Below are positions 1 to 64,000 of a stretch of DNA of 64,000 bases, in pieces. A program made the position numbers and the translations under genes. The stretch's first letter is position 1; every line of letters starts with the position of its first letter. The stretch is from positions 2,427,501 to 2,491,500 of the forward strand of contig NZ_CP046266.1 of NCBI RefSeq assembly GCF_009720625.1, read 5' to 3'. The stretch comes from Metabacillus sediminilitoris (lineage in GTDB: Bacteria > Bacillota > Bacilli > Bacillales > Bacillaceae). The notes beneath the pieces are model-generated. The model did not search any database, had not been told where the DNA came from, and saw only the letters and a program-made list of their open reading frames with translations.

Positions 1-279
1 CTTACGACCGGGGAGTGCCTTCATGTGTTGGGCGTTTACTACTAGAAACTCAATCCCTTCAGATTCTAGTAGGTTAACGATAGGTTTCCAATAAACACTC
101 GTGCTTTCCATTGCGACATGAGTACAGTCATGTTCCTTAATCCAGTCGATTAACTTAAGCAGAAAAACTGTTTTGGTAGGAAACGTTTGAATCTCCTTTC
201 CATCAGGTGTCATAATACATGCAGTGATATTGTCCTTATGAACATCCATACCACATGCTCTTTCAATGATTACATCCAT
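1..279 (-). CDS. IS110-family transposase, N-terminal part (runs off the window edge)
   Basis: This is the first 93 codons of a DEDD-type transposase of the IS110 family, read on the minus strand and cut by the window start. The translation begins MDVIIERACGMDVHKDN, with the first acidic residue in GMDVHKD, and continues to a second acidic motif in VAMESTSVYWKP. That is the usual order for the RuvC-like DEDD domain of this family. The start at 279 follows a GGAAG ribosome binding site. IS110 enzymes recombine DNA with a DEDD domain plus a C-terminal serine domain and, where tested, are guided by a bridge RNA. A long gene-free stretch lies upstream (280 to about 535), as expected for the non-coding left end. 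The family call is firm; whether the element is intact cannot be seen. Confidence 0.9.
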   Translation of the reverse strand, partial: MDVIIERACGMDVHKDNITACIMTPDGKEIQTFPTKTVFLLKLIDWIKEHDCTHVAMESTSVYWKPIVNLLESEGIEFLVVNAQHMKALPGRK

Positions 280-284
280 TGAAA

Positions 285-530
285 TTCTTCCTTTCTAGGC
301 TTGTAAATTGGAGGCTGGTGCAACAATCAGAATAAGGATTAATCTACCATGAGTGCTTCCCGTAAGGGAGCGACAGTTTGTGGTGCACCGTGGTCGTTGG
401 AGTCAGACTAACGGATGGGCTCTAAGGCACCATAGTTTATCGACCTTCCTCTCCCAGCCTTAGAAGCAGTATGGACGGATTCAATACATTTTCATTCTTT
501 GTGGTGAAGCGCCGATTTTGCGCTTCATGG
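285..530 (-). ncRNA. Non-coding end of IS110 element, candidate bridge RNA
   Basis: About 250 bases directly upstream of the IS110 transposase carry no gene but are rich in potential hairpins, for example GAAGCGC/GCGCTTC at about 505-525. IS110-group elements are known to encode a bridge RNA in the non-coding end upstream of the transposase, on the same strand. Position and length fit that. The RNA ends and guide loops were not worked out, so this is inference from context. Confidence 0.5.
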
Positions 531-683
531 ATGGCTAACGGGTACAAGAGTTGAAGGACAGGTTGCTGTGGCAGCCTTTTTTCTTTGTTCAACGAAGAAG
601 CAGATTAGCATGAATAATCGTTCTTTTCACGTTAACGCTTTTGTACTTGGTAACTAGAAGTTATAAGATCCCATCTAATTTGA

Positions 684-699
684 ATATACCTAGGTATAT
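684..699. promoter_or_regulatory. 16-bp perfect palindrome upstream of the DUF3291 gene
   Basis: ATATACCTAGGTATAT is a perfect palindrome that ends about 20 bases before the start codon at 721. A second palindrome with the same CCTAG-type arms lies downstream of the gene at 1395-1410. It could be an operator overlapping the promoter or start region. No regulator can be named. Confidence 0.4.
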
Positions 700-720
700 A
701 CTATAAATGGAGGGCTGTTT

Positions 721-1185
721 ATGGCTTTAGTTTCAATTTATACTGTTGGTAGGCTAAATCACCCCTATGACCACCCTAAATCTCGTGAGTTTTATGAAAT
801 GGGATATAAAGTAATGCGTCAGGCATATGTTTCAGGATATCTTGTAGAGGAGTTTTCATCAGATGGAGTGTCTTTCCCTGAAGAAGTTAAAGGGAAAGGT
901 TACCCTGTTCTGACATTAACGGTATGGAAAAGCCTTCAATCCTTATATCGTTTTACCTATTCAGGTAAGCATAGCCAAGCGTTGCGAAATAGGAACAGAT
1001 GGATGGAGCCTGATCAAGAGAAACACCTTTCATATGTAGTGTGGTGGACAGAGAATGTGGAGGATGTTTCATGGGAGGAGGCTTTCAAGAGATACAACTA
1101 TTTTATTCAAAATGGCCCCACTCCTTTTGCGTTTGACTTAAAGCACGCTTTTGATGAAAAAGGGGAGACGTGTATGCTTAAGTAG
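721..1185 (+). CDS. DUF3291 domain protein
   Basis: A 154-residue soluble protein of the DUF3291 type, with a beta-rich N-terminus (VSIYTVGRLNHPYD) and a Trp-rich middle (SLYRFTYSGKHSQALR, then YVVWWTENV). These features are typical of this small family, which belongs to the dimeric alpha-beta barrel / monooxygenase-like folds. No catalytic role is established. The ATG follows a GGAGG site eight bases upstream. The gene stands alone between two IS110 elements, with a palindrome on each side. It ends with CMLK, slightly beyond the conserved part. Family assignment is from memory of the motifs, so moderately sure. Confidence 0.7.
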   Translation: MALVSIYTVGRLNHPYDHPKSREFYEMGYKVMRQAYVSGYLVEEFSSDGVSFPEEVKGKGYPVLTLTVWKSLQSLYRFTYSGKHSQALRNRNRWMEPDQEKHLSYVVWWTENVEDVSWEEAFKRYNYFIQNGPTPFAFDLKHAFDEKGETCMLK

Positions 1186-1587
1186 CAAGATGATTTCTTG
1201 TTAATGTTTAGGATGCTGAACAACTCACTTTTCTTCTTTCTTGACCTATTTGTTGAATTAAATAGGTGAGTATATAAGAATAGATACACTTGCTATTGGT
1301 AATATTTTTTATTCGATTGTACGATTACTATAGGGTGCTAACCTGGAACAAGGATTAGCGCTTTTTTTAGTTTAGGGCTAGATTGTTGAACAACACCTAG
1401 ATATCTAGGTTAAACTTTAGAAGAGATTGTGAAAATATTTATACTTAAAGTAAACCAGCTAATAGTATGTCAATATTTTTCAATAAAAATATAAAAAATC
1501 ACATGCTATACTAAAAATAAGCATGTCAAATAACCTTCCGTTAGTCTAATTTTGGAAGGTTTTGTGTTATTTAGTTAGATTTAGGTT
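1186..1587. other. Intergenic region with repeat and palindrome
   Basis: No convincing gene. It holds a repeat of the GGGTGCTAACCT...AAGGATTAGCGC type (about 1330-1380), which can fold as a hairpin followed by a T run and probably ends transcription of the upstream gene. It also holds the palindrome ACCTAGATATCTAGGT at 1395-1410 and an AT-rich stretch up to the IS110 element. Confidence 0.6.
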
Positions 1588-2823
1588 CTAAGCTATATCT
1601 TGGAAAGTAGTTCTATTCTTTAAAAGGGCAAATATCCAATGTAATAGCTTATTTACACAAGCTATTACAGCTACTTTGAAGGGCTTTCCTTCTTCACGTT
1701 TCTTGTCGTAAAACTCTCTCATTTTTTTGTTTCGAGGGATGATTTCATCCGTCGTTTTCTTCTTACGACAATCACGAATGGCACAACGAACCGCCATATA
1801 TAAGGCATGACGAAGCCTACTAGATCCTCGTTTTGTTATCCGATTCTTTGTGGCTGTAAACTTACCAGATTCAAATACACTAGGATCGATCCCAGCGAAA
1901 GCTACAAGTTTCTTAGGATTATTAAATCGATCTATCTCACCAATTTCAGAAATAATCGTTGCCGCGATTTTTTCACCGATACCAGGGATAGATTTGATGA
2001 TATTATATTCTTCAATTTCTTTTGCGAGGGCATCTATCTCTGACTCTAACTTTGATAGAGGCTCTTTGTATTGAAGAAGAATATTTATATACATACCCAG
2101 ACTTAAAATATGACTCTGATAAACTGTCTTTTCAAAAGGGGTACGAGCCGCCGCAGCTTTTAGTTGAATCGCTTTTTCATTAGCCCATTTGATTGATCTA
2201 CTCTTACATAATTCAAATATCTTGTCTCTAATTGTTTCTTCACTAGCTCTCAAAATATCTTCAGAAGAGGGAAACTCTGAAAGAGTTAAGAGTGACACCA
2301 CAGAATATAAATCTCCAAATACCCCTTTATATTCAGGAAATACTTGTTCAAGCACAGCCTGAAATTGAAGTTTTGTTTGAATCATGACTCCAGTTATATT
2401 TTCATGTTGCCTTGTAAGATTACGAAGGTTTAGTAACTGGACTCCACGCTTTTTATATGGCTCTAACTCTTCTTTATAGAACAACTCACAAAGTAAATAA
2501 GCATCAACTGCGCCTGTTTTAACTTTCCTTAAACTAGAACTTCTTGCCTTATATGAAATCAATGGATTAAGGATAATCAATAAATATCCTCGTTCTTCTA
2601 AATAATGAACGAGAGGAGTTTGGTAATGCCCAGTAGCTTCTAAAATGACTGAAGGCTTCTTTCCAGACTCTCTTTTCACATCCTCAAGAAACACTACAAG
2701 TGAATTAAGACCCTCAACAGTATGAGAAACTTTAAAGCTCTTACGATATGGATTGCCTTTATCTAAAAATGCTTGAACTTGACTCTCACCTTTTGAAACA
2801 TCCAGACCCACGACTGGATTCAT
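1588..2823 (-). CDS. IS110-family transposase, full length
   Basis: A 411-residue transposase at the normal length for the family (about 400). The N-terminal DEDD domain shows VGLDVSKGESQ (first Asp), ILEATGHYQTPL (Glu) and the KTGAVDAYLLCEL segment. The C-terminal Transposase_20 part shows SIPGIGEKIAATI and FAGIDPSVFESGKF, then TKRGSSRLRHALY, which contains the predicted catalytic serine. The start at 2823 has an AGGAGG-type site upstream on the minus strand. No frameshift is visible, so it may be active. It is clearly a different subgroup from the copy at the window start. Confidence 0.93.
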   Translation of the reverse strand: MNPVVGLDVSKGESQVQAFLDKGNPYRKSFKVSHTVEGLNSLVVFLEDVKRESGKKPSVILEATGHYQTPLVHYLEERGYLLIILNPLISYKARSSSLRKVKTGAVDAYLLCELFYKEELEPYKKRGVQLLNLRNLTRQHENITGVMIQTKLQFQAVLEQVFPEYKGVFGDLYSVVSLLTLSEFPSSEDILRASEETIRDKIFELCKSRSIKWANEKAIQLKAAAARTPFEKTVYQSHILSLGMYINILLQYKEPLSKLESEIDALAKEIEEYNIIKSIPGIGEKIAATIISEIGEIDRFNNPKKLVAFAGIDPSVFESGKFTATKNRITKRGSSRLRHALYMAVRCAIRDCRKKKTTDEIIPRNKKMREFYDKKREEGKPFKVAVIACVNKLLHWIFALLKNRTTFQDIA

Positions 2824-2839
2824 TCTAAATCTCCTCCTA

Positions 2840-3010
2840 AACTAGTAAATTTGCCAGTAACTCCTAATTCCTCCATGCAGTATCACAGCTTCGCTTGTTA
2901 TACGAGATCTAAGTCCCAACCAGCCTCAATCATGTTTCTACAAGTAGGGGGCGAACGGTTTACTTGACGGGGTCAAGCCCCACGGGCAGTTACGTTCTAC
3001 CCTGGCTACT
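2840..3010 (-). ncRNA. Candidate bridge RNA in IS110 non-coding left end
   Basis: This stretch upstream of the intact IS110 transposase carries no reading frame but has compact hairpins such as GGGG-TCAA-GCCCC near 2977 and overlapping TTGAC/GTCAA arms. Bridge RNAs of IS110-group elements come from just this position and strand. Guide loops could not be assigned without the donor and target ends. Confidence 0.5.
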
Positions 3011-3138
3011 GTAATAATAAAATCATATAAAAAATGATCAACCAGAAATATCTGGCTGACCTTATAATACGAACGGGGCAGGTTAGTTCAACAAGAATTG
3101 GGCATTTTAGGATAACAAAAAAAATAGGGAGTAGAATT

Positions 3139-3387
3139 ATGAAAAAGTATTATATCGCAGTGACGTATGAGGTTTGTGAACACAATAATATTTATTTAGA
3201 TATGAACGAATATAATATAGACTCTTCTAAGGATTTGGATAAACAAATAAGGGAAGTGGCTAAGGTGGATGTTGCTCCCTTGGTAAAGTTTTATGAATCG
3301 GATACAAGTGATTTTAAAGAAATTAGACTGTACAAAGAATATAAATTCAAGGAATATGAGTGCGGTTGTGACGGTAGTCAATTTTAA
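3139..3387 (+). CDS. Small hypothetical protein
   Basis: An 82-residue protein starting MKKYYIAVTYEVCEH and ending in a Cys-rich tail, EYECGCDGSQF. The frame is open further upstream (from 3034), but the start at 3139 is preferred because AGGGAG lies five to ten bases before it. No family was recognised. It is hydrophilic with no membrane segment or signal peptide. It sits just downstream of the IS110 non-coding end and is followed by a repeat of the CTAACGGGCG type. Confidence 0.55.
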   Translation: MKKYYIAVTYEVCEHNNIYLDMNEYNIDSSKDLDKQIREVAKVDVAPLVKFYESDTSDFKEIRLYKEYKFKEYECGCDGSQF

Positions 3388-4156
3388 TGTTCTTCAACTA
3401 ACGGGCGTAGCTTTGGCCTTTTGGTCTGAAAAATTCATAAAATAAGCATTCCAATAGAATGAAGAAGTGTAAAAATATGGATGAAATGTTCTGGTAATCG
3501 AAATTTTCCTTTTTCCACCCATAAAATACCAAATAAAACAAGGAAAGAAATAGAAAACCAAACAACTCCTATGACAATCGGATGTAGATATTTTGTTAAT
3601 TCAATCCATACAGTAAAAGAATAAAAATACAATTTGAGAATTCAAAATACTAAGTTTTATGTTTTTTTTCATATTTTCCCTGTACTCCGTCATTTCTAAC
3701 TATTTATTAAACATTCTTATAGTGGAACTTACACGTAATCATTATATCAAGATCTTTAGCTTAATGAAGTATTAAAGATATTTATCGAACTTTTCAGATG
3801 ATTATTAATCTAAAATCGGGCGCGATTGTTAAACAGTGCGTCCTATACATAATATAATTTCTTGTGGAATCTTTATCTTAAAAGTTTGAAAAGAAGGCAT
3901 CATTTGTACTCTGAAAAAAAAATTCTTTTATGGAAAGATGTTATTTGTTGGAAAAAATTGATATATTTATGCGAAGTCCTTCACATGATCCATAGTGGTA
4001 TGTTTATTTTATTAATTTTTAGAAATAAAACAACCTATTTCTGAGCTAATTTATTCATGAAGAACATTACTACAACTAAAAACGAAACCAGTTTAGTTAA
4101 GAAGAATTTTAGCATCTGTAAGAGCTAAAGAAATAAAATATAAATAACAGATGTTG
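3388..4156. other. AT-rich intergenic region
   Basis: About 770 bases with no gene that can be defended. A 65-codon frame on the minus strand (3435-3632) would encode two hydrophobic stretches but has only a TTG start and no clear ribosome binding site, and may be a remnant. Dispersed repeats of the ACGGGCG / ATCGGGCGCGATTGTT type lie at about 3398 and 3814. Confidence 0.5.
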
Positions 4157-4188
4157 AAAGGAATGTCAAAGAACATTCCTTTTTTTAT
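4157..4188. terminator. Intrinsic terminator
   Basis: A nine-base-pair stem AAGGAATGT/ACATTCCTT with a six-base loop is followed by a run of seven Ts. It lies downstream of the minus-strand kinase gene but its T run points along the plus strand. Confidence 0.75.
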
Positions 4189-4308
4189 GGCCGGGGATTA
4201 TAAGGACATTACAAAAGGTGCGTGAACACCGTCCCTGTATGAATAAGCTTTTCCTTTATTATCTTAACGTGGTTTTTTGTTAGAATGTTGGCTGTACCTT
4301 TTTAATGT

Positions 4309-5559
4309 TTAATGTATAGCAGGTAGTGTAACGGTTATAGTTGTTCCTTCATTTATACTACTCTTAATATTAAGTGTGCCGTTCATCGATTGTATAGTCC
4401 GAACAACAACCATTGAACCTAGTCCTGTTCCTTTTTCTTTACTGCTGTAATACGGCTCGCCAAAACGGTTTATTTGTTCTTTGGTCATTCCAACCCCGTT
4501 ATCGCTTATTTTGAGCGTTATCACGTCCTTGTTAACAAGCGTAACGATTCTAAGTTCACCACCATTAGGTATAGCCTCTATTCCATTTTTAATTAGGTTT
4601 AATAAACATTGTTTAAAATACTGGGTGTTCCCACGTGTAGTTGCTGGTACGATCGCTTCTGATATCTCAACTGAGTTCATACTGGCTAATGGCTTTATCA
4701 TATCAATTACACTTCTTATTTCATGATCTATTAATATATCTTCTATTTTTTCCGTTGCAGGTTTTGCAAAAGCCAAATAATTACTAATAATAGTCTCAGC
4801 ACTCTTAAGTTCCGTAGTAACAAATTGAAAATACCGCTCTCTTACATCACCAGGTAGTTTAGGGTCCTTTAACAATTCAATAAACCCTTTTACAACTGTT
4901 AAAGGATTTCTAACTTCGTGTGAAATACTTGCAGCAAGCTGACTAACGACTTCCATCTTTTCTAACTTAATAACTTTTGACTTTATACTAATGGCATCTC
5001 TTAAAATCTCAGTGATATATACAGCAGAAAACATGATGAAAGGAGGAATAATTATAAAATAGAAAATGTAAGCTTCAGTTACTCTAAAGAAGTCTGAGAT
5101 GAAAACAGCGATATTGGTTGAAAGTATTCCCAAAAATAAAGATAGCAGTGCTGCACTAAATAGTTTGTGCTTTCGATTTAATGTCTTGAACTTTGTTGAA
5201 AAAAGTGCTGTTACAATAAATATCACGCTATAAACAATTAACGTCATAAAGTTGAACCCATAAATAGCAAACCGAGCCACTAATAGAATAATGAACAAAG
5301 CCGTTCCAACAGGCCATCCTCCATAAAGTATTCCTAATAAAAGGGGGATTTGCCTTAAATCATGGACACAATATTCATCAATATAAATAGGAAACTTCAT
5401 GCATAAGAGAATAGGCAAACTCATAGATGTGGTAAGAAGAATCCTTTTGTAAGATTTTAGCGTTTCTACATGATCATATAAAATAAAAAATATTAAAATA
5501 CTAATCAAAATGTAAAATAGATTATCTAAAATATGTTGGTTTAAATAAACAAAATCCAT
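4309..5559 (-). CDS. Membrane sensor histidine kinase (5TMR_LYT type)
   Basis: A 416-residue sensor kinase. Residues 1-190 hold five to seven membrane segments including LLLGILYGGWPVGTALF, the pattern of the 5TM receptor LytS/YhcK-type domain. The HisKA box follows (SISHEVRNPLTVVKGF, phospho-acceptor His near residue 213). The ATPase part shows the N box NLIKNGIEAI, the G1 box DNGVGM and the G2 box GTGLGSMVV. It should autophosphorylate and pass phosphate to a response regulator, but none lies nearby, so it is an orphan kinase. In architecture it resembles the sporulation kinase KinB and its relatives; its ligand is unknown. The start codon lacks a strong ribosome binding site (AGGGG about 13 bases upstream). 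Confidence 0.88.
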   Translation of the reverse strand: MDFVYLNQHILDNLFYILISILIFFILYDHVETLKSYKRILLTTSMSLPILLCMKFPIYIDEYCVHDLRQIPLLLGILYGGWPVGTALFIILLVARFAIYGFNFMTLIVYSVIFIVTALFSTKFKTLNRKHKLFSAALLSLFLGILSTNIAVFISDFFRVTEAYIFYFIIIPPFIMFSAVYITEILRDAISIKSKVIKLEKMEVVSQLAASISHEVRNPLTVVKGFIELLKDPKLPGDVRERYFQFVTTELKSAETIISNYLAFAKPATEKIEDILIDHEIRSVIDMIKPLASMNSVEISEAIVPATTRGNTQYFKQCLLNLIKNGIEAIPNGGELRIVTLVNKDVITLKISDNGVGMTKEQINRFGEPYYSSKEKGTGLGSMVVVRTIQSMNGTLNIKSSINEGTTITVTLPAIH

Positions 5560-6197
5560 TGCTGCAGCCCCTAAGATTATGACATTCTGTAATTTAAAGT
5601 ATACAGAAAAAAATCAATTTAATTAATAGAGAAAGTTCTTTTGTGTAAAAAATATTGTCGGGTAGCGAATTGGGTATATACATGCATAATTAACTAGGGC
5701 ATATATTCAAAATCTTACAGTTAAAATGGATAAATCTACAAATAAGCAAATGATGATCAATAAGCGCAAATTTTATTAAAAGTTGGAAATTTTCCTAATG
5801 ACAAAAAAGGCTTTTTATTTTACCTATAGGAACTCAGTTTCAGGATATGGGCGTTATTTAAGATCGTATAGGTTTATAACAAAAAAGTTAGAAAGTACGG
5901 GGGCGGATATAAGGTACTGAGTGAGTTTATCAACTGTCAGAAGGCAAAGGGGGCGACTTAAATAAATGCTTTATAAGCGCAGGATTGTACCAGACTTACA
6001 AGAATAGTAGTGGTCGTCATTTTCATACTTACCTTAAGACACAGGCTTTAGAATTTAAAGAAGATTACACACGATATGAGCGATGCTTAATTACAGCATC
6101 GCTTTTGTTGTTTCATATAAAAGTTTATGTTCAAGAAGGAAAGTATAATCAAAAATGGAATTATATGTTAAAGGATAATAAAATAAGGAGGATTTTT
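5560..6197. other. Intergenic region upstream of kinase
   Basis: No gene that can be supported. A locally GC-richer patch (about 5895-5965) contains two GGGGGCG-like runs and short open frames in different phases, perhaps the remains of a phage-type gene; it could not be identified. A terminator hairpin follows at 6079-6110. Confidence 0.4.
6079..6110. terminator. Intrinsic terminator
   Basis: Stem AGCGATGCT/AGCATCGCT with a seven-base loop, then TTTTGTTGTTT. It suggests that a transcript ends here although no gene upstream could be named. Confidence 0.65.
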
Positions 6198-6287
6198 ATG
6201 GAAACAGCAGGTTTTATTATTATTATTGGAGTGCTATTCAGTTTTGGAGCCTGGTTATGGTACTATGCCTCAATAGGAAAAGAATAA
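6198..6287 (+). CDS. Small single-pass membrane protein (29 aa)
   Basis: A 29-residue protein, METAGFIIIIGVLFSFGAW..., with one hydrophobic helix over residues 4-22 and a short polar tail ending IGKE. A perfect AAGGAGG site lies six bases before the ATG, strong evidence that it is translated. Size and shape recall the tiny accessory subunits of membrane complexes such as cytochrome bd oxidase, but no specific family can be named and no such complex is encoded nearby. A longer frame from 5985 includes it but lacks a good start. Confidence 0.6.
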   Translation: METAGFIIIIGVLFSFGAWLWYYASIGKE

Positions 6288-6422
6288 ACAAAGAAAATAT
6301 TTATAAACTAGAGAAGATTATTAATGAAGATTGAGTTTGCTACTGGAGCAGATTATGAGTTCTAAAACATTAAGTAGTAGCTTATTCAAGAAAAGAGCGC
6401 GATCGTGGAACAGGAAAGAAAA

Positions 6423-6500
6423 GGGTGATACATATTGTACTGACTAATATGTATCACCCTTTATATTTTATGGATTTTTACGATTTAGGTATTGATAACT
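6423..6500. repeat. Covarying hairpin repeat, copy 1
   Basis: A perfect 13-bp stem (6423-6435 with 6447-6459, GGGTGATACATAT) and 11-base loop is followed by a conserved tail TTTTTACGATTTAGGT and TTGATAA (6475-6500). The same architecture recurs at 6872, 47191 and 55753. The stems differ in sequence between copies yet stay paired, while loop and tail are conserved. Origin unknown. Confidence 0.8.
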
Positions 6501-6870
6501 AAAATTAAAATAGCTCAAAGGCATATTTGGATCATACTACCGTTAGAAGGAGTTGGAGTTTCTAATAAGTTTATTCCCCCAATACTTTTAGAACCCGAAG
6601 GGGAAAGGAGCGGTACAACCAACTATTATATTTTTTTTCATTATCCGTTTTGGTGGTTTTGAACATAAAAAATGGGAACAATACAGTTCCCACCTTAACT
6701 AAATATCCGCTAGCCAAACTCTCAAAATTTTAATGCATTATAAAATATTCATTACTCATAAAACCCGTAAGAGCTTTTTTATTGATTTTAGTTCATTAAA
6801 AGGAAAGAATAGTCGCTTTGATAAGCGATATGATATTTTCTTAAGTGCCACACATTGAAGAGTAGTGTTT
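6501..6870. other. Intergenic region between hairpin repeats
   Basis: About 370 AT-rich bases between copies 1 and 2 of the hairpin repeat. Frames are short and broken on both strands; no gene is supported. Confidence 0.5.
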
Positions 6871-6871
6871 T

Positions 6872-6954
6872 AAGGGGTGGTAAATAACTATATATGACTA
6901 ATATGCGTCACCCCTTATTTTTTATGAATTTTTACGATTTAGGTCATGATAAAT
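6872..6954. repeat. Covarying hairpin repeat, copy 2
   Basis: Stem AAGGGGTGGT (from 6872) pairs with GTCACCCCTT (to about 6916) around a loop that contains ATGACTAATATG. The tail TTTTTACGATTTAGGTCATGATAA follows at 6929-6952 and matches copy 1. The stem is less perfect than in the other copies. Confidence 0.7.
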
Positions 6955-7069
6955 TTTAATCACAACACCAAATAATCATTTAGACAGGCTTTTTTATTTG
7001 GTTCTAATTGCCCTTATATTTATCTAAAATTTAGTTCGTTAAATTATAATTTTAAAACATAAAAAATAT

Positions 7070-7110
7070 TTGACACATCCACTACTTTGTAATACTATAT
7101 AGTAGTACTA
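7070..7110 (+). promoter_or_regulatory. SigA promoter and palindromic operator of the padR operon
   Basis: TTGACA at 7070-7075 and TACTAT at 7093-7098 are separated by 17 bases. The -10 overlaps two palindromes, ACTATATAGT (7094-7103) and TAGTACTA (7103-7110). They lie where a repressor would block transcription. Since the first gene is a PadR regulator, self-repression is likely. Confidence 0.75.
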
Positions 7111-7141
7111 AGTAATGCTAAGTAGATTGTAAGGAGGATAT

Positions 7142-7471
7142 ATGAAGGACTTAACTGAAATGCTTAAGGGAGTTCTTGAAGGAGTAGTACTTCAAAAGAT
7201 TCAAATAGGTGAAACCTATGGGTATGAAATAACTAGATATCTAAATGAGTTAGGCTTTGATGATATTGTGGAAGGAACTGTCTATACCATTCTTGTTCGA
7301 ATAGAGAAAAAAGGGCTCGTGGAGATTGAGAAGAAAAAATCTGAGCTTGGGCCCGCGAGAAAATTCTACACACTAAATGCTAAAGGAGAACAAGAATTAA
7401 ATGATTTTTGGCAACGCTGGTCATTTTTAGAAGAAAAAATGAATGAAATAAAGGAGCAAAGAAATGTTTAA
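7142..7471 (+). CDS. PadR-family transcriptional repressor
   Basis: A 109-residue winged-helix regulator of the PadR type: GETYGYEITRYLNELG (helix 2-3), EGTVYTILVRIEKKG (recognition helix) and the wing with PARKFYTLNAKGEQEL, all characteristic of the family. PadR proteins repress exporter operons and release on binding a drug or phenolic ligand. AAGGAGG precedes the ATG. The last eight bases overlap the next gene, so this is the first gene of a tightly coupled operon with a DUF1048 protein and an ABC-2 exporter. Palindromes over the -10 element are its probable operator. Confidence 0.92.
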   Translation: MKDLTEMLKGVLEGVVLQKIQIGETYGYEITRYLNELGFDDIVEGTVYTILVRIEKKGLVEIEKKKSELGPARKFYTLNAKGEQELNDFWQRWSFLEEKMNEIKEQRNV

Positions 7472-7778
7472 AAAGATGATTCAAGAAAAACGGGAATTTC
7501 GTGCATATCAAAAAAGAGTGAATGAATTACCTGAAGAATACAAAAAAGCTATGAAAGCAATTGAAAATTATATGTGGAACTTTGCTAAGGGATCAGGCAT
7601 GTTTGAGCTTTTAAAGAATATTTTAGAGATGTTCGAGAATAGTGCCAGTGATGGATTAAGCGTACGAGATGTAGTAGGAAATGATATAGCAGAATTTGCA
7701 GACTCATTCCTAGCCGAGTTTCCAGAAGAAACATGGATTGACAAATTAAGAAAGAAATTAAGAGATTCTATTAAATAA
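7464..7778 (+). CDS. DUF1048 family protein
   Basis: A 104-residue, mostly helical protein with the DUF1048 signature: RVNELPEEYKKAMKAIENYMW near residue 20, then GLSVRDVVGNDIAEFADSF. Genes of this family are commonly found with a PadR regulator and an ABC-2 exporter; their function is not known, though a co-regulator role is often assumed. It overlaps padR by eight bases and has its own site AAAGGAG. The next gene starts 15 bases downstream. Confidence 0.85.
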   Translation: MFKKMIQEKREFRAYQKRVNELPEEYKKAMKAIENYMWNFAKGSGMFELLKNILEMFENSASDGLSVRDVVGNDIAEFADSFLAEFPEETWIDKLRKKLRDSIK

Positions 7779-7793
7779 AGGAGCGAGCGAGCC

Positions 7794-8717
7794 ATGAATT
7801 CGACTGTCCTTGAAATCAAAAATGTAAAAAAGGGTTTTAAAGGGAACGAGGTTTTAAATGATGTCAATATCACTGTGAAGCAAGGTTCCATTTATGCCTT
7901 ATTAGGGGCGAATGGTGCTGGGAAAAGTACCCTTTTAAAAATTGTTACGGGGTTACTTAATAGTGATGGCGGCATGGTGACCATTCATGATATTAATGTT
8001 GCTGACAATCCCATGGCGGTACAAAGGCTATTTAGTTTTAGTTCACAGAATACCACAGTTGACGGTGTACTTACTGGATATGAAAACCTTCATTTGATTG
8101 CAAAACTGCGCCATGAACACAACCCTAAAAAAGTAGCAGAAAGCCTTTTAGATAAGTTTGATCTGACAGAAGCCAAAGATAAAGCTGCTTCAACTTATTC
8201 AGGAGGAATGCGACGCCGTCTTGACTTAGCAATGAGTTTAGTTGGGAATCCAGAATTCATTTTTCTAGATGAACCTACCACAGGATTGGATCCTAAAAGC
8301 AGGCAGGATCTTTGGGATACGATTAAAGAAATGAAGTCGCAAGGGAAAACAATTTTCTTAACGACCCAATATTTAGAGGAAGCAGATTATTTAGCCGATC
8401 AAATAGGTTTTTTACGTGAAGGGAAAATTGTTGCAAGCGGGACCCCAGATGAAATGAAACGTATTGCTGGATCAGATAAATTACTACTTGTATTTTATCG
8501 AAATCAAGATGCCGATAAAGCTTTAAAACTATTAGAATCATATTCTCCTGTAAAAAAAGAAGATTGTGAGATTTCCATTGATTTAACAGATGAGATAACA
8601 ACATCTTTAAACGTATTAAATGCTCTCATAACTGAAAATATTGAACTCAAGACCTTCAAAATGATAACCCCAACCCTTGATGATGTATTTATTACGCTTA
8701 CGAAAGGAAGAAAATAA
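7794..8717 (+). CDS. ABC transporter ATP-binding protein (drug/antibiotic export type)
   Basis: A 307-residue nucleotide-binding subunit. Walker A is GANGAGKST (residues 39-47), the signature is YSGGMRRRLD, Walker B is FIFLDEPTTGLDP, and the switch His is replaced by Gln (LTTQYLEEAD), which is normal in the DrrA-like export subfamily. A C-terminal extension of about 80 residues ending in TPTLDDVFITLTKGRK is typical of DrrA/CcmA-type exporters. It stops on the start codon of the permease gene (TAATG overlap), so the two are co-translated. Substrate unknown; the PadR regulator suggests a toxic small molecule. Confidence 0.93.
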   Translation: MNSTVLEIKNVKKGFKGNEVLNDVNITVKQGSIYALLGANGAGKSTLLKIVTGLLNSDGGMVTIHDINVADNPMAVQRLFSFSSQNTTVDGVLTGYENLHLIAKLRHEHNPKKVAESLLDKFDLTEAKDKAASTYSGGMRRRLDLAMSLVGNPEFIFLDEPTTGLDPKSRQDLWDTIKEMKSQGKTIFLTTQYLEEADYLADQIGFLREGKIVASGTPDEMKRIAGSDKLLLVFYRNQDADKALKLLESYSPVKKEDCEISIDLTDEITTSLNVLNALITENIELKTFKMITPTLDDVFITLTKGRK

Positions 8718-9484
8718 TGCAAATCATACAAAGTTTTGGAGATACAGTAGCACTTGCCAATAGAATTATTAAACATAATATGCGAAGTATCGACACGCTT
8801 ATTACTGTTATTGCTATGCCAGTTATGATGTTATTAGGAATGGTTTATATATTTGGAGGAGCCATCCAAATTCAAGGAGTGTCTCAAGAGGATTATATTA
8901 ATTATGTGCTTCCTGGAATCTTATTAATGACGATTGCCAGCGGATCAGCTTATACTTCATTACGAATTAACCTAGATAAAACATCAGGGATGTTTGACAG
9001 ATTTAAGTCAATGCCTATATCAAAATCATCCGTAATAGGTGGTCACGTTTTAGCTTCTGTTATCTTTATGTTAGTTTCTATTATTGCAGTTTTAATAGTA
9101 GGATTTCTAGCTGGATTTAGAAGTAATGCGACATTTTCTGAATGGCTTCTTGTAGGGTTTTTGATTATTCTTTTTTCTCTTACATTAACATGGCTTTCAG
9201 TACCTTTTGCGTTGGCTGCCGGAAGTATTGAAGGAGCCAGTTCCTTCTCTTACATCTTGCTGATGATGCTTTTTGTCAGTTCCGCATTTGTTCCTGTCGA
9301 TGGAATGCCAAAGGTAGTTCGTCTCTTCGCAGAAAATCAACCAATGACGCCAATTATTCAAGTAATTAGAAATTTATTTAATTCACATGCTGCTGGAAAT
9401 GATTTATGGGTTTCAATTGGGTGGATGGTATTAATCATAATGATTTCATATATTTTTGGAATGAAAGTTTATAAGAAAGTATAA
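8717..9484 (+). CDS. ABC-2 type permease
   Basis: A 255-residue membrane protein with about six helices and the ABC-2 family core: DYINYVLPGILLMTIASG, FDRFKSMPISKSSVIGGH, then the last helices with NQPMTPIIQVIRNL. It should form a homodimeric channel working with the ATPase encoded just before it. The ATG overlaps the stop codon of that gene. It is the last gene of the PadR operon; AT-rich DNA and a 20-bp repeat array follow. Confidence 0.92.
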   Translation: MQIIQSFGDTVALANRIIKHNMRSIDTLITVIAMPVMMLLGMVYIFGGAIQIQGVSQEDYINYVLPGILLMTIASGSAYTSLRINLDKTSGMFDRFKSMPISKSSVIGGHVLASVIFMLVSIIAVLIVGFLAGFRSNATFSEWLLVGFLIILFSLTLTWLSVPFALAAGSIEGASSFSYILLMMLFVSSAFVPVDGMPKVVRLFAENQPMTPIIQVIRNLFNSHAAGNDLWVSIGWMVLIIMISYIFGMKVYKKV

Positions 9485-9528
9485 GTAATTACTAATATTT
9501 ATTTAAATTTTTGTGAATATGAATTAAA

Positions 9529-9607
9529 GTCGTACCGGTTATAAAATAGATGTACTGTTTTCAAGAAAGTTATACCGGTTTAAAAAAGTTGAACCTTTTT
9601 AAAAAAG
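9529..9607. repeat. 20-bp tandem repeat array, locus 1
   Basis: Four diverged copies of a 19-20 base unit close to GTYGTACCGTTTWWAAAAAA lie head to tail. Related arrays lie at 15350-15428 and 16699-16770. No coding potential. Confidence 0.7.
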
Positions 9608-9701
9608 CTTAATCAAAAATCCTGTATGAAATGCAAAAATTTATTCAGCAATCAGGCGGGATTGTGCAATAAGCTCGGTATCTCTTGCTTCCTATCATTC
9701 A

Positions 9702-10133
9702 AGAGAAGAAATTGTAGAGATATTTAGTGAACTGACAGGTACTAAAGTTGATTCTTCTTTTATGTGTTTTCCGCCATTTTATACAGACTTTGGTAAAAAT
9801 ATCACTATTGGAAAAAACGTGTTTTTTAACATAGGGTGTTCATTCCAAGACAGAGGTGGTATTAGTATTGGAGACGGTTCAATGATCGGTATGAATGTCA
9901 CGATTGCTACACTTAATCATGGGTTATCTATAGAAACAAGAAACATAACATACCCCTCTCCAGTTATAATTGGCAAGAATGTATGGATTGGATCAAACGC
10001 AACAATACTACCTGGTGTAACGATTGGTGACAACTCAGTTGTTGCGGCAGGAGCAGTTGTCACTAAGGATGTCCCGAAAAATACCGTTGTTGCAGGAGTG
10101 CCAGCAAAACTCGTAAAAGAAATTAATAATTAA
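9702..10133 (+). pseudogene. Maltose/galactoside O-acetyltransferase, N-terminally truncated
   Basis: The frame reads [14 protein letters not shown] just before the first Met (9762) and then [19 protein letters not shown], followed by left-handed beta-helix hexapeptide repeats to the C-terminus ([15 protein letters not shown] and [13 protein letters not shown]). This matches acetyltransferases of the Maa/LacA type, which are about 185 residues long. The frame stays open upstream without a start codon, and roughly 50 N-terminal residues are replaced by DNA resembling the dispersed intergenic repeat. The active-site His is present ([12 protein letters not shown]). A short protein from the ATG at 9762 could be made but lacks part of the acceptor-binding N-terminus. 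I call it broken. Confidence 0.75.
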
Positions 10134-10184
10134 AATTTAAAGTGATTTTTACATGAACTTCATATCCATTGATGACAGCAGGTT

Positions 10185-10311
10185 TGGATAAATTTTACAA
10201 AGTGGAAATCGATGCGAACAGTAATACTCGTGTAATAGCTTTTGCCATTGAGAAACTTCAGATGTTGCTATCAATGAAATGATTATTCGACCAACCGTTC
10301 AAGTAGGTTAA
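10185..10311 (+). pseudogene. Short-chain dehydrogenase, C-terminal remnant
   Basis: Two frames joined by a shift near 10258 read KFYKVEIDANSNTRVIAFAI and then DVAINEMIIRPTVQVG followed by a stop. This is the typical C-terminal end of a classical SDR of the YdfG/serine-dehydrogenase type, where the segment usually reads I.FA...P..VAINEI.VRPT. The Rossmann fold and catalytic Tyr-Lys part are missing, so it is a decayed fragment. Confidence 0.6.
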
Positions 10312-10384
10312 TTTTATCTTTAACTGCCACATTTACACACTTTTGGGACAGTATTTTATTGTTTAAAGGGGTTGTAACTTTGGA

Positions 10385-11108
10385 AAGACCCATATATTAT
10401 TTGCCACATGGCAACTTCATTGGATGGGAAAATCATTGGTGATTATTTGAAAGTGGAACGAGCAGCTGATTTTGCAGACCAATACGAAAAAATTCATGGA
10501 CGTTACGGGTGTAAAGTTTGGATGTGTGGAAGGATTATGATGGAGGAACACTTTACTTTCGGAAATAAATTAGATTTAAAACACGAAGACATTCCACATA
10601 TCCCTAGGACTGATTACGTTGCAAATAAAGATGCTAAAAGTTATGCCGTAGCAGTAGACCCTTCTGGAAAACTAGGATGGACAGAAAATTCAGGTTGCAC
10701 CGTGGAATGAGTATAGGTCGGAGGACCACATAGTAGAAGTCCTTACAGAGCAAGTTTCTGATGCTTACCTAATGTATTTGCAAAATCTAGGTATTTCTTA
10801 TATTTTCGGAGGTAAAGAACGATTAAATTTTACTGTCGTGGTGGAAAAGCTAAAAAATCTATTTTCAATTGATAAACTAATGCTAGAAGGTGGAGGCTTT
10901 TTAAATGGCTCCTTTTTGAATGAAGGATTAATTGATGAATTGAGCCTGGTTTTAGTCCCAATAGCTGATGGGGCATCTAAACTCTGTGACACTATTTGAA
11001 ACGAGTTCTTACCTAAACAAACCGAAACCAGTAAATTTCTTCTTAAAAGAAGTCGAAAAACTGGATGATGGTGGGCTATGGTTGAAGTATGTAACAAAAC
11101 ATGATTAA
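10385..11108 (+). pseudogene. RibD C-terminal / dihydrofolate-reductase-like protein, frameshifted
   Basis: The pieces together spell a normal protein of about 235 residues. PYIICHMATSLDGKIIGDYL comes first, then KVWMCGRIMMEEHF, then after a shift near 10705 YLQNLGISYIFGGKERL and LMLEGGGFLNGSFL, and after a second shift near 10997 a C-terminal tail ending GGLWLKYVTKHD. These are hallmarks of the RibD_C / dihydrofolate reductase family of NADPH reductases. The start is also out of frame with the RBS-proximal TTG. At least three disruptions make function unlikely. It belongs to the same decayed stretch as the two fragments upstream. Confidence 0.8.
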
Positions 11109-11124
11109 TCATCAGATATATGCT

Positions 11125-11168
11125 AAAAGCAGTGCGATTTCAATTGTGAAATCCACTGCTTTTATATT
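11125..11168. terminator. Intrinsic terminator
   Basis: Stem AAAAGCAGTG (11125-11134) with CACTGCTTTT (11154-11163) and an inner GATTTC/GAAATC stem. It directly follows the broken reductase gene. Confidence 0.75.
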
Positions 11169-11540
11169 TGTTTTTATATATACTTTTTCTTATTTAGGTA
11201 CTCCAAAACGTCTTAATCTAAAAGGCGCAGTTTTATTTTAAACAGAATTAATGAGTTTGTGAAGTGTGACGTTTTTAATTTGCTGTTAAATTAAGGATAG
11301 AAGAGAACTTTTTAATCAATCTTTGTTCAAATGCTACAGTTTGCTTGTAAATCTGGTGAATAATAGTGGTATTTGGAAAAGTAAATCGTTTAAAAATAGT
11401 GAAACTGAAGGAGTTACGATAATTAAGGCAAAGCATAGGCTATAAAAGTGTTCAACATAGGGCATAAATCATATTAAGTAAGTTATTGTATGTAGAAGAG
11501 AAAAAGGATTAAAACTTTTGTCCTTTTTTAAAATAAAAAT
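11169..11540. other. Intergenic region between reductase pseudogene and fabZ
   Basis: About 370 AT-rich bases with no open frame of note and no recognisable remnant. Nothing specific was seen. Confidence 0.5.
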
Positions 11541-11598
11541 CACCCCTAAAAGCCGTGTTGCCCAAAGAGAAGGCTTTCGACATCTACGATAAGGGGTG
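11541..11598 (-). terminator. Probable terminator of fabZ
   Basis: CACCCCT (11541-11547) pairs with AGGGGTG (11592-11598), with a further AAAGCC/GGCTTT pairing inside. It lies just after the fabZ stop codon in that gene's direction. Confidence 0.55.
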
Positions 11599-11615
11599 CA
11601 AATTATTACAAATCT

Positions 11616-12053
11616 TTAGGCTTTTTTATTGTCGTAAAGAGCGAATGTAACTTCTGCTTCACAAGCGATTTCTCCATCTACTGTTGCAACAGCATTGGCT
11701 TTTGCGATTAAACCACGAACTCTTGTTATTTCTACTTCAAAACGTAACTGATCTCCAGGGTGGACTTGTTTCTTAAAACGGCAACGGTCAATACCAGCAA
11801 ACAACCCAATCTTTCCTCGGTTTTCATCTTTCATTAACATAATAACTGCACTTACTTGTGCTAACGCTTCTACAATTAGAACGCCCGGCATTATTGGATA
11901 ATCAGGAAAGTGACCATTAAAGAATTCCTCATTAGCAGTAACATTTTTGATTCCGACCGCGCGTTTTCCTTCCTCTATTTCAAGAATACGATCAATTAAT
12001 AAAAAGGGGTAACGATGTGGAATTATTTCTTTAATTTGTTGTGTATTAAACAT
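11616..12053 (-). CDS. fabZ: 3-hydroxyacyl-[acyl-carrier-protein] dehydratase FabZ
   Basis: A 145-residue FabZ of normal length. It dehydrates 3-hydroxyacyl-ACP to trans-2-enoyl-ACP in type II fatty acid elongation in the cytosol. The signature [14 protein letters not shown] carries the catalytic His near residue 13, and [20 protein letters not shown] contains the hotdog-fold helix with the catalytic Glu. In Bacillus fabZ normally sits elsewhere; here it stands divergent from a fabH gene across a promoter region with a FapR box, so the pair may form a separate, malonyl-CoA-responsive fatty acid unit. AAAGGAG precedes the start on the minus strand. Confidence 0.93.
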
Positions 12054-12117
12054 GAATCTCGCTCCTTTATACTTTCACAAGTAGGAATTTAATTACCATT
12101 ATTTTCAATTTAAATGA

Positions 12118-12147
12118 TTGACATTAATTAGCACCTAGTACTAATAT
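12118..12147 (+). promoter_or_regulatory. fabH promoter with FapR operator
   Basis: TTGACA (12118-12123) and TAATAT (12142-12147) form a SigA-type promoter with an 18-base spacer. The spacer is filled by TTAGCACCTAGTACTAA (12128-12144), which closely matches the 17-bp FapR operator reported in Bacillus (TTAGTACCTGATACTAA type). FapR represses fatty acid genes until malonyl-CoA accumulates. The site also lies in the promoter region of the divergent fabZ gene. Confidence 0.8.
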
Positions 12148-12191
12148 TAAATTATAAAACCAGATATTAAAATAGTAAAGGGGACAAACAA

Positions 12192-13202
12192 ATGAGGTCA
12201 AAAGCAAGAATTACAGCAATAGGTACCTATGTACCTGAAAAAAAATTAACAAATGTTGAGCTTGAGCAAATGGTCGAAACAAATAATGAGTGGATTATTC
12301 AAAGAACAGGAATTCATGAACGTAGAATATCTCGTCCCGATGAATTTACCAGTGATTTATGTGTATCTGCTGTTAAAGATTTAATGCATAGATATAATAA
12401 AAAAGTCGATGATGTAGATATGATTATTGTGGCAACTAGCACACCAGATTTTCCATTCCCATCTGTCTCAAGTATAATACAGGACCAATTAAATATATCC
12501 CAAACAGGTGCCATAGATTTAAGTGCAGCGTGTGCAGGATTTGTATATGCATTGCATACAGCACACTGTCTAATTTCTTCTGGACTCCACAAAAAGGTAC
12601 TAGTTATTGGAGCAGACACACTTTCAAAAATTACGGATTATACCGATAGAAGTACATGTATTTTATTTGGTGATGGTGCTGGTGCGGTATTAGTTGAAAG
12701 GGAGGAACACTCAAAAAATTTCATTGGATTTCACCTAGGAAGTGATGGGAGAGGAGCACAACATGTATATCGTCCTGGACTATCAAAAAAGGTCAATGGG
12801 ATTGAGTTAATCGATACTCAATATCTTGTACAAAATGGTAGAGAAGTTTTTCGATGGGTTGTAAGAAATGTTCCTGATCGTATAAGACAGATTTTAGAAA
12901 AAACGCAAACGAGTTTAGATCAAGTTGATTGTTTTATACCTCATAGTGCTAACTTAAGGTTGATAGAGCCAATTTGCGAAAAATTAGAATACCCGATGGA
13001 AAAAACCCTTTATAGCTTAGTCAACTTTGGAAATACCTCTGCTGCAACAATTCCTTTAGCTCTTGACCTTGGAATCCGTGAGGGAAAAGTCAAAAATGGA
13101 GATCGAGTTCTTATGTACGGTTTTGGATCTGGTTTGGTTCACGCTGGACAACTTTTAGAATTAAATTTTGATGAACAAATTAATACTCCTACACCGTTGT
13201 AA
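12192..13202 (+). CDS. fabH: 3-oxoacyl-[acyl-carrier-protein] synthase III (FabH)
   Basis: A 336-residue ketoacyl-ACP synthase III, which condenses an acyl-CoA primer with malonyl-ACP to start fatty acid synthesis. The catalytic triad is visible: Cys in LSAACAGFVYAL (near residue 117), His in CFIPHSANLRL and Asn in NFGNTSAATIPLAL. The N-terminus RITAIGTYVPEKKLTN and the segment NEWIIQRTGIHERR are typical. The start has AAAGGGGAC upstream. Bacillus genomes often carry two FabH proteins; this one is divergent from fabZ and carries a FapR operator in its promoter. Which primer it prefers (branched or acetyl) cannot be read from sequence. Confidence 0.93.
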   Translation: MRSKARITAIGTYVPEKKLTNVELEQMVETNNEWIIQRTGIHERRISRPDEFTSDLCVSAVKDLMHRYNKKVDDVDMIIVATSTPDFPFPSVSSIIQDQLNISQTGAIDLSAACAGFVYALHTAHCLISSGLHKKVLVIGADTLSKITDYTDRSTCILFGDGAGAVLVEREEHSKNFIGFHLGSDGRGAQHVYRPGLSKKVNGIELIDTQYLVQNGREVFRWVVRNVPDRIRQILEKTQTSLDQVDCFIPHSANLRLIEPICEKLEYPMEKTLYSLVNFGNTSAATIPLALDLGIREGKVKNGDRVLMYGFGSGLVHAGQLLELNFDEQINTPTPL

Positions 13203-13384
13203 TGTTTAAAGAATAAAGGAACTTAATACTGTTCAATTTTCTATGAAGAAGAATATTTTAGGACGAAAATTTTGTCCTCTAGAAAGATTGTGAACCCCAA
13301 ATTTTCTTAACCTCCAAATATGGCTACAAGAATTGTGAAGAATTGTACTTAAACTATCGGGTAACTTTAATTGAATAAGCAGCT

Positions 13385-13418
13385 AAAAGGATCTTCCAAG
13401 CCGAAGATCCTTTTTCAG
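13385..13418. terminator. Intrinsic terminator
   Basis: Stem AAAGGATCTTC/GAAGATCCTTT with a six-base loop and T run. It lies within a dispersed repeat of the TTAAACTATCGGGT type and could serve fabH or, in the opposite direction, the small gene that follows. Confidence 0.75.
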
Positions 13419-13461
13419 TACCGATAGATAATACCTCATTGTATTAATTAAAGTGAATATA

Positions 13462-13701
13462 CTATACATTATCTTTTAATTCATCCATTAATTGTCGAGA
13501 ACGTTTAGCATTGCCTTCAGCAAAATTTCGCAATCGGTTTTGTAGATCTTCATTGTCATGAATGCGTTCAGCCGTGATCAAGTATGTTTTCATCATTTCA
13601 TTTTCTCTTTCTAAAGACATTTGTAAGATTTGTTTTAGTGACTTCTTAGATAATTCGTCTTCGTTGTCATAGTCACGATCATAATCCAGTTCGTGGTTCA
13701 T
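13462..13701 (-). CDS. Small acidic helical protein, unknown
   Basis: A 79-residue protein rich in Asp, Glu, Lys and Arg: NHELDYDRDYDNEDELSKK, then a helical region SLKQILQMSLERENEMMK and RLRNFAEGNAKRSRQLMDEL. It could form a two-helix bundle, reminiscent of ferritin-like or spore-coat-associated small proteins of Bacillus, but no family is named. The start is supported by GGGAGG about eight bases upstream on the minus strand. Monocistronic between terminators. Confidence 0.6.
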   Translation of the reverse strand: MNHELDYDRDYDNEDELSKKSLKQILQMSLERENEMMKTYLITAERIHDNEDLQNRLRNFAEGNAKRSRQLMDELKDNV

Positions 13702-13966
13702 CTTAATCCTCCCATGATTTTATTCTCTTATGTTTTGTACATAAAAATCATCATTTATGCTAAAAGACTATTTATGATAACGGGTTTTATGTCAATCTCT
13801 CTTGTTTTAAGGAGCGTTTTTATGGCCTGTCTTGTTGAACTAACTGTGCAGGTTAGCTTAAGAAGAAACAATTAGTGTCATTCGAATATAAGTGATAAAT
13901 TAAACACAAAATGAAAAGGGAAATGAATACCGTCATATAAATAAGATGAAATGCAGGAGTGAAAGT

Positions 13967-14116
13967 ATGGATAAAAACAAAGGGAAAACACCAAATGTTT
14001 CAGGAAGTTTCCAAGTGATTGAAGATGACCGTAAAGAAACGATAGAGGAATTGAGAAAAGACAATAAATTAGATGAAGAGACGGAATACTACGCACGAAT
14101 TTTTATGGAAGATTAG
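13967..14116 (+). CDS. Small acidic protein, unknown (49 aa)
   Basis: A 49-residue hydrophilic protein, MDKNKGKTPNVSGSF..., with a charged segment KETIEELRKDNKLDEE and ending RIFMED. CAGGAG lies seven bases before the ATG, so translation is likely. No family recognised. It has the size and composition of the many small cytosolic or forespore proteins of Bacillus. Confidence 0.6.
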   Translation: MDKNKGKTPNVSGSFQVIEDDRKETIEELRKDNKLDEETEYYARIFMED

Positions 14117-14254
14117 GCGTTTCTTCAACAAGTGGATTGTAATACTAGCGGAGCTAGCTGATATTGCTGGCTTTTTTGTTATTCAACTAAAAAAGCAGTT
14201 TAGTTCAAGAGGAAATAAATGTAAAAGACTAAACGTTCTTATGTCTATGTAAGC

Positions 14255-14293
14255 TGACCCCCATTTGGAAAATGCATCACCGCTTGGGGGTCA
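14255..14293. terminator. GC-rich hairpin, probable terminator
   Basis: TGACCCCC (14255-14262) pairs with GGGGGTCA (14286-14293). It lies just after the stop of the minus-strand gene at 14303 and faces the plus-strand gene before it. The T run is poor, so a bidirectional or partial terminator is the best description. Confidence 0.5.
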
Positions 14294-14302
14294 GAGTCTG
14301 AT

Positions 14303-14443
14303 CTATTTTTGTTTAGGCTCCTGGATCGATACATGCTTGGGGCGTTTTATATATAATGCCTTGCCTGAATCGTCAGGTCCAGTAAGGTCATTTCGTTGAT
14401 CTAGAACCTTCCCAGTATACTCAATAGGATTTTGATTTGTCAT
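14303..14443 (-). CDS. Small protein, unknown (46 aa)
   Basis: A 46-residue protein beginning MTNQNPIEYTGKVLDQ and ending HVSIQEPKQK. The frame is open further upstream to 14506, but GGAGGTGG eight bases before the ATG at 14443 marks this start. Hydrophilic, Pro-rich at the end. Similar short proteins are common in Bacillus genomes but no function is known. Confidence 0.55.
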   Translation of the reverse strand: MTNQNPIEYTGKVLDQRNDLTGPDDSGKALYIKRPKHVSIQEPKQK

Positions 14444-14849
14444 GATTACCACCTCCATTAATAGGATTGGTAAAAATTTATCTCCAATGACAGGTAATTT
14501 TTCCATGGTGGGTTAAACTTAATTTTCTTCTGTCGATTACGTTTTATTTAGTGAAAAGGACAGAACATTTGAATTGAAAGGTAGATTAAGGAACTGTTAA
14601 GTGACATAGAGTTTTTCCGTTAAAGGGCCAATTTTTTGAATAAAACTTAGATTTTAAAACGACTTTATTGTTATATTTTTTAGTATAGAGAAGTATCTTA
14701 CATCAAAAATTAAACAACTATATTTTTAACCTCGTCCTTTGTCATTTTACGCTTAGTGCAAAACGCTTTTATTCTATGAAGAAAACAGGGTTTAAATGAA
14801 CGAAAGTATGACATATTAAGGAAAGAACCATTTGGAAGGGAGAATTTTA

Positions 14850-15155
14850 GTGGATTATCTATCTCGCGAACAAATTATGAATGAATTACAGCAATCCTTT
14901 CAACCATATTTAAATAAGTATGGAATTGAAGATATCGGTATTTTTGAAGAAGAAGGACAAGACGATCGCTACTATCTTGGATATACAACGCGAAAAGAAG
15001 GCAAAACCCATCATATTCATCTGCCTTTTCAAAAAAATAATGATGGCGGGTTAGCCCCAATTGATAGTAAGTGGACGGTAGAATCAGACAATCCACTGGA
15101 AAAAGATCTTAAAGAATTTGAAGATCTAGATCATGTATTCCGCGAAATATACTAA
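14850..15155 (+). CDS. DUF5634-like small protein
   Basis: A 101-residue soluble protein starting at GTG (14850), with GGAAGGGAG ten bases upstream. Segments YLSREQIMNELQQSF, DDRYYLGYTTRKEGK and KWTVESDNPLEKDL are those I associate with DUF5634 of Bacillus; this name is from memory. No catalytic motif. It is flanked by intergenic repeats and is monocistronic. Confidence 0.6.
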   Translation: MDYLSREQIMNELQQSFQPYLNKYGIEDIGIFEEEGQDDRYYLGYTTRKEGKTHHIHLPFQKNNDGGLAPIDSKWTVESDNPLEKDLKEFEDLDHVFREIY

Positions 15156-15642
15156 CGCTTACTTAGAATTACTTTGGTGAAGGGCATAAGAAAACCGCTT
15201 CACCTACAAATTTTTAAACGTGTAAGTTGTACAATCCCAATGTTTGCTGCTCGTCGTTCGCTGGCCTTGCCATCCTATTTGTTGCACCTCTTTTGAAACA
15301 AATTTGTTTAACCATCCGTATCCAACTTATTTAAAGATAATATATGGCTTTGAAATAAAGTTGGACTGTTTATAAAAAAGTCGTACCGTTTTGAAAAAAG
15401 TTTAACTGTTTATAAAAAAGATGAACCGGAATTTCCTATCTCTATAAAGAAGAGATTTCGGTTTTTCTTGTGGATTAAGAATCTGTTAAGTGATAATAAA
15501 GTTATTCCATTAAAGAGCCAGATAATTGAATAACACTAGGTAGTTAAATTGGATGTTTATGTTTAAATAAATAGAGATTGTCAAGGTTTGTACTTAAAGT
15601 AACGAGCGTTAGTTTAAGTACAATTTTTCACAAAGATACATA
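15156..15642. other. Repeat-rich intergenic region
   Basis: No gene. It contains the second 20-bp repeat array (15350-15428), a following hairpin (GAAATTTC.../GAAATCGG type at about 15427-15465), and repeats of the TTCCATTAAAGAGCCAGATAATTGAA and ACTTAAAGTAACGAGCG families. Confidence 0.6.
15350..15428. repeat. 20-bp tandem repeat array, locus 2
   Basis: Four head-to-tail units of exactly 20 bases, close to GTYGTACCGTTTATAAAAAA (for example units starting at 15360, 15380 and 15400). The same unit recurs at 9529 and 16699. A short hairpin follows directly. Confidence 0.75.
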
Positions 15643-15676
15643 AAAAAGGCTAGAAATAATAACTAGCCTTTTTAGA
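15643..15676. terminator. Intrinsic terminator
   Basis: Stem AAAAAGGCTAG/CTAGCCTTTTT with a nine-base loop. It has T runs in both directions and lies just downstream of the MFS remnant on the minus strand. Confidence 0.75.
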
Positions 15677-15741
15677 TAAATATAATTGTTCAAACTGAAC
15701 GGTATTTAATTCAAGTTTTAATATGCGAGAATAAACGGATC

Positions 15742-16205
15742 CTAAGTTATCTGTTGCTTTTTAGAATTATGTGTGTAATTAATTCTAATTAAAATAAAGA
15801 CTAAGCTAAATAAAGACGCTAGTATCCCTACAAATATCACATAGTTTATTCTCAGACTTGTTATAACTATCCCACTAACGGTTATACCGATTGTTACTCC
15901 TAATTGACCAGAAGTTAAAAACAGTCCATTGGCGAAATCTGGTGCTTCTGGACAGATGTAATCCAATATTGACTGATATTATTTGCCATTCCCGCTAATA
16001 TTCCCCAAAAGAAAATAATGAAAGCCATTTGTATAGTGAACTGTCCCATTAAGAATAAAATGAAATAAACAATTCCTAACGAAATCGGGAATGACACAAC
16101 AAATCTATTTTCATTTTTAACAAGAGACCTTCCTGCTAAAATATTAGCAATTAAACTTGCTCCACCGTATACAAATAACATTAAACTAATTGTTTCCCCT
16201 GACAA
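15742..16205 (-). pseudogene. MFS transporter, C-terminal remnant with frameshift
   Basis: Two minus-strand frames join near 15955. The upstream piece reads VYGGASLIANILAGR and MAFIIFFWGILAGMANN; the downstream piece reads APDFANGLFLTSGQLG and GIVITSLRINYVIFVG. Together they give the last five or six membrane helices of a DHA1-type major facilitator transporter. The N-terminal half (about 200 residues) is missing upstream of 16205. It cannot transport anything in this form. Confidence 0.75.
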
Positions 16206-16260
16206 ATAGCAAAATAATGATTAAACTTTTTTATTAAAATTACATTCAAAATGATAAAGT

Positions 16261-16307
16261 AAAGAATCCAATTTTGATCAAACTTTTTCAAAATGGATTC
16301 TTTTGAT
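16261..16307. terminator. Intrinsic terminator
   Basis: Stem AAAGAATCCA/TGGATTCTTT around a loop that itself contains TTTTGATCAAACTTT, a short motif repeated again at about 16335-16352. Confidence 0.6.
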
Positions 16308-16395
16308 TTGCCGTAAAATGCAGGGTCCATATGATATTTTTGATCAAACTTTATTATAAAGCTATACCTCATTCGGAACCCTTCGGAAGACGATC

Positions 16396-16563
16396 TTATA
16401 AAGATCCAGGTTGTTTATTCATTTGAAGTCCACTCTTTTTTTGGCTTTGTGGACCTGAGTTTCCAATTTGGAACTCACCCCCTAATTCAACATCATTTTT
16501 TTTATCCTGTTTCTCAATTTGTTCTCTTGTTTGATCTTTGTTTTGCATTCCTTGATGTGTCAT
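16396..16563 (-). CDS. Small Gln/Lys-rich protein (55 aa)
   Basis: A 55-residue hydrophilic protein, MTHQGMQNKDQTREQI..., then NDVELGGEFQIGNSG and a Gln/Lys/Ser-rich tail. AAAGGAG lies upstream of two in-frame ATGs; the second (16563) gives better spacing. Composition (Gln, Asn, Lys, Gly, no Cys) is like small acid-soluble or coat-associated spore proteins, but no family is certain. Confidence 0.5.
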   Translation of the reverse strand: MTHQGMQNKDQTREQIEKQDKKNDVELGGEFQIGNSGPQSQKKSGLQMNKQPGSL

Positions 16564-16698
16564 TATGTATGTCATCTCCTTTAAATATAATTGTTTTTAA
16601 TATGCTCAAGTATCAGGAAAATACCAATGATTATTTTTAAAAATTCTTGATGCTCACAAATCTTAGAATTTACATATCAAAAAAGTCATTAGTGTAGC

Positions 16699-16770
16699 CT
16701 GAAAAAAGTTTGATAATTTATAAAAAAGATTGATCATTTTAAAAAAGATCGATAGTTTATAATAAAGTGT
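16699..16770. repeat. 20-bp tandem repeat array, locus 3
   Basis: Three to four diverged units near GATYGATNGTTTATAAAAAA, in register with the arrays at 9529 and 15350. As at 15350, a hairpin (AATCACCTCT/AGAGGTGATT, about 16778-16810) follows immediately. Confidence 0.65.
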
Positions 16771-16967
16771 TGCTAACAATCACCTCTTTATAAAGCTTAG
16801 AGGTGATTTCCTATTGGATATTTATGTTGAAATTGCGTTAAAGATTGAATAAATGTACTTAAAGTAACGGTGCAGTTCTGTTTAAGAAGGAAACGGTTAA
16901 ATAAACATTTCAATACAACCTTCAGTGTATAATTAGGAATAATATGAATAGACGGAGGTAAACCAAG

Positions 16968-17585
16968 ATGGAAGTTGAAATTGGATATTTTCCTAAATAT
17001 TATTATAGTTCTCAACCTGATGCTGGTGGTCATTTTCCGTTTGCCATCGAGGGAAAACCTTTATATGTATTTTCAATAGACGGATTTTATCTGCCCGAAT
17101 GTGATGTAAATTTTGTACCTTTTTGGATGGAAAGTATTAAAGCGTTTCCTATATATTTTTGTGCCGAAATTCCTTCATACTGGAAAGAAGAATATCAGGA
17201 GTTATGTCAGAAATGGAATATCGATTATAAATATTTATCTAATAATCCAAATTTGTCCGTATCCGTTACTGAAATTCAAAATGTAAATCAATATCGTGAG
17301 ATTTTTCCAATTTTTATTTCTATTGGCAGTGGTAATGACTTAGTTACTTGGTCAACAAATAAAGATTTTTTTCGGGTAGAAGAACGTCAATGGCAAGGTA
17401 ATTGGGAAGGAAAGATTGGCGAAGCAGTGGTAGTAAAAATCGATAAGGCGATGAGCGTATTCTGGATAGGCTATGACGGACATAGCATTGTTGTACTTTC
17501 AAATAACACAAATTTCTCTACTTATGAAACTATTTGTGAAACCTTACCAGCTTTTGTAAAACCGACAAAATGTGAATATGAATAA
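16968..17585 (+). CDS. Hypothetical protein (205 aa)
   Basis: A 205-residue soluble protein with many aromatic residues: GYFPKYYYSSQPDAGG, then FVPFWMESIKAFPIYF, then VFWIGYDGHSIVVLS near the C-terminus. No signal peptide or membrane helix. No family recognised; the beta-rich aromatic pattern could suit an immunity or SMI1-like fold but this is a guess. GGAGGTAAACCAAG precedes the ATG. It is separated from the next gene by about 170 bases with intergenic repeats. Confidence 0.65.
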   Translation: MEVEIGYFPKYYYSSQPDAGGHFPFAIEGKPLYVFSIDGFYLPECDVNFVPFWMESIKAFPIYFCAEIPSYWKEEYQELCQKWNIDYKYLSNNPNLSVSVTEIQNVNQYREIFPIFISIGSGNDLVTWSTNKDFFRVEERQWQGNWEGKIGEAVVVKIDKAMSVFWIGYDGHSIVVLSNNTNFSTYETICETLPAFVKPTKCEYE

Positions 17586-17752
17586 ACTTATTTGTTCTTG
17601 AACTAATGGGTGCGATGCTTTAAGAAGACATCCCATTATCCTTATTGAACTAAAGGGGCAGTGTATTTGAAGAAGAAATGGTATAATTCTCCTTAAAAAT
17701 ATAATAACTTTCTATTTTACTTGGTATATTTTTTAATAATTATCGTAAAGGA

Positions 17753-18133
17753 ATGACTTATATGAAATTAATTAAACGATTTATTTTAAACCGTCCTGCT
17801 GAAAAGCGACTTGCATATTTTTATGGAATGGTTGCAACGGATGAACAGGTATGGTTACTACGCGACGAAAATGGCGACTTATTACTATTAGAAGATGAAG
17901 ATGGAGACTATCCCTTTTTACTACCTGTTTGGCCAAGTCGAAGCTTTGCTGAAATGGAGGCTGCCAATATAGATGAGTCATACGAAGCTTTCAACATACC
18001 AATGTCGAATTTTTTAGACGATTTACTAGTTGATATTGAAAATGACGGAGGTGCTACAGCAATTTTCCCAAATGAAAACGATACAACCATTCAAAAACGT
18101 GATGAAATAAAGGAAATGATTCGCAATTTATAG
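17753..18133 (+). CDS. DUF2750 domain protein
   Basis: A 126-residue acidic protein matching DUF2750: NRPAEKRLAYFYGMVATDEQVWLL at the N-terminus, then DGDYPFLLPVWPSRSFAEME and a C-terminal helix. The family has a small alpha-beta fold of unknown function. Translation probably starts at 17753 or at the ATG at 17762 (MKLIKRF); AAAGGAATG lies a few bases before. Its 3' end lies a few bases from the break point of an IS110 remnant on the other strand. Confidence 0.75.
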   Translation: MTYMKLIKRFILNRPAEKRLAYFYGMVATDEQVWLLRDENGDLLLLEDEDGDYPFLLPVWPSRSFAEMEAANIDESYEAFNIPMSNFLDDLLVDIENDGGATAIFPNENDTTIQKRDEIKEMIRNL

Positions 18134-18134
18134 C

Positions 18135-18587
18135 AAGTAAGATGCTCCTCACATAAAAGGGACGAATAAAGGCATAGTATCCATTCTTAACCATATCAGC
18201 GATGACGAGAGCGTCTTTTTTATCACTTTTGGATTGGGTGTTATCTCGGTTTTCCTTATTCTTTTTTACATGGTGAGGATTAACTGTTACAATATCAATG
18301 TTTTGTTCATATAGCCATTTTGATAAATTAAAGTGTCCGGTAGGCTCCATACCAACTATAGCTTTATAAAAATTTTTTAAAGCTTTTAATCCGTTGATCC
18401 ATTCTAGTAACCTAGTAAAGCCCATTTCATTATTTTCGAAAGAGAGAGGATTACCAACCACAATTCCACGATAATTTATAGCTCGAGCTACATGGACTTG
18501 TTGTGCAATATCAACTCCGACAACGAGATGACGATCTGAGATTCTTTCGATAAGTTGATTTTGTTTGTCTTGCATTTTATACTTCAT
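18135..18587 (-). pseudogene. IS110-family transposase, truncated remnant
   Basis: The minus-strand frame begins MKYKMQDKQNQLIER and shows HLVVGVDIAQQVHVA, KAIVGMEPTGHFNLS and TQSKSDKKDALVIADM, the first three acidic motifs of an IS110 DEDD domain. After NGYYAFIRPFYV (near 18150) family similarity stops and the frame runs into the opposite strand of the DUF2750 gene. About 60% of the protein, including the serine domain, is gone. Confidence 0.85.
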
Positions 18588-18857
18588 AGTAGAGTTTCCT
18601 CCTTAAGATTTGAGAATAGAGTGGTGTCTATATTCAATCTTACTGAGGGGCTCTTTTTTTATCAAAGTCAATAATTAACTCTCTACAGGAATGCTAACGG
18701 GTGCAAGAGTTTAAGATTGAAGCTGTCATTTTGGCAGCTTTTCTTGTTGCACTAACGGGTGCAGTTTAGTTGAAGAAATAAATTTTAAAGTAACATAGTT
18801 TTAGTTATGGTAAAATATGTTATTAGTACAAGCCCGAAACTATTAGGAGGTTTTTAT

Positions 18858-19121
18858 ATGAAGAGGAAATTAGTTTTAACCATTGGTTTTGTATGCGCTT
18901 TAGCATTATCAATCGGTTTAGCGAAAGACTTGCAAAGTCCAAAGGTATTTGCACAAACTGAACAATCAAAAGTAAAAGATGAACCAACAGCCAATAATAA
19001 TGGAGATCAATACAGAGTTATATCAGTAGAAGAGCAAAATATGGTGGAAAATAGTTCAGCTCAACAGGGGTTTGTTCCACAAGAAAGTGGGACAGGTTTC
19101 TTTTTTACTAAAGTAAAATGA
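18858..19121 (+). CDS. Small secreted protein, unknown
   Basis: An 87-residue protein with a Sec signal peptide (KRKLVLTIGFVCALALSIGL) and possible cleavage at VFA-QT. The mature part is short, Gln/Asn/Ser-rich and ends GTGFFFTKVK. TAGGAGG lies eight bases before the ATG at 18858, so the longer frame from 18807 is rejected. Function unknown. Confidence 0.65.
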   Translation: MKRKLVLTIGFVCALALSIGLAKDLQSPKVFAQTEQSKVKDEPTANNNGDQYRVISVEEQNMVENSSAQQGFVPQESGTGFFFTKVK

Positions 19122-19251
19122 AAATAAATTTATAAATCCGCTACTTTTCACTAACGGGTGCAGGTTTGTTGTAGAAGGATTCATACATTTAAGTAAGAAT
19201 TATTCAAATACGAAAAGAAATGGGAAAAGCCTTTTTATCAATACAAGAGGT

Positions 19252-19344
19252 ATGAAAAAAACTCTATTAGATCTAATTTTATCTGTTGAACACGTTGGAA
19301 GTACATCTGTCAAAGGATTACTTGGGTCGAAGCCAATTTTGTAA
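19252..19344 (+). pseudogene. GrpB-family protein, short remnant
   Basis: A 30-codon frame reads LILSVEHVGSTSVKGLL and GSKPIL followed by a stop. GrpB/UPF0157 nucleotidyltransferase-like proteins carry I.HIGSTSVPGL.AKPI.D at this place. Only this motif and a vague upstream part remain of a protein of about 170 residues. Confidence 0.6.
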
Positions 19345-19407
19345 ATATAATATTAGGGAAATCGATGAAAATCAAATTGAACTGATGGGTGCATAACTTA
19401 AATTCTA

Positions 19408-19438
19408 GAAGACAGCCATTAAATGGCTGCCTTCTTTA
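19408..19438. terminator. Terminator hairpin
   Basis: GAAGACAGCCATT and AATGGCTGCCTTC fold with a one-base loop and one internal mismatch. It follows the stop of the minus-strand small gene at 19439. Confidence 0.55.
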
Positions 19439-19588
19439 TTAGCGTAAACGTGCTATGTGCATTAAAGCGACACGCCTTAAATTTGCACTACTAAAAACAG
19501 TTGAATTTACATTTCTTAAACTATCTAGATGAGGATCTCTATATGACGAACCACTGATTTTGTCAGGGTCTTTATTGTTATGTAACAT
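19439..19588 (-). CDS. Small basic protein, unknown (49 aa)
   Basis: A 49-residue protein, MLHNNKDPDKISGSSY..., then RDPHLDSLRNVNST and a basic C-terminus ANLRRVALMHIARLR. AGGAG is present about eight bases upstream of the ATG. Too short for the usual gene callers and not recognised. Confidence 0.45.
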   Translation of the reverse strand: MLHNNKDPDKISGSSYRDPHLDSLRNVNSTVFSSANLRRVALMHIARLR

Positions 19589-19621
19589 ATTATCGCTCCT
19601 ATGCCATTATCAATTAATTTT

Positions 19622-19744
19622 CTAAAGAAGTAAGTTAGTTAAAATGCACCTATCATTTTCCTCTGTCTGTTTCACTTGTTCAGACTGCTTTGTCGGTTTA
19701 TCATTCGATCCTGTCCCCAGTTCTAAATCATGTTCCGATTGCAA
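19622..19744 (-). CDS. Possible small acidic protein with TTG start
   Basis: An open frame reads QSEHDLELGTGSNDKP then TKQSEQVKQTEEND. The only likely start is TTG at 19744, with AAGGA five bases upstream. Composition and the -ELG-G motif are like the small protein at 16396-16563. It may instead be the end of a broken gene. Confidence 0.35.
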   Translation of the reverse strand: MQSEHDLELGTGSNDKPTKQSEQVKQTEENDRCILTNLLL

Positions 19745-19896
19745 GGCATCCTTATCTGGAGATATTCGTCATTATTTGATACTTTTTAACATTTGTAATA
19801 TAAATCACAATAATCTAACCGAAAAAGTATTAAGAACTGGTTTTTGAAACACATTGGATTAACCTCTACATCTGATTGTACCTCTTAACCCCTTCA

Positions 19897-20187
19897 CTAT
19901 ACCGTTCGATCTACTTCATTTAGCAGATTAGCAAGAATCATGCTGTTCTCCTGGTCTGCATCAAATTGTACGGTATCGTCAAAATGAAACAGCTTAAAGG
20001 AATTAGGAAAAGTTTCTTGCATATATTTGACGAATCCTTCTATATCATCACCTAATTCATCATTACGGCGATACTCCATCACAATAGAACGAAACTTATG
20101 TAGTGGCAGATCACATTGAATATGGTAAGAATGGCTTATACCAAAATGCCCTTCATCAATACTGTAAAGGTTGTATAAATAAGACAA
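19897..20187 (-). CDS. Hypothetical protein (96 aa)
   Basis: A 96-residue acidic protein with an aromatic start, SYLYNLYSIDEGHFG, and a middle segment IEGFVKYMQETFPNSF. It starts at TTG (20187), supported by a strong GGAGGG site nine bases upstream. No family recognised; no membrane segment. Transcribed alone, away from the macrolide-type efflux unit. Confidence 0.55.
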   Translation of the reverse strand: MSYLYNLYSIDEGHFGISHSYHIQCDLPLHKFRSIVMEYRRNDELGDDIEGFVKYMQETFPNSFKLFHFDDTVQFDADQENSMILANLLNEVDRTV

Positions 20188-20527
20188 ACGATATCCCTCC
20201 TTTCCTTTCCTATTATCTTTCCTAATATGGAGAAATTTATTTGAAGGGTAGGAAGTATAGCATATATTTTGGGGGTTAATAAGCTATTTTGAAAATGGAT
20301 AGAAAGGTACGCGTTAGGGCACTAGCAACTTGATGGATTGATTTTTCTCACACGTTTTTATGTTTTTTTCATGTATACACAATTCTTTTTATTGGATAAT
20401 GTGTAATCGGAAATGAAGAGTTTAATAGGTGAAATGTAATAGTTTGGAAATATATGTTGTTATTCTTGAATAATTTACTTTTCTCTGGTAAAATAAACCT
20501 AACTTTAAAGAAATGGAGGTTTTCCTT

Positions 20528-20572
20528 TTGACAGCATCAATGAGACTTCGATTCCCAGCTTTGAACAGATAA
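20528..20572 (+). CDS. Macrolide-type regulatory leader peptide
   Basis: A 14-codon frame encodes MTASMRLRFPALNR, starting at TTG with ATGGAGG eight bases upstream. It begins like the known Msr(A) leader peptide (MTASMRLK) and holds an Arg-Leu-Arg motif of the +X+ type at which ribosomes stall in the presence of macrolides. GAGACTTCGA (20542-20551), inside this frame, pairs perfectly with TCGAAGTCTC (20583-20592) just behind it. A stalled ribosome would open that stem. An intrinsic terminator follows at 20878, before an efflux gene. This arrangement fits drug-induced attenuation. The peptide similarity is from memory. Confidence 0.75.
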   Translation: MTASMRLRFPALNR

Positions 20573-20607
20573 TTGAATACGTTCGAAGTCTCTGCTTGTG
20601 TGCAGAG
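20542..20607 (+). promoter_or_regulatory. Attenuator stems of the efflux leader
   Basis: Stem 1 is GAGACTTCGA (20542-20551) with TCGAAGTCTC (20583-20592). Stem 2 is CTCTGC (20590-20595) with GCAGAG (20602-20607). Their arms overlap at 20590-20592, so they compete. Opening of stem 1 by a stalled ribosome would favour stem 2 and change folding further down. Confidence 0.65.
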
Positions 20608-20877
20608 TAAATGGGATTGGTCTGCCTGTTTTAAGGAAACCTTTATTTTACGGATTTGTAAAAGTGAGGGGACGAGTCTGTCTGCTTCCTTTTTTTGTTG
20701 CCTGTAAAAATAGAATGTAAAGGATGTCCATTTTTTTGATCTATTTTTCTTCACGATGAATTTGTTTAATTACTTATTCTGGTGAAGATTTATTGTTGAT
20801 GGATCAAGTAAATGCTATTCTTCCTAAAAGGCCAATAATAATCAGCTTGCGATTTGTCCTTATCCGTTTACTCTTAT

Positions 20878-20907
20878 ACACAGTCAGATTTTGTCTGTGT
20901 TTTTTTA
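20878..20907 (+). terminator. Terminator between leader peptide and efflux gene
   Basis: ACACAG/CTGTGT stem followed by seven Ts, about 75 bases before the efflux gene's start. It is placed to act as the attenuator's terminator. Confidence 0.7.
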
Positions 20908-20983
20908 TGTGTTCTAAACTGAATGTTTTTAATCTCATGATTTAGATTTAGAAACGAAAAAACGAAATAAGGACGTGTATAAC

Positions 20984-22243
20984 ATGCAACAAACAATTGA
21001 AAATCCAATGCAGCATTGGAAGAAAAATATTATTCTCTTTTTAGGAAGTCAGACGATTTCCCTTTTTGGGTCAGCTTTGGTTCAGTATGCCATTCTTTGG
21101 TATATTACCTTAAATACTCAGTCTGGGATGATGATGACGATCTCAATCCTATGTGGCTTTTTACCCACGTTTATTCTTTCACCGATTGCTGGGGTATGGG
21201 CTGACAGGTACAATCGAAAAATGCTCATTATGCTGGCAGATTCGTTGATTGCCGTCTCAACGCTCATTTTAGCGATTTTGTTTTTAATCGGCTATGATGA
21301 TCTTTGGCTTCTTTTTGTGATGTCAGCTGTGCGTGCAGTTGGTACTGGTATTCAAACACCTGCTGTTGGCGCGATTCTTCCGCAGATTGTGCCTGAGGAA
21401 CAACTGACAAAAGTGAATGGTGCAAACGGGAGTATTCAAGCGATGATTATGCTGATTGCTCCGATTATTAGTGCGGCATTACTTACAACAGCTTCACTTG
21501 AAACGATTTTCTTTATTGATGTGATCACGGCAGCAATCGCTGTTAGTATCTTGTTGTTTTTCTTAAAAATTGCTGTGCATGAAAAAGCTTCGCAAGAGCA
21601 AACGACAAGCTATTTCAGCGATATGCAAAAAGGCTTTGCCTATGTTCAGAATCATGTTTTTCTTAAGAAATTCTTTTTATTTTTCTCAGGCTTCTTTATC
21701 TTATCAGCACCAGCGGCCTTTTTAACACCGCTGCAGGTGACACGAAGCTTTGGTGATGATGTTTGGCGGTTAACAGCGATTGAAGTCACTTTTTCAATTG
21801 GGATGATCATTGGAGGTATTTTGATTTCATCTTGGGGCGGCTACAAAAACAAGATTCATACGATGACATTGGCAACCCTTATTTTTGGAGCTTGTACGTT
21901 TGCCCTTGGGATTATACCAATTTTTTGGCTTTATTTGATTTTTATGGGGATTATCGGAATTGCCATCCCGATGTTTAATACACCTTCAACGGTTTTACTG
22001 CAAGAGAAGGTTGAGCCGGATTACCTTGGCAGGGTCTTTGGTGTATTAGGGATGATTTCAACCTCAATGATGCCGCTCGGTATGCTTGTATTTGGCCCGA
22101 TCTCTGATTTTGTTCCAATTGAATGGCTACTAATTGGAACAGGAATTCTCATGTTTATTCAAGGGTTTTTCTTGTTGGGGAGCAAGGTGTTAATTGAGGC
22201 AGGAAAACCTAATTCAGAAGATGATAGTATTAAAGGCGCTTAA
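20984..22243 (+). CDS. MefA-like MFS macrolide efflux transporter
   Basis: A major facilitator transporter of 419 residues with 12 predicted helices and the DHA3 drug:H+ antiporter pattern. It shows FLGSQTISLFGSALVQYAI at the start, then GVWADRYNRKMLIM (motif A between helices 2 and 3), then TPAVGAILPQIVPEEQL and VLLQEKVEPDYLGRVFG. This is the layout of Mef(A)-type macrolide efflux proteins. AAGGA lies about 12 bases before ATG 20984; a GTG at 20975 is too close to it. The upstream leader peptide with an Arg-X-Arg motif supports macrolide-inducible expression. The gene ends before a strong terminator. Substrate is inferred, not shown. Confidence 0.85.
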   Translation: MQQTIENPMQHWKKNIILFLGSQTISLFGSALVQYAILWYITLNTQSGMMMTISILCGFLPTFILSPIAGVWADRYNRKMLIMLADSLIAVSTLILAILFLIGYDDLWLLFVMSAVRAVGTGIQTPAVGAILPQIVPEEQLTKVNGANGSIQAMIMLIAPIISAALLTTASLETIFFIDVITAAIAVSILLFFLKIAVHEKASQEQTTSYFSDMQKGFAYVQNHVFLKKFFLFFSGFFILSAPAAFLTPLQVTRSFGDDVWRLTAIEVTFSIGMIIGGILISSWGGYKNKIHTMTLATLIFGACTFALGIIPIFWLYLIFMGIIGIAIPMFNTPSTVLLQEKVEPDYLGRVFGVLGMISTSMMPLGMLVFGPISDFVPIEWLLIGTGILMFIQGFFLLGSKVLIEAGKPNSEDDSIKGA

Positions 22244-22303
22244 ATTTGCCACATTTACTTTTTAATTGTAAAGAATAGCTAATAGAAACTTAATTGTGAA
22301 AGT

Positions 22304-22341
22304 ACAGTCCCTATCAGACAATATAGGGACTGTTTTTTTTA
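22304..22341. terminator. Intrinsic terminator
   Basis: Stem ACAGTCCCTAT/ATAGGGACTGT followed by eight Ts, directly after the efflux gene. Confidence 0.85.
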
Positions 22342-22504
22342 TAAGTACTATGTAATCGAGTTGTACCTAACATTCATCAATTTCTCTTTGTGGAATTTTG
22401 AAGGATGTAAGGCTTCTAATGTCGAAATATTTCAATTTTATTTAATTATGGGAAATTTATATGTTACATTATTAGTATATAAAAAGAGAGGTAGGATGAG
22501 AGTT

Positions 22505-22819
22505 ATGGAACAATTTAATCATGTTTCGATTATCAAGAAAGCTAATACATATTTTGATGGAAAAGTAACGAGTCGGACGGTTTTATTTGAAGACGGAACG
22601 AAAAAGACTTTAGGCATTATGTTACCTGGTGAATATGAATTCTCAAGTGATTTAAAAGAAGAAATGGATATTTTAGATGGTCATTTAGAATATAAATTAC
22701 AGGGGGAAGATTGGAAAGTCATTAATGGATCCGGTGTTTTCTATGTTCCTGCCAAAGAAAAGTTTCAATTGAAAATTTACTCAGTAGTTGATTATTGTTG
22801 TTCATATATTACGGAATAA
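22505..22819 (+). CDS. ppnP: Pyrimidine/purine nucleoside phosphorylase PpnP
   Basis: A 104-residue cupin of the PpnP (formerly UPF0345/YaiE) family, which cleaves nucleosides with phosphate to give the base and ribose 1-phosphate. The motifs are [16 protein letters not shown], then LPGEYEFSS and [14 protein letters not shown], then [17 protein letters not shown], in the family order. Other in-frame ATGs lie at 22496 and far upstream (22361). The start at 22505 is chosen for fit with the family length (94-105). AGGATGAG lies just upstream. It has its own transcript, with a terminator at 22963. Confidence 0.85.
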
Positions 22820-22962
22820 ACACAATAGACACAAATGATGACATGAAATTTTTATATACGTTTGATAAAAAAGATGATGAACGAACAAAAATTATTTATT
22901 ATGTCGGACTACATTAAAACGTGAACCCATAGCCCTGTTTTAAAAGGACTGTCAGGAAAGCC

Positions 22963-22995
22963 ACCTTTCTTCTTCGAAGGAAGGTTTTTTTATTT
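22963..22995. terminator. Intrinsic terminator
   Basis: Ten-base-pair stem ACCTTTCTTC/GAAGGAAGGT followed by TTTTTT, ending the ppnP transcript. Confidence 0.75.
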
Positions 22996-23330
22996 TTTCT
23001 AGATATTTGTAGATCTATTTTAAATGTTCACTTTCCACAATTTGTCGGTAAGGTTTCTGTAGGACCCTTATATGATCAAACCAAAAAACTGTGTCATTTT
23101 CCCTTCCATAAACATATACAACGGTCGAAACAGTGTGATACATTTGTAGACATACAAATCATTCCAATTTTTATTAAATATTACATTTATAAAAATGATG
23201 TAATGATTTTCAATTTCAGGATTTGATCCTGATAAAAGAATCATCATGTAATAAGACGTGTCGTGTTCCTTTTTTCTAATATTGGTATGGATTTTGTGGA
23301 GTTTATAACCTATTGAAGGAGGAATGAAAC
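22996..23330. other. Intergenic region before HPr-like gene
   Basis: About 330 AT-rich bases. No gene or clear remnant on either strand. A promoter for the next gene must lie here but no strong -35/-10 pair stands out. Confidence 0.45.
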
Positions 23331-23633
23331 ATGGAGAAAAGAAAAGTATTTAGCATTCCAAAAGGTGGATTTAAAGGACAAAAATTAATCGAATTAGTAC
23401 AGTTAAGTAGTTCATTTGAAGGTGAGGTATATATTGAAAAAGATAATAAAATAATCAATGCTAAGAGCATCTTAGGGGTTTTGAGCCTGTTAATGCCTTC
23501 AAAGACTGGAATGTTTATGATCAGTGTACAGGGAAAAGATGCTGAATATACAATCCAACAAATAACTACTATTATAGAAAAGCAAATGACTACTAGGTCT
23601 AATCTTCCCCTTTGGGGATCAGGATGGTATTGA
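23331..23633 (+). CDS. HPr/Crh-like protein lacking the phospho-histidine
   Basis: A 100-residue protein with the HPr fold signature: SSFEGEVYIEKDNKIINAKS, then ILGVLSLL and a closing helix YTIQQITTIIEKQ. HPr carries PEP-derived phosphate on His15 within a GIHARPA motif; here that stretch reads KGGFKGQKLIELVQL, with no His. The regulatory Ser46 region (NAKSILGVLSL) is kept. Like Bacillus Crh, which also lacks His15, it might work only in CcpA-type regulation through Ser phosphorylation. It is more diverged than Crh. GGAGG lies close upstream of the ATG. A terminator follows at 23767. Confidence 0.7.
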   Translation: MEKRKVFSIPKGGFKGQKLIELVQLSSSFEGEVYIEKDNKIINAKSILGVLSLLMPSKTGMFMISVQGKDAEYTIQQITTIIEKQMTTRSNLPLWGSGWY

Positions 23634-23766
23634 AAACGTAAATATGGAACTGAAGGAATCTCAATTACGCTGGACGTCAGTTGTGTAGAATGATGTTGAT
23701 AAATCATATGTTGCAGTAAAAGAAAGTTAATTTAGTCATAACAATTTTAAAAAAATGAATGTGTAG

Positions 23767-23802
23767 GGAGCATGTCTATAAGAAGTCATGCTCCATATTT
23801 TT
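23767..23802. terminator. Intrinsic terminator
   Basis: Stem GGAGCATG/CATGCTCC with a 12-base loop and a TATTTTT tail, ending the HPr-like transcript. Confidence 0.75.
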
Positions 23803-23846
23803 ACAGGGATAGATATTTGATTATAAAGATTATTCAGAATTTTCAA

Positions 23847-23875
23847 TTGACATATTAAGGATATAGGTGTATGAT
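23847..23875 (+). promoter_or_regulatory. SigA promoter of the biotinyl-like gene
   Basis: TTGACA (23847-23852), a 17-base spacer and TATGAT (23870-23875). Transcription would start near 23882, leaving a leader of about 190 bases before the ATG at 24079. Confidence 0.75.
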
Positions 23876-23912
23876 GTATTCATGGCACTTTTTTAATCAC
23901 TTGTAACTTTAC

Positions 23913-23997
23913 ATCCCATAGGTCTTTCATTAGGAAGCTACAAATGGGATAGAGCCAGTTGTATCATTTTTCTTTTGATGATATAGCTGGTTTTTGT
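23913..23997 (+). ncRNA. Structured leader with CCAGTTGTA terminator, copy a
   Basis: A stem ATCCCAT (23913-23919) with ATGGGAT (23944-23950), enclosing a CTTTC/GGAAG hairpin, is followed at once by a terminator. The 5' arm AGCCAGTTGTATCA starts at 23953 and the 3' arm TGATATAGCTGGT ends in TTTTT at 23995. It lies between a SigA promoter and the coding region. The 5' arm CCAGTTGTA is shared with leaders at 27078 and 28291. Candidate attenuator or riboswitch-like element. Confidence 0.6.
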
Positions 23998-24078
23998 TTT
24001 CGAAAAATCAACGAAAAAGGAGTGGAAGGGTAGAAGAATCATAAAAAAATAGGAAAATAGAAAAGGAGATGTTTGTAT

Positions 24079-24342
24079 ATGACAAAGCTAGAACTTATTA
24101 CACAGGAGTGGATGAGCCAAGAAATTGTAACGAGCCCGCTGTATGGAACAATTGAAGAAGTGCTAATCGGAACTAATCAAAGAGTAGATGAATGGGAGCC
24201 TTTGTTTATCATTAAGAATCTCAATGGGACATTTCAACAAATAACGGTTGGGATTAGTGGTATTCTTAGCAAACTAAATGTTAGTAAAAATGATCAAATT
24301 ACGCCTGGATTTGTGATGGCACACATCATTCCGGACAAATAA
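24079..24342 (+). CDS. Biotin/lipoyl-like domain protein without attachment lysine
   Basis: An 87-residue protein whose sequence fits one biotinyl/lipoyl-type beta barrel: TSPLYGTIEEVLIGTNQRVD in the first half, GISGILSKLNVSKNDQITPG in the second, ending AHIIPDK. The hairpin that normally carries the modified Lys in an MKM motif reads IIKNLNGTFQ, so biotinylation is doubtful. AAAGGAG precedes the ATG at 24079 (MTKLELI); an ATG two codons earlier is also possible. Its promoter and structured leader link it to the glutarate module downstream, but a strong terminator at 24415 separates it from the GntR gene. Confidence 0.65.
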   Translation: MTKLELITQEWMSQEIVTSPLYGTIEEVLIGTNQRVDEWEPLFIIKNLNGTFQQITVGISGILSKLNVSKNDQITPGFVMAHIIPDK

Positions 24343-24414
24343 CAAGTAAATGACAAAATGACAATGGTGATCTGATGACGGATAATTCTAATGGACAGTT
24401 TTATTATATATGCT

Positions 24415-24462
24415 AAAAGGACAATTACTTCGCACAATTGAAGTGATTGTCCTTTTTGTTTT
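24415..24462. terminator. Strong intrinsic terminator
   Basis: AAAAGGACAATTACTTC pairs with GAAGTGATTGTCCTTTT around an eight-base loop, then TTTTT. It separates the biotinyl-like gene from the regulator gene. Confidence 0.85.
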
Positions 24463-24488
24463 TTATTAGTAAAGAAAACCTTTTCGAT

Positions 24489-24530
24489 AAACATTGTATC
24501 CAATTATTTTTATGATTGGATACAATGTTT
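24489..24530. promoter_or_regulatory. 16-bp perfect inverted repeat upstream of the GntR regulator
   Basis: AAACATTGTATCCAAT (24489-24504) is repeated in inverse at 24515-24530 with a ten-base gap. FadR-type GntR proteins bind palindromes with TTGTAT-type half-sites, and this lies about 80 bases before such a gene. It could equally be a weak bidirectional terminator, but there is no T run. Confidence 0.55.
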
Positions 24531-24610
24531 CTATTTTCATGTAGACTTTATGGTGTTAAGTTGTTATATTATTAAATAATGGATCCAATCCTAAGGAAAG
24601 GAGTGGCGTA

Positions 24611-25261
24611 TTGGATAATAAGGAAAAGTCAACAATCGTTAAAAATGTAACCAAAAGCCTTAGGAAGGCGATTTTGGATGGGACGTTAAAAAAAGGGGAT
24701 CGTCTTATTCAGGAAGAATGGGCTGAACGATTGGATGTTAGTCGAATGCCGATTCGTGAGGCGCTTACTCAACTCCAGATTGAAGGTTTGGTTGAAATGG
24801 TCCCACATAAAGGTGCAATCGTTACACCGATTACCAGAGATCATATCGAGGAAATTTATCACACGCGCTCAATATTGGAAGGGCTTGCAGTTGAAAAATC
24901 ACTTCCATTTTTAACAGATGAGGATAAAAATCAATTAAAAATGATATTGATTCAAATGGAAGAGCTTAGGCTATCAGATGAAATGAATGATCATTATATT
25001 CAGTTAAATGCATCATTCCATGAAACACTGCGTAAAGGGTGTCCATGGCCAAGAGTTCAAAAAATGGTAGAAACGCTAGGTATTTCACCAATTGCTCCAA
25101 ATTTACTTATTGACCATTATTCTGAAACACAGAAAGAGCATAGAATGATCTATGAAGCAGCATTACGGGGAGATCCTGCTGAACTGAAAGCAGCAGTGCA
25201 ATTTCATATTATGCGAACAAAAAATAATTTAATTCAGTATATGGAAATGTTAAATAGCTAA
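24611..25261 (+). CDS. GntR-family (FCD) transcriptional regulator of the glutarate module
   Basis: A 216-residue FadR-subfamily regulator. The winged helix holds LRKAILDGTLKKGDRLIQEEW and RLDVSRMPIREALTQLQIEG; the FCD ligand domain holds HIEEIYHTRSILEGLAVEKS, plus Asp/His metal-binding positions (NASFHETL, and EHRMIYEAA further on). AAAGGAG supports the TTG start. It lies 28 bases ahead of lhgO and is probably co-transcribed. By analogy with CsiR in Proteobacteria it may sense glutarate, 2-hydroxyglutarate or a relative and control lhgO and csiD. The ligand is inferred from neighbours. Confidence 0.87.
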   Translation: MDNKEKSTIVKNVTKSLRKAILDGTLKKGDRLIQEEWAERLDVSRMPIREALTQLQIEGLVEMVPHKGAIVTPITRDHIEEIYHTRSILEGLAVEKSLPFLTDEDKNQLKMILIQMEELRLSDEMNDHYIQLNASFHETLRKGCPWPRVQKMVETLGISPIAPNLLIDHYSETQKEHRMIYEAALRGDPAELKAAVQFHIMRTKNNLIQYMEMLNS

Positions 25262-25289
25262 AATCAACAATAACAAAGGGGAGCTGTAC

Positions 25290-26504
25290 ATGTTTGATTT
25301 TGCAGTTGTGGGTGGAGGAATTGTCGGTTTATCAACAGGGATGGCACTATATAATCGTTTTCCGAATGCAAAAGTAGTGATTATCGAAAAGGAGTCTGTT
25401 GTGGCAGAACATCAAACAGGTCATAACAGCGGAGTCATTCACTCTGGTATTTATTATAAACCAGGCAGCTTTAAAGCACGTTTTGCAAGACAAGGAAGTA
25501 AATCAATGACCGAATTCTGCAAAACATATGGGATTGATCACGATATTTGCGGAAAAGTCATTGTTGCGACAAAAAAGGAAGAATTACCACTTCTTGATAA
25601 CTTATATCACCGAGGACTTCAAAATGAACTGGCTATTCAAAAAATCAGTGTCGATGAATTAAAAGAAATCGAGCCACATGTTAATGGTCTTGGAGCTATT
25701 CGTGTTCCGCAAGCTGGTATCGTGAATTACAGACAAGTTAGTGAAAAATTTGCTGAGATTATTAGGCAGCATGGCGGGGAGATACGGTTTAACACAAAAG
25801 TAGAAAAAATACATGAAAAATCAAATCAAGTTACTCTTGAGACTAATCGCGGGTCGATCGAAGCGAGTACGGTCATTAATTGTGCAGGTCTTCATAGTGA
25901 CCGCGTAGCAGCGGCAGCAGGCTATAAGACAGATATGAAAATCCTGCCATTTAGGGGCGAGTATTTTAAATTAATACCAGAAAAACGCTATCTCGTTAAA
26001 CATTTAATTTACCCCGTGCCAAATCCGAAGTTCCCGTTTTTAGGGGTCCATTTTACCCGAATGATTAGTGGAGAAGTTGATGCAGGTCCAAATGCTGTGC
26101 TAAGCTTTAAACGAGAAGGATATAAAAAGACCGATTTCAGTGCAAAAGACTTAATGGAATCATTAAGTTTTCCTGGATTATGGAGGATGGCAGGAAAATT
26201 TGCAAAAGAAGGGTTAGATGAGTATGTCCGTTCTTTTAGCAAAAAGCAATTTACGAAAAGCCTTCAGGAGTTAATTCCTGAAATCAAGGAAGATGATTTA
26301 ATTCCGGCACCTGCAGGAGTTCGTGCACAAGCATTAAGACGTGATGGAAATATGGTTGATGATTTTCAAATTATTATGGGGAAACGGACAATTCACGTAT
26401 GTAACGCACCTTCCCCAGCTGCAACAGCCTCCATTGAAATTGGAAAAGAAGTTGTTAATAGAATACCAGAACAGTCTCATTTAAAAGAAAAATTGCTAGT
26501 TTAG
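25290..26504 (+). CDS. lhgO: L-2-hydroxyglutarate oxidase/dehydrogenase
   Basis: A 404-residue FAD enzyme of the LhgO/DAO family. It oxidises L-2-hydroxyglutarate to 2-oxoglutarate and, in the E. coli case, feeds electrons to the quinone pool at the membrane. The N-terminal dinucleotide motif is VVGGGIVGLSTGMAL, followed by EHQTGHNSGVIHSGIYY, the diagnostic LhgO segment. The C-terminal motif is LIPAPAGVRAQALRRDG. Length and order are normal. AAAGGGGAG precedes the ATG. It lies between the GntR gene and a DUF3870 gene (26 bases to the next start), with the glutarate hydroxylase just beyond, giving a complete glutarate to 2-oxoglutarate shunt. Confidence 0.93.
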   Translation: MFDFAVVGGGIVGLSTGMALYNRFPNAKVVIIEKESVVAEHQTGHNSGVIHSGIYYKPGSFKARFARQGSKSMTEFCKTYGIDHDICGKVIVATKKEELPLLDNLYHRGLQNELAIQKISVDELKEIEPHVNGLGAIRVPQAGIVNYRQVSEKFAEIIRQHGGEIRFNTKVEKIHEKSNQVTLETNRGSIEASTVINCAGLHSDRVAAAAGYKTDMKILPFRGEYFKLIPEKRYLVKHLIYPVPNPKFPFLGVHFTRMISGEVDAGPNAVLSFKREGYKKTDFSAKDLMESLSFPGLWRMAGKFAKEGLDEYVRSFSKKQFTKSLQELIPEIKEDDLIPAPAGVRAQALRRDGNMVDDFQIIMGKRTIHVCNAPSPAATASIEIGKEVVNRIPEQSHLKEKLLV

Positions 26505-26529
26505 TAAATTTCATTTGAGAGGATGTACA

Positions 26530-26871
26530 ATGATGTTTAATGGAAAAACAATTTTTATTGCAGGTCATGCCCGTCTACCACAAGGGATGGCGGCGAAAAG
26601 TGTCTTTGATACATTAACAATAACTGCTGAAGTTGACGTAAAGTATGGGGTTGTGCTTGAGGCTTCTTGTACGTTAGCAACAGAACACGGCCGCGATTTT
26701 ATTGGACGTTTATTAAGAGGTACTAGTTTAAGAGACGGAGTAGACGATACAATCAAAGAGATTGAGACCTATTACCGCGGGAAAGCTGCAAATGCTCTTA
26801 TTGCGGCATTAAAAGATCTTGATATCCATTTCCATCAAATTAAGACAGAAGAAAAACATAAGATAAAATAA
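26530..26871 (+). CDS. DUF3870 protein
   Basis: A 113-residue protein beginning MMFNGKTIFIAGHARLPQ. It contains VKYGVVLEASCTLATEHGRD and the Arg-rich FIGRLLRGTSLRDGV, the core of DUF3870. Function unknown; the conserved Cys and Arg residues suggest binding of a small acid. GAGAGG lies upstream of twin ATGs (26530, 26533). It is in the lhgO transcript and precedes the promoter of the hydroxylase gene, so its role is likely in glutarate/2-hydroxyglutarate metabolism. That is inference from position. Confidence 0.8.
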   Translation: MMFNGKTIFIAGHARLPQGMAAKSVFDTLTITAEVDVKYGVVLEASCTLATEHGRDFIGRLLRGTSLRDGVDDTIKEIETYYRGKAANALIAALKDLDIHFHQIKTEEKHKIK

Positions 26872-26894
26872 TGATAAAAGTTTAAAAAAATTTG

Positions 26895-26925
26895 TTGACG
26901 GACGAGTATGTAAGCGCTATACTTA
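26895..26925 (+). promoter_or_regulatory. csiD promoter with overlapping cre-like site
   Basis: TTGACG (26895-26900), a 17-base spacer and TATACT (26918-26923). TGTAAGCGCTAT (26909-26920) overlaps the -10 and matches the CcpA cre consensus TGWAARCGYTWNCW in its first 12 positions. Carbon catabolite repression of the hydroxylase gene is therefore likely. Confidence 0.75.
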
Positions 26926-27003
26926 AATTAATCAAATGTTTCTAATATTTCCACCTTTTGGAAAATAACCTTTCAAAATTCGTGGATCATTATAAATACT
27001 TGG

Positions 27004-27148
27004 AAACAGGAAACGTAAAATAACAATAACTGCTAATTCGCTGTGACTCTATTTACATAGAGCAGTGAAGTGAATTTAAGCCAGTTGTACATGTGAATCC
27101 CTATTTTAGTAGGGAACGTGTGCAGCTGGCTTTTTATATTTCCTGTTT
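27004..27148 (+). ncRNA. Structured leader with CCAGTTGTA terminator, copy b
   Basis: Between the csiD promoter and gene lies a nested fold. AAACAGGAAA (27004-27013) pairs with TTTCCTGTTT (27139-27148) around everything. Inside are AATTCGCT/AGTGAATT (27035-27042, 27069-27076) enclosing a CTCTAT/ATAGAG hairpin. Then comes a 16-bp terminator stem, AAGCCAGTTGTACATG (27078-27093) with 27117-27132, ending in TTTTT. The outer stem uses the bases just after the T run, as an alternative fold would. This is the best resolved member of the three leaders. Confidence 0.65.
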
Positions 27149-27190
27149 GCTTGATTTACCTATCTTATACAAAATGGGAGGAATTTAGTT

Positions 27191-28129
27191 ATGGGTATTG
27201 TAGAAAAGCAAAGAGGAAAGTTTGAAGTTAAAACTGAGAAGTATGAGGTGAAAGTTCACCCGCAAACAAATCGTATGTATCATATTGTCCTAGCTAAAAA
27301 GGCAATAGAAGGATTTTTAGAAGCAGTGAAACAAGCAGATTATTCTGTCCAGCATTTAGAATATACGCCATACGCACGTTTGATTGCTTCATCTTTACTA
27401 TTAGAACAAGTTGGCGAAGAGTTTGGTGAAATTCTTCGTAGCATCGTTCATGATCGTGAGTCCGGTGGATTTACAATTGGTTTAGAAGGTGTCACACAAG
27501 ATACGGATGAATATGTCATCTTCTCAACTGCGATTTCTTATTTATTAGGTTCATCAAATTTTGATTCGATGTCAGGAAAATATTATGCACGATTTACTGT
27601 TAACCATACGGATAATAGTGACTCATATCTACGTCAAGCCTACCGTTTATTTACACTTCATACAGATGGCACATTTGTCGATGAACCAACAGACTGGTTA
27701 TTAATGATGAAAATGGTTGAAGTAAATGCGCGTGGTGGTGAGTCACGTTTATTACACCTAGATGACTGGAAAGAACTAGATAAGTATGCGAACCACCCAT
27801 TAGCAAGCCATAAATTCACATATAAAGCACCATCAAGTAAAAATGTTGATCAAGAAGTCCAACGTTTAACATTCTTTAATTATAATAATAAGCCTGGTGT
27901 TTGTTTTATTGATCAATTCGTTTATCCTGAAACAATTGAGGAGGCAACATATCTTCGTGACCTCTCGCAATCAATGGAAAATGATGATAGTGTCATCGAA
28001 CTTGAACTCCCAGTTGGGGATCTAGTAGTCGTAAATAATATTTTCTGGCTTCATGGCCGCGCTGCATTCGAAGTTAATCCTAACTTGAATCGTGAATTGC
28101 TTCGCCAACGGGGACGATTTAATCAATAA
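27191..28129 (+). CDS. glaH: Glutarate 2-hydroxylase (CsiD/GlaH family)
   Basis: A 312-residue Fe(II)/2-oxoglutarate dioxygenase of the CsiD family, which hydroxylates glutarate to L-2-hydroxyglutarate with release of succinate and CO2. The metal motif HTDGTF (His and Asp near residue 157) lies in RLFTLHTDGTFVDEP; the distal His is in FWLHGRAAFEVNP and the 2-oxoglutarate-binding Arg in RELLRQRGRF. Length matches E. coli GlaH (about 325). GGGAGG precedes the ATG. The product is the substrate of the lhgO enzyme encoded upstream. Expression appears controlled by its own promoter, a cre site and a terminator-bearing leader. Glutarate probably comes from lysine breakdown. Confidence 0.92.
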   Translation: MGIVEKQRGKFEVKTEKYEVKVHPQTNRMYHIVLAKKAIEGFLEAVKQADYSVQHLEYTPYARLIASSLLLEQVGEEFGEILRSIVHDRESGGFTIGLEGVTQDTDEYVIFSTAISYLLGSSNFDSMSGKYYARFTVNHTDNSDSYLRQAYRLFTLHTDGTFVDEPTDWLLMMKMVEVNARGGESRLLHLDDWKELDKYANHPLASHKFTYKAPSSKNVDQEVQRLTFFNYNNKPGVCFIDQFVYPETIEEATYLRDLSQSMENDDSVIELELPVGDLVVVNNIFWLHGRAAFEVNPNLNRELLRQRGRFNQ

Positions 28130-28155
28130 TGAATTCGAGAAGCTAACATTATTAC

Positions 28156-28192
28156 AATAAGTTTGATTGAAAAAAGACAAACTTATTTTCAT
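28156..28192. terminator. Terminator of glaH
   Basis: Stem AATAAGTTTG/CAAACTTATT with a 12-base loop and TTTTC tail, shortly after the glaH stop codon. Confidence 0.75.
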
Positions 28193-28254
28193 GATTTCGG
28201 TTAGAAACATTAACATCATTTCGTAAGTGGAAAATGAATATATAAAACTGTCAA

Positions 28255-28343
28255 GTTTACCGTACTTCAAGTGATTGGAATGAAAATCATAAACCAGTTG
28301 TACGTTCGGCTTAATTTTAGGTCGAAGTATAACTGGTTTTTTA
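28255..28343 (+). ncRNA. CCAGTTGTA terminator element, copy c
   Basis: AAACCAGTTGTAC (28291-28303) pairs with GTATAACTGGTTT (28327-28339), then TTTTTT. Upstream, GTTTA (28255-28259) can pair with TAAAC (28290-28294), which invades the terminator's 5' arm, as an antiterminator would. Unlike copies a and b, no gene starts within 400 bases, so the gene it served may be lost or may be the transporter at 28747. Confidence 0.55.
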
Positions 28344-28746
28344 TTATAAAGCTGTATTTTTCATTGTTGGAACCTATTATCTTTTTGGGATTGTATCATT
28401 CATTAAAAGAAATCTACATTTAAGCATCAATATACTATAGTATTATCTGATAAAGAGTTTGTGTTCTTAAGTTTATTTAATTGATTCTATGTTGTATATA
28501 TTACCAAGAAACATAGAATCGTATTAAGGGTTGTGAACGTTATTGACGGTTCTCCATAGAGTTTGAAGAGTTCTACACTTTCAACAACCTTTAATTTTGG
28601 TAGAAATTTAAATTGAATGACAAAATGAAGCAATACTTTGCCAAGAAGTATTGCTTTCTTTATTTCGACTAAAAGTGTAGGATAGATAAATCAGGTTTTT
28701 ACGTCTGAAGGAAAAAAGAGTTTAGTAGTAAAGGTGGTTATGTTTT
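28344..28746. other. Intergenic region before Bcr/CflA gene
   Basis: No gene seen. It holds a terminator-like hairpin AAGCAATACTT/AAGTATTGCTT (28628-28656) about 90 bases before the transporter start, and a long imperfect repeat with TTCTATGTT/AACATAGAA arms at about 28486-28520. Confidence 0.55.
28628..28665. terminator. Hairpin with T-rich tail upstream of transporter gene
   Basis: Stem AAGCAATACTT (28628-28638) with AAGTATTGCTT (28646-28656), tail TCTTTATTT. It may end a leader transcript, and so attenuate the transporter, or end a transcript from upstream. Confidence 0.6.
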
Positions 28747-29979
28747 ATGCTTCAAAATCCAACAGGAAAAGAGCGATTAGCCTTGGCATTTCTTCTGAGT
28801 TTACTCGGAATGTTAGGGCCGTTTAATATTGATATGTATTTACCTAGTTTTCCCGACATCGCTAATGATTTAGGGACTCGTGCATCACTTGTGCAACTTA
28901 GTTTAACAGCGTGCTTGATCGGACTTGCGGTTGGTCAGGTGGTTGTTGGGCCGATTAGTGATGCGAAAGGGAGAAGGAAACCATTGCTGGTATCAATCTC
29001 ATTATTTGCGGTATCATCTCTTCTTTGTGCACTTGCTCCTAATATTGAGACATTGGTTGCAGCACGATTCCTACAAGGCTTCACAGCGTCGGCGGGGATT
29101 GTTCTTTCAAGGGCAGTTGTTCGTGATGTGTTTAGCGGAAGAGAGCTTTCAAAATTCTTTGCCCTTTTAATGGTCATTAATGCGACAGCTCCAATGATTG
29201 CCCCAATGGCGGGGGGGGCTATCCTGCTCATGCCGTCTTCAAACTGGAATACGATTTTTTACTTTTTAAGCTTGTTAGGAATTTTTATAGTGTTAATGGT
29301 GGCTTTCCGTCTAAAGGAAACATTGCCGCCTGAAAAGCGAATGCCAAGCTCTGTCGGACAATCGGTTCGTACAATGGGAAGCCTAATGAAGGACCGTTCC
29401 TTTATGGGTTACGCATTGACCGTTGGTTTTGTTCACGGTGGAAGCTTTGCTTATGTATCAGGAACTCCTTTCGTTTACCAGGGGATTTATGATGTGTCAC
29501 CACAAGTATTTAGTATTTTGTTTGGGATTAATGGTCTTGCGATTATTTCAGGGAGTTTTATCATCGGGCGCTTTGGCGGAATCGTTGGAGAAAAACGCTT
29601 GCTTCGTAATGCCGTCATCATTGCCGTATCTGCAACATTTGTCCTGCTGATCATGACGATCATTGAAGGACCGCTGGCAACGCTTGTCATCCCGATATTT
29701 ATTTACATGACAACAATGGGAATGATCCTGACAAGCTCCTTTACACTGGCGATGGAAAAACAAGGACATCGTGCCGGCAGTGCAAGTGCTGTTTTAGGTT
29801 TGCTCCCGTTATTACTTGGATCCATGGTTTCTCCGCTCGTTGGTATTGATGAGTCGACAGCAGTACCGATGGGAGCTATTTTATTTAGTACTTCCTTCAT
29901 TGGTTCGATTGCTTTCTTTACATTGACAAAGAAGAAAATTCATAAAGTAGCAAGTGTGTTGAACAATGTGGAAGGCTAA
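28747..29979 (+). CDS. Bcr/CflA-family multidrug efflux MFS transporter
   Basis: A 410-residue, 12-helix transporter of the Bcr/CflA type. It shows LLGMLGPFNIDMYLPSFPDI at the start, typical of the family, then GPISDAKGRRKPLL (motif A) and ARFLQGFTASAGIVLSRAVV (motif C-like region). These proton antiporters export drugs such as bicyclomycin or sulfonamides, and some export amino acids. It starts at ATG 28747; AAAGGTGG lies upstream. Monocistronic, closed by a terminator at 30023. Any link to the glutarate module is only by proximity. Confidence 0.9.
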   Translation: MLQNPTGKERLALAFLLSLLGMLGPFNIDMYLPSFPDIANDLGTRASLVQLSLTACLIGLAVGQVVVGPISDAKGRRKPLLVSISLFAVSSLLCALAPNIETLVAARFLQGFTASAGIVLSRAVVRDVFSGRELSKFFALLMVINATAPMIAPMAGGAILLMPSSNWNTIFYFLSLLGIFIVLMVAFRLKETLPPEKRMPSSVGQSVRTMGSLMKDRSFMGYALTVGFVHGGSFAYVSGTPFVYQGIYDVSPQVFSILFGINGLAIISGSFIIGRFGGIVGEKRLLRNAVIIAVSATFVLLIMTIIEGPLATLVIPIFIYMTTMGMILTSSFTLAMEKQGHRAGSASAVLGLLPLLLGSMVSPLVGIDESTAVPMGAILFSTSFIGSIAFFTLTKKKIHKVASVLNNVEG

Positions 29980-30022
29980 GTCTTTCAAACTCAATACTGT
30001 AGGAGTGATTGTCTACAGTCTA

Positions 30023-30057
30023 AAAGAAGCTGTTAAAAATACAGCTTCTTTTTTCTA
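30023..30057. terminator. Intrinsic terminator
   Basis: Stem AAGAAGCTGT/ACAGCTTCTT followed by TTTTT, ending the Bcr/CflA transcript. Confidence 0.85.
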
Positions 30058-30398
30058 TCAACTACTTTACAGTGCCAATAGAATTTCTTTCAATTAAAGT
30101 TCCAGAAAGCTGTATCGTACTTGGAACATCATTTTTTTTCGTTCATTTTATCTAATAATGTTTTAACTGTCCCTTCAATCATTTTGTTTATTGGTTGTTT
30201 CCAGGTTGTTAACGAATAAACTCTCTCATATCAACCATTTACGCTGAATTCTCATGGATGTTTAGACTTAGACAATAAGCGAGGTTTTTTAATGAAGTAA
30301 ACATTTACTTAGGAAGTCTTAGAAAAATATGGCCTAAATAAAAAACCGGATTTTTCAAAAGTTGTACCTTTGATAAATCCGGGAATTGTTCTATGATA
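30058..30398. other. Intergenic region between convergent genes
   Basis: About 340 bases with no intact gene. A stretch at 30065-30230 has short minus-strand fragments that could be the end of a LacI/GntR-like regulator (broken, not identified). A hairpin near 30335-30385 (AAACCGGATTTTTC and TCCGGGAATT) probably terminates the convergent gene. Confidence 0.45.
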
Positions 30399-31478
30399 TT
30401 AACTTAGAACCGCTTGATTGATTCTCTCAGATATAGCCTCTGCGAATTCAGAAGTAGAAGCATGACCACCTAAGTCTTTTGTCTTCACATCGTCCTTAAG
30501 TGATTGGTAAAGACTTTGTTCCACCAATTTAGCGATTTCTTCAAGCTTGTTATCACTATGTTTTTCGGCAAGCCATTCCATTAACATGACTGTTGACAAC
30601 ATAATACCAGTTGGATTTCCTATATTTAAACCTGCAATATCCGGTGCAGAACCATGTGCTGCCTGAGCCATAGCCAGTTTTTCGTTTGAATTGATAGATG
30701 GTGCCAATCCTAGGCTTCCTACTAGTTCACCGGCTAAATCAGAAAGAATATCCCCATACATATTTTCCGTTACGATGACGTCGAAGTCTTTTGCACGACG
30801 GACTAAGTGAGCAGCCATTGCGTCGATATGATAATCATCTACCATAACTTCAGGATATTGTTCGGCTACTTCACGACACACCTTTAAAAACAGTCCTGTA
30901 CTTAAACGGAGAACATTTGCCTTATGGACGATTGTTACCTTTTTACGGCGCTTCATCGCCATTTTAAAGGCAGCATGAGCAATTCGTTCGGCCGCTTTTC
31001 TTGTAAACACACCTGATGTGACAACCACATCCTCTGTAATTTGCCACTCTCCATGACCGGCAAACATGTTTCGGTCTGCGTAAAATCCTTCCGTATTTTC
31101 ACGGAAGATAACCAAATCAGCTTCCCCAAAAACGCTCTTAATACCTGGCATTGTCTTAGCTGGACGAATGTTTGCAAATAAATCAAGTGTATGGCGAAGT
31201 GCACCACTTGGGTTAAGTTTCACCTTATGCTCCGGTGGGTATGCAGCAGAATCATGAGGACCAAGTATCCAACCATGAGTGTTTTCTAATGCATTTGTGG
31301 TGACCTCTGGAAGGGGATCGTTGTGTTTATTGATACCTTCCCATCCCATAGGTAGGTCAATCCATTCAATGTTAACTCCCACTTTATGTGCAGCTGCTTT
31401 AAATACATTAACTGTAGCGCTTACAATTTCCGGGCCAATCCCATCACCAGCTAGTACACCAAGACGATAAACAGTCAT
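30399..31478 (-). CDS. Isocitrate/isopropylmalate dehydrogenase-family enzyme
   Basis: A 359-residue NAD(P)-dependent beta-decarboxylating dehydrogenase. Motifs: GVLAGDGIGPEIVSATV at the start, RENTEGFYADR (substrate loop), VHKANVLRLSTGLF (catalytic Lys) and ENMYGDILSDLAGELVG (metal-binding Asp). The family includes isopropylmalate, isocitrate, homoisocitrate and tartrate/malate dehydrogenases. Since leu genes are absent and the surroundings are catabolic, a tartrate- or hydroxy-diacid-type substrate is more likely than leucine synthesis. The start is near a GGAATG site. It is transcribed away from the racemase-to-kinase cluster, in the same direction as the LysR gene. Confidence 0.85.
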   Translation of the reverse strand: MTVYRLGVLAGDGIGPEIVSATVNVFKAAAHKVGVNIEWIDLPMGWEGINKHNDPLPEVTTNALENTHGWILGPHDSAAYPPEHKVKLNPSGALRHTLDLFANIRPAKTMPGIKSVFGEADLVIFRENTEGFYADRNMFAGHGEWQITEDVVVTSGVFTRKAAERIAHAAFKMAMKRRKKVTIVHKANVLRLSTGLFLKVCREVAEQYPEVMVDDYHIDAMAAHLVRRAKDFDVIVTENMYGDILSDLAGELVGSLGLAPSINSNEKLAMAQAAHGSAPDIAGLNIGNPTGIMLSTVMLMEWLAEKHSDNKLEEIAKLVEQSLYQSLKDDVKTKDLGGHASTSEFAEAISERINQAVLS

Positions 31479-32032
31479 TTTTTAACATTCCTCTCTTTGT
31501 ATAATTGAGAATAAATCCAAGAGTTCTTAGAAGATCTGAACTTTATATGATTAATGTAATATAAAACTAGAAATTAATAAAATATATTTTTTTGATACAA
31601 AGCGATTAAATTTTTCTATTTCTTATGAACGAAATGTCTTCTATTGCTTAAAAATGTAAAATCTTCGTAGCTTTAAATTAAAGTCACTTGAGCAAAATGA
31701 AATACGACTCTAAACATAATGTGACTAGTATTATTCAGGCTTACTATTTTAATAGGCAGGAAGGTCCATGCGTGTTTAGTGATCTTAATGAATAATGAAC
31801 CTTAAAGCATGAAATATTACGGTTAAAAAAATAAACATTTCAACGATCATTTCAGACAAGAGAAACATGATATTTGGAATGTTATTGGCGAGAAAGAATA
31901 TGTGGAAATCAGGGTGCTTCTAGTATATATTGCGTAAGCAAATATCCCTCACTCTCGCTAACCAAAAATATCAGAAGTGCATAAAAGCTTTTTAAATCAA
32001 ATGACTAATAAATAAAGTACTTACCTAAGTTT
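31479..32032. other. Intergenic region between dehydrogenase and LysR gene
   Basis: About 550 AT-rich bases on which neither strand shows a gene or a clear remnant. The promoter of the dehydrogenase must lie at the low-coordinate side. Nothing else can be supported. Confidence 0.5.
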
Positions 32033-32920
32033 TCAATTGAGAGATTCATTTTCAAAGTAATGGCAGTGGTATTCCTGAAGAAAATGAACGAATTCTCTTA
32101 CCATCGCTAACTCCATAAGTTCCTCACGATATAAAATACGAGTTTTCCAAATGATTGGAGAGCCAGTTGTATCACTTAAAAAGATTTTGTGTAACTTATC
32201 GTTTTTCTCTAAAACAATACTTGGTGCAATACAATAACCAAGTCCGTTAAGAACCATTCTTTTTGCTATTTCTACATTATCAACATTCATATTACTGATT
32301 GGGGGAGTAGAAAAATGTTCCTTCCACCAGTTGTCAATGACCATTTCCAGGGTGGGATCAGTTTTATAACTAATTCTTCGTTTTGAGGGAAGATCTGTTA
32401 AATCTATTTCTTCGGATGAAAGAATTGTAATGTTTTCTTCTGTAATCGTTATTTTTTTACTTGGCCAACTGTGGTCACCTCTCACGATACCAATATGTGC
32501 CTCCTGTTTATAAATGGATTGAACGACGTCTATGTTTACACCGGTATTAACATGAAATTCAACTTTAGGAAACTTTTCATTAAAAGCTTTTAGAATTTGT
32601 GGCAGTCTGTAAAAAGCAAATGTTCTTGAAACACTTAATCGTAATGTTCCACGGACCTCGTTTCCTGAATTCCACAGCAATTCCTCCATTTCTTGCTGTT
32701 GCTTAAGCATATCTTTGGCATATTTGACCAATAATTCCCCCTGTTCGGTAAAATCAACCCCTCTTCTTCCTCTATAAAACAGTTTAATGTCAAATTCTTT
32801 TTCAATTTGTTGTAAGCGGTACGTTAGAGTAGGTTGGGAAATATATAGAAGCTCAGCAGCTTTTGTAATATTTTTTTCAGCATAAACCGTTTGTAAAATA
32901 AGCCAGTCTTTTTTATCCAT
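32033..32920 (-). CDS. LysR-family transcriptional regulator
   Basis: A 295-residue LysR regulator. The helix-turn-helix is NITKAAELLYISQPTLTYRLQQ (residues 18-39), followed by the linker helix and a periplasmic-binding-like effector domain (LRLSVSRTFAFYRLPQILKAF onward). It is divergent from the racemase-to-kinase operon and shares a 196-base promoter region with it, including a T-N11-A-like inverted repeat. It should therefore activate that operon with a pathway compound as co-inducer. Start at ATG 32920 with GGGAGG upstream on the minus strand. Confidence 0.9.
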   Translation of the reverse strand: MDKKDWLILQTVYAEKNITKAAELLYISQPTLTYRLQQIEKEFDIKLFYRGRRGVDFTEQGELLVKYAKDMLKQQQEMEELLWNSGNEVRGTLRLSVSRTFAFYRLPQILKAFNEKFPKVEFHVNTGVNIDVVQSIYKQEAHIGIVRGDHSWPSKKITITEENITILSSEEIDLTDLPSKRRISYKTDPTLEMVIDNWWKEHFSTPPISNMNVDNVEIAKRMVLNGLGYCIAPSIVLEKNDKLHKIFLSDTTGSPIIWKTRILYREELMELAMVREFVHFLQEYHCHYFENESLN

Positions 32921-32952
32921 GGGAAGATCCCTCCTTGATATCGAAAAAATCT

Positions 32953-32975
32953 ATTGAATATTATAGAAATTCAAT
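32953..32975. promoter_or_regulatory. Candidate LysR box
   Basis: ATTGAAT (32953-32959) and ATTCAAT (32969-32975) form an inverted repeat nine bases apart, about 30 bases upstream of the LysR start. This fits the T-N11-A-type activation box in divergent LysR promoters. Confidence 0.55.
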
Positions 32976-33116
32976 ATTTTATTAATTTCTAAAATTATAA
33001 TACATTTAATTCACACTTATTAACACCTAAATTTTCGAATGTCATTTAAATAAGTCCAATGGCTTTATGAATGCACTGTTTGAAAGCGAATTCAACATTG
33101 ATCAGGAGGTAGTACA

Positions 33117-33797
33117 TTGTCAGGTGAAGAGTATAGAATCGGACTTATCCATGCGACGATGAACTCAGTTCAGCCAATTTTAGACGCTTTTCAAGTTCAT
33201 GCACCACAAGTTACACTGGTGAACTTTATGGATGAAAGTCTTATTTATGAATTGAATGAAACTGGAATTGTGACAAGAAATATGGCCCGACGTTTATTGA
33301 ATTTGGTAGAAAAAGCAGTGATGGGTGGTGTAGAAGGAGTTCTATTAACTTGTTCATCTTTTACTCCAGTCGTTGCTGAAATAAGCCACTTATTTGAAAT
33401 ACCCGTATTAAGTGCGGATTTAAGTATGTTGGAAAAAGCAATAGATATGGGGAATCGAATTGGAGTCATTGCTACAGTAGAAGCAGCAGGGCCAACAACA
33501 AAAACATTGCTGGAAACCATTTCTTCAAATAAACAGAAGGATGTCATCATTCAAACAGTGATTATTCCAAAAGCATTTCATGCTTTGCAAAATGGGAATC
33601 GTTCAAAACATGACGAGTTAATACACCAAAAGGTACAGGAGTTAAATCGTGATTGTGATGTCATTCTGTTTGCACAATTTAGTATGGTAAGAGCATTGGA
33701 AACGCTCGATTTTACTACAGTACCAATCTTAACAAGTCCTGAAATTAGCGTTAAATCAATTATCGCTGAAATAACAAAAAGGAGGATCGTTATATGA
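33117..33797 (+). CDS. Aspartate/glutamate racemase-family protein
   Basis: A 226-residue protein of the Asp/Glu/hydantoin racemase superfamily. It begins YRIGLIHATMNSVQPIL and has the first catalytic-type Cys in GVLLTCSSFTPVVAE. The second half keeps CDVILFAQFSMVRALE, where a classic two-Cys racemase would show a Cys in GCTH; here Gln stands in the AQ-SM motif. One-base racemization or a decarboxylase/isomerase function is possible. It starts at TTG with AGGAGG nine bases upstream. Its last four bases overlap the aldehyde dehydrogenase start (ATGA), so it is the first gene of the operon. Confidence 0.8.
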   Translation: MSGEEYRIGLIHATMNSVQPILDAFQVHAPQVTLVNFMDESLIYELNETGIVTRNMARRLLNLVEKAVMGGVEGVLLTCSSFTPVVAEISHLFEIPVLSADLSMLEKAIDMGNRIGVIATVEAAGPTTKTLLETISSNKQKDVIIQTVIIPKAFHALQNGNRSKHDELIHQKVQELNRDCDVILFAQFSMVRALETLDFTTVPILTSPEISVKSIIAEITKRRIVI

Positions 33798-35242
33798 TAA
33801 ATGTTGAATTAATGAAAGCTACTTCCATTATAAATGGCAAAGAAGTTACCCAAGCAGAAGAAAAGACGTTGGAAGTCATTAGCCCATTTAATGGAGAAGT
33901 CGTTGGAAAAGTACATTTAGCTTCACAAGAGGATACTAAAAAAGCGATTGAAACAGCATATCAAGTTTTTCATGAAACAATGAAGAAAATGCCGGCATAT
34001 CGACGAGCGGATATTCTTCGTAAAACGGCTGAATTATTAGAAGAAAGAACAGAAGAATTTGCAAGAATCCTTGGCTTAGAGGCAGGTAAACCAATCCGTG
34101 ATGGAAGAGGTGAAGTAGGACGTGCAGTCCAAGTTCTTCGCTTCGCTGCAGATGAAGCGAAAAAAATTGAAGGTGAGCTCGTGCCGATGGATGCTGCGAT
34201 TGGTGGTGAAAATCGAATTGGGATGGTTCGCCGCCATCCAATTGGTGTTATATCAGCCATCACACCTTTCAATTTTCCGTTAAATCTTGCATTGCATAAA
34301 CTAGCTCCTGCCTTTGCAGCAGGAAATACTGTTGTATTAAAACCAGCGGGAAAAACGCCTCTTTCCTCTTATATGCTTGTCAAACTTTTCGAAGAAGCTG
34401 GACTGCCTAAGGGTGCTCTAAATTTAGTGATTGGAAACGGTTCAGAAATAGGTGATGTTCTAGTAACTGACCCTCGCATTAGTAAGGTTACATTTACAGG
34501 AAGTCCATCTGTAGGGATGAAACTTTGTCAGCAAGCCGGATTGAAAAAAGTAACATTGGAACTTGGATCAAACTCTCCAAACATTATTTTCAACGATGGC
34601 GATTTGAATGCAGCATCTACTGGGCTCGTCCGTGGAGCCTTTGCTTTCTCAGGCCAAATTTGTATTTCAGCTCAGCGTATTTATGTGCAGCGTGAAGTGT
34701 ATCAAACATTTTTAAATCAATATGTATCTCTTGTAGAAAAATTAGTCCTCGGTAATCCAATGGAAGAAACAACGGATATTGGACCAATGATTAGTGAAAA
34801 GGAAGTAATTCGTGCCCAAGAGTGGATTCAGGAAGCCGTAAAAGCAGGAGCAAAGGTTGCAACAGGTGGTAATCGAGAAGGGACATTGCTTGAGCCAACA
34901 GTCCTTGTCGATGTTACTCCGGACATGAAAGTAGTATGTGAAGAAACCTTTGCACCGATCGTTTCGGTTATTCCGTTTGATACAGAAGAAGAAGTGATTG
35001 CAATGGCGAATGATTCAGTGTTTGGACTGCAAGCTGGTGTGTTTACATCAGATATAAACCGCGCAATGAGAGTTGCTGACGGTCTTGAAACTGGTGGCGT
35101 TTGGATTAATGAGACGTCAACTTATCGCCAAGATAACTATCCATACGGAGGCGTGAAATTAAGTGGTATAGGAAAAGAAGGCGTAAAATATGCCATTGAA
35201 GATATGACCGAGATCAAATTTGTGGGGATCAAATTAGGATAA
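33794..35242 (+). CDS. NAD(P)-dependent aldehyde dehydrogenase
   Basis: A 482-residue ALDH of normal length. The coenzyme site is ITPFNFPLNLALHKLAPAFA and FTGSPSVGMKL, the general base Glu lies in VTLELGSNSPNIIF, and the catalytic Cys in FSGQICISAQRIY. The closest types are succinate-semialdehyde/lactaldehyde dehydrogenases and GapN-like enzymes. AGGAGG supports the start at 33794, which overlaps the previous gene. With the iron alcohol dehydrogenase that follows it may interconvert an alcohol, aldehyde and acid in the pathway. The real aldehyde substrate is unknown. Confidence 0.92.
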   Translation: MINVELMKATSIINGKEVTQAEEKTLEVISPFNGEVVGKVHLASQEDTKKAIETAYQVFHETMKKMPAYRRADILRKTAELLEERTEEFARILGLEAGKPIRDGRGEVGRAVQVLRFAADEAKKIEGELVPMDAAIGGENRIGMVRRHPIGVISAITPFNFPLNLALHKLAPAFAAGNTVVLKPAGKTPLSSYMLVKLFEEAGLPKGALNLVIGNGSEIGDVLVTDPRISKVTFTGSPSVGMKLCQQAGLKKVTLELGSNSPNIIFNDGDLNAASTGLVRGAFAFSGQICISAQRIYVQREVYQTFLNQYVSLVEKLVLGNPMEETTDIGPMISEKEVIRAQEWIQEAVKAGAKVATGGNREGTLLEPTVLVDVTPDMKVVCEETFAPIVSVIPFDTEEEVIAMANDSVFGLQAGVFTSDINRAMRVADGLETGGVWINETSTYRQDNYPYGGVKLSGIGKEGVKYAIEDMTEIKFVGIKLG

Positions 35243-35255
35243 GGAGGAATTTAAC

Positions 35256-36443
35256 ATGGGTACTACATTTTTTCGTACAGCGGAAACGCTAATTACCGGA
35301 ACAGGTTCTATTGCACAAATTGGAGAACAAGCCAAAAAATTGAACGCAACGAAAGTGATTATCGTAACAGATAAGATTATTCGTCAAACCGGATTACTGT
35401 CCAAAGTGACTGAGCCATTGAAGGCTGTAGGCCTCGGAGCAGATATTATTGATGATGTCGTACCGGAACCTCCTTTTGAAAACTTAGAACAAATGGTTAC
35501 TCAAATGGAAGGCAAAGGATATGACTTACTTGTTGGAGTTGGCGGAGGAAGTGCGCTAGATATCACGAAAGTACTCTCTGTCATGCTGACGAATAAGGGG
35601 AATGTTCGTGATATGGTCGGAATCGAAAAAATTGGTAACCCAGGGGTGCCTACGATTCTAGTTCCTACAACTTCTGGTACAGGTTCGGAAGTTACGTATA
35701 ATGCTATTTTTACAGATACGCGTGATATGGTGAAAAAGGGAATTGTCAGTCCTTATTTGCTTCCTAAGGTAGCGATTGTGGATGCCGAGCTGACCTTGAC
35801 GGTTCCTCCTGCAGTTACTGCAGCAACAGGGATGGACGCACTTGTTCATGCTGTTGAATCCTACACCGCCATTCGCGCAGACGAACTAACAGATGGAATT
35901 GCCTTGCAAGCCATAAAGCTCATTTCCCGTTCTCTTCGTAAAGCTGTTTATAACGGAAAGGATGTAAAAGCACGTGAAGACATGGCAATGGGAAGCTTAC
36001 TTGCAGGTATTTCTCTTGGAAATGCAGGAGTTGGAGCGGTGCATGCACTTGCTTACCCTCTAGGTGGGAAATTTAAAGTTCCACATGGAGTCGCTAATTC
36101 TCTCTTATTATCATTTGTCATGAAATATAATGCAGTCGCTGATTTAGAGAAATTTGCAGAAGTAGCTGGCGCGATGGGAGAAAATGTGGAAGGGTTATCA
36201 CTACGGGAAGCTGCAGATCGTGCTGTTCATGCGTTAGCGAAATTATCAAAAGATGTAGGCATTCCTGCAAGTCTGAAGGATGTAGGTGTTACTCCAGCAG
36301 ATATCCCTGGACTTGCTGAAGAAGCAAGCAAAGTAGATCGTTTGCTTAATAATAATCCAAGGTGGTTGACAGTAAAAGAAATTCAAAAAATTTATGAAGA
36401 AGCGTACGGTTCAGTGGAGACACCATCTTTTGTCACCATTTAA
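35256..36443 (+). CDS. Iron-containing alcohol dehydrogenase
   Basis: A 395-residue group III alcohol dehydrogenase. The NAD-binding region shows GVGGGSALDITKVLSV and TTSGTGSEVTYNAIFT; the metal ligands are in MDALVHAVESYTA and AVHALAYPLGGKFKVPHG (His residues). Family members reduce aldehydes such as lactaldehyde, succinate semialdehyde or maleylacetate. AAGGAGG lies eight bases before the ATG, 13 bases after the ALDH gene, so both belong to one transcript. Confidence 0.92.
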   Translation: MGTTFFRTAETLITGTGSIAQIGEQAKKLNATKVIIVTDKIIRQTGLLSKVTEPLKAVGLGADIIDDVVPEPPFENLEQMVTQMEGKGYDLLVGVGGGSALDITKVLSVMLTNKGNVRDMVGIEKIGNPGVPTILVPTTSGTGSEVTYNAIFTDTRDMVKKGIVSPYLLPKVAIVDAELTLTVPPAVTAATGMDALVHAVESYTAIRADELTDGIALQAIKLISRSLRKAVYNGKDVKAREDMAMGSLLAGISLGNAGVGAVHALAYPLGGKFKVPHGVANSLLLSFVMKYNAVADLEKFAEVAGAMGENVEGLSLREAADRAVHALAKLSKDVGIPASLKDVGVTPADIPGLAEEASKVDRLLNNNPRWLTVKEIQKIYEEAYGSVETPSFVTI

Positions 36444-36497
36444 TCTTACTCTTTATCTGAACTCCATCTTTTTAATAGGTATGCGGGAGGAAAAGAA

Positions 36498-37262
36498 ATG
36501 ACTTATTTTTCTGAACTAGAAGGGAAGAAAGTGATTGTTGTTGGAGGAAGCAAAGGAATTGGCAAAGATATTGCTCTTGCTTTTGCTAAATTGGGATCCG
36601 ATGTTGTCATTACGGGTAGGAACAAAGAAGATCTCCGTATAACAACAGAGGAACTAAAGGAGTTTAATCCAAACTGTTTTTACCTAACAGCTGATATACA
36701 AAACGTTCACGAAATTTACAACATGATTGATTCTGCAAATGATCGTCTGGGTCAGATTGATGTACTGATCAATAATGCTGGCATTAACATTCCTAAACCT
36801 GTATTAGAAGTAACCGAAGAAGATTGGGATCGTGTGTTGGATACGAATTTAAAAGGCACCTTTTTCTGCTCACAACGGGCGGGGAAGTATATGACTGAAC
36901 AACGTACGGCAGGTAAGATCATTAATATTGTTTCGCAGATGGCTTTTGTAGGCTATATCAAACGTGCTGCCTATTGTTCAAGTAAAGGCGGGGCAGTACA
37001 GATGACAAAGGCACTGGCAATCGAATGGGCTGAACACCAAATAAAGGTAAATGCGGTTGCGCCAACTTTTATTGAAACGGATTTTACGAAAAAAATGTTT
37101 GATGATCAAGGCTTTTATCAGGATGTATTAAGTCGTATTCCGTTGGGAACATTGGCTAAACCGGATGATGTAACGGGTGCGGTACTATTTTTGGCTTCGG
37201 ATATGGCTAATTTTATTACAGGGGAAACGATTCGTGTAGATGGTGGATGGACAGCTATATAA
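36498..37262 (+). CDS. Short-chain dehydrogenase/reductase
   Basis: A 254-residue classical SDR. The nucleotide motif is VVGGSKGIGKDIALAF (GxxxGIG), followed by INNAG at about residue 92, the catalytic Ser in NIVSQMAF and the YCSSK catalytic motif. It ends FITGETIRVDGGWTAI, as in gluconate 5-dehydrogenase/FabG-like enzymes. It probably oxidises a hydroxy acid or polyol of the pathway. GGGAGG supports the ATG. It is followed by a strong hairpin at 37309, so the first part of the operon may end here. Confidence 0.9.
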   Translation: MTYFSELEGKKVIVVGGSKGIGKDIALAFAKLGSDVVITGRNKEDLRITTEELKEFNPNCFYLTADIQNVHEIYNMIDSANDRLGQIDVLINNAGINIPKPVLEVTEEDWDRVLDTNLKGTFFCSQRAGKYMTEQRTAGKIINIVSQMAFVGYIKRAAYCSSKGGAVQMTKALAIEWAEHQIKVNAVAPTFIETDFTKKMFDDQGFYQDVLSRIPLGTLAKPDDVTGAVLFLASDMANFITGETIRVDGGWTAI

Positions 37263-37308
37263 AATTGAAAAAACCTTACTTGAGATATCCTTGAGGATAT
37301 GTTGGAAT

Positions 37309-37342
37309 CACCTCCTTAAAAACATTTTTTAAGGAGGTGTGT
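37309..37342. terminator. 14-bp perfect hairpin with SD/anti-SD arms
   Basis: CACCTCCTTAAAAA (37309-37322) pairs perfectly with TTTTTAAGGAGGTG (37326-37339) across a three-base loop. One arm equals the 3' tail of 16S rRNA (CACCTCCTT), the other a perfect Shine-Dalgarno. It probably terminates or stabilises the upstream transcript. There is no long T run after it. Confidence 0.6.
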
Positions 37343-37836
37343 TCCCACCTTAATAGAATAGAGAGTATTTTAATCTGGAAGCTATGTATATAAATTAGAC
37401 GCTTAATCATGTAAGAATATAGTCAATCATTTTAAGTGATAGGGGATTGTTCAATAGATTTGTTGTAGGTAATTTATGGTCGCGCTTACATTGGGTTCAC
37501 ACTGAAAGTAATCGTAATTAAATGATTCCAATTGAGAACAGGTAGAAATCGATCATCTAAAAAGAATCTTTGAGGTTGGTTTTATTTTATTAAAAAAGAC
37601 TTTTCTCTAATAGATTTTAGTATAATAAATAGTTTTTGTGTAGGTAAACATTGATAGGTTTTTAGAGCGGAAGGTACGAGGCTCACCGCACGCCCCGCGG
37701 AAAGCGAGCAGCCTGGAGCAGAAATCAACCACACGTAATCCTAGTTAAAAGTAACAAAGTTTACGTAAACAGCCTTAAAAAAAGACTACTAGTTAAATGT
37801 GATTCGAAAACAAATACATTAAAAGTGAGGTCAAAT
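37340..37836. other. Intergenic region with GC-rich repeat
   Basis: About 500 bases with no gene. It contains a GC-rich block at about 37669-37730 with CGCCCCGCGGAAAGCG and AGCCTGGAGC, a repeat I recall as widespread between genes of Bacillaceae. The rest is AT-rich. Confidence 0.5.
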
Positions 37837-39153
37837 ATGTTATCTATATTAGGATTTGCAACTATTATACTTTTCATGTTTTTGGTTATGACCAATCGTA
37901 TGTCGGCGTTTGTTGCTATTGTTGTATCTCCCACTATATTTGCGATAATAGGCGGATTTGGCAAGGATTTAGGCCCCATGATGTTAGAAGGAATCAAGCT
38001 TGTAGCACCTACTGCTGTGCTTCTTTTGTTCGCTGTATTATATTTTGGAATTATGATGAATGCAGGTTTATTTGACCCAGTTTCCAGGAAGATTTTACAA
38101 GTGGCTAAAGGTGATCCTGTAAAAATTATCATAGGAACAGCCATTCTAGCTTTACTAGTGGCCTTGGATGGAGATGGAACCACTAGTTACATGATTATTT
38201 GTTCTGCCATGTTACCAATTTATAAAAGAATAGGTATCAATCCATTAATACTAGCTACAATAGCAGTAATGTCTTTAGGAACGATTTCAGGTATGACACC
38301 GTGGGGTGGAGCAGCGACAAGAGGGATTAGTGTATTAGGACTTGATGCTACAGAATACTTTTCACCACTCATTCCTGCCATTTTATGCGGATCAGCCTGG
38401 ATTATTCTGACTGCATATATAATGGGAAGGATGGAGAGAAAAAGAATCGGTATTATCCAAATCGAGAAATTTAATAAAGAATTTGAAACGAATCATGAAC
38501 TAGCAGCAGCTGTTGAGGAAGAACAAGGTAAGAATTTTAAGTTCGTTTGGTTCAATTTTCTGTTAACGCTTACACTTATGGTAGCCCTTGTACTAGGATT
38601 AGCACCACTACCTGTTTTATTTATCATAGGTTTTGTTATTGCTCTTTCAGTCAATCATCCTAATCTTGCTAAACAAAAGCCCGTTATTAAAGAACATGCC
38701 AGTCATGCTGTACCTGTCGTTATGCTGGTGTTAGGTGCAGGGATTTTTACAGGTATTTTATCTGAGACAAAAATGGTCGATTCAATGGCATCGGATCTTC
38801 TGACAATTGTTCCTGATTCATTTGGACCTTTCTTTACACTTATCGTTGCTTTGATCAGCTTACCGTTAAGTTTCCTAATGTCAAATGACGCTTTCTTTTT
38901 TGGTGCTTTGCCTGTTCTAGCACAATCAGCTTCACAATATGGGATTGATTCAATAGAAATAGCGAGAGCGGCAGTAATTGGGCAGCCATTGCACTCTATG
39001 GGACCTACTTCAGCCCCATTATGGGTCTTATTAGAGCTTGTTAGAAGGGATTTAGGGCAATTTCAACGCTATGCTCTTATTCCGGTTACAATTCTATCAC
39101 TTATGTTCATCGTGTTTGCCTTGATTACAGGGGCTATTTCAATCGCATGGTAA
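37837..39153 (+). CDS. CitMHS-family transporter (organic acid : H+ symporter)
   Basis: A 438-residue, 12-helix transporter of the CitMHS family. It shows FATIILFMFLVMTNRMSAF, then the signature ALLVALDGDGTTSYMI near residue 108 and SLGTISGMTPWGGAATR. Members import citrate complexed with metal ions or other carboxylates with protons. GTGAGG is the likely ribosome binding site, so ATG 37837 is preferred to the GTG at 37825. It lies between the SDR and the aldolase and kinase genes. It is thus probably the uptake system for the acid broken down by this cluster. Confidence 0.88.
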   Translation: MLSILGFATIILFMFLVMTNRMSAFVAIVVSPTIFAIIGGFGKDLGPMMLEGIKLVAPTAVLLLFAVLYFGIMMNAGLFDPVSRKILQVAKGDPVKIIIGTAILALLVALDGDGTTSYMIICSAMLPIYKRIGINPLILATIAVMSLGTISGMTPWGGAATRGISVLGLDATEYFSPLIPAILCGSAWIILTAYIMGRMERKRIGIIQIEKFNKEFETNHELAAAVEEEQGKNFKFVWFNFLLTLTLMVALVLGLAPLPVLFIIGFVIALSVNHPNLAKQKPVIKEHASHAVPVVMLVLGAGIFTGILSETKMVDSMASDLLTIVPDSFGPFFTLIVALISLPLSFLMSNDAFFFGALPVLAQSASQYGIDSIEIARAAVIGQPLHSMGPTSAPLWVLLELVRRDLGQFQRYALIPVTILSLMFIVFALITGAISIAW

Positions 39154-39284
39154 TTTAATAGATTTTAGCTCCTCTCATTTAGGAGTGAATGAGAATAAAA
39201 GAATGTGTTACTTATAAGGAAAAGACAAAATACTAAGGTCCTTCTGAAAAGAAAGGTCCTTAATAGAATAGAAGCGGAGAAATT

Positions 39285-39947
39285 ATGATGGATGAAAAAC
39301 AACAACTAATTACGACCGGTCATTACCTGATGTCCAATCACTTAGCCTGGGGAACATCAGGGAATATTAGTGCTCGTGTTGATGAAAATCGAATGGTCAT
39401 TACAGCATCTGGAACATTTATGGAAGATTTATGCATGGAGGACTTTGTAGAGTGCCGAATTGATACAGGTGAAAAAATAGGTGCAAGAAAAGCTTCAAAA
39501 GAAACACCGATGCATCTTGGAATTTACCGTGAACGTAAAGATGTAAATGCCATTTTGCATTCTTCGCCATTTTATACAACCTTGTTTGCATGCAGCAACG
39601 AACCAATTCTTTCTGAATTGTTTATAGAAACGATGTATTATCTCGAAAACATCGCTTATGTGGATTATTATCATCCGGGGTCACAAGAGCTAGCAGATGA
39701 AGTAAGTGAAAAAGCTCCAGAAGCAAATATTATTATGATGCGAAATCATGGGGTTGTCGTATTTGATGATAGTATTTCTGAAGCGCGGATGAGACTAGAA
39801 ACATTAGAAATGACCTGCCGGATGATTTTAAAAGCAAAAGAGTCAGGAGTTCAGTTGAGGAGAATTCCGGAAAAAACTGTCCAAGGTTTTCTGGAAGATT
39901 CCCATTACAAGCCGAGAAAAAGATTAGTCGGCAAGACTACTAATTGA
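39285..39947 (+). CDS. Class II aldolase/adducin-family protein (OtnC-like)
   Basis: A 220-residue class II aldolase fold. TSGNISARVDENRMVITASG holds the phosphate-binding segment. Metal-site His residues are seen in AILHSSPFYTTL and MMRNHGVVVFDD. A usual class II enzyme has HxH in the first; here it is HSS, so one ligand is replaced or shifted. YYHPGSQELADEV is kept. With a DUF1537 kinase next door, it fits OtnC, which decarboxylates 3-oxo-tetronate 4-phosphate to dihydroxyacetone phosphate. GAAGCGGAG precedes the start; ATG 39288 is equally possible. Confidence 0.8.
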   Translation: MMDEKQQLITTGHYLMSNHLAWGTSGNISARVDENRMVITASGTFMEDLCMEDFVECRIDTGEKIGARKASKETPMHLGIYRERKDVNAILHSSPFYTTLFACSNEPILSELFIETMYYLENIAYVDYYHPGSQELADEVSEKAPEANIIMMRNHGVVVFDDSISEARMRLETLEMTCRMILKAKESGVQLRRIPEKTVQGFLEDSHYKPRKRLVGKTTN

Positions 39948-40146
39948 GAAACATTGGATGATGCTTCTAGGCGTGGTGTATATAGCCTGAGCATAACAGG
40001 GGCAATAAAATCATTGTGATGTATTAGCATTAACGACCAGCATTTAGTGGGAGCAAGAATGACTGAATCCAGTGCATACAAGTACCCTAATTTTATTGTC
40101 TATACTAGAGCATAAAATATCTTTTTGATAGAAAAGAGGAATAGAT

Positions 40147-41460
40147 GTGATAAAAACAATAGGTGTTGTTGCAGATGATACGACTGGTGCAAATGATATA
40201 GGGGTAATGTTTCGAAAAAATCAATATTCTGTAAAAATTGCATCTTATGATGAAGTTAACAACTTTGAAGTGGATTCGAATGTCATGATTATTGATACGG
40301 ACAGTCGTTTAGATTCCCCGGACCTTAGTTATGAAAAAGTATATAAAGCTACAAAAGCATTGCAGAAGATGGATTGTTCTTTATACTTTAACAAGACATG
40401 TTCCGTCTTTCGTGGAAATATAGGAAAAGAATTTGATGCCATGCTAGATGCTCTTGGTGAGGAATTTGCTGTTATCAGTCTTGCATTTCCTAAAAACGGA
40501 AGACAAACAAAAAATGCGATCCATACAGTGTATGGAAAACTTTTGGAAAACTCAGAATTTTATCACGATCCAGTACACCCAATGAATCAGTCGAATCTGG
40601 TCAATATATTGCAAGGTCAAACGAATCGAAAAGTAACGTTTGTAGATCTTGAGACAGTCAGACAAGGAGCAACAGTTTTACGAAAAGCCATTGAGGAGAA
40701 ACGGAAGGATTTCAACTACTGTATTATTGATAGCGAATCACAGGCAGATTTAACAATTGTTGCAGAAGCCGTTCATGATTATAAAGTTCTTGCTGGAAGC
40801 TCTGCCATTGCTGAGGAGCTGCCTAAGTTCATGCAAGTTCAGCCGATAAATCATTCCTTAACGAATCTAGATATAACGGATGACCTTGGCGTTTTAGTAG
40901 TCTCTGGTAGTTTAACCCCTCAGACGAAAGCACAGACCAACACTCTTATCTCTAGTGGGGTTCCTTGTGTTGTACTAGATTCTCGCAACGTTTTTAGTCC
41001 TGCAGATTGTGAGAAAGAAGTAAGACGTGTTTTTGAGGAAGCTCAGCTACTTTTAAGACAAGGTAAAGACATATTAATTATGGCAAATAATCGAGAAGAA
41101 GTCGTTTTGGAAACAAAGGAAATGGGTTTGAAACGAAAGATCGATCCTTTAACAATAAGTAAAATGGTATCGGCAATGTTGGCTGATGTTACAGGACAGA
41201 TTGCAAATGCCACTGGTTTAAAGAGATTGATAGTAGCGGGTGGAGATACTTCCGGAACTGTCAGCCGAAAATTAGGAATAAAAGGGAACTATGTACTTAG
41301 CGAGATTGAGACTGGTTTACCATCTGGATTGGCTGTGGGACGTCACATGTTAATCGTCTTAAAATCCGGAAGTTTTGGTAAACCCGATTTTCTAGTTCGT
41401 GCTATTGCCCATTTGAAGGAGCTTTCCATTAAAAAAGGAACATTTGTGGAGAAAATATAA
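40147..41460 (+). CDS. Four-carbon acid sugar kinase (DUF1537, OtnK/DtnK family)
   Basis: A 437-residue kinase of the DUF1537 family, which phosphorylates tetronates or 3-oxo-tetronates at O4. The N-terminal domain has GVVADDTTGANDIGVMF and FNKTCSVFRGNIGKE; the C-terminal nucleotide-binding domain has VVSGSLTPQTKAQTN and IVAGGDTSGTVSRKLG, then GLPSGLAVGRHMLIVLKSGSFG. Its start is GTG or ATG around 40147, with AAGAGGAATAG upstream. About 200 bases separate it from the aldolase gene. Together they are the diagnostic pair of tetronate catabolism. Confidence 0.87.
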   Translation: MIKTIGVVADDTTGANDIGVMFRKNQYSVKIASYDEVNNFEVDSNVMIIDTDSRLDSPDLSYEKVYKATKALQKMDCSLYFNKTCSVFRGNIGKEFDAMLDALGEEFAVISLAFPKNGRQTKNAIHTVYGKLLENSEFYHDPVHPMNQSNLVNILQGQTNRKVTFVDLETVRQGATVLRKAIEEKRKDFNYCIIDSESQADLTIVAEAVHDYKVLAGSSAIAEELPKFMQVQPINHSLTNLDITDDLGVLVVSGSLTPQTKAQTNTLISSGVPCVVLDSRNVFSPADCEKEVRRVFEEAQLLLRQGKDILIMANNREEVVLETKEMGLKRKIDPLTISKMVSAMLADVTGQIANATGLKRLIVAGGDTSGTVSRKLGIKGNYVLSEIETGLPSGLAVGRHMLIVLKSGSFGKPDFLVRAIAHLKELSIKKGTFVEKI

Positions 41461-41611
41461 GTTACCATGATAGAACGAGTTGCTGCAAATGGAAAAAGAA
41501 TTAAATATCCATAGGGGAAATTTTGAGTGAATTTCTTAAGCAGCAAACTATATTTAAAGGTAAACGAACTAGTTTTCCATTTTGTTATTTTGTTAAATTT
41601 ATAAACTTATG

Positions 41612-41640
41612 TTGACACCTTTTTGTGAAGCGCTTACAAT
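41612..41640 (+). promoter_or_regulatory. hutP promoter with cre-like site
   Basis: TTGACA (41612-41617), a 17-base spacer and TACAAT (41635-41640). GTGAAGCGCTTACA covers the end of the spacer and the -10, with the right half of a CcpA cre site intact. The Bacillus hut operon is known to be under catabolite repression. Confidence 0.8.
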
Positions 41641-41694
41641 GAATCTAGTTATTTAATATGTCAATATAATTTAAAAAAAGAAAGAGTTGTTTAT

Positions 41695-42138
41695 ATGGCA
41701 TTACATAAAGATCGTCGTATAGGTCGACATGCGACACTTCTTTTACTCTCTGAGGATTCAACTGAACAACTCGCAAAGCTCGAGCAGTCGAATTGGAAGG
41801 GATGTACAGGAAAAGTTGGTTCGATGGATGCGCATAAAGTAGTAGCAGCAATTGAAACAGCTGCTAAGAAAAATGGGATTATCCAGTCGGACGTGTATCG
41901 TGAATCACATGCATTATACCATGCGATTATTGAAGCACTGCATGGCGTAACAAGGGGTCAAGTGCAATTAGGTACTGTACTAAGAACAGTTGGTTTATCT
42001 TTTGCGATTTTACGGGGAAACCCATATGATAATGAGCAAGAGGGAGATTGGATTGCTGTTTCCTTATATGGCACAATAGGTGCACCTGTTAAAGGCTCTG
42101 AACATGAAACGATTGGTTTAGGAATAAATCACATATAA
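41695..42138 (+). CDS. hutP: Histidine-utilisation antiterminator HutP
   Basis: A 147-residue HutP, the L-histidine and Mg2+-dependent RNA-binding antiterminator of the hut operon. The sequence [50 protein letters not shown] and [15 protein letters not shown] is very close to B. subtilis HutP as I recall it, including the His residues that bind metal. Normally hutH, hutU, hutI, hutG and hutM follow. Here an AraC-family gene follows, so hutP is an orphan in this window and would have to act in trans. The ribosome binding site (AAAGAAAGAG) is weak. Confidence 0.93.
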
Positions 42139-42159
42139 TTTATCCAAAGGATTTGAAGT

Positions 42160-42222
42160 AAAAGGGGGGATATCGTGAAATCATTTTTTAGTGATGACAT
42201 GGATATAGTCCCCTTTTCTTTG
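42160..42222 (+). terminator. Probable HutP-controlled attenuator
   Basis: AAAAGGGG (42160-42167) pairs with CCCCTTTT (42210-42217), extended by GATATC/GATAT, followed by a T-rich tail. TAG triplets lie at 42189-42191 and 42206-42208; HutP binds NAG triplets in the hut terminator. It is just where the hut attenuator lies in B. subtilis, but the genes it would control are missing. Confidence 0.6.
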
Positions 42223-42336
42223 TGCCTTTACTTAAAGATGGGGAAATGGATCATGTTATCTTACTACTAAACTAGTAAAACTGATTTTGTTCAAATCACA
42301 TAATGTTGATTTTTAATAAATACGAGGTGATTGCCA

Positions 42337-43809
42337 ATGAAAATTTATATGGTGGCAAAGGATTCACTTGAAGCACAGGGAATACGCTGGATTGTTCAAT
42401 CACATTTAACAGGCATTCAATTGACGATATGGGATGATCTAATAGAGCTTTCCAAGGCGCTTGGACGTGATAAGCCGGATTTTCTTATTTTAGATATGGA
42501 TAAATGGTCTTTGGATGATGAGACGCTAAAGGATACGTTACAAACGAACAAAATCCGCTGGCTCGGTATTTCATCTGAGAGGGTTTTTCAAGTTGCCTAT
42601 CGCGGACTTCGCTTACATGCAGAGGATATTTTGTTTCGCCCGTTTTCTCCGACAGATTTAATCAAACAAATTCAGCAATTACGGTTTCAAATCAGAAACG
42701 AGCAGCAGCAATCACCAAATCGTAAAATGGAAAAACCAGAAAGTGTTGTTGGCATTGATTACGTTGATTTTTTCTTAGCGGAACACACTCATCCAAAACC
42801 TGTCATTATGTCGGCCTTTTTGACGCCGCATGGACACACACTGCCCCTTGTCCATGATACGTTACAAGGCTATCACTTTACGGGAAAGCATCGATTTTTT
42901 GCCGTATCTGAGTTCATATTCGGGATCCATGAAACGGAAGAATCGATCCTGCTTATGGAAGAATACCGTACTTTTCTGACACACTGGAAGGATCAGATGG
43001 AGGAGCCGCTTGCCCTTGTTATCAATACATCAACTGAAAAAGGTACGATAAAAGATGTTTATCAACATACAAAGCAGCTAACTGAACAAGTCTTTTTCGA
43101 AGGATATGATATTATTTTGGCAGAAAATGAATGGTCAGGCTGGTTGGATATGGATCCCTTACTTACACCGCTTGAGCAGCGCCAATGGATCGAAATGCTT
43201 GAGAAGCGGGATACAAAAGCGATTCGGGAGTGGGTGGAGCATGAATTTTTCACCTATCGAAAACCGTATCCGAGTCCATCTATGGTTCGAATCCGGCTTA
43301 CTAGCGTTCTCGCGCAAATTCGCCGCTATATGAAAGCCTACAAGAGGCAGGAAGCAGAATGGGAAACGGCCTATCATCATATTTTTCAGCATATTATCCA
43401 AAAGCCAGTGATTTACCAAATCGTTTCAGAGTTGCTTACGTTTACGACACAATTACTAGAATCTGGTCATGATGAAGGTCAAGAAGGCAGAGGGACGTTA
43501 GTGGAAAAAGTAAAGGCGCTGATTGAATCAAACTATTGGGATGCTCAGTGGAATTTAGCGGCATGTGCTGACGTGCTTCGCATCAATAAAAGCACACTAA
43601 GCCGCCGTTTTGCAACTGAATCAGGACAATCCTTCCGAGATACACTGCATCAAGTACGCATTCGAGAAGCGAAACGCCTATTACATGAATCCGATTTACC
43701 GTTAGACGAAATTTCACGGTTAACAGGATATTCTCATCAAACCTATTTTAATGCTAAGTTCAAGCAGCTGGAAGGATGCACACCATTGGCTTTTCGGTCA
43801 GGGATATGA
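42337..43809 (+). CDS. AraC-family regulator with receiver-like N-terminus
   Basis: A 490-residue regulator. Residues 1-120 look like a response-regulator receiver fold (KIYMVAKDSLEAQGIRWI, then DFLILDMDKWSLDDE with the acceptor Asp position, and ILFRPFSPTDLIKQI with a Lys-less end). A central domain of unknown fold follows. The C-terminal 100 residues hold two AraC helix-turn-helix motifs: AACADVLRINKSTLSRRFATE and LDEISRLTGYSHQTYFNAKF. This is the YesN-type layout, though no kinase gene is adjacent. GAGGTG before ATG 42337 favours that start over the TTG two codons earlier. Base composition is slightly higher in GC than its neighbours. Confidence 0.87.
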   Translation: MKIYMVAKDSLEAQGIRWIVQSHLTGIQLTIWDDLIELSKALGRDKPDFLILDMDKWSLDDETLKDTLQTNKIRWLGISSERVFQVAYRGLRLHAEDILFRPFSPTDLIKQIQQLRFQIRNEQQQSPNRKMEKPESVVGIDYVDFFLAEHTHPKPVIMSAFLTPHGHTLPLVHDTLQGYHFTGKHRFFAVSEFIFGIHETEESILLMEEYRTFLTHWKDQMEEPLALVINTSTEKGTIKDVYQHTKQLTEQVFFEGYDIILAENEWSGWLDMDPLLTPLEQRQWIEMLEKRDTKAIREWVEHEFFTYRKPYPSPSMVRIRLTSVLAQIRRYMKAYKRQEAEWETAYHHIFQHIIQKPVIYQIVSELLTFTTQLLESGHDEGQEGRGTLVEKVKALIESNYWDAQWNLAACADVLRINKSTLSRRFATESGQSFRDTLHQVRIREAKRLLHESDLPLDEISRLTGYSHQTYFNAKFKQLEGCTPLAFRSGI

Positions 43810-44123
43810 TTGAAGGCTTTAGAGAAGTTTAGGCTTTTCTTTTTTGTTTTTGCAGGGCAGGATGTACAAAGTTCAAGGCTGAAGACTATGACGATTCATA
43901 TTTAAGGACATGTTCTTCTTTTACATAAACTAAACTTATAGAGATCCAGATTGTTAAACGATTTGTTAAGGGACAAAAAAGTTGTTTCATTTACAATAAA
44001 GTCGTTTATAAAGTAATAAAATTTATAAAAAATACGAGTCATTCTATTAAACAATCGGGCCATATTCTTGAATAATTTAGGGAATACTTTTATTTATAGA
44101 TTTAATATAGGAGGATAAGTCAT
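43810..44123. other. Intergenic region
   Basis: About 310 AT-rich bases. A poorly preserved array resembling the 20-bp repeats (AAAAAAGTTGTTTCATTTA, AAAGTCGTTTATAAAG) lies at 43969-44020, next to a repeat of the TTAAACAATCGGGC type. No gene. Confidence 0.5.
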
Positions 44124-44126
44124 ATG

Positions 44127-45137
44127 ATGGATAATACCAAAAATGTGAATGGAAAATTAACATCAGCCGAAATGGGAAAGCTTTGGACAACTTATACGGG
44201 GAATACTTTGTCAAAGTGTGTTCTTAGTTATTATCTTCAACATATCGATGACCAAGATATCAAAAAGGTTGTAGAAAACGCCCTGAATTTAAGTGAGAAA
44301 ATTGTGGAAAATATTAAAGAAATATTTATGAAAGACAACTTTCCTATACCGATTGGATTTACGGATGAAGATGTGAACTTAACTGCCCCAAGGTTATTTT
44401 TAGATGATTTTTATCTTCATTACTTGAAATATACGTGTAAAGCAGGGATGAGCATTTATTCAATTGCTATTCCTATAATGACAAGAGAAGATATAAGAGA
44501 ATTTTTTATCAATATCTTTAACTCTACAGTAAATTTAATAACTGAAATTAATGATTTATTAATAGCAAAAGGATTATATATAAAACCACCACAAATTCCG
44601 ACACCAGAAAAAGTAGATTTTATAAGAAAACAAAATTATTTAAATGGGTTTTTTGGAAATATTAGATCTCTTCATGCATTAGAAATTACCCATCTTTATG
44701 ATAATATTGAAAATAATGTTACAAGTAGGGCTTTATTAATTGGTTTTAGTCAAGTAGCTAAAACGGAGGAAATTCAAAAGTTTTTTTTAAGAGGAGTGGA
44801 AATGACTAATAAACAAATAGAGGCCTATGCACAACAATTACATAAAGAGAACTTACCATCTCATCCATTATTGGATGACCTAGTGAGTATTTCAACAATT
44901 TCTCCTTTTTCTGATAAATTAATGTTATGGCATAAAATAGAAATGTTTTCCATGAGAATTAGATCTATTGCAAATGCAATATCACTTAATGGAAGGAAAG
45001 ATATTGCTAAAATGTATACTGAATTCCATTTGGATATTGGGCTATATGTAGAAGACGCTGCTAATATTATGATTGACCATGGTTGGATGGAACAACCACC
45101 AAAAGCTATCAATCGTGAAGATTTGGCAAAAGGTTAG
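44127..45137 (+). CDS. DUF3231 family protein
   Basis: A 336-residue, all-helical protein made of two similar halves, each with a ferritin-like four-helix pattern: LTSAEMGKLWTTYTGNTLSK in the first, and FGNIRSLHALEITHLYDNIEN in the second. This is the DUF3231 pattern of Bacillus, of unknown function. YYLQHIDDQDIKKVVENAL and the repeated NFPIPIGFTDEDVN and NLPSHPLLDDLVS loops are typical. AGGAGG lies upstream of twin ATGs at 44124/44127. The group II intron follows 80 bases after the stop codon. Confidence 0.88.
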   Translation: MDNTKNVNGKLTSAEMGKLWTTYTGNTLSKCVLSYYLQHIDDQDIKKVVENALNLSEKIVENIKEIFMKDNFPIPIGFTDEDVNLTAPRLFLDDFYLHYLKYTCKAGMSIYSIAIPIMTREDIREFFINIFNSTVNLITEINDLLIAKGLYIKPPQIPTPEKVDFIRKQNYLNGFFGNIRSLHALEITHLYDNIENNVTSRALLIGFSQVAKTEEIQKFFLRGVEMTNKQIEAYAQQLHKENLPSHPLLDDLVSISTISPFSDKLMLWHKIEMFSMRIRSIANAISLNGRKDIAKMYTEFHLDIGLYVEDAANIMIDHGWMEQPPKAINREDLAKG

Positions 45138-45213
45138 AATAATTTGAAGAATGAAAAAGAAACTTTATTGACCTAAACCAGTAGATTTAGTGATCTTCAA
45201 GAATCAGGCGCTT

Positions 45214-47153
45214 GTGCGGCCAAGCTTAGGTCGTATCATATAACGGGTGGGATTCCCGTCGAGTAAGAACTAGCCATTCGCTCGTAGAGTCTTGGAGGAC
45301 TAAAGGTAACTTTAGTCTTTAAGCGTAGACAGTTAGGTGGCGGGCCGAAAGCCAACTGGTTGAAGGGATTGAGCTCCATAATGATTGTAAATCGAGAGGG
45401 CTGATGCTTTAAGCGCTGCAGAAAGCTACATTTTATCTTTCGATAAAGGCAAGAAGGGTAAAACCTCTCTGGAGTCATAGACCTTGGCACGTTATACATT
45501 GATATGATACGGCAACTTGGGAGACCCTACCGGTCTTTTCTTTTTTTAGAAGAGTATGGTGTACAAGCGATAAAAAGCAAGGAAACCAAATGCCGATGTA
45601 GGGAGTCGGATAGCGGCGTAGTACCAATGAAGTTGGGTAATGCCGATGGAGGAAAGGCTGCTACCTAGTTATCACCCTTGCTAGGGACACATTTACTACA
45701 CACAGAGGTAGGTATAACTAAATGGAAACAAAACTACTAAGGATAGCAGAATTAGCAAAATCTGATCCTAAAATGAAATTCACATCACTTGCACATTTAT
45801 TAAATAAGCAAGTACTAGCTCAATGTCATCATGAACTACCCAATAGGAAAGCAACCGGGATTAACGGTACAACTAAAGAGAAATACGGTGAAAATTTAGA
45901 AGAAAACATAGAGGAGTTAGTAAGTAGGCTTAAAAGCAAAAGTTATCGTCCTGTTCCAGTAAGGAGAATGTATATTCCGAAGCTCAATTCAAATAAGAAA
46001 AGACCATTAGGAATACCGGAACACGAAGACAAGATTGTTCAAAAAGGCATTACAAAGATACTAAATACCATCTTTGAAAATGATTTTCTAGATTGTTCCT
46101 TTGGGTTTCGTCCTAACCGTAGTTGCCATGATGCTTTGAAAATACTGAACTTCTATATTGAAAAGAGATCAGTAAATTATGTAGTTGATGTCGATATTAA
46201 AGGATTCTTTGACAACGTTGACCACAAATGGATGATGGAGTTCTTAAAACTGCGAATTGCTGACCCCAACCTATTAAGAATAATTGGTAGGTTTCTTAAA
46301 GGTGGATACATGGAGGAAGGTAAGAAATACAAAACAGACAATGGCACACCGCAAGGTGGAGTAATATCTCCGGTATTAGCCAATGTGTATCTCCATTATG
46401 TCCTCGACTTATGGTTTGAGAAAAAGGTCAAGAAACAATGCAAGGGGCAGGCATATATAGTAAGGTATGCAGATGACTTTGTGTGCTGTTTTCAATATCA
46501 GAGCGAAGCTCAGGAATTCTTCCAATCATTAAAATGTAGATTAAAGAAATTTAACTTGGAAATTGCCGAGGATAAAACCAAAATTATTCCCTTCGGGCGG
46601 TTTGCTGAGAAATATGCAAAACAAAAGGGAAATAGTAAACCAGCGACCTTTGATTTCCTAGGCTTTACACACTATTGCGGGAAAAGCAAACAAGGGAAAT
46701 TTCGGGTGAAACGGAAATCCAGTAGGAAGAAAGTCCAAGGTAAACTAAAAGAGTCTAAAGAATGGCTGAAGAAGAATAGAAATAAAGATATTCATATGAT
46801 CATGGACAGATTTAGACGCTCGCTTATAGGTTATTACAACTATTATTGCATAACTGATAATACCCTAAATGTTAGCAACTTCAAAGATAAAATCGAGAAC
46901 TTACTGTTTAAATGGCTCAATAGAAGAAGTCAAAGGAAATCCTTTACATGGGATAAATTCAGACTATTTCTTGATAAATATCCACTACCTTCACCGAAAA
47001 TTAAAGTGAATATATATGATTTAAGAAAAGAAATTAGCTACATTCTGTGAACGATGACTAGGAGGAGCCGTGTGCATTAATAGTGCAAGCACGGTTCTGT
47101 GAGGGGATGGAGTACAATTTACCGTAAGGTAGAAAGGCCCCCTTCTACTCGAC
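45214..47153 (+). mobile_element. Group II intron with internal reverse transcriptase
   Basis: The element begins GTGCGGCCAAG (45214), with a structured 5' region of about 500 bases, then the reverse transcriptase gene (45722-47050). Domain V lies at about 47065-47106 (GAGCCGTGTGC, ATTAATAG region, then GCACGGTTCTGTGAGGGG), and domain VI ends CTACTCGAC (47153). These are the standard group II landmarks. It sits in intergenic DNA whose left flank (GATCTTCAAGAATCAGGCGCT) matches the dispersed repeat seen intact at about 48958. Ends are set by motif and could be off by a base or two. Confidence 0.88.
45722..47050 (+). CDS. ltrA: Group II intron reverse transcriptase/maturase
   Basis: A 442-residue intron-encoded protein. 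The RT domain shows RRMYIPKLNSNKKRPLGIPE, VVDVDIKGFFDNVDH (catalytic Asp), NGTPQGGVISPVLANVYL and the YADD box in IVRYADDFVCCFQ. The maturase domain X follows (RFRRSLIGYYNYYCITDN). The protein ends soon after X without an HNH endonuclease domain, like the shorter bacterial group II proteins. It should help the intron splice and, lacking En, move by using nascent DNA strands. The frame is undamaged. Confidence 0.93.
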   Translation: METKLLRIAELAKSDPKMKFTSLAHLLNKQVLAQCHHELPNRKATGINGTTKEKYGENLEENIEELVSRLKSKSYRPVPVRRMYIPKLNSNKKRPLGIPEHEDKIVQKGITKILNTIFENDFLDCSFGFRPNRSCHDALKILNFYIEKRSVNYVVDVDIKGFFDNVDHKWMMEFLKLRIADPNLLRIIGRFLKGGYMEEGKKYKTDNGTPQGGVISPVLANVYLHYVLDLWFEKKVKKQCKGQAYIVRYADDFVCCFQYQSEAQEFFQSLKCRLKKFNLEIAEDKTKIIPFGRFAEKYAKQKGNSKPATFDFLGFTHYCGKSKQGKFRVKRKSSRKKVQGKLKESKEWLKKNRNKDIHMIMDRFRRSLIGYYNYYCITDNTLNVSNFKDKIENLLFKWLNRRSQRKSFTWDKFRLFLDKYPLPSPKIKVNIYDLRKEISYIL

Positions 47154-47190
47154 TTATTAGCAGAGTGCCCCTGTAATAGTGTAGATTTTG

Positions 47191-47270
47191 AAAAGGGTGG
47201 TACATATTATACATGACTAATATGTACCACCCTTTTTTTATGATTTTTTACATTTTAGGTCTTGATAATT
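47191..47270. repeat. Covarying hairpin repeat, copy 3
   Basis: A perfect 16-bp stem, AAAAGGGTGGTACATA (47191-47206) with 47221-47236. The loop contains ATGACTAA, followed by a T run and the tail TTTTTACATTTTAGGTCTTGATAA. It lies between the group II intron and sleB, where it can also serve as a terminator. Confidence 0.8.
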
Positions 47271-47322
47271 TATAAATTATCGTATTTTAATTCACAAATT
47301 GATTCAAAATTCATCTATCATC

Positions 47323-48054
47323 CTATCTACAAAAAATATGTTTCCCAATTTGTTTTATTTGCGGTCTTCCCCATATCCAACTACTTGTTGCCGTATCAGG
47401 ATTAAAATAATAAAGCGCATTTTCTGTAGGGTCCCAGCCATTAATGGCATCAAGTACAGCTTTTTTTGATGTTTCATTAGGAGTCAGCCAAATTTGTCCA
47501 TCAGCCACCGCAGTAAAAGCCAACGGTTCAAAGATAACACCAGATACTGTATTAGGAAATGTCGGGCTCTTAACACGATTTAAAATAACAGCTGCGACCG
47601 CAACTTGTCCAATATATGGTTCACCCCGTGCTTCTCCATGAACAGCATTTGCAATGAGTTGAATGTCATTTTGAGAAAATCCTGCTGGAACATTAATGGC
47701 TGTTGATTTTTGAGCTTGATCAGCCCCCTTAGTGTAATCATATTTCGTCACATTAACTAGCTTTTGCCTCGTTTTTAAACCTGCTACCCCATCGACTGGG
47801 AGTCCGAATTCAGATTGAAAATTCCGAAGCGCCCAATATGTCCCCCAGCCAAAAACACCATCAATTCCCCCCTTGTAAAAGCCAATATACTCTAGACGAG
47901 ATTGCAACTCAATTACATCATCCCCAACTGCCCCCCGTTGAATAACTTGATTTGTAAAGGCATCAGTGTTGCTTTCCTGGAGTGTTAAAATCGTTCCACT
48001 TAAAAAAATGACTAAAAGAATAAATATATGTTTCTTCTTTATCATATTGCTCAT
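47323..48054 (-). CDS. sleB: Spore cortex-lytic enzyme SleB
   Basis: A 243-residue germination hydrolase. It has a signal peptide (KKKHIFILLVIFLSGTILT), a peptidoglycan-binding domain (QRGAVGDDVIELQSRLEYIG to VDGVAGLKTRQKL) and a C-terminal Hydrolase_2 lytic transglycosylase domain. That domain starts NDIQLIANAVHGEARGEPYIG with the catalytic Glu (HGEARGE) and continues to ALYYFNPDTATSSWIW. It degrades cortex muramic-delta-lactam peptidoglycan at germination. AGGAGG favours MSNMIKKK at 48054 over upstream ATGs. In Bacillus sleB is normally paired with ypeB, needed for its stability; ypeB is not next to it here, so it may be a second copy. Confidence 0.92.
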   Translation of the reverse strand: MSNMIKKKHIFILLVIFLSGTILTLQESNTDAFTNQVIQRGAVGDDVIELQSRLEYIGFYKGGIDGVFGWGTYWALRNFQSEFGLPVDGVAGLKTRQKLVNVTKYDYTKGADQAQKSTAINVPAGFSQNDIQLIANAVHGEARGEPYIGQVAVAAVILNRVKSPTFPNTVSGVIFEPLAFTAVADGQIWLTPNETSKKAVLDAINGWDPTENALYYFNPDTATSSWIWGRPQIKQIGKHIFCR

Positions 48055-48304
48055 TATTTTCCTCCTGATCATTAACATATTGTTATTTTTTGTAGGGAGT
48101 AAATTTTTATTCAATCAAAGGATCAATCAGCTGCAATAAAACGAAAAGTGAGCAACCATAAAAAGAGCAACCGGTTGAAAATATCTCTTACCGTATTAAG
48201 AAGAATTGAAGGCATTTTTCGGTCTTTATAGAGTACAAAAGAAACTTTTATCTAAAATTAAAAATCAATAAATAAATGTTCTTCAATTATAGGGAGCAAG
48301 AATT

Positions 48305-48343
48305 GAAAAAAAATGGACTGTTTCAACAGTCCATTTTTTTGGT
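48305..48343. terminator. Intrinsic terminator
   Basis: Stem AAAAAATGGACTGTT/AACAGTCCATTTTTT with a two-base loop. It has A and T runs on both sides and so may work in both directions. No gene lies directly next to it. Confidence 0.75.
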
Positions 48344-48658
48344 TATTAATCTTTTAATAACTTCTTATCAGTTTTTCCATTGGTCATTCTCTATCTATTT
48401 CAACTTTTAATAGAAGAATCCTTAAAATCAAGTACAGAACAGTACGAAAAAAAAGAATATCAAAAAACTGTTCGACATCGACATATTTTTACAAAATTGC
48501 TGCCTTATTTGTCCTATATTAATAATTGCCTTGATTATTTCGTTCAATGAAATAAGTTTGGTTTAAGTAGTCTAATAAAAAATATGATTAAAATCAGTGT
48601 TTTAATCACATCTGGATTAACTGTTTATACTTTAATTATGAAGTGGAAGGGGTTTTGT
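48344..48658. other. Intergenic region
   Basis: AT-rich, no gene. A frame from 48584 runs into the CPCC gene but has no ribosome binding site before 48659. Confidence 0.45.
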
Positions 48659-48925
48659 ATGAAATATACTTGTCCTTGCTGTGGATATAAATCATTAAAT
48701 GAAGAACCAACTGATACATATGCAATTTGCAGGATATGCTTTTGGGAAGATGACGGTTTACAATTTCGAGATCCTGATTACGAAGACGGAGCAAATGGAG
48801 TTTCATTAAGGCAAGCACAGAAGAACTTCATTAAGTTTGGAGCATGTGATGAGGACTGTATTGAATTTGTAAGGAAGCCAAATAAGAAAGATATAAAAGA
48901 ACCTCATTGGAAACCGTTTATTTAG
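48659..48925 (+). CDS. CPCC-family cysteine-rich protein
   Basis: An 88-residue protein beginning KYTCPCCGYKSLNEEP, with a second Cys pair CRICFWEDDGLQ and then GANGVSLRQAQKNF and GACDEDCIEFVRKP. This is the CPCC domain, probably zinc-binding (CPCC plus CRIC), often found in toxin-immunity neighbourhoods. AAGGGG precedes ATG 48659. No partner toxin is visible here. Confidence 0.8.
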   Translation: MKYTCPCCGYKSLNEEPTDTYAICRICFWEDDGLQFRDPDYEDGANGVSLRQAQKNFIKFGACDEDCIEFVRKPNKKDIKEPHWKPFI

Positions 48926-48949
48926 AAAAAGTTATAGAGCTAAACTAGA

Positions 48950-49035
48950 AGCTTTAGTGATCTTCAATAATCGGGCGCTATCCTGGAACAAGGATCAGCG
49001 CTTATTTCATTTTAGGGCCAGATAATTGAAAAAGG
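48950..49035. repeat. Dispersed intergenic repeat, complete-looking copy
   Basis: GATCTTCAATAATCGGGCGCT, then a stem CCTGGAACAAGG with flanking GCGCTATCC/GGATCAGCGC, then TTAGGGCCAGATAATTGAA. Closely related copies lie at about 1325-1390 and 62635-62705. The left half also forms the left flank of the group II intron at 45185-45213. Confidence 0.7.
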
Positions 49036-49212
49036 AATACTGGAATGATTGAAGAATTTGTAGAACAAAGATGTAGCTGTATATTAAGGATCGCATTTTC
49101 TTATTCAAATAACGGGGTAGAAGTGTGTAATAAAGAAGCATTGTTCACCGCCAACTAGCTAATCAATATTAATCAGCTTGATGCATTTACATTAATTCTC
49201 AATAAATAGGGG

Positions 49213-49755
49213 ATGATGTTAGTAAAACACTCGAAAGGGTTTGTTTTAATGCACGTCGCTATTGCGGTTCTAACTATTGTAGCTTCCTTTAAGTGGGGAA
49301 ACTGGAAAAACTGGAGACAATACCATGCCAGTATGTTTTTTATTGCCACGGGAGGATTACTGTACGAATATATTGTAAAAGAAAATACCTTATGGAAGTT
49401 CCACCCTGATTTTTTATACGGACATGAAATGGTCGTAATTGTATATGCTTTAATCACGATGCCTGTTAGTCTCTTGCTATTTCTTTCCCATTTTCCAGAG
49501 GGATTGTTTAAACGAGCATTTTACATATTGATTTGGTCTGGAATTTACATTATTTTTGAGTGGACATTATTGGTGTTCGGAAGAATCTCTTATCAAAATG
49601 GATGGAAATTTTGGTATTCTTTTTTATTTGATATTGTCATGTTTTCAGTAATTGCACTGCATCAGTTTAAACCATTCCGAGCTTATATCATATCTTTATT
49701 AATTATCATCTTCTTAATAAATTACTTTAATATTCCTTTTAAGTTCAGTAAATGA
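49213..49755 (+). CDS. CBO0543-type membrane protein
   Basis: A 180-residue integral membrane protein with about five helices, of the CBO0543 family common in Bacillus: KWGNWKNWRQYHASMFFIATGG near the start, then LWKFHPDFLYGHEMVV and GIYIIFEWTLLVFG. Function unknown. No strong ribosome binding site is visible (AGGGGATG before the first ATG). A short preceding frame (49043 onward) encodes IEEFVEQRCSCIL and may be an unrelated remnant. Confidence 0.7.
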   Translation: MMLVKHSKGFVLMHVAIAVLTIVASFKWGNWKNWRQYHASMFFIATGGLLYEYIVKENTLWKFHPDFLYGHEMVVIVYALITMPVSLLLFLSHFPEGLFKRAFYILIWSGIYIIFEWTLLVFGRISYQNGWKFWYSFLFDIVMFSVIALHQFKPFRAYIISLLIIIFLINYFNIPFKFSK

Positions 49756-50030
49756 CGCTTATTAAACTATCGGGTGCGATTCTTAAAGATCTGGCTGCAC
49801 AAACGGAAGCCTTTTTCTTATTCGACTAAAGTGGCAGGTTAGTTTAACAACTATAAATTGAATAGTTTTAAGTTTTAAAAAGGCATTTCCTTTGTAATGA
49901 GAAATGCTTTTTATTTTTGTCATAAATTATTTATCAATAAAAATGGATTAAAAATAAATAAAAATTTATTGAAAAACAATAAATAATGTGTTAAATTTCA
50001 AAATGACAATAAATAAGAGAGGTGCTTTTT

Positions 50031-50522
50031 ATGAAACGAGGTTCAACATTATTTTTAAAGATAGCTGTTATCTGTATTGGCATTCCTATTCTTGCTTTGT
50101 GCATATTTTTGTTGCCTCAGATAGCGAATGAAGCAATTGAAGAAGCAAAAAAGGGTGCAGAGTTGGCTTATGTGGTATTTGCCATTTTAATTGTTATGTA
50201 TGGATCGGCAATCCCGTTTTACTTGGCATTGTATCAAGCATTAAGACTTTTAAGTTATATTGACAAGAATCAAGCGTTCTCGGAATTATCTGTAAGAGCT
50301 CTAAAGAAAATCAAAAACTGTGCCATCACAATCAGTGGCTTGTATGTGGTAGCCCTGCCATTCGTCTATATCATAGCGGAGTGGGATGACGCGCCGGGTC
50401 TCGTATTAATCGGAATGGTCATTATTGGTGCTTCAATAGTTATCGCAGTCTTTGCTGCTGTTCTTCAAAAGCTTTTAAAAGAAGCTATCGATATAAAATC
50501 AGAAAATGATTTAACGGTCTGA
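50031..50522 (+). CDS. DUF2975 membrane protein
   Basis: A 163-residue protein with four helices: FLKIAVICIGIPILALCIFL, AYVVFAILIVMYGSAIPFYL, ISGLYVVALPFVYIIAEWD and VLIGMVIIGASIVIAVFAA. This is the DUF2975 layout, in which a membrane protein is encoded just before a small Xre-type regulator. GAGAGG before ATG 50031 decides the start; an upstream GTG at 50022 is less likely. Its stop codon is nine bases before the regulator's start, so they form a two-gene unit, as in B. subtilis YozF/YozG-like pairs. Confidence 0.82.
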   Translation: MKRGSTLFLKIAVICIGIPILALCIFLLPQIANEAIEEAKKGAELAYVVFAILIVMYGSAIPFYLALYQALRLLSYIDKNQAFSELSVRALKKIKNCAITISGLYVVALPFVYIIAEWDDAPGLVLIGMVIIGASIVIAVFAAVLQKLLKEAIDIKSENDLTV

Positions 50523-50532
50523 GGTGATAACA

Positions 50533-50751
50533 ATGGCGATAATAATCAATATTGATGTGATGTTAGCTAAACGAAAAATGAGCGTTACAGAACTTTCTGA
50601 GAGGGTTGGAATAACGATGGCTAATCTTTCTATATTGAAAAATGGAAAGGCAAAAGCAATTCGATTATCAACTTTAGAAGCGATTTGTAAGGCTTTAGAA
50701 TGTCAACCTGGAGATATTTTAGAATACAAAAGCGACGAAGACACTCATTGA
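50533..50751 (+). CDS. YozG-like Xre helix-turn-helix regulator
   Basis: A 72-residue Cro/C1-type protein: MLAKRKMSVTELSERVGIT, then NLSILKNGKAKAIRLSTLEAIC and a C-terminal CQPGDILEYKSDED. GAGGTG lies seven bases before ATG 50533. It follows and overlaps in spacing with the DUF2975 gene and likely controls that unit, as is usual for the pair. Confidence 0.88.
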   Translation: MAIIINIDVMLAKRKMSVTELSERVGITMANLSILKNGKAKAIRLSTLEAICKALECQPGDILEYKSDEDTH

Positions 50752-50766
50752 ATCATAATGAACTAA

Positions 50767-50800
50767 GCAGGTGTTTTAGATACCACCTGCTTTACACTTT
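50767..50800. terminator. Intrinsic terminator
   Basis: Stem GCAGGTG/CACCTGC with a ten-base loop and a T-rich tail, ending the DUF2975/YozG unit. Confidence 0.7.
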
Positions 50801-51200
50801 TGTTTGGGTTTTTCTTAAGTATAGTAAGATCATTGACTTTGAAGAATTTCGCTGGTTAATCAAGTGACTTGACTTATTCAGCAAATTTTCAATTGATTTT
50901 TGAGGTAGATTAAAAGATTATCAAAATAGAGACATAAAAGAGTCCATGTCCCTTATACAATATAGTTCGATGTGATTCAGTGATACTCACTTCACCAATT
51001 CTAAAACAATCACTGATAGATTGTGAATGGTTGAACTTTACTCAACGTAGCAAGATAGGTGAAAAAGTTATCAATGAAATAGTTCCTTCTATAAAAATAG
51101 AGTTTTTGGAAGTATAAAGACACCTGAATCCCATTCTGACAATATGCTGTGTCCGGAGGGTAATTGAGAGATCAACAACAACATTTTGGGGGGACAGACA
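50801..51200. other. Intergenic region with possible gene remnant
   Basis: At about 50940-51116 one frame stays open and reads VILTSPILKQSLIDCEWLNF then GEKVINEIVPSIKIEF and a stop, without a start codon. It looks like the C-terminal end of a decayed gene that could not be identified. The remainder is AT-rich. Confidence 0.4.
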
Positions 51201-51962
51201 ATGTCAATGAAAATTCCTTTTTTCAATAATAAACAATCGAAAGAATTCTTCCATTATCCGGAAGATCATACACCAGATCATATTGCCATAATTATGGACG
51301 GAAACGGACGCTGGGCCGGGAAGCGGGGCATGCCCAGAGTTGCTGGCCATAAAGAAGGGCTATCTGCCGTCGTAAAAATTGTCAAGGCAGCAGTCAAATG
51401 CAAGGTGAAGGTTCTGACACTTTATACGTTTTCCACGGAAAACTGGAAACGTCCAAAGCCAGAGATCGACTTTATATTGAGACTTCCCAAGGAGTTTCTA
51501 CATATTTATCTGCCAGACCTTATAGCCAATAATGTGCGCATTGAGGCAATCGGTGATATGGAAAATCTTCCGGCCTATACACGTGAATCCGTACAGTTTG
51601 CAATTGACCGTACCCGGGACAATGACGGTCTTCAGCTGAATTTTGCGCTCAACTATGGGAGTAGACGCGAGATTCTGAATGCCATGAAAAAAATGTTCAC
51701 AGATATAAACGATGCGAAATTGTCAATGGATGAAGTGGATGAACAGCAGTTTTCAGAATACCTGAATACAGCCGGTATGTCAGACCCTGACCTGCTTATT
51801 CGCACCGGCGGGGAAAAACGCCTGAGCAATTTCCTGCTCTGGCAGCTGGCATACACGGAGTTCTGGTTTACCGATGTGTTGTGGCCGGATTTCTCCGAGA
51901 AGGAATTTCTGCATGCGCTTGAGGAATACCGGCAACGAAAGAGAAGGTATGGCGGAATATAA
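51201..51962 (+). CDS. uppS: Isoprenyl (undecaprenyl) diphosphate synthase paralogue
   Basis: A 253-residue cis-prenyltransferase. HIAIIMDGNGRWAGKRG holds the catalytic Asp and the phosphate-binding loop, followed by AGHKEGLSAVVKIV, TLYTFSTENWKRP and the C-terminal PDLLIRTGGEKRLSNFLLWQ with Arg residues for isopentenyl diphosphate, then YTEFWFTDVLWPDF. It makes the C55 lipid carrier for wall polymers. In Bacillus the housekeeping uppS lies between frr and cdsA; this copy stands alone. Its GC content and codon use are clearly higher than those of its AT-rich surroundings, which suggests transfer. GGGGGG precedes ATG 51201. Confidence 0.9.
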   Translation: MSMKIPFFNNKQSKEFFHYPEDHTPDHIAIIMDGNGRWAGKRGMPRVAGHKEGLSAVVKIVKAAVKCKVKVLTLYTFSTENWKRPKPEIDFILRLPKEFLHIYLPDLIANNVRIEAIGDMENLPAYTRESVQFAIDRTRDNDGLQLNFALNYGSRREILNAMKKMFTDINDAKLSMDEVDEQQFSEYLNTAGMSDPDLLIRTGGEKRLSNFLLWQLAYTEFWFTDVLWPDFSEKEFLHALEEYRQRKRRYGGI

Positions 51963-52454
51963 GATGGTGAATGGAAATGTTACTTTTGCTTGTTTTGTAT
52001 CAAGCTCAACCATTTTAAAAATATTTTCCTCCTATTGATGCAGTTGCGTGCCTAGAGGAATTTAATATTTGTCATATAGCCGGGGAAATACTGTAGGTAG
52101 AATCTAATAAGTGATTATATATGGTGAATTCTTGTCTTTAGCCAAGAATCGTGCCAATCGCTTCGTGCTCCAATGATCGAAAACTCGGTTTGTTTGGGGT
52201 ATCAAACCCAACAAACCCACTATATCAACGCAATGCTTATGATATCACACGCTCTTATCGTCTTTTTAAGTGTTATTTTGCACTTCCAACTTTTCATGAT
52301 TTTTAAGTTAAAATATGGTAGTATTAATTCTAATATCTTCCACTAGATAAAGGAGCATAGTCCTCCTTCATTGTACAGAAATACAGATAACGTCAATAAA
52401 ACGTATCTGATTTCTTGTATGGAAGGTTTATTTTTTATATAGGAGGAGTTAATA
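51963..52454. other. Leader region of the Gre-like gene
   Basis: No gene. Near the downstream end there are two hairpins, AAGGAG/CTCCTT (about 52350-52370) and CAGATAACGT/ACGTATCTG (52384-52409), followed by a T-rich run. They give the short ORF at 52455 a structured leader. Confidence 0.5.
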
Positions 52455-52523
52455 ATGAAAAAATTAATGAAGTTTTGCAAAAGGTTTAATCCAAGCTTGG
52501 GGGTTATATACTATGAACCATAA
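52455..52523 (+). CDS. 22-residue upstream ORF overlapping the Gre-like gene
   Basis: ATG at 52455 with a perfect AGGAGG upstream opens a frame KKLMKFCKRFNPSLGVIYYEP. Its stop codon at 52521 lies past the start of the next gene (52513), so the two overlap by 11 bases. A strong site in front of a tiny basic peptide suggests translational coupling or a leader peptide. A structured region precedes it. Confidence 0.55.
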   Translation: MKKLMKFCKRFNPSLGVIYYEP

Positions 52524-52974
52524 AGTACATCAAAGTAAGGACTACTTCGTTCAACAGTTAAATTATATTGATGAAAACATTATAGAGTTAACTGATCTAT
52601 ATATCTCATCAACCCCTATGCAAGAACGATTAAAACATTATTTTAATATTTACGTATTAGAAGTTGAGAACCTATTAAAAATAAATCAAAAAAATGATTT
52701 TATTTCATCTTTTCCGAAAGTGTTTATCGGGACAAAGGTCACAGTATTGTACGATGAGGAAAACGAAACAGAAGATTATGTCATTTGTTACCCTGAACAG
52801 TCGGATCCGGATAGTGGCTTTATTTCCTTTTTATCTCCGGTAGGCAGGCAACTTCTTTTAAAGAATATCGGTGAAAAAATATCGTTAAAAATACCAACCG
52901 GGAACATTTTCGTAACCATCAAAGAAATTTCGTTTGTTGGACACCTTTTTGAGCTTGAAAGAAAGAAGGCTTGA
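52513..52974 (+). CDS. GreA/GreB-type C-terminal domain protein
   Basis: A 153-residue protein whose last 90 residues match the Gre C-terminal FKBP-like domain: KVTVLYDEENETEDYVICYP, then SFLSPVGRQLLLKNIGEKI and IPTGNIFVTIKEI. The N-terminal 60 residues are helical but do not look like the GreA coiled coil with its acidic tip. It may therefore bind RNA polymerase as a regulator of the Rnk type rather than stimulate cleavage. The site GGGGG nine bases before the ATG lies inside the upstream ORF. Regulation through that ORF is likely. Confidence 0.72.
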   Translation: MNHKVHQSKDYFVQQLNYIDENIIELTDLYISSTPMQERLKHYFNIYVLEVENLLKINQKNDFISSFPKVFIGTKVTVLYDEENETEDYVICYPEQSDPDSGFISFLSPVGRQLLLKNIGEKISLKIPTGNIFVTIKEISFVGHLFELERKKA

Positions 52975-53205
52975 TTAATTATTTCGAAAGCGATTCTGCT
53001 AATGATAGGTGAACATTTAAGTCACTAAATGGTCATTTTAGACTCATTCAAGGCTACTATTTACTCAATTTGAACGTATCCTTGAAATTATTCACCTTAC
53101 ATCGATTACCACCGAAGTAGTTAAGCTGCACAAAAATAGCTTAGTGATTTGACGTATTTAATAAAGACAGTTTCTTTCAGAGGGATAATAGGAAGAAATT
53201 ATGGA

Positions 53206-53242
53206 AAATCAGGAAATCATTGACGATTTCCTGATTTTTTTA
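53206..53242. terminator. Intrinsic terminator
   Basis: Stem AAATCAGGAAATC/GATTTCCTGATTT with a six-base loop and a T run. Confidence 0.85.
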
Positions 53243-53779
53243 TGCTTGTTTAGATGATAAAGCTGGTATGGAAAAGATGTAAGGCAAATGAATAACGAAG
53301 AGGAGTATAACCTTTAACTAATCTTCACCTCCCATATTTATATATGGTGTTTGCTTATTCGAAAACTTTATTTTTATATTGTTGATTTGGTTGGGTGTAT
53401 CATTATTGAAGAGTTTATTTGGCATTAATCGTGAAAGAAACTAATTCAATTAACAGAGGCGTTGATCTAATAAGGATAGAACTCCTTTTTGTATTGTTCA
53501 TTTTTTAGAATAAGGGATTTCTAATTGGAATATTATGTTAAAGTTAAAGAGAGCAGAGCAGTTTTTAGGGTATTGAAGGTGAGAGTAATTGGGGAAATGA
53601 TTATCTTCGTGAAAAGTCCTATGATTCATTAAAACCAAAACAGTTTAAATTATAATTCTTAAGGGGTGTTTATTTATAGTTATAAATAGAAATTTGGATG
53701 AGAGTTTAATAGGAAGCGCTCTGTTCATTGTGGATGTAGAGATTTACGAACTCACTGGTCTGGTGGCCGAGGTGACCTC
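53243..53779. other. Intergenic region before the GC-richer membrane gene
   Basis: About 540 bases with no supported gene. Short frames at about 53560-53660 (for example SNWGNDYLREKSYDSLK) may be a remnant but could not be identified. The start of the higher-GC segment falls near 53740. Confidence 0.45.
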
Positions 53780-54757
53780 ATGACAGTAATGAAAAAGCTA
53801 CCAATTTCACATTTGATGAAGAAGCGTAGATTTTGGGGGTATGGTGCCGCTATAGCGGTAATGCCTTATTTGTTAATTAAAATCGCCTGGACTTTCGGTC
53901 TCTTCCTGCCGACAGAACAAATGGGCGACCCAAGTTGGCGCACTGCAAACGCAGTAACAATGGTTCTAGCTGCAGTTGGTATCCTGTTAGCACTGGCCTT
54001 TAGCATGACATGGGGTGAGCGACTGCCCGCCTGGTTGGTTGCCCTGCCCGTCTGGGTAGGTACTGGTTTACTTATTCCTATGCTTTTGCTGGCACCTGTG
54101 CTTGGTCCTGCTGCTATGATACGCGATCAGCAGGCAGGAGCTGCCAACGTTTGGGTATATGAGCAGATTTTCGTAATGGTCTCACTAATTGGAGCTGGCA
54201 TCTGCCTGCCTTTCGCCTTAGCTGGATACGCTAAAGCGCGTTGGCCAGAGGCATTTGCTGATCCAATCGACATTGAATTACTACCGGGCAACAGCCAGAA
54301 ACTGCATATCACCTTGGCTAGGCTTGTCGCGGCTGGCTGTATCCTGCTTGGATTTATTAAGCTATTCTGGGCGGTTGGTGGAACTATTGGTATCAACCCA
54401 GCTATGTTGGATAATCGCGATTTATGGTGGCATCTATTGTCGTTGAGTACCAGTGTGTGGGCCTTCGCGGGGGCGTGGGGTTTGTTGGTACTGACCACCC
54501 GCCGCGGGTCGAAGAGGTTCTTCCCTCCTTTGGCAGCAGCATGGATCTCGTCGGGAATGCTGTTCTCTTATAACCTCTTTAACCGCTTGTCCGCCATAAG
54601 CCCCGATGCACAACCAGCTCTAGAGTACCCGCTTGCATATGTACTAACCACCGAGTTAGGTAGCATCTTGGGAGTGATGATGGGAATAATTATCCTGATG
54701 GTACTGCACGACCGCAGGAGAGCAATGGGTAGTTCTAGAAGGAATGAATGTTCCTAA
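53780..54757 (+). CDS. Polytopic membrane protein, probably acquired
   Basis: A 325-residue protein with about eight membrane helices (for example YGAAIAVMPYLLIKIAWTFG, WLVALPVWVGTGLLIPMLLL and LTTELGSILGVMMGIIILMVL) and an Arg-rich C-terminus. No family recognised. Codon use is far richer in G and C than in any neighbour, and many Ala, Gly and Trp residues recall proteins of high-GC Gram-positives, so transfer is likely. GAGGTGACCTC precedes the ATG. Confidence 0.7.
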   Translation: MTVMKKLPISHLMKKRRFWGYGAAIAVMPYLLIKIAWTFGLFLPTEQMGDPSWRTANAVTMVLAAVGILLALAFSMTWGERLPAWLVALPVWVGTGLLIPMLLLAPVLGPAAMIRDQQAGAANVWVYEQIFVMVSLIGAGICLPFALAGYAKARWPEAFADPIDIELLPGNSQKLHITLARLVAAGCILLGFIKLFWAVGGTIGINPAMLDNRDLWWHLLSLSTSVWAFAGAWGLLVLTTRRGSKRFFPPLAAAWISSGMLFSYNLFNRLSAISPDAQPALEYPLAYVLTTELGSILGVMMGIIILMVLHDRRRAMGSSRRNECS

Positions 54758-54792
54758 AATTGAATTATATTAATAAAAAGAAAATAAATTAA

Positions 54793-55002
54793 ATGAAAAA
54801 GCCTCCAATTTGGTGGCCTTTTAAATCAACCCTTATCCTAACTCATAATGCCAAATGCAATGAAGAAGTCAAATCACAATCAGAAAATGCCGGTGGGAGT
54901 ATTGTTAAAGAAGGTGTAACAGATGACGGGAGTTATACTGGATATTTCAAAGATCCAAACGGACATGTTTGGGAAGTAATAGCTTGGGATAGCGAACACT
55001 AG
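54793..55002 (+). pseudogene. VOC/glyoxalase-family protein, C-terminal remnant
   Basis: A 69-codon frame reads LILTHNAKCNEEV, SENAGGSIVKEG and then YTGYFKDPNGHVWEVIAWD. This is the C-terminal half of a vicinal-oxygen-chelate protein, including the metal-site Glu in WEV. Roughly 60 N-terminal residues, with the first metal His, are missing. It has no good ribosome binding site and is probably inactive. Confidence 0.75.
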
Positions 55003-55126
55003 GGGCAAGCATTCCTGTAATGAATGAAAATGAGATTTGAGTATCAAAAAGTTCTCTTGGTATGATTAAAATGTCCCAAAGCTGGCCAGCGAAAAGGACA
55101 AATCTATCATGACCAGGAGGCCTATC

Positions 55127-55381
55127 ATGAATTATAACCAAAATAAGAAAATCGCTCAAATTACTCCTAAAACACTTATTATCGGAGTAGATATTGCAAA
55201 ATTCAAACATGTAGCAAGACCTCAGGATTTTAGAGGATTAGAGTTTGGCTCACCTTGTTACTTTGAAAATACAAAAGAAGGATTTCGCCATTTTCTTATG
55301 TGGGTCTTACAACTTATGCAAGCTCAAACGATGAATCAAGTGATTGTCGGTATGGAGCAACGTGCGCGTTTGCTGAATTAA
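55127..55381 (+). pseudogene. IS110-family transposase, N-terminal remnant
   Basis: The frame starts MNYNQNKKIAQITPK behind a clear AGGAGG and shows TLIIGVDIAKFKHVARP and VIVGMEQ, the first two acidic motifs of the IS110 family. It then departs from the family and ends after 84 codons. It is related to the remnant at 18135-18587 and is not functional. The upstream 100 bases may include an old bridge-RNA region. Confidence 0.8.
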
Positions 55382-55752
55382 TAAAGTATTTATAATCAAT
55401 TAACATTAGCTAAATATAATTATGTTAACTTTAATTTGTAACGATAAAGACAACAATATTCTATTGAGGATAGGGTGTGTTAGAAAAAAATGGTTACTAA
55501 AGTGGGCATAAGTTTTTTACTTATAATGGTGCATTTCTACTTGGTTTGAGTAGTATCTAAAAATTTTTTGTTTTATATTGTATAACAATTAATTCATATA
55601 ATCAGATGTCAGCAAAAAAATGCTGACTTTTTTATTGTGCAGAACTGTGGACGGAACTACTCAATAGTGTAACGAGACTGTTCTATACAACTAACCAGCT
55701 AAAATAGGATATGATGATCTTCCAGAAAAGGGCGCTTTAATGGAATAAAAAA
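55382..55752. other. Intergenic region
   Basis: AT-rich. A good terminator hairpin GTCAGC/GCTGAC followed by TTTTTT lies at 55608-55633, and a repeat of the AAAAGGGCGCTTTAATGG type at about 55725. No gene. Confidence 0.55.
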
Positions 55753-55830
55753 GAGAAAACATATTATATATGTCTAATATGTTTTCTCCTTTATTTTTTA
55801 CGGATTTTTATAATTTAGGTCTTGATAACT
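55753..55830. repeat. Covarying hairpin repeat, copy 4
   Basis: Perfect 14-bp stem GAGAAAACATATTA (55753-55766) with 55775-55788 and an eight-base loop. The tail TTTTTATAATTTAGGTCTTGATAA follows at 55805-55828. The stem sequence differs from copies 1 to 3 at matched positions on both arms, which shows that pairing itself is conserved. Confidence 0.8.
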
Positions 55831-55996
55831 ATATTAATTCAAGATGAATGAGTTATTCATTGATATACAAATTAAAAGTCCACCCTTCTTATCTTCTCCC
55901 TTTACGTTCAAAAATAGATTCCTAACCTAGAACACTTTCCCTGCCAGCACCAACAAATTTACATATAATAACAAGAATTACTTTTTTATGAAATAA

Positions 55997-58885
55997 ATGA
56001 ATGAAGAGGGAGTTGATAGAGTGACAACTAAGGAAATACAGGATGCTATCATCAAGAACTATGGGAACCACCCCTTTACCTTTGTCCCTAATGTGGGTCA
56101 GATGGATTCGAGAGTTCAATATTATAGTCAAGGTACTGGCAAAGGGTTCTATTTTACCCCGGAAGAAGTGGTGTTTTCCTTTATAGAGAATACCTCCCCC
56201 AGCCATTTTAGGAACGGTGATGCTACAAATACGGATCAAGCGAGTCGAGGGATGGCCCTTACTTTACGTTTTCTTGACGCAAATCCGGATGTCAGGATTG
56301 AAGGACAATCCGAGGGATCCGGAAAGGTTAATTACTTGAAAGGAAACGATCCAGCGAAATGGATCAGAAATCTTTCTATCTATGAGAAGATCGTCTACCG
56401 GGATCTGTGGTCTGGAATCGATCTGGTCTTCAAGGGTAAGAACGGTCAACTCAAGTATGAGTTTGTGGTCCAACCGGGTGCCAACATTAAGGATATTCGA
56501 CTTACCTATCGTGGGGCAGATGGGTTATCCCTCGATGATGAGGGAAACCTTCAGATTGAAACGCCATATGGAGTACTCATCGATGAGCGGCCTATCAGCT
56601 ATCAGGAAATCAACGGTCAGCAGATAGCCGTGCCCAGTTCCTTTAAATTGAAGAAGCAGAAACAGGGAAAAAACTGTTACGGATTTAAAGTCGAAAATGG
56701 GTATGATTCGTGTTATCCTCTCATCATGGATCCGGGATTGGTTTATTCCACCTACTTAGGTGGAATGAGTGATGATTCCGGGGTGGGCATTGCTGTGGAT
56801 ACCGAAGGCAACGCCTATGTCACCGGAGTCACATCCTCTCTGGATTTCCCGACGTCACCCGGAGCTTTTCAGACGACGTCCGATGGTTTCCAAGATGCTT
56901 TTGTGACCAAGCTAAATCCAACAGGAAGTGCACTTGTTTATTCTACTTTCTTAGGAGGAACACAAAATAGTGATCAGGGGATTAGCATTGCTGTGGATGC
57001 TGCAGGCAACGCCTATGTTACGGGATTCACACTCTCTGCGGATTTCCCAACGACCCCTGGAGCTTTTGACACCACGTTCAAAGGTGGTTCCCTGGGACAG
57101 GATGCTTTCGTGACTAAGTTGAACTCTACAGGCAGTGCATTGCTTTATTCCACATTTTTGAGTGGAACAGAAGATGATGAAGGAATTGACATAGTTGTGG
57201 ATGCTGCAGGCAATGCCTATGTTACAGGGAATACCACCTCTATGGATTTTCAAACCACCTCCGGAGCTTTTGATACTGTGCACAATGGCGGTTTCTATGA
57301 TGCTTTTGTGACCAAACTAAATCCAGCAGGAAGTGCGCTTGTCTATTCCACTTATTTAGGTGGTACCGGTTTTGATCAAGCAACTGGAATTGCTGTAGAT
57401 GCTGCAGGCAACGCCTATGTCACAGGATTCACAGACTCTATGGATTTTCAAACCACCTCCGGAGCTTTTGATACAACGTACAATGGCGATCCCTTTGATG
57501 CTTTTGTGACCAAGCTGAATCCCACAGGAAGTGCGCTTGTCTATTCCACCTATTTAGGTGGTGAGCTTAGTGATCAAGGAAATGGCATCTCCGTAGATGC
57601 CGCAGGGAACGCATATGTCACTGGACTTACAACCTCACGGGATTTTCCGACGACACAGGGAGCATTTGATACCACGTACAATGGCGGTCCCTTTGATGCT
57701 TTTGTGACCAAGCTAAATCCCACAGGAAGTGCGCTTGTCTATTCCACCTACTTAGGTGGATCGAGTGATGATCAAGGAACTGACATCTTCGTGGATGCTG
57801 AAGGGAACGCCTATGTTACGGGATTTACACAATCTCCGGATTTTCCGACAACTTCAGGAGCTTTTGATACCACGTTCAATGGGGGATCTGACGCTTTTGT
57901 GACAAAACTGAATTCTACGGGAAGTGCACCGCTTCTCTATTCCACCTACTTAGGTGGAAACACTGGAGAACAGGCATTTGCCATTGCTGTAGATGCTGCA
58001 GGCAACGCCTATGTAACCGGATTTACAATCTCTGAGGACTACCCGACGACTTCTGGTGCCTTTGATACCTCGTACAATGGGTTCTCTGACGCTTTTGTAG
58101 CGAAAATTAGTACAGTACCATCTACAACCCCGATGCCTATCGCTAACGTGAGTCCAACAAGTATAAATTTTGGAAATCAACCCGTAAATACAAGTAGTTC
58201 CTCGCAAACAGTTACAGTAACAAATACAGGAACAGCAGATTTAATAATCAACAACGTTATGATTGCAGGGGAAAACCCAACTGATTTTCAAGTTGTTTCC
58301 AATATGTGCACAATCGTAAACCCTGGAAACAGCTGCACTATCCAAGTAACATTTAATCCTACTACTCCAGGAACAAGAAGTGCTACTTTAAATATCTTTG
58401 ACAATGTCTCAGATAGTCCGCAGCAAGTATTGTTAAATGGAAATGGCCTCCCTAGTGCAGATTTAATGATTACTAAGAATGCTTTCGTAGTCCCAGCGGG
58501 AAGGAATAGAAAACAAATTACGTATACTATTACCGTCCTGAACATGGGGCCTAACACTGCAAGCAATGTGGTGGTTACCGATCGATTACAATCTAACACT
58601 GACTTTGTATCAGCAACTACAAGTCAAGGGACGTTTACTGCACCTAGACGTGGAAGATCTGGTACTGTAACCTTTACTCTTGGTAATATTTCAGCAGGTT
58701 CTAGTGCGAATATGACAATAGTTGTTACGGCTAAAGCAAATGCATTCGTTACTAATACGGCTACAGTAAGTTCCAGCACTTTTGACCCAGGCCCTCATCC
58801 AAATTCTGCAAGTGTAATCATTGATTCAACTGCCGGTAACCTAAATGATACCGGTAGTGATGAAAGCAGTGGTGACCACCATTAG
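55997..58885 (+). CDS. SBBP-repeat beta-propeller protein with ASH and DUF11 domains
   Basis: A 962-residue, probably surface-associated protein. Residues 15-240 form a DUF7948-like N-terminal domain (NHPFTFVPNVGQMDSRVQYY, then IDLVFKGKNGQLKYEFVV). Seven SBBP repeats of about 60 residues follow, each with YSTYLGG, VDAAGNAYVTG and DAFVTKLNPTGSAL. Next comes a choice-of-anchor-D/ASH-type domain (SPTSINFGNQPVNTSSSSQT) and a DUF11 domain (ITYTITVLNMGPNTASNVVV). No signal peptide or sortase motif is seen, so how it would leave the cell is unclear. The start may instead be GTG 56021, which has GAGGGAG in front. GC content is above its surroundings. Confidence 0.85.
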   Translation: MNEEGVDRVTTKEIQDAIIKNYGNHPFTFVPNVGQMDSRVQYYSQGTGKGFYFTPEEVVFSFIENTSPSHFRNGDATNTDQASRGMALTLRFLDANPDVRIEGQSEGSGKVNYLKGNDPAKWIRNLSIYEKIVYRDLWSGIDLVFKGKNGQLKYEFVVQPGANIKDIRLTYRGADGLSLDDEGNLQIETPYGVLIDERPISYQEINGQQIAVPSSFKLKKQKQGKNCYGFKVENGYDSCYPLIMDPGLVYSTYLGGMSDDSGVGIAVDTEGNAYVTGVTSSLDFPTSPGAFQTTSDGFQDAFVTKLNPTGSALVYSTFLGGTQNSDQGISIAVDAAGNAYVTGFTLSADFPTTPGAFDTTFKGGSLGQDAFVTKLNSTGSALLYSTFLSGTEDDEGIDIVVDAAGNAYVTGNTTSMDFQTTSGAFDTVHNGGFYDAFVTKLNPAGSALVYSTYLGGTGFDQATGIAVDAAGNAYVTGFTDSMDFQTTSGAFDTTYNGDPFDAFVTKLNPTGSALVYSTYLGGELSDQGNGISVDAAGNAYVTGLTTSRDFPTTQGAFDTTYNGGPFDAFVTKLNPTGSALVYSTYLGGSSDDQGTDIFVDAEGNAYVTGFTQSPDFPTTSGAFDTTFNGGSDAFVTKLNSTGSAPLLYSTYLGGNTGEQAFAIAVDAAGNAYVTGFTISEDYPTTSGAFDTSYNGFSDAFVAKISTVPSTTPMPIANVSPTSINFGNQPVNTSSSSQTVTVTNTGTADLIINNVMIAGENPTDFQVVSNMCTIVNPGNSCTIQVTFNPTTPGTRSATLNIFDNVSDSPQQVLLNGNGLPSADLMITKNAFVVPAGRNRKQITYTITVLNMGPNTASNVVVTDRLQSNTDFVSATTSQGTFTAPRRGRSGTVTFTLGNISAGSSANMTIVVTAKANAFVTNTATVSSSTFDPGPHPNSASVIIDSTAGNLNDTGSDESSGDHH

Positions 58886-59638
58886 CATTATCGACGTCAT
58901 AAACGATAATCTCTAACAGCAATTTTGTAACTATGTAAATTCACTAATCAAAGGTTAAAAATAAGCCCATCTCAATGAGAAGGGCTTTTGTTTTATTAGT
59001 GGAACCCCTTAATAAAAGAATTATCTAGATAGCTATTATAGACTGCTATAAGTATATGTAAGATAAACATCTAGCGCTTGAACAAACACCTACAACAACT
59101 TACCTATTTAAACTTACACCTCTCATATGGGGTACGAAGACGATTCTGGATTCCAGGGACCACTATGGAAAACTAACAATCAAGAGTTATAAATGAGAAT
59201 AAAATTGTTTCATTAAAAGGGCGCTTTTCTTGAATAAGAAGGCGTCTTTTTGTAATGAGTAAGATTCTAGATCAATACATTTAAGGGATTAGATTATGTT
59301 AACATATTTAAGAGATTGTGAAGGTTTCTACTTAAACTCACGGGTGATTCAATTGAATAACATGTAAAAAGATCATCTTATTAGGTGATCTTTTTTATTT
59401 GGTCTAATAGTTGTCTAAAAGTTAAACTTTCAAACAATAAAATTGTTTAAGGGATTATGATTACAAAATTTATACATTTTTTAATCAATAATTAAATATT
59501 ATACGACTTTAGAGTCGATCTTTTTTTCACTGTTTCAGATAAAAAAGTTACTATTAGAAAGCACATGGGAATCAAATTTATGGTGATAATATTTTATGAA
59601 TTAGAAAAAAATAGTGTTTAGGAAAGGAGGGATTGAGA
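58886..59638. other. Intergenic region
   Basis: About 750 bases without a gene. It holds a terminator for the SBBP gene (AAGCCC-TCTC/GAGA-GGGCTT, 58962-58990), dispersed repeats (AAAAGGGCGCTTTTCTTGAATAAGAAGGCG at about 59215, CTTAAACTCACGGGTG at 59325), and a second terminator AAAGATCATC/AGGTGATCTT at 59366-59396. Confidence 0.6.
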
Positions 59639-60028
59639 ATGTCTGTGAAAAAGTGGGTAACAGAATTGGTCGTTGTGCTTGCAATGGTTGTAGTTGTGAC
59701 AACTTCAGGCTCACTTGGTGTATTTGCCGAATCCGGTGTTGTAACTCAGCCTATGGAGACGGTGAAATCGATTGAGGTCCAGTTGAACGATGATTACTTT
59801 AATCCGAAAGTCATCACTATTCCGAATGGAACAACCACAACGTTGATATTGAAAAACAAAGGTAAGAAAAAGCACACCTTCACAGTGGAAAAGCTCGGAA
59901 TTGACGCCGAGGTCCAGCCAGGAAAAGAAAAAAACATTACCGTGAAACCAAAACAGCCCGGTACATATGAACTGATATGTCGGTACCATTTCCAGGAAGG
60001 AATGGTTGGAAAAGTAATAGTCAAATAA
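59639..60028 (+). CDS. Secreted cupredoxin-domain protein
   Basis: A 129-residue protein with a signal peptide (KKWVTELVVVLAMVVVVT, cut near VFA-ES) and one cupredoxin domain. Copper ligands of a type 1 site are visible: His in KKKHTFTVEK, then Cys, His and Met in ELICRYHFQEGMVGKV (C-x2-H-x4-M). It is probably an electron-transfer or copper-binding protein outside the membrane. AAAGGAGG with proper spacing supports ATG 59639. A strong terminator follows at 60051. Confidence 0.87.
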   Translation: MSVKKWVTELVVVLAMVVVVTTSGSLGVFAESGVVTQPMETVKSIEVQLNDDYFNPKVITIPNGTTTTLILKNKGKKKHTFTVEKLGIDAEVQPGKEKNITVKPKQPGTYELICRYHFQEGMVGKVIVK

Positions 60029-60050
60029 AAAGCAGGGCCAATATGAACTG

Positions 60051-60099
60051 CCCCATCAATGTTAGACATTAATCTAACATTGATGGGGGTTTTTTTAAT
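60051..60099. terminator. Strong intrinsic terminator
   Basis: CCCCATCAATGTTAGA pairs with TCTAACATTGATGGGG, followed by a run of Ts. Confidence 0.9.
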
Positions 60100-60328
60100 A
60101 GGCAAAGGAAATCTCCTTATTATTACCCAGACATCATCAAAACAGCTAACTTTTAAACAGTTGTTCTCTCCTTAGTAATATCGGTTAAGTTTTAGAGAGA
60201 TTTTTTAATAAGCTTATTTTTCATTACACAGGATATTGATGTTTGGATTATTAATAATAGTTCCACCGCTAATAAATGGTAAATATAATGTATGGTAATG
60301 TATAAACCATTAAGAATGAGGTGGAGAG

Positions 60329-60889
60329 GTGTTTTTTTTAAAACCTATTTCTGATGAGGTTCGTTTATCTCAAATCATATTCAATAAACATAAAAAAACG
60401 ATGAAGCTCATTTTAGGGTCTATTTTTGCCTGTATTGCTGCTATTTTACAGGCTGCAGGTGGCTTTTTACCAGGTATAGGATATTTATTAAGTCCGCTTG
60501 CTACTGCACCTATTCTGTTGTGTTCTATGTTTTCCATTCCATTTGGAGTAATATCCTACTTTCTGACAATTATGTTGTTATTCATCCTACAGCCAACTGA
60601 ACTAATTGTCTTTCCTTTTACAACAGGATTGTTAGGACTTTGCATAGGGGCATCTTTTTATTTTTTTAGGAAGAGGTTAAGTATTATTGCTACTGGTACA
60701 ATTCTTTTAATGTTAGGAATGATGAGTCTATTATTTATTCTTCAATTTCCAGTTTTAGGTCCAGTCGTCTCTGTTTCCTTTTCATTTCTTACAACTGGAA
60801 GTATCTTTTTATTTGCTTTCCTTTATAGCTGGTTATGGGTTGAAATTGCTTTAATTATTTTTAAAAGATTAAAAAGGATTATAATTTAG
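60329..60889 (+). CDS. Polytopic membrane protein, unknown
   Basis: A 186-residue protein with five hydrophobic helices (LGSIFACIAAILQAAGGFLP, LLSPLATAPILLCSMFSIPF and later ones) and basic ends (HKKTMK, KRLKRIII). It resembles small ECF-type or YbbH-like membrane proteins of Bacillus in size, but no family is certain. It starts at GTG with GGTGGAG just upstream. Confidence 0.6.
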   Translation: MFFLKPISDEVRLSQIIFNKHKKTMKLILGSIFACIAAILQAAGGFLPGIGYLLSPLATAPILLCSMFSIPFGVISYFLTIMLLFILQPTELIVFPFTTGLLGLCIGASFYFFRKRLSIIATGTILLMLGMMSLLFILQFPVLGPVVSVSFSFLTTGSIFLFAFLYSWLWVEIALIIFKRLKRIII

Positions 60890-60957
60890 TGATCCTCCAT
60901 CCATTGGTTTTAATTTCGATTCATTAAATACATGTAAGAGATTTATATAGTTATGAT

Positions 60958-62382
60958 TCATGGAACTATTTCAAAAACAGTGCCTTGGTTAAAATCAGTC
61001 ACTTTCATAGAGCCATAAACCCCTAAATATAATCTGGTTTGATTCAGATTTGTTCCCAAATTAACATAATAGGCTGATTGGGACCCAAAATCATAATCGG
61101 TTTGTATCACACTAAAATCATTTTGTTTTCCATTTGGTCTTACGATGGTATAAGCTAAACCCCCTCTAACCTGAGGTTGAGATTCTTTCCGGGCAAGATC
61201 GGTAAACACAACACTTCCTGTTAAACCAGGGATTCTTTTCCCCATATAGGCTTGCACTCCTGTAAGTGCAGTTCCTCCAAACTTATCGGGTCTGGTATCT
61301 TTATGAAAATAACTAGTTAAAGGCTGAAGACGACTCCCTGAAAGGGTTATTGCTTCATTGTAATAAGCAATTGTTTTCTCATCCAAAGTTGGATATTTAG
61401 TGCAGCCTCTTATAATCGAAGCAGGAAAAGCACCTTCCCAACCTCGCCAGCCAAAGTTAATAAATCCTTCTTTGTCAGGTTCAGAATTCATGAAAGAAGC
61501 TTGAATAAGCTGAGTAACCGGTATTGGTTTATAATGAACGAATGAAAAAATCGACTCGACCAAATCCTGGCCGACATTTCCCGCATATTTAATATACTGA
61601 TTATAAATCCTTTGAAATGAAATACCTGGTATATTGCGAACTCCTTTGGCCATTACCGTGAGCGTTTCCTGAATAGTTGTGGGAAGTTCATTAAAACGTG
61701 TGACAATGGGTGGGTTATTGATGTATGTATTCTTACCTACATCAATTTCAATTATTTTACCAGCGATTTCTAGATCGTTCTGGCTTAAGTTAAATGGATC
61801 ATAGCCTGAGCCACCATCGCCGGTTGTTAAAACAAGTTTTCCTGTTTCAGGTGAAAAGTTTAAACTATTGACCCCATTATGATTTGAAAATGGTCTTCTT
61901 AAGTTCAGTAATGTCCGTCGTTTTTGGGGTTGACCGTTCGATTGTAAAATCCATTCTTCAATTGTATCAATATGATCATATTGAGTTTCTCTATTTATCC
62001 ACCTTAGGTTTAAAGTTCTAGGATCACACGGGTTAGGCTTAAAAGATTCAGGAAGAGCACCTGGTCCTTCGCTCCCAGCTACTGAATAATGAAGATAAAA
62101 CAGACCGTTATAATAAAATTTGGGATGAAACGCTAGCCCTAGCAATCCCCGTTCATCATATCCGCCACCAGAAACACCTAGTTTTAGGATTCGCCGGCGA
62201 ATATCTAAAAAAGTCCTTAAACTTGAGTTTCCTATGTAAAAGATCTCTCCTACCTGGGTTGCGATAAATAACCTTTCAATTGAGTCACCTGGAAGTATAG
62301 TTGTTTTCATAACAGTAGGTAAATTTATCTTACTTGCAATGGGCCGTAAACCAACCTTAACTTTTATCAACTGACTTTGCAC
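60958..62382 (-). CDS. GSDH-type (PQQ-dependent-like) sugar dehydrogenase
   Basis: A 474-residue six-bladed beta-propeller of the glucose/sorbosone dehydrogenase family. It shows DERGLLGLAFHPKFYYNGLFYL near residue 76, then FSNHNGVNSLNFSPETGKL (His for cofactor) and LTTGDGGSGYDPFNLSQN. Family members use PQQ to oxidise sugars. No signal peptide is seen, unlike most secreted relatives, and the N-terminus is short. The middle part (residues 230-330) is less typical. The start codon at 62382 has AAGGAG upstream on the minus strand. It stands alone. Confidence 0.8.
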   Translation of the reverse strand: MQSQLIKVKVGLRPIASKINLPTVMKTTILPGDSIERLFIATQVGEIFYIGNSSLRTFLDIRRRILKLGVSGGGYDERGLLGLAFHPKFYYNGLFYLHYSVAGSEGPGALPESFKPNPCDPRTLNLRWINRETQYDHIDTIEEWILQSNGQPQKRRTLLNLRRPFSNHNGVNSLNFSPETGKLVLTTGDGGSGYDPFNLSQNDLEIAGKIIEIDVGKNTYINNPPIVTRFNELPTTIQETLTVMAKGVRNIPGISFQRIYNQYIKYAGNVGQDLVESIFSFVHYKPIPVTQLIQASFMNSEPDKEGFINFGWRGWEGAFPASIIRGCTKYPTLDEKTIAYYNEAITLSGSRLQPLTSYFHKDTRPDKFGGTALTGVQAYMGKRIPGLTGSVVFTDLARKESQPQVRGGLAYTIVRPNGKQNDFSVIQTDYDFGSQSAYYVNLGTNLNQTRLYLGVYGSMKVTDFNQGTVFEIVP

Positions 62383-62990
62383 TCCTTCTTAATTGTTTTC
62401 TTTTATAAGAATATGAGTAGAACTGTCTATTAGTACAAATTAGGCAGGGAATCTGACATGGCATTGCACCACTTTCCGTACCACCGTAATTTAACGAAAG
62501 GAGTGCGTATATTCCATATAATTTAAAAATTTTATATATTGTTAAGAAAATTTTATTTTGGTTTAAAAAGGGATTAATCTAACTTAAGAAGTGCATTTCT
62601 TTAATAAGGAGAAATGCTCTTTTTTTATTCCATTATAGGGCGGCTATCCTTGAACAAGGATAAGCGCTCTTTTTCATTAAGGGCCATTTAATGGAATAAG
62701 CTTATTGAACTTCCGTGTAAAAATAAGCTTTTTTAATCCTTTCCATTTCCCGAAGATCCTTCTCTATTTTATTTTGTCTTAAATAAAACCTTATTTTACA
62801 TGTTGAGTGCACCTGAGACTTCAATATAATTCCCCTCAATAACATTCATAACTATTGTCTTTTTAAGGAATACACAAACAATTTTCCAGACACTATCCTA
62901 GAGAAGGAGAAAACAGAAATATCAAAAATATCAAAAATATTGAAAAATAACTCTATACATTTTCATAAATAATGGTATTATATACAAGTG
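62383..62990. other. Intergenic region before the siderophore gene
   Basis: About 600 bases with no gene. A terminator (GCATTTCT/AGAAATGC then Ts, 62591-62627) and a dispersed repeat copy (GGGCGGCTATCCTTGAACAAGGATAAGCGC at about 62638-62670) are present. Confidence 0.6.
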
Positions 62991-62991
62991 A

Positions 62992-63010
62992 GATTAATTA
63001 TCATTATCAC
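62992..63010. promoter_or_regulatory. Fur box
   Basis: GATTAATTATCATTATCAC fits the 19-bp Fur box, with the right half ATCATTATCA perfect. It lies 23 bases before the start of the siderophore-binding lipoprotein gene, so iron represses that gene. Confidence 0.8.
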
Positions 63011-63032
63011 CGAGGGAAAAAGGAGTGTACAT

Positions 63033-64000
63033 ATGTTTCGCAATAATAAGTTATTTTCGATCATGTTATGTGTTATCGCATTGATGCTGCTTATAGCAGG
63101 GTGTGGCAACAAGGCAACAACAACGACAAGTAATGAGAAGGAGGCAGCTTCATCTCAAGAGCAAGAGGAGCGCGTTGTTAAACATGCTGGAGGAGAGACA
63201 ACGATTAAAGGCACCCCTAAAAGAATCGTAACATTATATCAAGGTGCTAATGATACAGCTGTGGCACTTGGTGTGAAGCCTGTTGGTATCGTTGAGTCGT
63301 GGGATCAACAACCCATCTATGAATATTTAAGATCTGATTTAGAAGGTGCTACAATTGTTGGACAAGAGTTGCAGCCTAACTTAGAAGAGATTTCAAAATT
63401 GAAGCCAGATTTAATTATTGCTTCTAAATATCGTCATGAGAAAATTTATCCGCAATTATCTAAAATCGCTCCAACGATTATGGATGATACCATTTATGAA
63501 TGGAAAGATACGTTGAATTTAATGGCTGATGCATTAAATAAACAAGATAAAAAAGCTGAATTATTAGCTGAGTGGGATACCCGTGTAAAAGATTTCAAAT
63601 CACAAATGGGTGACAAGTTACCGATTAAGGCGACTATTACTAACTTCCGCTCGGATCATATGCGAGTTTACTATAATAGTTATGGTGGATCAATTTTGAA
63701 GGAATTAGGGTTTGAGATACTTGAACGCCCTGCAGGCACTGAGGGGGAAGATTGGGGAGAAAAGATAACTTCTAAGGAACGTATTCCGGATTTGAACGCC
63801 GATACATTCTTCAACTTCAATGCCTCTAAAGATTCTGAACTAGTTGAGAAAAACTATGAAGAGTGGACAAATCATCCGCTATGGAAAGAGCTTGATGCTG
63901 TGAAAAATGATAAGGTTTTTCAGGTTGACGAAGTGTACTGGAGTGCAGGTGCTGGTTATAAGTCAGCGAATTTAATGCTTGATAGTTTATATGAAATTTA
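63033..64000 (+). CDS. Iron-siderophore ABC transporter substrate-binding lipoprotein (partial)
   Basis: The first 322 codons of a Fe-siderophore binding protein of the FhuD/YfiY type; the C-terminus runs past the window. The signal peptide ends in the lipobox LIAGC, so it is anchored by lipid to the outer face of the membrane. The binding core shows ETTIKGTPKRIVTLYQGAND, then KPDLIIASKYRHEKIYPQL and ITNFRSDHMRVYYNSYGGS. It closely resembles the schizokinen/arthrobactin binding protein YfiY of B. subtilis as I recall it. AAAGGAG precedes the ATG and a Fur box lies in its promoter. The transporter's other genes should follow outside the window. Confidence 0.9.
   Translation, partial: MFRNNKLFSIMLCVIALMLLIAGCGNKATTTTSNEKEAASSQEQEERVVKHAGGETTIKGTPKRIVTLYQGANDTAVALGVKPVGIVESWDQQPIYEYLRSDLEGATIVGQELQPNLEEISKLKPDLIIASKYRHEKIYPQLSKIAPTIMDDTIYEWKDTLNLMADALNKQDKKAELLAEWDTRVKDFKSQMGDKLPIKATITNFRSDHMRVYYNSYGGSILKELGFEILERPAGTEGEDWGEKITSKERIPDLNADTFFNFNASKDSELVEKNYEEWTNHPLWKELDAVKNDKVFQVDEVYWSAGAGYKSANLMLDSLYEI

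What the first reader, a model, noticed from the sequence alone, without database searches (positions are those of the whole stretch)
23913..28343. Three related attenuator-like leaders in the glutarate module
Terminators with a shared 5' arm (CCAGTTGTA) lie at 23953, 27078 and 28291. Each is preceded by a separate stem that ends within a few bases of, or overlaps, the terminator arm. Copies a and b lie between a good SigA promoter and a gene. The stems differ in sequence but stay paired, with consistent G-U changes. Copy b also has a 10-bp outer stem (27004-27013 with 27139-27148) using bases beyond the T run. I know of no riboswitch or antiterminator class with this arm. It could bind a pathway metabolite such as glutarate or 2-hydroxyglutarate, or a protein.
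Basis: partly seen in the sequence, partly recalled or inferred. Interest (0 to 1): 0.75.

Follow-up and report, generated by a model that had tools for sequence, protein, structure and literature searches.

The report
Antiterminator leader of glutarate genes
A Bacillus-like bacterium carries, in front of a glutarate-breakdown gene, an RNA on/off switch of a kind not found in the databases and papers searched here; the same switch precedes glutarate and lysine-breakdown genes in many bacteria, whose genomes nearly always also encode an uncharacterised small protein (DUF3870) that may be the missing sensor.

Summary
Copy b, upstream of csiD, is real and belongs to a conserved leader-RNA class. 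A short helix P1 (AACUG:CAGUU) encloses stems P2 and P3; its 3' strand is also part of the terminator's 5' arm. The terminator is more stable, so read-through needs something to hold P1. A covariance model finds the element within 400 nt upstream of csiD in 76 of 80 named loci (36 of 40 outside its training set), with compensatory changes in every helix. In 329 class genomes, 22 of 26 newly fetched hits precede csiD, a CoA-transferase/acyl-CoA-dehydrogenase operon of glutarate type, an aldehyde dehydrogenase or an amino-acid permease. No Rfam family matches. Copy a is a probable divergent member; copy c is doubtful: "attenuator" holds, "three related copies" only in part. The strongest new lead is DUF3870: encoded in 38 of 38 RNA-positive genomes of the order sample and 18 of 20 of the class sample, and DUF3870 paralogues beside other operons mostly abut an attenuator of like architecture. 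I propose that DUF3870 proteins are ligand-responsive antitermination factors, here sensing glutarate or a derivative. That step is inferred; one genus has the RNA without DUF3870, so a direct riboswitch stays open.

The parts
26895..26923 (+). promoter match of the csiD leader (copy b), TTGACG-17-TATACT
   Evidence: 10 of 12; a consensus match is not proof of function
26950..26986 (+). domain 1 of copy b: hairpin with outer stem UCCAC/GUGGA, internal loop, inner stem
   Evidence: covariation figures are flattering because copies and registers were chosen by pairing
27004..27013 (+). 5' strand of outer helix P0 of copy b (partner 27139-27148, beyond the T run)
   Evidence: matched loci pair better than mismatched ones, no correction for kinship
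27028..27032 (+). P1 5' strand AACUG (antiterminator)
27036..27075 (+). P2 (27036-27041/27070-27075) and P3 (27047-27051/27058-27062) with an asymmetric internal loop
   Evidence: two-sided changes in every P2 and P3 pair
27082..27086 (+). P1 3' strand CAGUU, shared with the terminator 5' arm
27079..27135 (+). intrinsic terminator of copy b (hairpin 27079-27131, T run 27131-27135)
   Evidence: -34.8 kcal/mol, against -16.8 for domain 2 with P1
27139..27148 (+). 3' strand of outer helix P0 of copy b
27191..28129 (+). csiD (glutarate hydroxylase family), gene behind copy b
   Evidence: PF08943 E 5e-124
26530..26871 (+). DUF3870 protein, candidate antitermination factor
   Evidence: PF12986 E 5e-27; co-occurrence; IscU-like predicted fold
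25290..26504 (+). LhgO-like FAD oxidoreductase
   Evidence: PF01266; name by gene context
24611..25261 (+). GntR/FCD regulator (CsiR-like by position)
   Evidence: PF00392 and PF07729
23847..23875 (+). promoter match of copy a, TTGACA-17-TATGAT
   Evidence: 11 of 12
23905..23962 (+). copy a: divergent domain 2; AACU at 23905-23908 opposite AGUU, P2 and P3 pair, no domain 1 seen
   Evidence: 17.5 bits, E 0.01; in L148 a leader of 36.7 bits (R1) precedes a homologue of the gene behind copy a. The minimum-energy fold of copy a alone does not form P1
23951..23994 (+). terminator of copy a
24073..24342 (+). 89-aa lipoyl-like protein behind copy a
   Evidence: PF13533, 23.1 bits, below its cut-off
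28246..28301 (+). copy c: P1-like AACUG...CAGUU without P2/P3 (doubtful member)
28291..28337 (+). terminator of copy c

Best explanation
The csiD leader is an antitermination attenuator. SHOWN by sequence comparison: the 5' strand xxCUG can pair with the CAGxx of the terminator's 5' arm (P1), with a conserved two-stem element between, so P1 and the terminator exclude each other. INFERRED: P1 forms first during transcription; by default the more stable terminator displaces it and transcription stops before csiD; when the pathway substrate is plentiful a bound factor locks P1 and RNA polymerase reads through. INFERRED, most likely factor: a DUF3870 protein, acting as a ligand-responsive RNA-binding antiterminator that senses glutarate or a close derivative; DUF3870 paralogues would do the same for their own operons (DUF819 membrane protein, an epimerase of the enolase superfamily, D-aminopeptidase/peptide transport).
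For: Terminator and leader upstream of csiD in 29 of 29 order loci with enough upstream DNA (30 of the 51 csiD matches came with a locus, L025 lies at a contig end). Model R1 hits within 400 nt upstream of csiD in 76 of 80 named loci at E<=1, 75 of them at E<=0.012; 40 of the 80 were training sequences, and of the other 40 it hits 36, several of which are identical to trained ones. Covariation: 93.2% of 1562 cells paired, 226 cells changed on both sides against 59 in shuffles, 13 of 16 pairs two-sided (alignment fitted to the model; the last count is reached by 78 of 500 shuffles); on the MAFFT alignment 89.2% and 72 cells against 20. Regulon: of 26 newly fetched loci among 32 hits in 329 class genomes, 12 precede csiD, 6 a CoA-transferase III + acyl-CoA dehydrogenase pair, 2 the dehydrogenase alone, 1 an ALDH, 1 an amino-acid permease, 3 a small Cys-rich ORF, and 1 is copy c. 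R2 gives 0 hits at E<=1 in 400 kb of real control DNA. DUF3870: all 38 RNA-positive of 397 order genomes carry it (168 carriers; hypergeometric 4e-16, no correction for kinship); 18 of 20 RNA-positive of 329 class genomes (84 carriers). It lies within the fetched region in 70 of 80 csiD loci, and the 8 of the other 10 that I checked have a DUF3870 elsewhere in the genome. DUF3870 paralogues: 30 of 30 subfamily-2 loci have a CCAG-armed terminator just behind the stop codon (by eye); the strict descriptor gives 22 hits in 96 kb there against 2 in 400 kb of control DNA.
Against: Two genomes of one genus (G642, G666) have the RNA before the acyl-CoA-dehydrogenase gene and no DUF3870 even at E<=10. 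DUF3870's predicted fold is IscU-like with middling Z (7.9), not a recognised RNA-binding fold. The likeness of glutarate and non-glutarate attenuators is weak at sequence level: model R3 from non-glutarate members gives copy b only 12.4 bits, E 0.56, fourth behind three other places; over 58 chosen sources it gives 11 hits at E<=1, of which 7 are glutarate leaders in register and 1 another DUF3870-linked leader. In 7 of 23 further DUF3870 places (L245-L264) I saw no attenuator behind the gene (L247, L250, L254, L255, L256, L258, L261; L255 is ambiguous), and P1 is uncertain in L246, L249 and L263. Of 38 class genomes with a strong glutarate-type DUF3870 match but no R2 hit I read 16: 12 have a leader by descriptor, R2 or eye, 4 are unclear or without. 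Co-occurrence can reflect a shared metabolic role. No expression data.
Confidence: 0.5

Rival explanations
1. A true riboswitch: the leader itself (domain 1, domain 2 or both) binds glutarate or a related metabolite and stabilises P1. DUF3870 is only a metabolic companion gene.
For: RNA without DUF3870 in G642 and G666. Domain 1 is a second recurrent structure with a recurrent internal loop. The regulon is mostly one pathway. The element also occurs before csiD in Ignatzschineria and Wohlfahrtiimonas records.
Against: Unpaired positions of domain 2 vary widely between families and the best-kept bases are CUG/CAG of P1, unlike a ligand pocket. Copies without a visible domain 1 exist (copy a; L207, L212). 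DUF3870 paralogues abut like attenuators of other operons.
Confidence: 0.3
2. Another trans factor (unknown protein or small RNA) acts on P1; DUF3870 is linked only by metabolism.
For: Same exceptions as for the riboswitch; no direct evidence that DUF3870 binds RNA.
Against: No systematic search for other companions was made; of the module's own genes, LhgO- and GntR-like genes are not beside the csiD of the Ignatzschineria/Wohlfahrtiimonas loci while DUF3870 is.
Confidence: 0.12
3. The bound factor favours termination (OFF switch) rather than antitermination.
For: Direction cannot be read from structure alone.
Against: The controlled genes are catabolic and P1 is weaker than the terminator, so holding P1 is the natural regulated step.
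Confidence: 0.06
4. Ordinary terminators with a chance shared arm.
For: Copy c lacks P2/P3 and may be this.
Against: Covariation, gene association and controls for copy b.
Confidence: 0.02

Closest known systems
HutP / hut operon antitermination (Bacillus subtilis; recalled; PMC8934654 and PMC7430163 hold the word, of which I saw only search listings)
   Same: Small regulator gene followed by a regulated terminator and the catabolic genes; substrate-dependent antitermination would be the same logic.
   Different: The DUF3870 model looks IscU-like; HutP was not among the 50 entries shown, which does not exclude it. The RNA element is not the HutP site as I recall it.
BglG/SacY/LicT RAT antiterminators (recalled)
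   Same: A short hairpin with asymmetric loops whose 3' part overlaps the terminator, held by a protein.
   Different: Different size, sequence and gene company as far as seen; not tested.
Leader classes of Rfam 15 (riboswitches, T-box and others)
   Same: Cis leader with mutually exclusive antiterminator and terminator.
   Different: No family reaches its gathering score on the leaders tested, and copies a-c give only unrelated weak hits at E<=5.
CsiR (GntR) control of csiD in E. coli and P. putida (PMC6265302, PMC6667623; passages read)
   Same: Same genes, glutarate as effector, a GntR gene in the cluster.
   Different: DNA-binding repressor; the E. coli glaH (csiD) locus shows no such leader (7 kb, best R2 score 10.8 bits).

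Membership tests
Known Rfam leader classes | covariance-model score at or above gathering | tested here: not met
   whole window: only group II intron pieces; 14 related loci: only an unrelated SAM riboswitch in L260; at E<=5 gives three unrelated weak hits
T-box leaders | match to the Rfam T-box model | tested here: not met
   gathering threshold, all Rfam families
HutP antitermination | regulator gene immediately upstream of a regulated terminator | tested here: inconclusive
   the arrangement DUF3870 - terminator - next gene is seen in 30 of 30 subfamily-2 loci by eye, but that the terminator is regulated is not tested
HutP antitermination | regulator belongs to the HutP fold/family | tested here: inconclusive
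HutP antitermination | substrate-dependent binding to UAG-type triplets | not tested
   needs bench work; site recalled
BglG/LicT RAT antitermination | CAT-domain protein and PTS control | not tested
   recalled features; no such gene was sought
Riboswitch (any) | direct metabolite binding by RNA | not testable with these tools
   in-line probing needed
Attenuator (mutually exclusive antiterminator/terminator) | conserved helix sharing bases with a terminator arm | tested here: met

The most novel reading that the evidence does not exclude
DUF3870 proteins (predicted IscU-like fold) are a new, widespread family of ligand-responsive RNA-binding antitermination factors of Bacillota, shared with some Gammaproteobacteria; each paralogue works on its own CUG/CCAG-type attenuator, and the glutarate branch controls csiD, the glutarate-type CoA-transferase/acyl-CoA dehydrogenase, 5-aminovalerate enzymes and permeases.
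Probability: 0.45. Interest if true: 0.9.

Novelty: new variant of a known kind. Interest (0 to 1): 0.8.

Why it matters
It would give a regulon, a cis element and a likely sensor for glutarate catabolism in Bacilli; the two regulation papers read in part describe DNA-binding regulators in E. coli and P. putida. It would also give a testable function to a protein family that Pfam lists as unknown. If DUF3870 is the factor, a family of RNA-based switches with different ligands becomes readable from genome sequence, and the parts are small enough to serve as glutarate sensors.

Tried and rejected
Chance terminators: rejected for copy b (covariation, gene association, controls). Known leader class: Rfam scans negative. 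HutP-like fold for DUF3870: a motif resemblance came to mind, but the model looked IscU-like, so no fold claim is made; HutP was not among the 50 entries shown, which excludes nothing. PDB sequence search with the DUF3870 profile found nothing significant (best E 0.49). One paper assigns PF12986 to the C-terminal half of Bacteroides BVU_4064 (PMC4387736, passages); the profile of the present proteins does not list that structure, left unresolved. DUF3870 as obligatory partner: weakened by G642/G666. One model for all DUF3870-linked attenuators (R3): only weak cross-hits, so common descent of all these RNAs is not claimed. Early miscount: half of the csiD loci seemed to lack the leader because loci from the genome search are not turned to the match strand; corrected. 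Literature searches that listed no description of this leader or of DUF3870 as a regulator: csiD+riboswitch, glutarate/lhgO/Bacillus, any two (20 of 330 listed), DUF3870 (53), glutarate+riboswitch (96, 12 of 25 listed), glutaryl-CoA dehydrogenase+antitermination (97). Only listings were seen for these, except the passages named; subscription papers and preprints are mostly outside that library.
Full report
WHAT IS THERE. The window lies in a 5.6-Mb single-contig genome. The module holds an HPr-like gene (23331-23633), an 89-aa lipoyl-like gene (24073-24342), GntR/FCD (24611-25261), an LhgO-like oxidoreductase (25290-26504), DUF3870 (26530-26871), csiD (27191-28129) and an MFS transporter (28747-29979). 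Among 80 genomes of the own family, the own one included, only the own genome has a full CsiD (the one other match is a 26% identical partial hit); in the order sample 50 of 397 genomes match. So the module was probably acquired (inference).

THE ELEMENT. Copy b: domain 1 (26950-26986), a spacer, then domain 2: P1 5' strand AACUG (27028-27032), P2, an asymmetric internal loop, P3 with its loop, P2', and CAGUU (27082-27086), which is both the P1 3' strand and part of the terminator 5' arm. Domain 2 with P1 folds at -16.8 kcal/mol, the terminator at -34.8. This is the layout of an antiterminator that must be held to win.

CONSERVATION. Of 51 csiD matches in the order 30 came with a locus; 29 of them show the leader (17, 12), the thirtieth (L025) has almost no upstream DNA. 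Of 80 named csiD loci, model R1 (41 sequences of A3, 40 of them from these loci) gives a hit within 400 nt upstream in 76 at E<=1, 75 of them at E<=0.012 (counted): 36 of the 40 not used in training, several of these identical to trained ones. The four without a hit: L087, L088 and L116, where a terminator is visible by eye, and L089, where csiD follows lhgO directly. The named set includes Ignatzschineria and Wohlfahrtiimonas (Gammaproteobacteria, as I recall). Covariation: 13 of 16 pairs have changes on both sides; the three that never vary are the CUG:CAG core of P1. On the MAFFT alignment 89.2% of cells pair (shuffle mean 77.1, slid controls 30-42). The shuffles do not correct for relatedness, and the number of two-sided pairs (13) is reached by 78 of 500 shuffles while cells paired, double-change cells (226 against 59) and the covariation score are reached by none. 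Domain 1: I examined 72 copies, kept 48, and in the 47 that could be parsed 226 of 235 outer and 229 of 235 inner cells pair, against 134 and 141 with rows swapped; copies and registers were chosen by pairing, so this is flattering. Domain 1 was not seen in copy a, copy c, L207 and L212 among others.

THE REGULON. Model R1 over 397 order genomes gave 46 matches in 38 genomes at E<=0.01. I fetched 20 regions, mainly around matches away from csiD or second copies; they hold 25 R1 matches at E<=0.05. Read against ORFs (Pfam for ten proteins, the rest by like N-terminal letters): 9 before a CoA-transferase III gene followed by an acyl-CoA dehydrogenase, 2 before such a dehydrogenase alone, 4 before csiD, one each before an aldehyde dehydrogenase, a class-III aminotransferase, an amino-acid permease, a homologue of the window's lipoyl-like gene, an ABC-transporter ATPase, a hydantoinase gene, a Rieske oxygenase and a GntR gene (gap of 376 nt); one lies inside an ORF (L165, probably false) and one has no clear gene (L166). 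Model R2 (115 rows of A4) over 329 class genomes gave 32 matches in 20 genomes, 16 of them not in the order sample. Of 26 newly fetched loci: csiD 12, CoA-transferase 6, dehydrogenase 2, ALDH 1, permease 1, a small Cys-rich ORF 3 (L215, L216, L221), copy c 1; four further matches are csiD leaders already seen, two had no locus and were not read. R2 gives no hit in 400 kb of DNA from five genomes in which A5 or PF12986 found no DUF3870. The CoA-transferase/dehydrogenase pair is read as glutarate-CoA transferase plus glutaryl-CoA dehydrogenase by analogy with gcoT/gcdH of P. putida (PMC6667623, passages); substrate specificity is not tested here. Most named functions fit lysine - 5-aminovalerate - glutarate breakdown; the hydantoinase, ABC and Rieske cases do not obviously. 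The E. coli glaH region has no such leader.

COPIES A AND C. With filters off R2 gives a 17.5 bits, E 0.01 in 8 kb, not in training; P2 and P3 pair, one P1 pair is broken, and alone the region does not fold into P1. A homologous gene (56% identical) in another genome has a leader of 36.7 bits (L148). I take a as a divergent member, probability about 0.75. Copy c scores 25.4 bits with R1, but P2 and P3 do not form; only a weak promoter match; the next gene starts 400 nt on. I would not count it.

DUF3870. All 38 RNA-positive order genomes encode DUF3870 (168 of 397 do; compared by eye; hypergeometric 4e-16, uncorrected for kinship). In the class sample 18 of 20 RNA-positive genomes have it (84 of 329; 6e-10). 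The two exceptions, G642 and G666, are one genus and stay negative at E<=10. In 70 of 80 named csiD loci DUF3870 lies in the fetched region; of the other ten, two are short contigs and the eight checked have DUF3870 elsewhere (subfamily not determined). In the seven Ignatzschineria/Wohlfahrtiimonas loci (L087, L088, L090-L093, L096) and the Lysobacteraceae MAG (L085) DUF3870 lies on the csiD strand 274-1248 nt upstream of csiD, and no LhgO-like gene is adjacent. Of 56 class genomes with a strong A5 match (120 bits or more) 38 had no R2 hit; I fetched 16 of these 38 (L228-L243). Fourteen are CoA-transferase and/or dehydrogenase clusters, one is a csiD cluster (L241), one has no recognised pathway gene (L235). 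Searched alone, R2 finds 5 of the 16 at E<=0.022; the descriptor finds a leader in 10; with L237 (R2) and L229 (by eye) that makes 12 of 16. P1 letters change together (AACUG:CGGUU in L229, GCUG:CGGC in L228). L233, L242 and L243 are unclear, L235 shows none.

THE WIDER FAMILY. The 30 best PF12986 hits (L167-L196) belong to a second subfamily. In 30 of 30 a CCAG-armed terminator stands just behind the DUF3870 stop codon, preceded in nearly all by xYUG and one hairpin (by eye; L176 has CUA); P1 letters change together (AACUG:CAGUU in L183, GAUUG:CAGUC in L185, AGCUG:CAGCU, GCUG:CAGC). A strict descriptor (xYUG, P2 of at least 5 bp, CCRG terminator) finds 22 hits in these 96 kb, 10 in 118 kb around more distant DUF3870 genes and 14 in 181 kb of L228-L243 (11 of them at leaders, one of which precedes an aminotransferase), against 0.0, 0.2 and 0.2 in shuffles and 2 in 400 kb of real control DNA; in the csiD loci 89 plus-strand against 5 minus-strand hits, 75 of 80 loci with at least one. 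I wrote the descriptor after seeing such sites, so the controls, not the hit counts, are the test. In L245-L264 I see such an attenuator by eye in 16 of 23 DUF3870 places, P1 being uncertain in three. Genes behind the attenuators: DUF819, an enolase-superfamily enzyme, an M55 D-aminopeptidase, peptide ABC transport (read from ORF letters). DUF3870 occurs in 8 of 59 phylum genomes including the own one; of the 8 foreign loci read, one passes the descriptor (L291), six more look alike by eye with other P1 letters, L285 does not. A model of 22 non-glutarate members (R3) hits glutarate leaders only weakly but in register (58 chosen sources: 7 of 11 hits at E<=1; control 1 hit in 400 kb), and in the window copy b ranks fourth at E 0.56. 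So the common architecture is supported by place and layout, not by strong sequence similarity.

MECHANISM AND VERDICT. Shown: a conserved, covarying attenuator layout with pathway-specific gene company. Inferred: antitermination by stabilising P1; induction by a pathway metabolite; DUF3870 as the sensor. The riboswitch alternative keeps about 0.3 because of G642/G666 and domain 1. A specialist would find the RNA class new and the DUF3870 link surprising and directly testable.

Noticed in passing
window 26909-26922: TGTAAGCGCTATAC, a cre-like (CcpA) site by recalled consensus, overlaps the -10 box of the csiD promoter.
   Followed up: no
window 45250-45484 and 47063-47153: Two group II intron pieces (RF02005 and RF00029) on the + strand.
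   Followed up: no
window 23331-23633: A 100-aa HPr-like protein stands upstream of copy a (PF00381).
   Followed up: no
L215, L216, L221: Leaders of this class precede a small Cys-rich ORF (MCKKTGCGKCPNCP... in L215 and L216, MCKLASGCKNCGGCK... in L221), read by eye.
   Followed up: partly
L248, L259, L260, L262, upstream of DUF3870: A different hairpin-rich leader seems to stand before the DUF3870 gene of peptide-transport operons (by eye).
   Followed up: no
L147:3876-6971: A Rieske oxygenase and a downstream transporter-like ORF follow a weak R1 hit (24.8 bits) beside the glutarate cluster; possibly breakdown of 5-aminovalerate betaine (guess).
   Followed up: no
L085, L087, L088, L090-L093, L096: csiD and DUF3870 occur together in Ignatzschineria, Wohlfahrtiimonas and a Lysobacteraceae MAG (R1 leader hit in six of these eight loci), suggesting transfer of the unit across phyla.
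   Followed up: partly
PF12986: PMC4387736 assigns PF12986 to part of a Bacteroides structure that the present DUF3870 profile does not list.
   Followed up: partly
window 27004-27013 with 27139-27148: Outer helix P0, which can form only after the T run is passed, recurs in many relatives; its role is unexplained.
   Followed up: partly
L156:293-1285: A glutaminase gene (PF04960) stands before the lipoyl-like and LhgO-like genes of a glutarate cluster.
   Followed up: no
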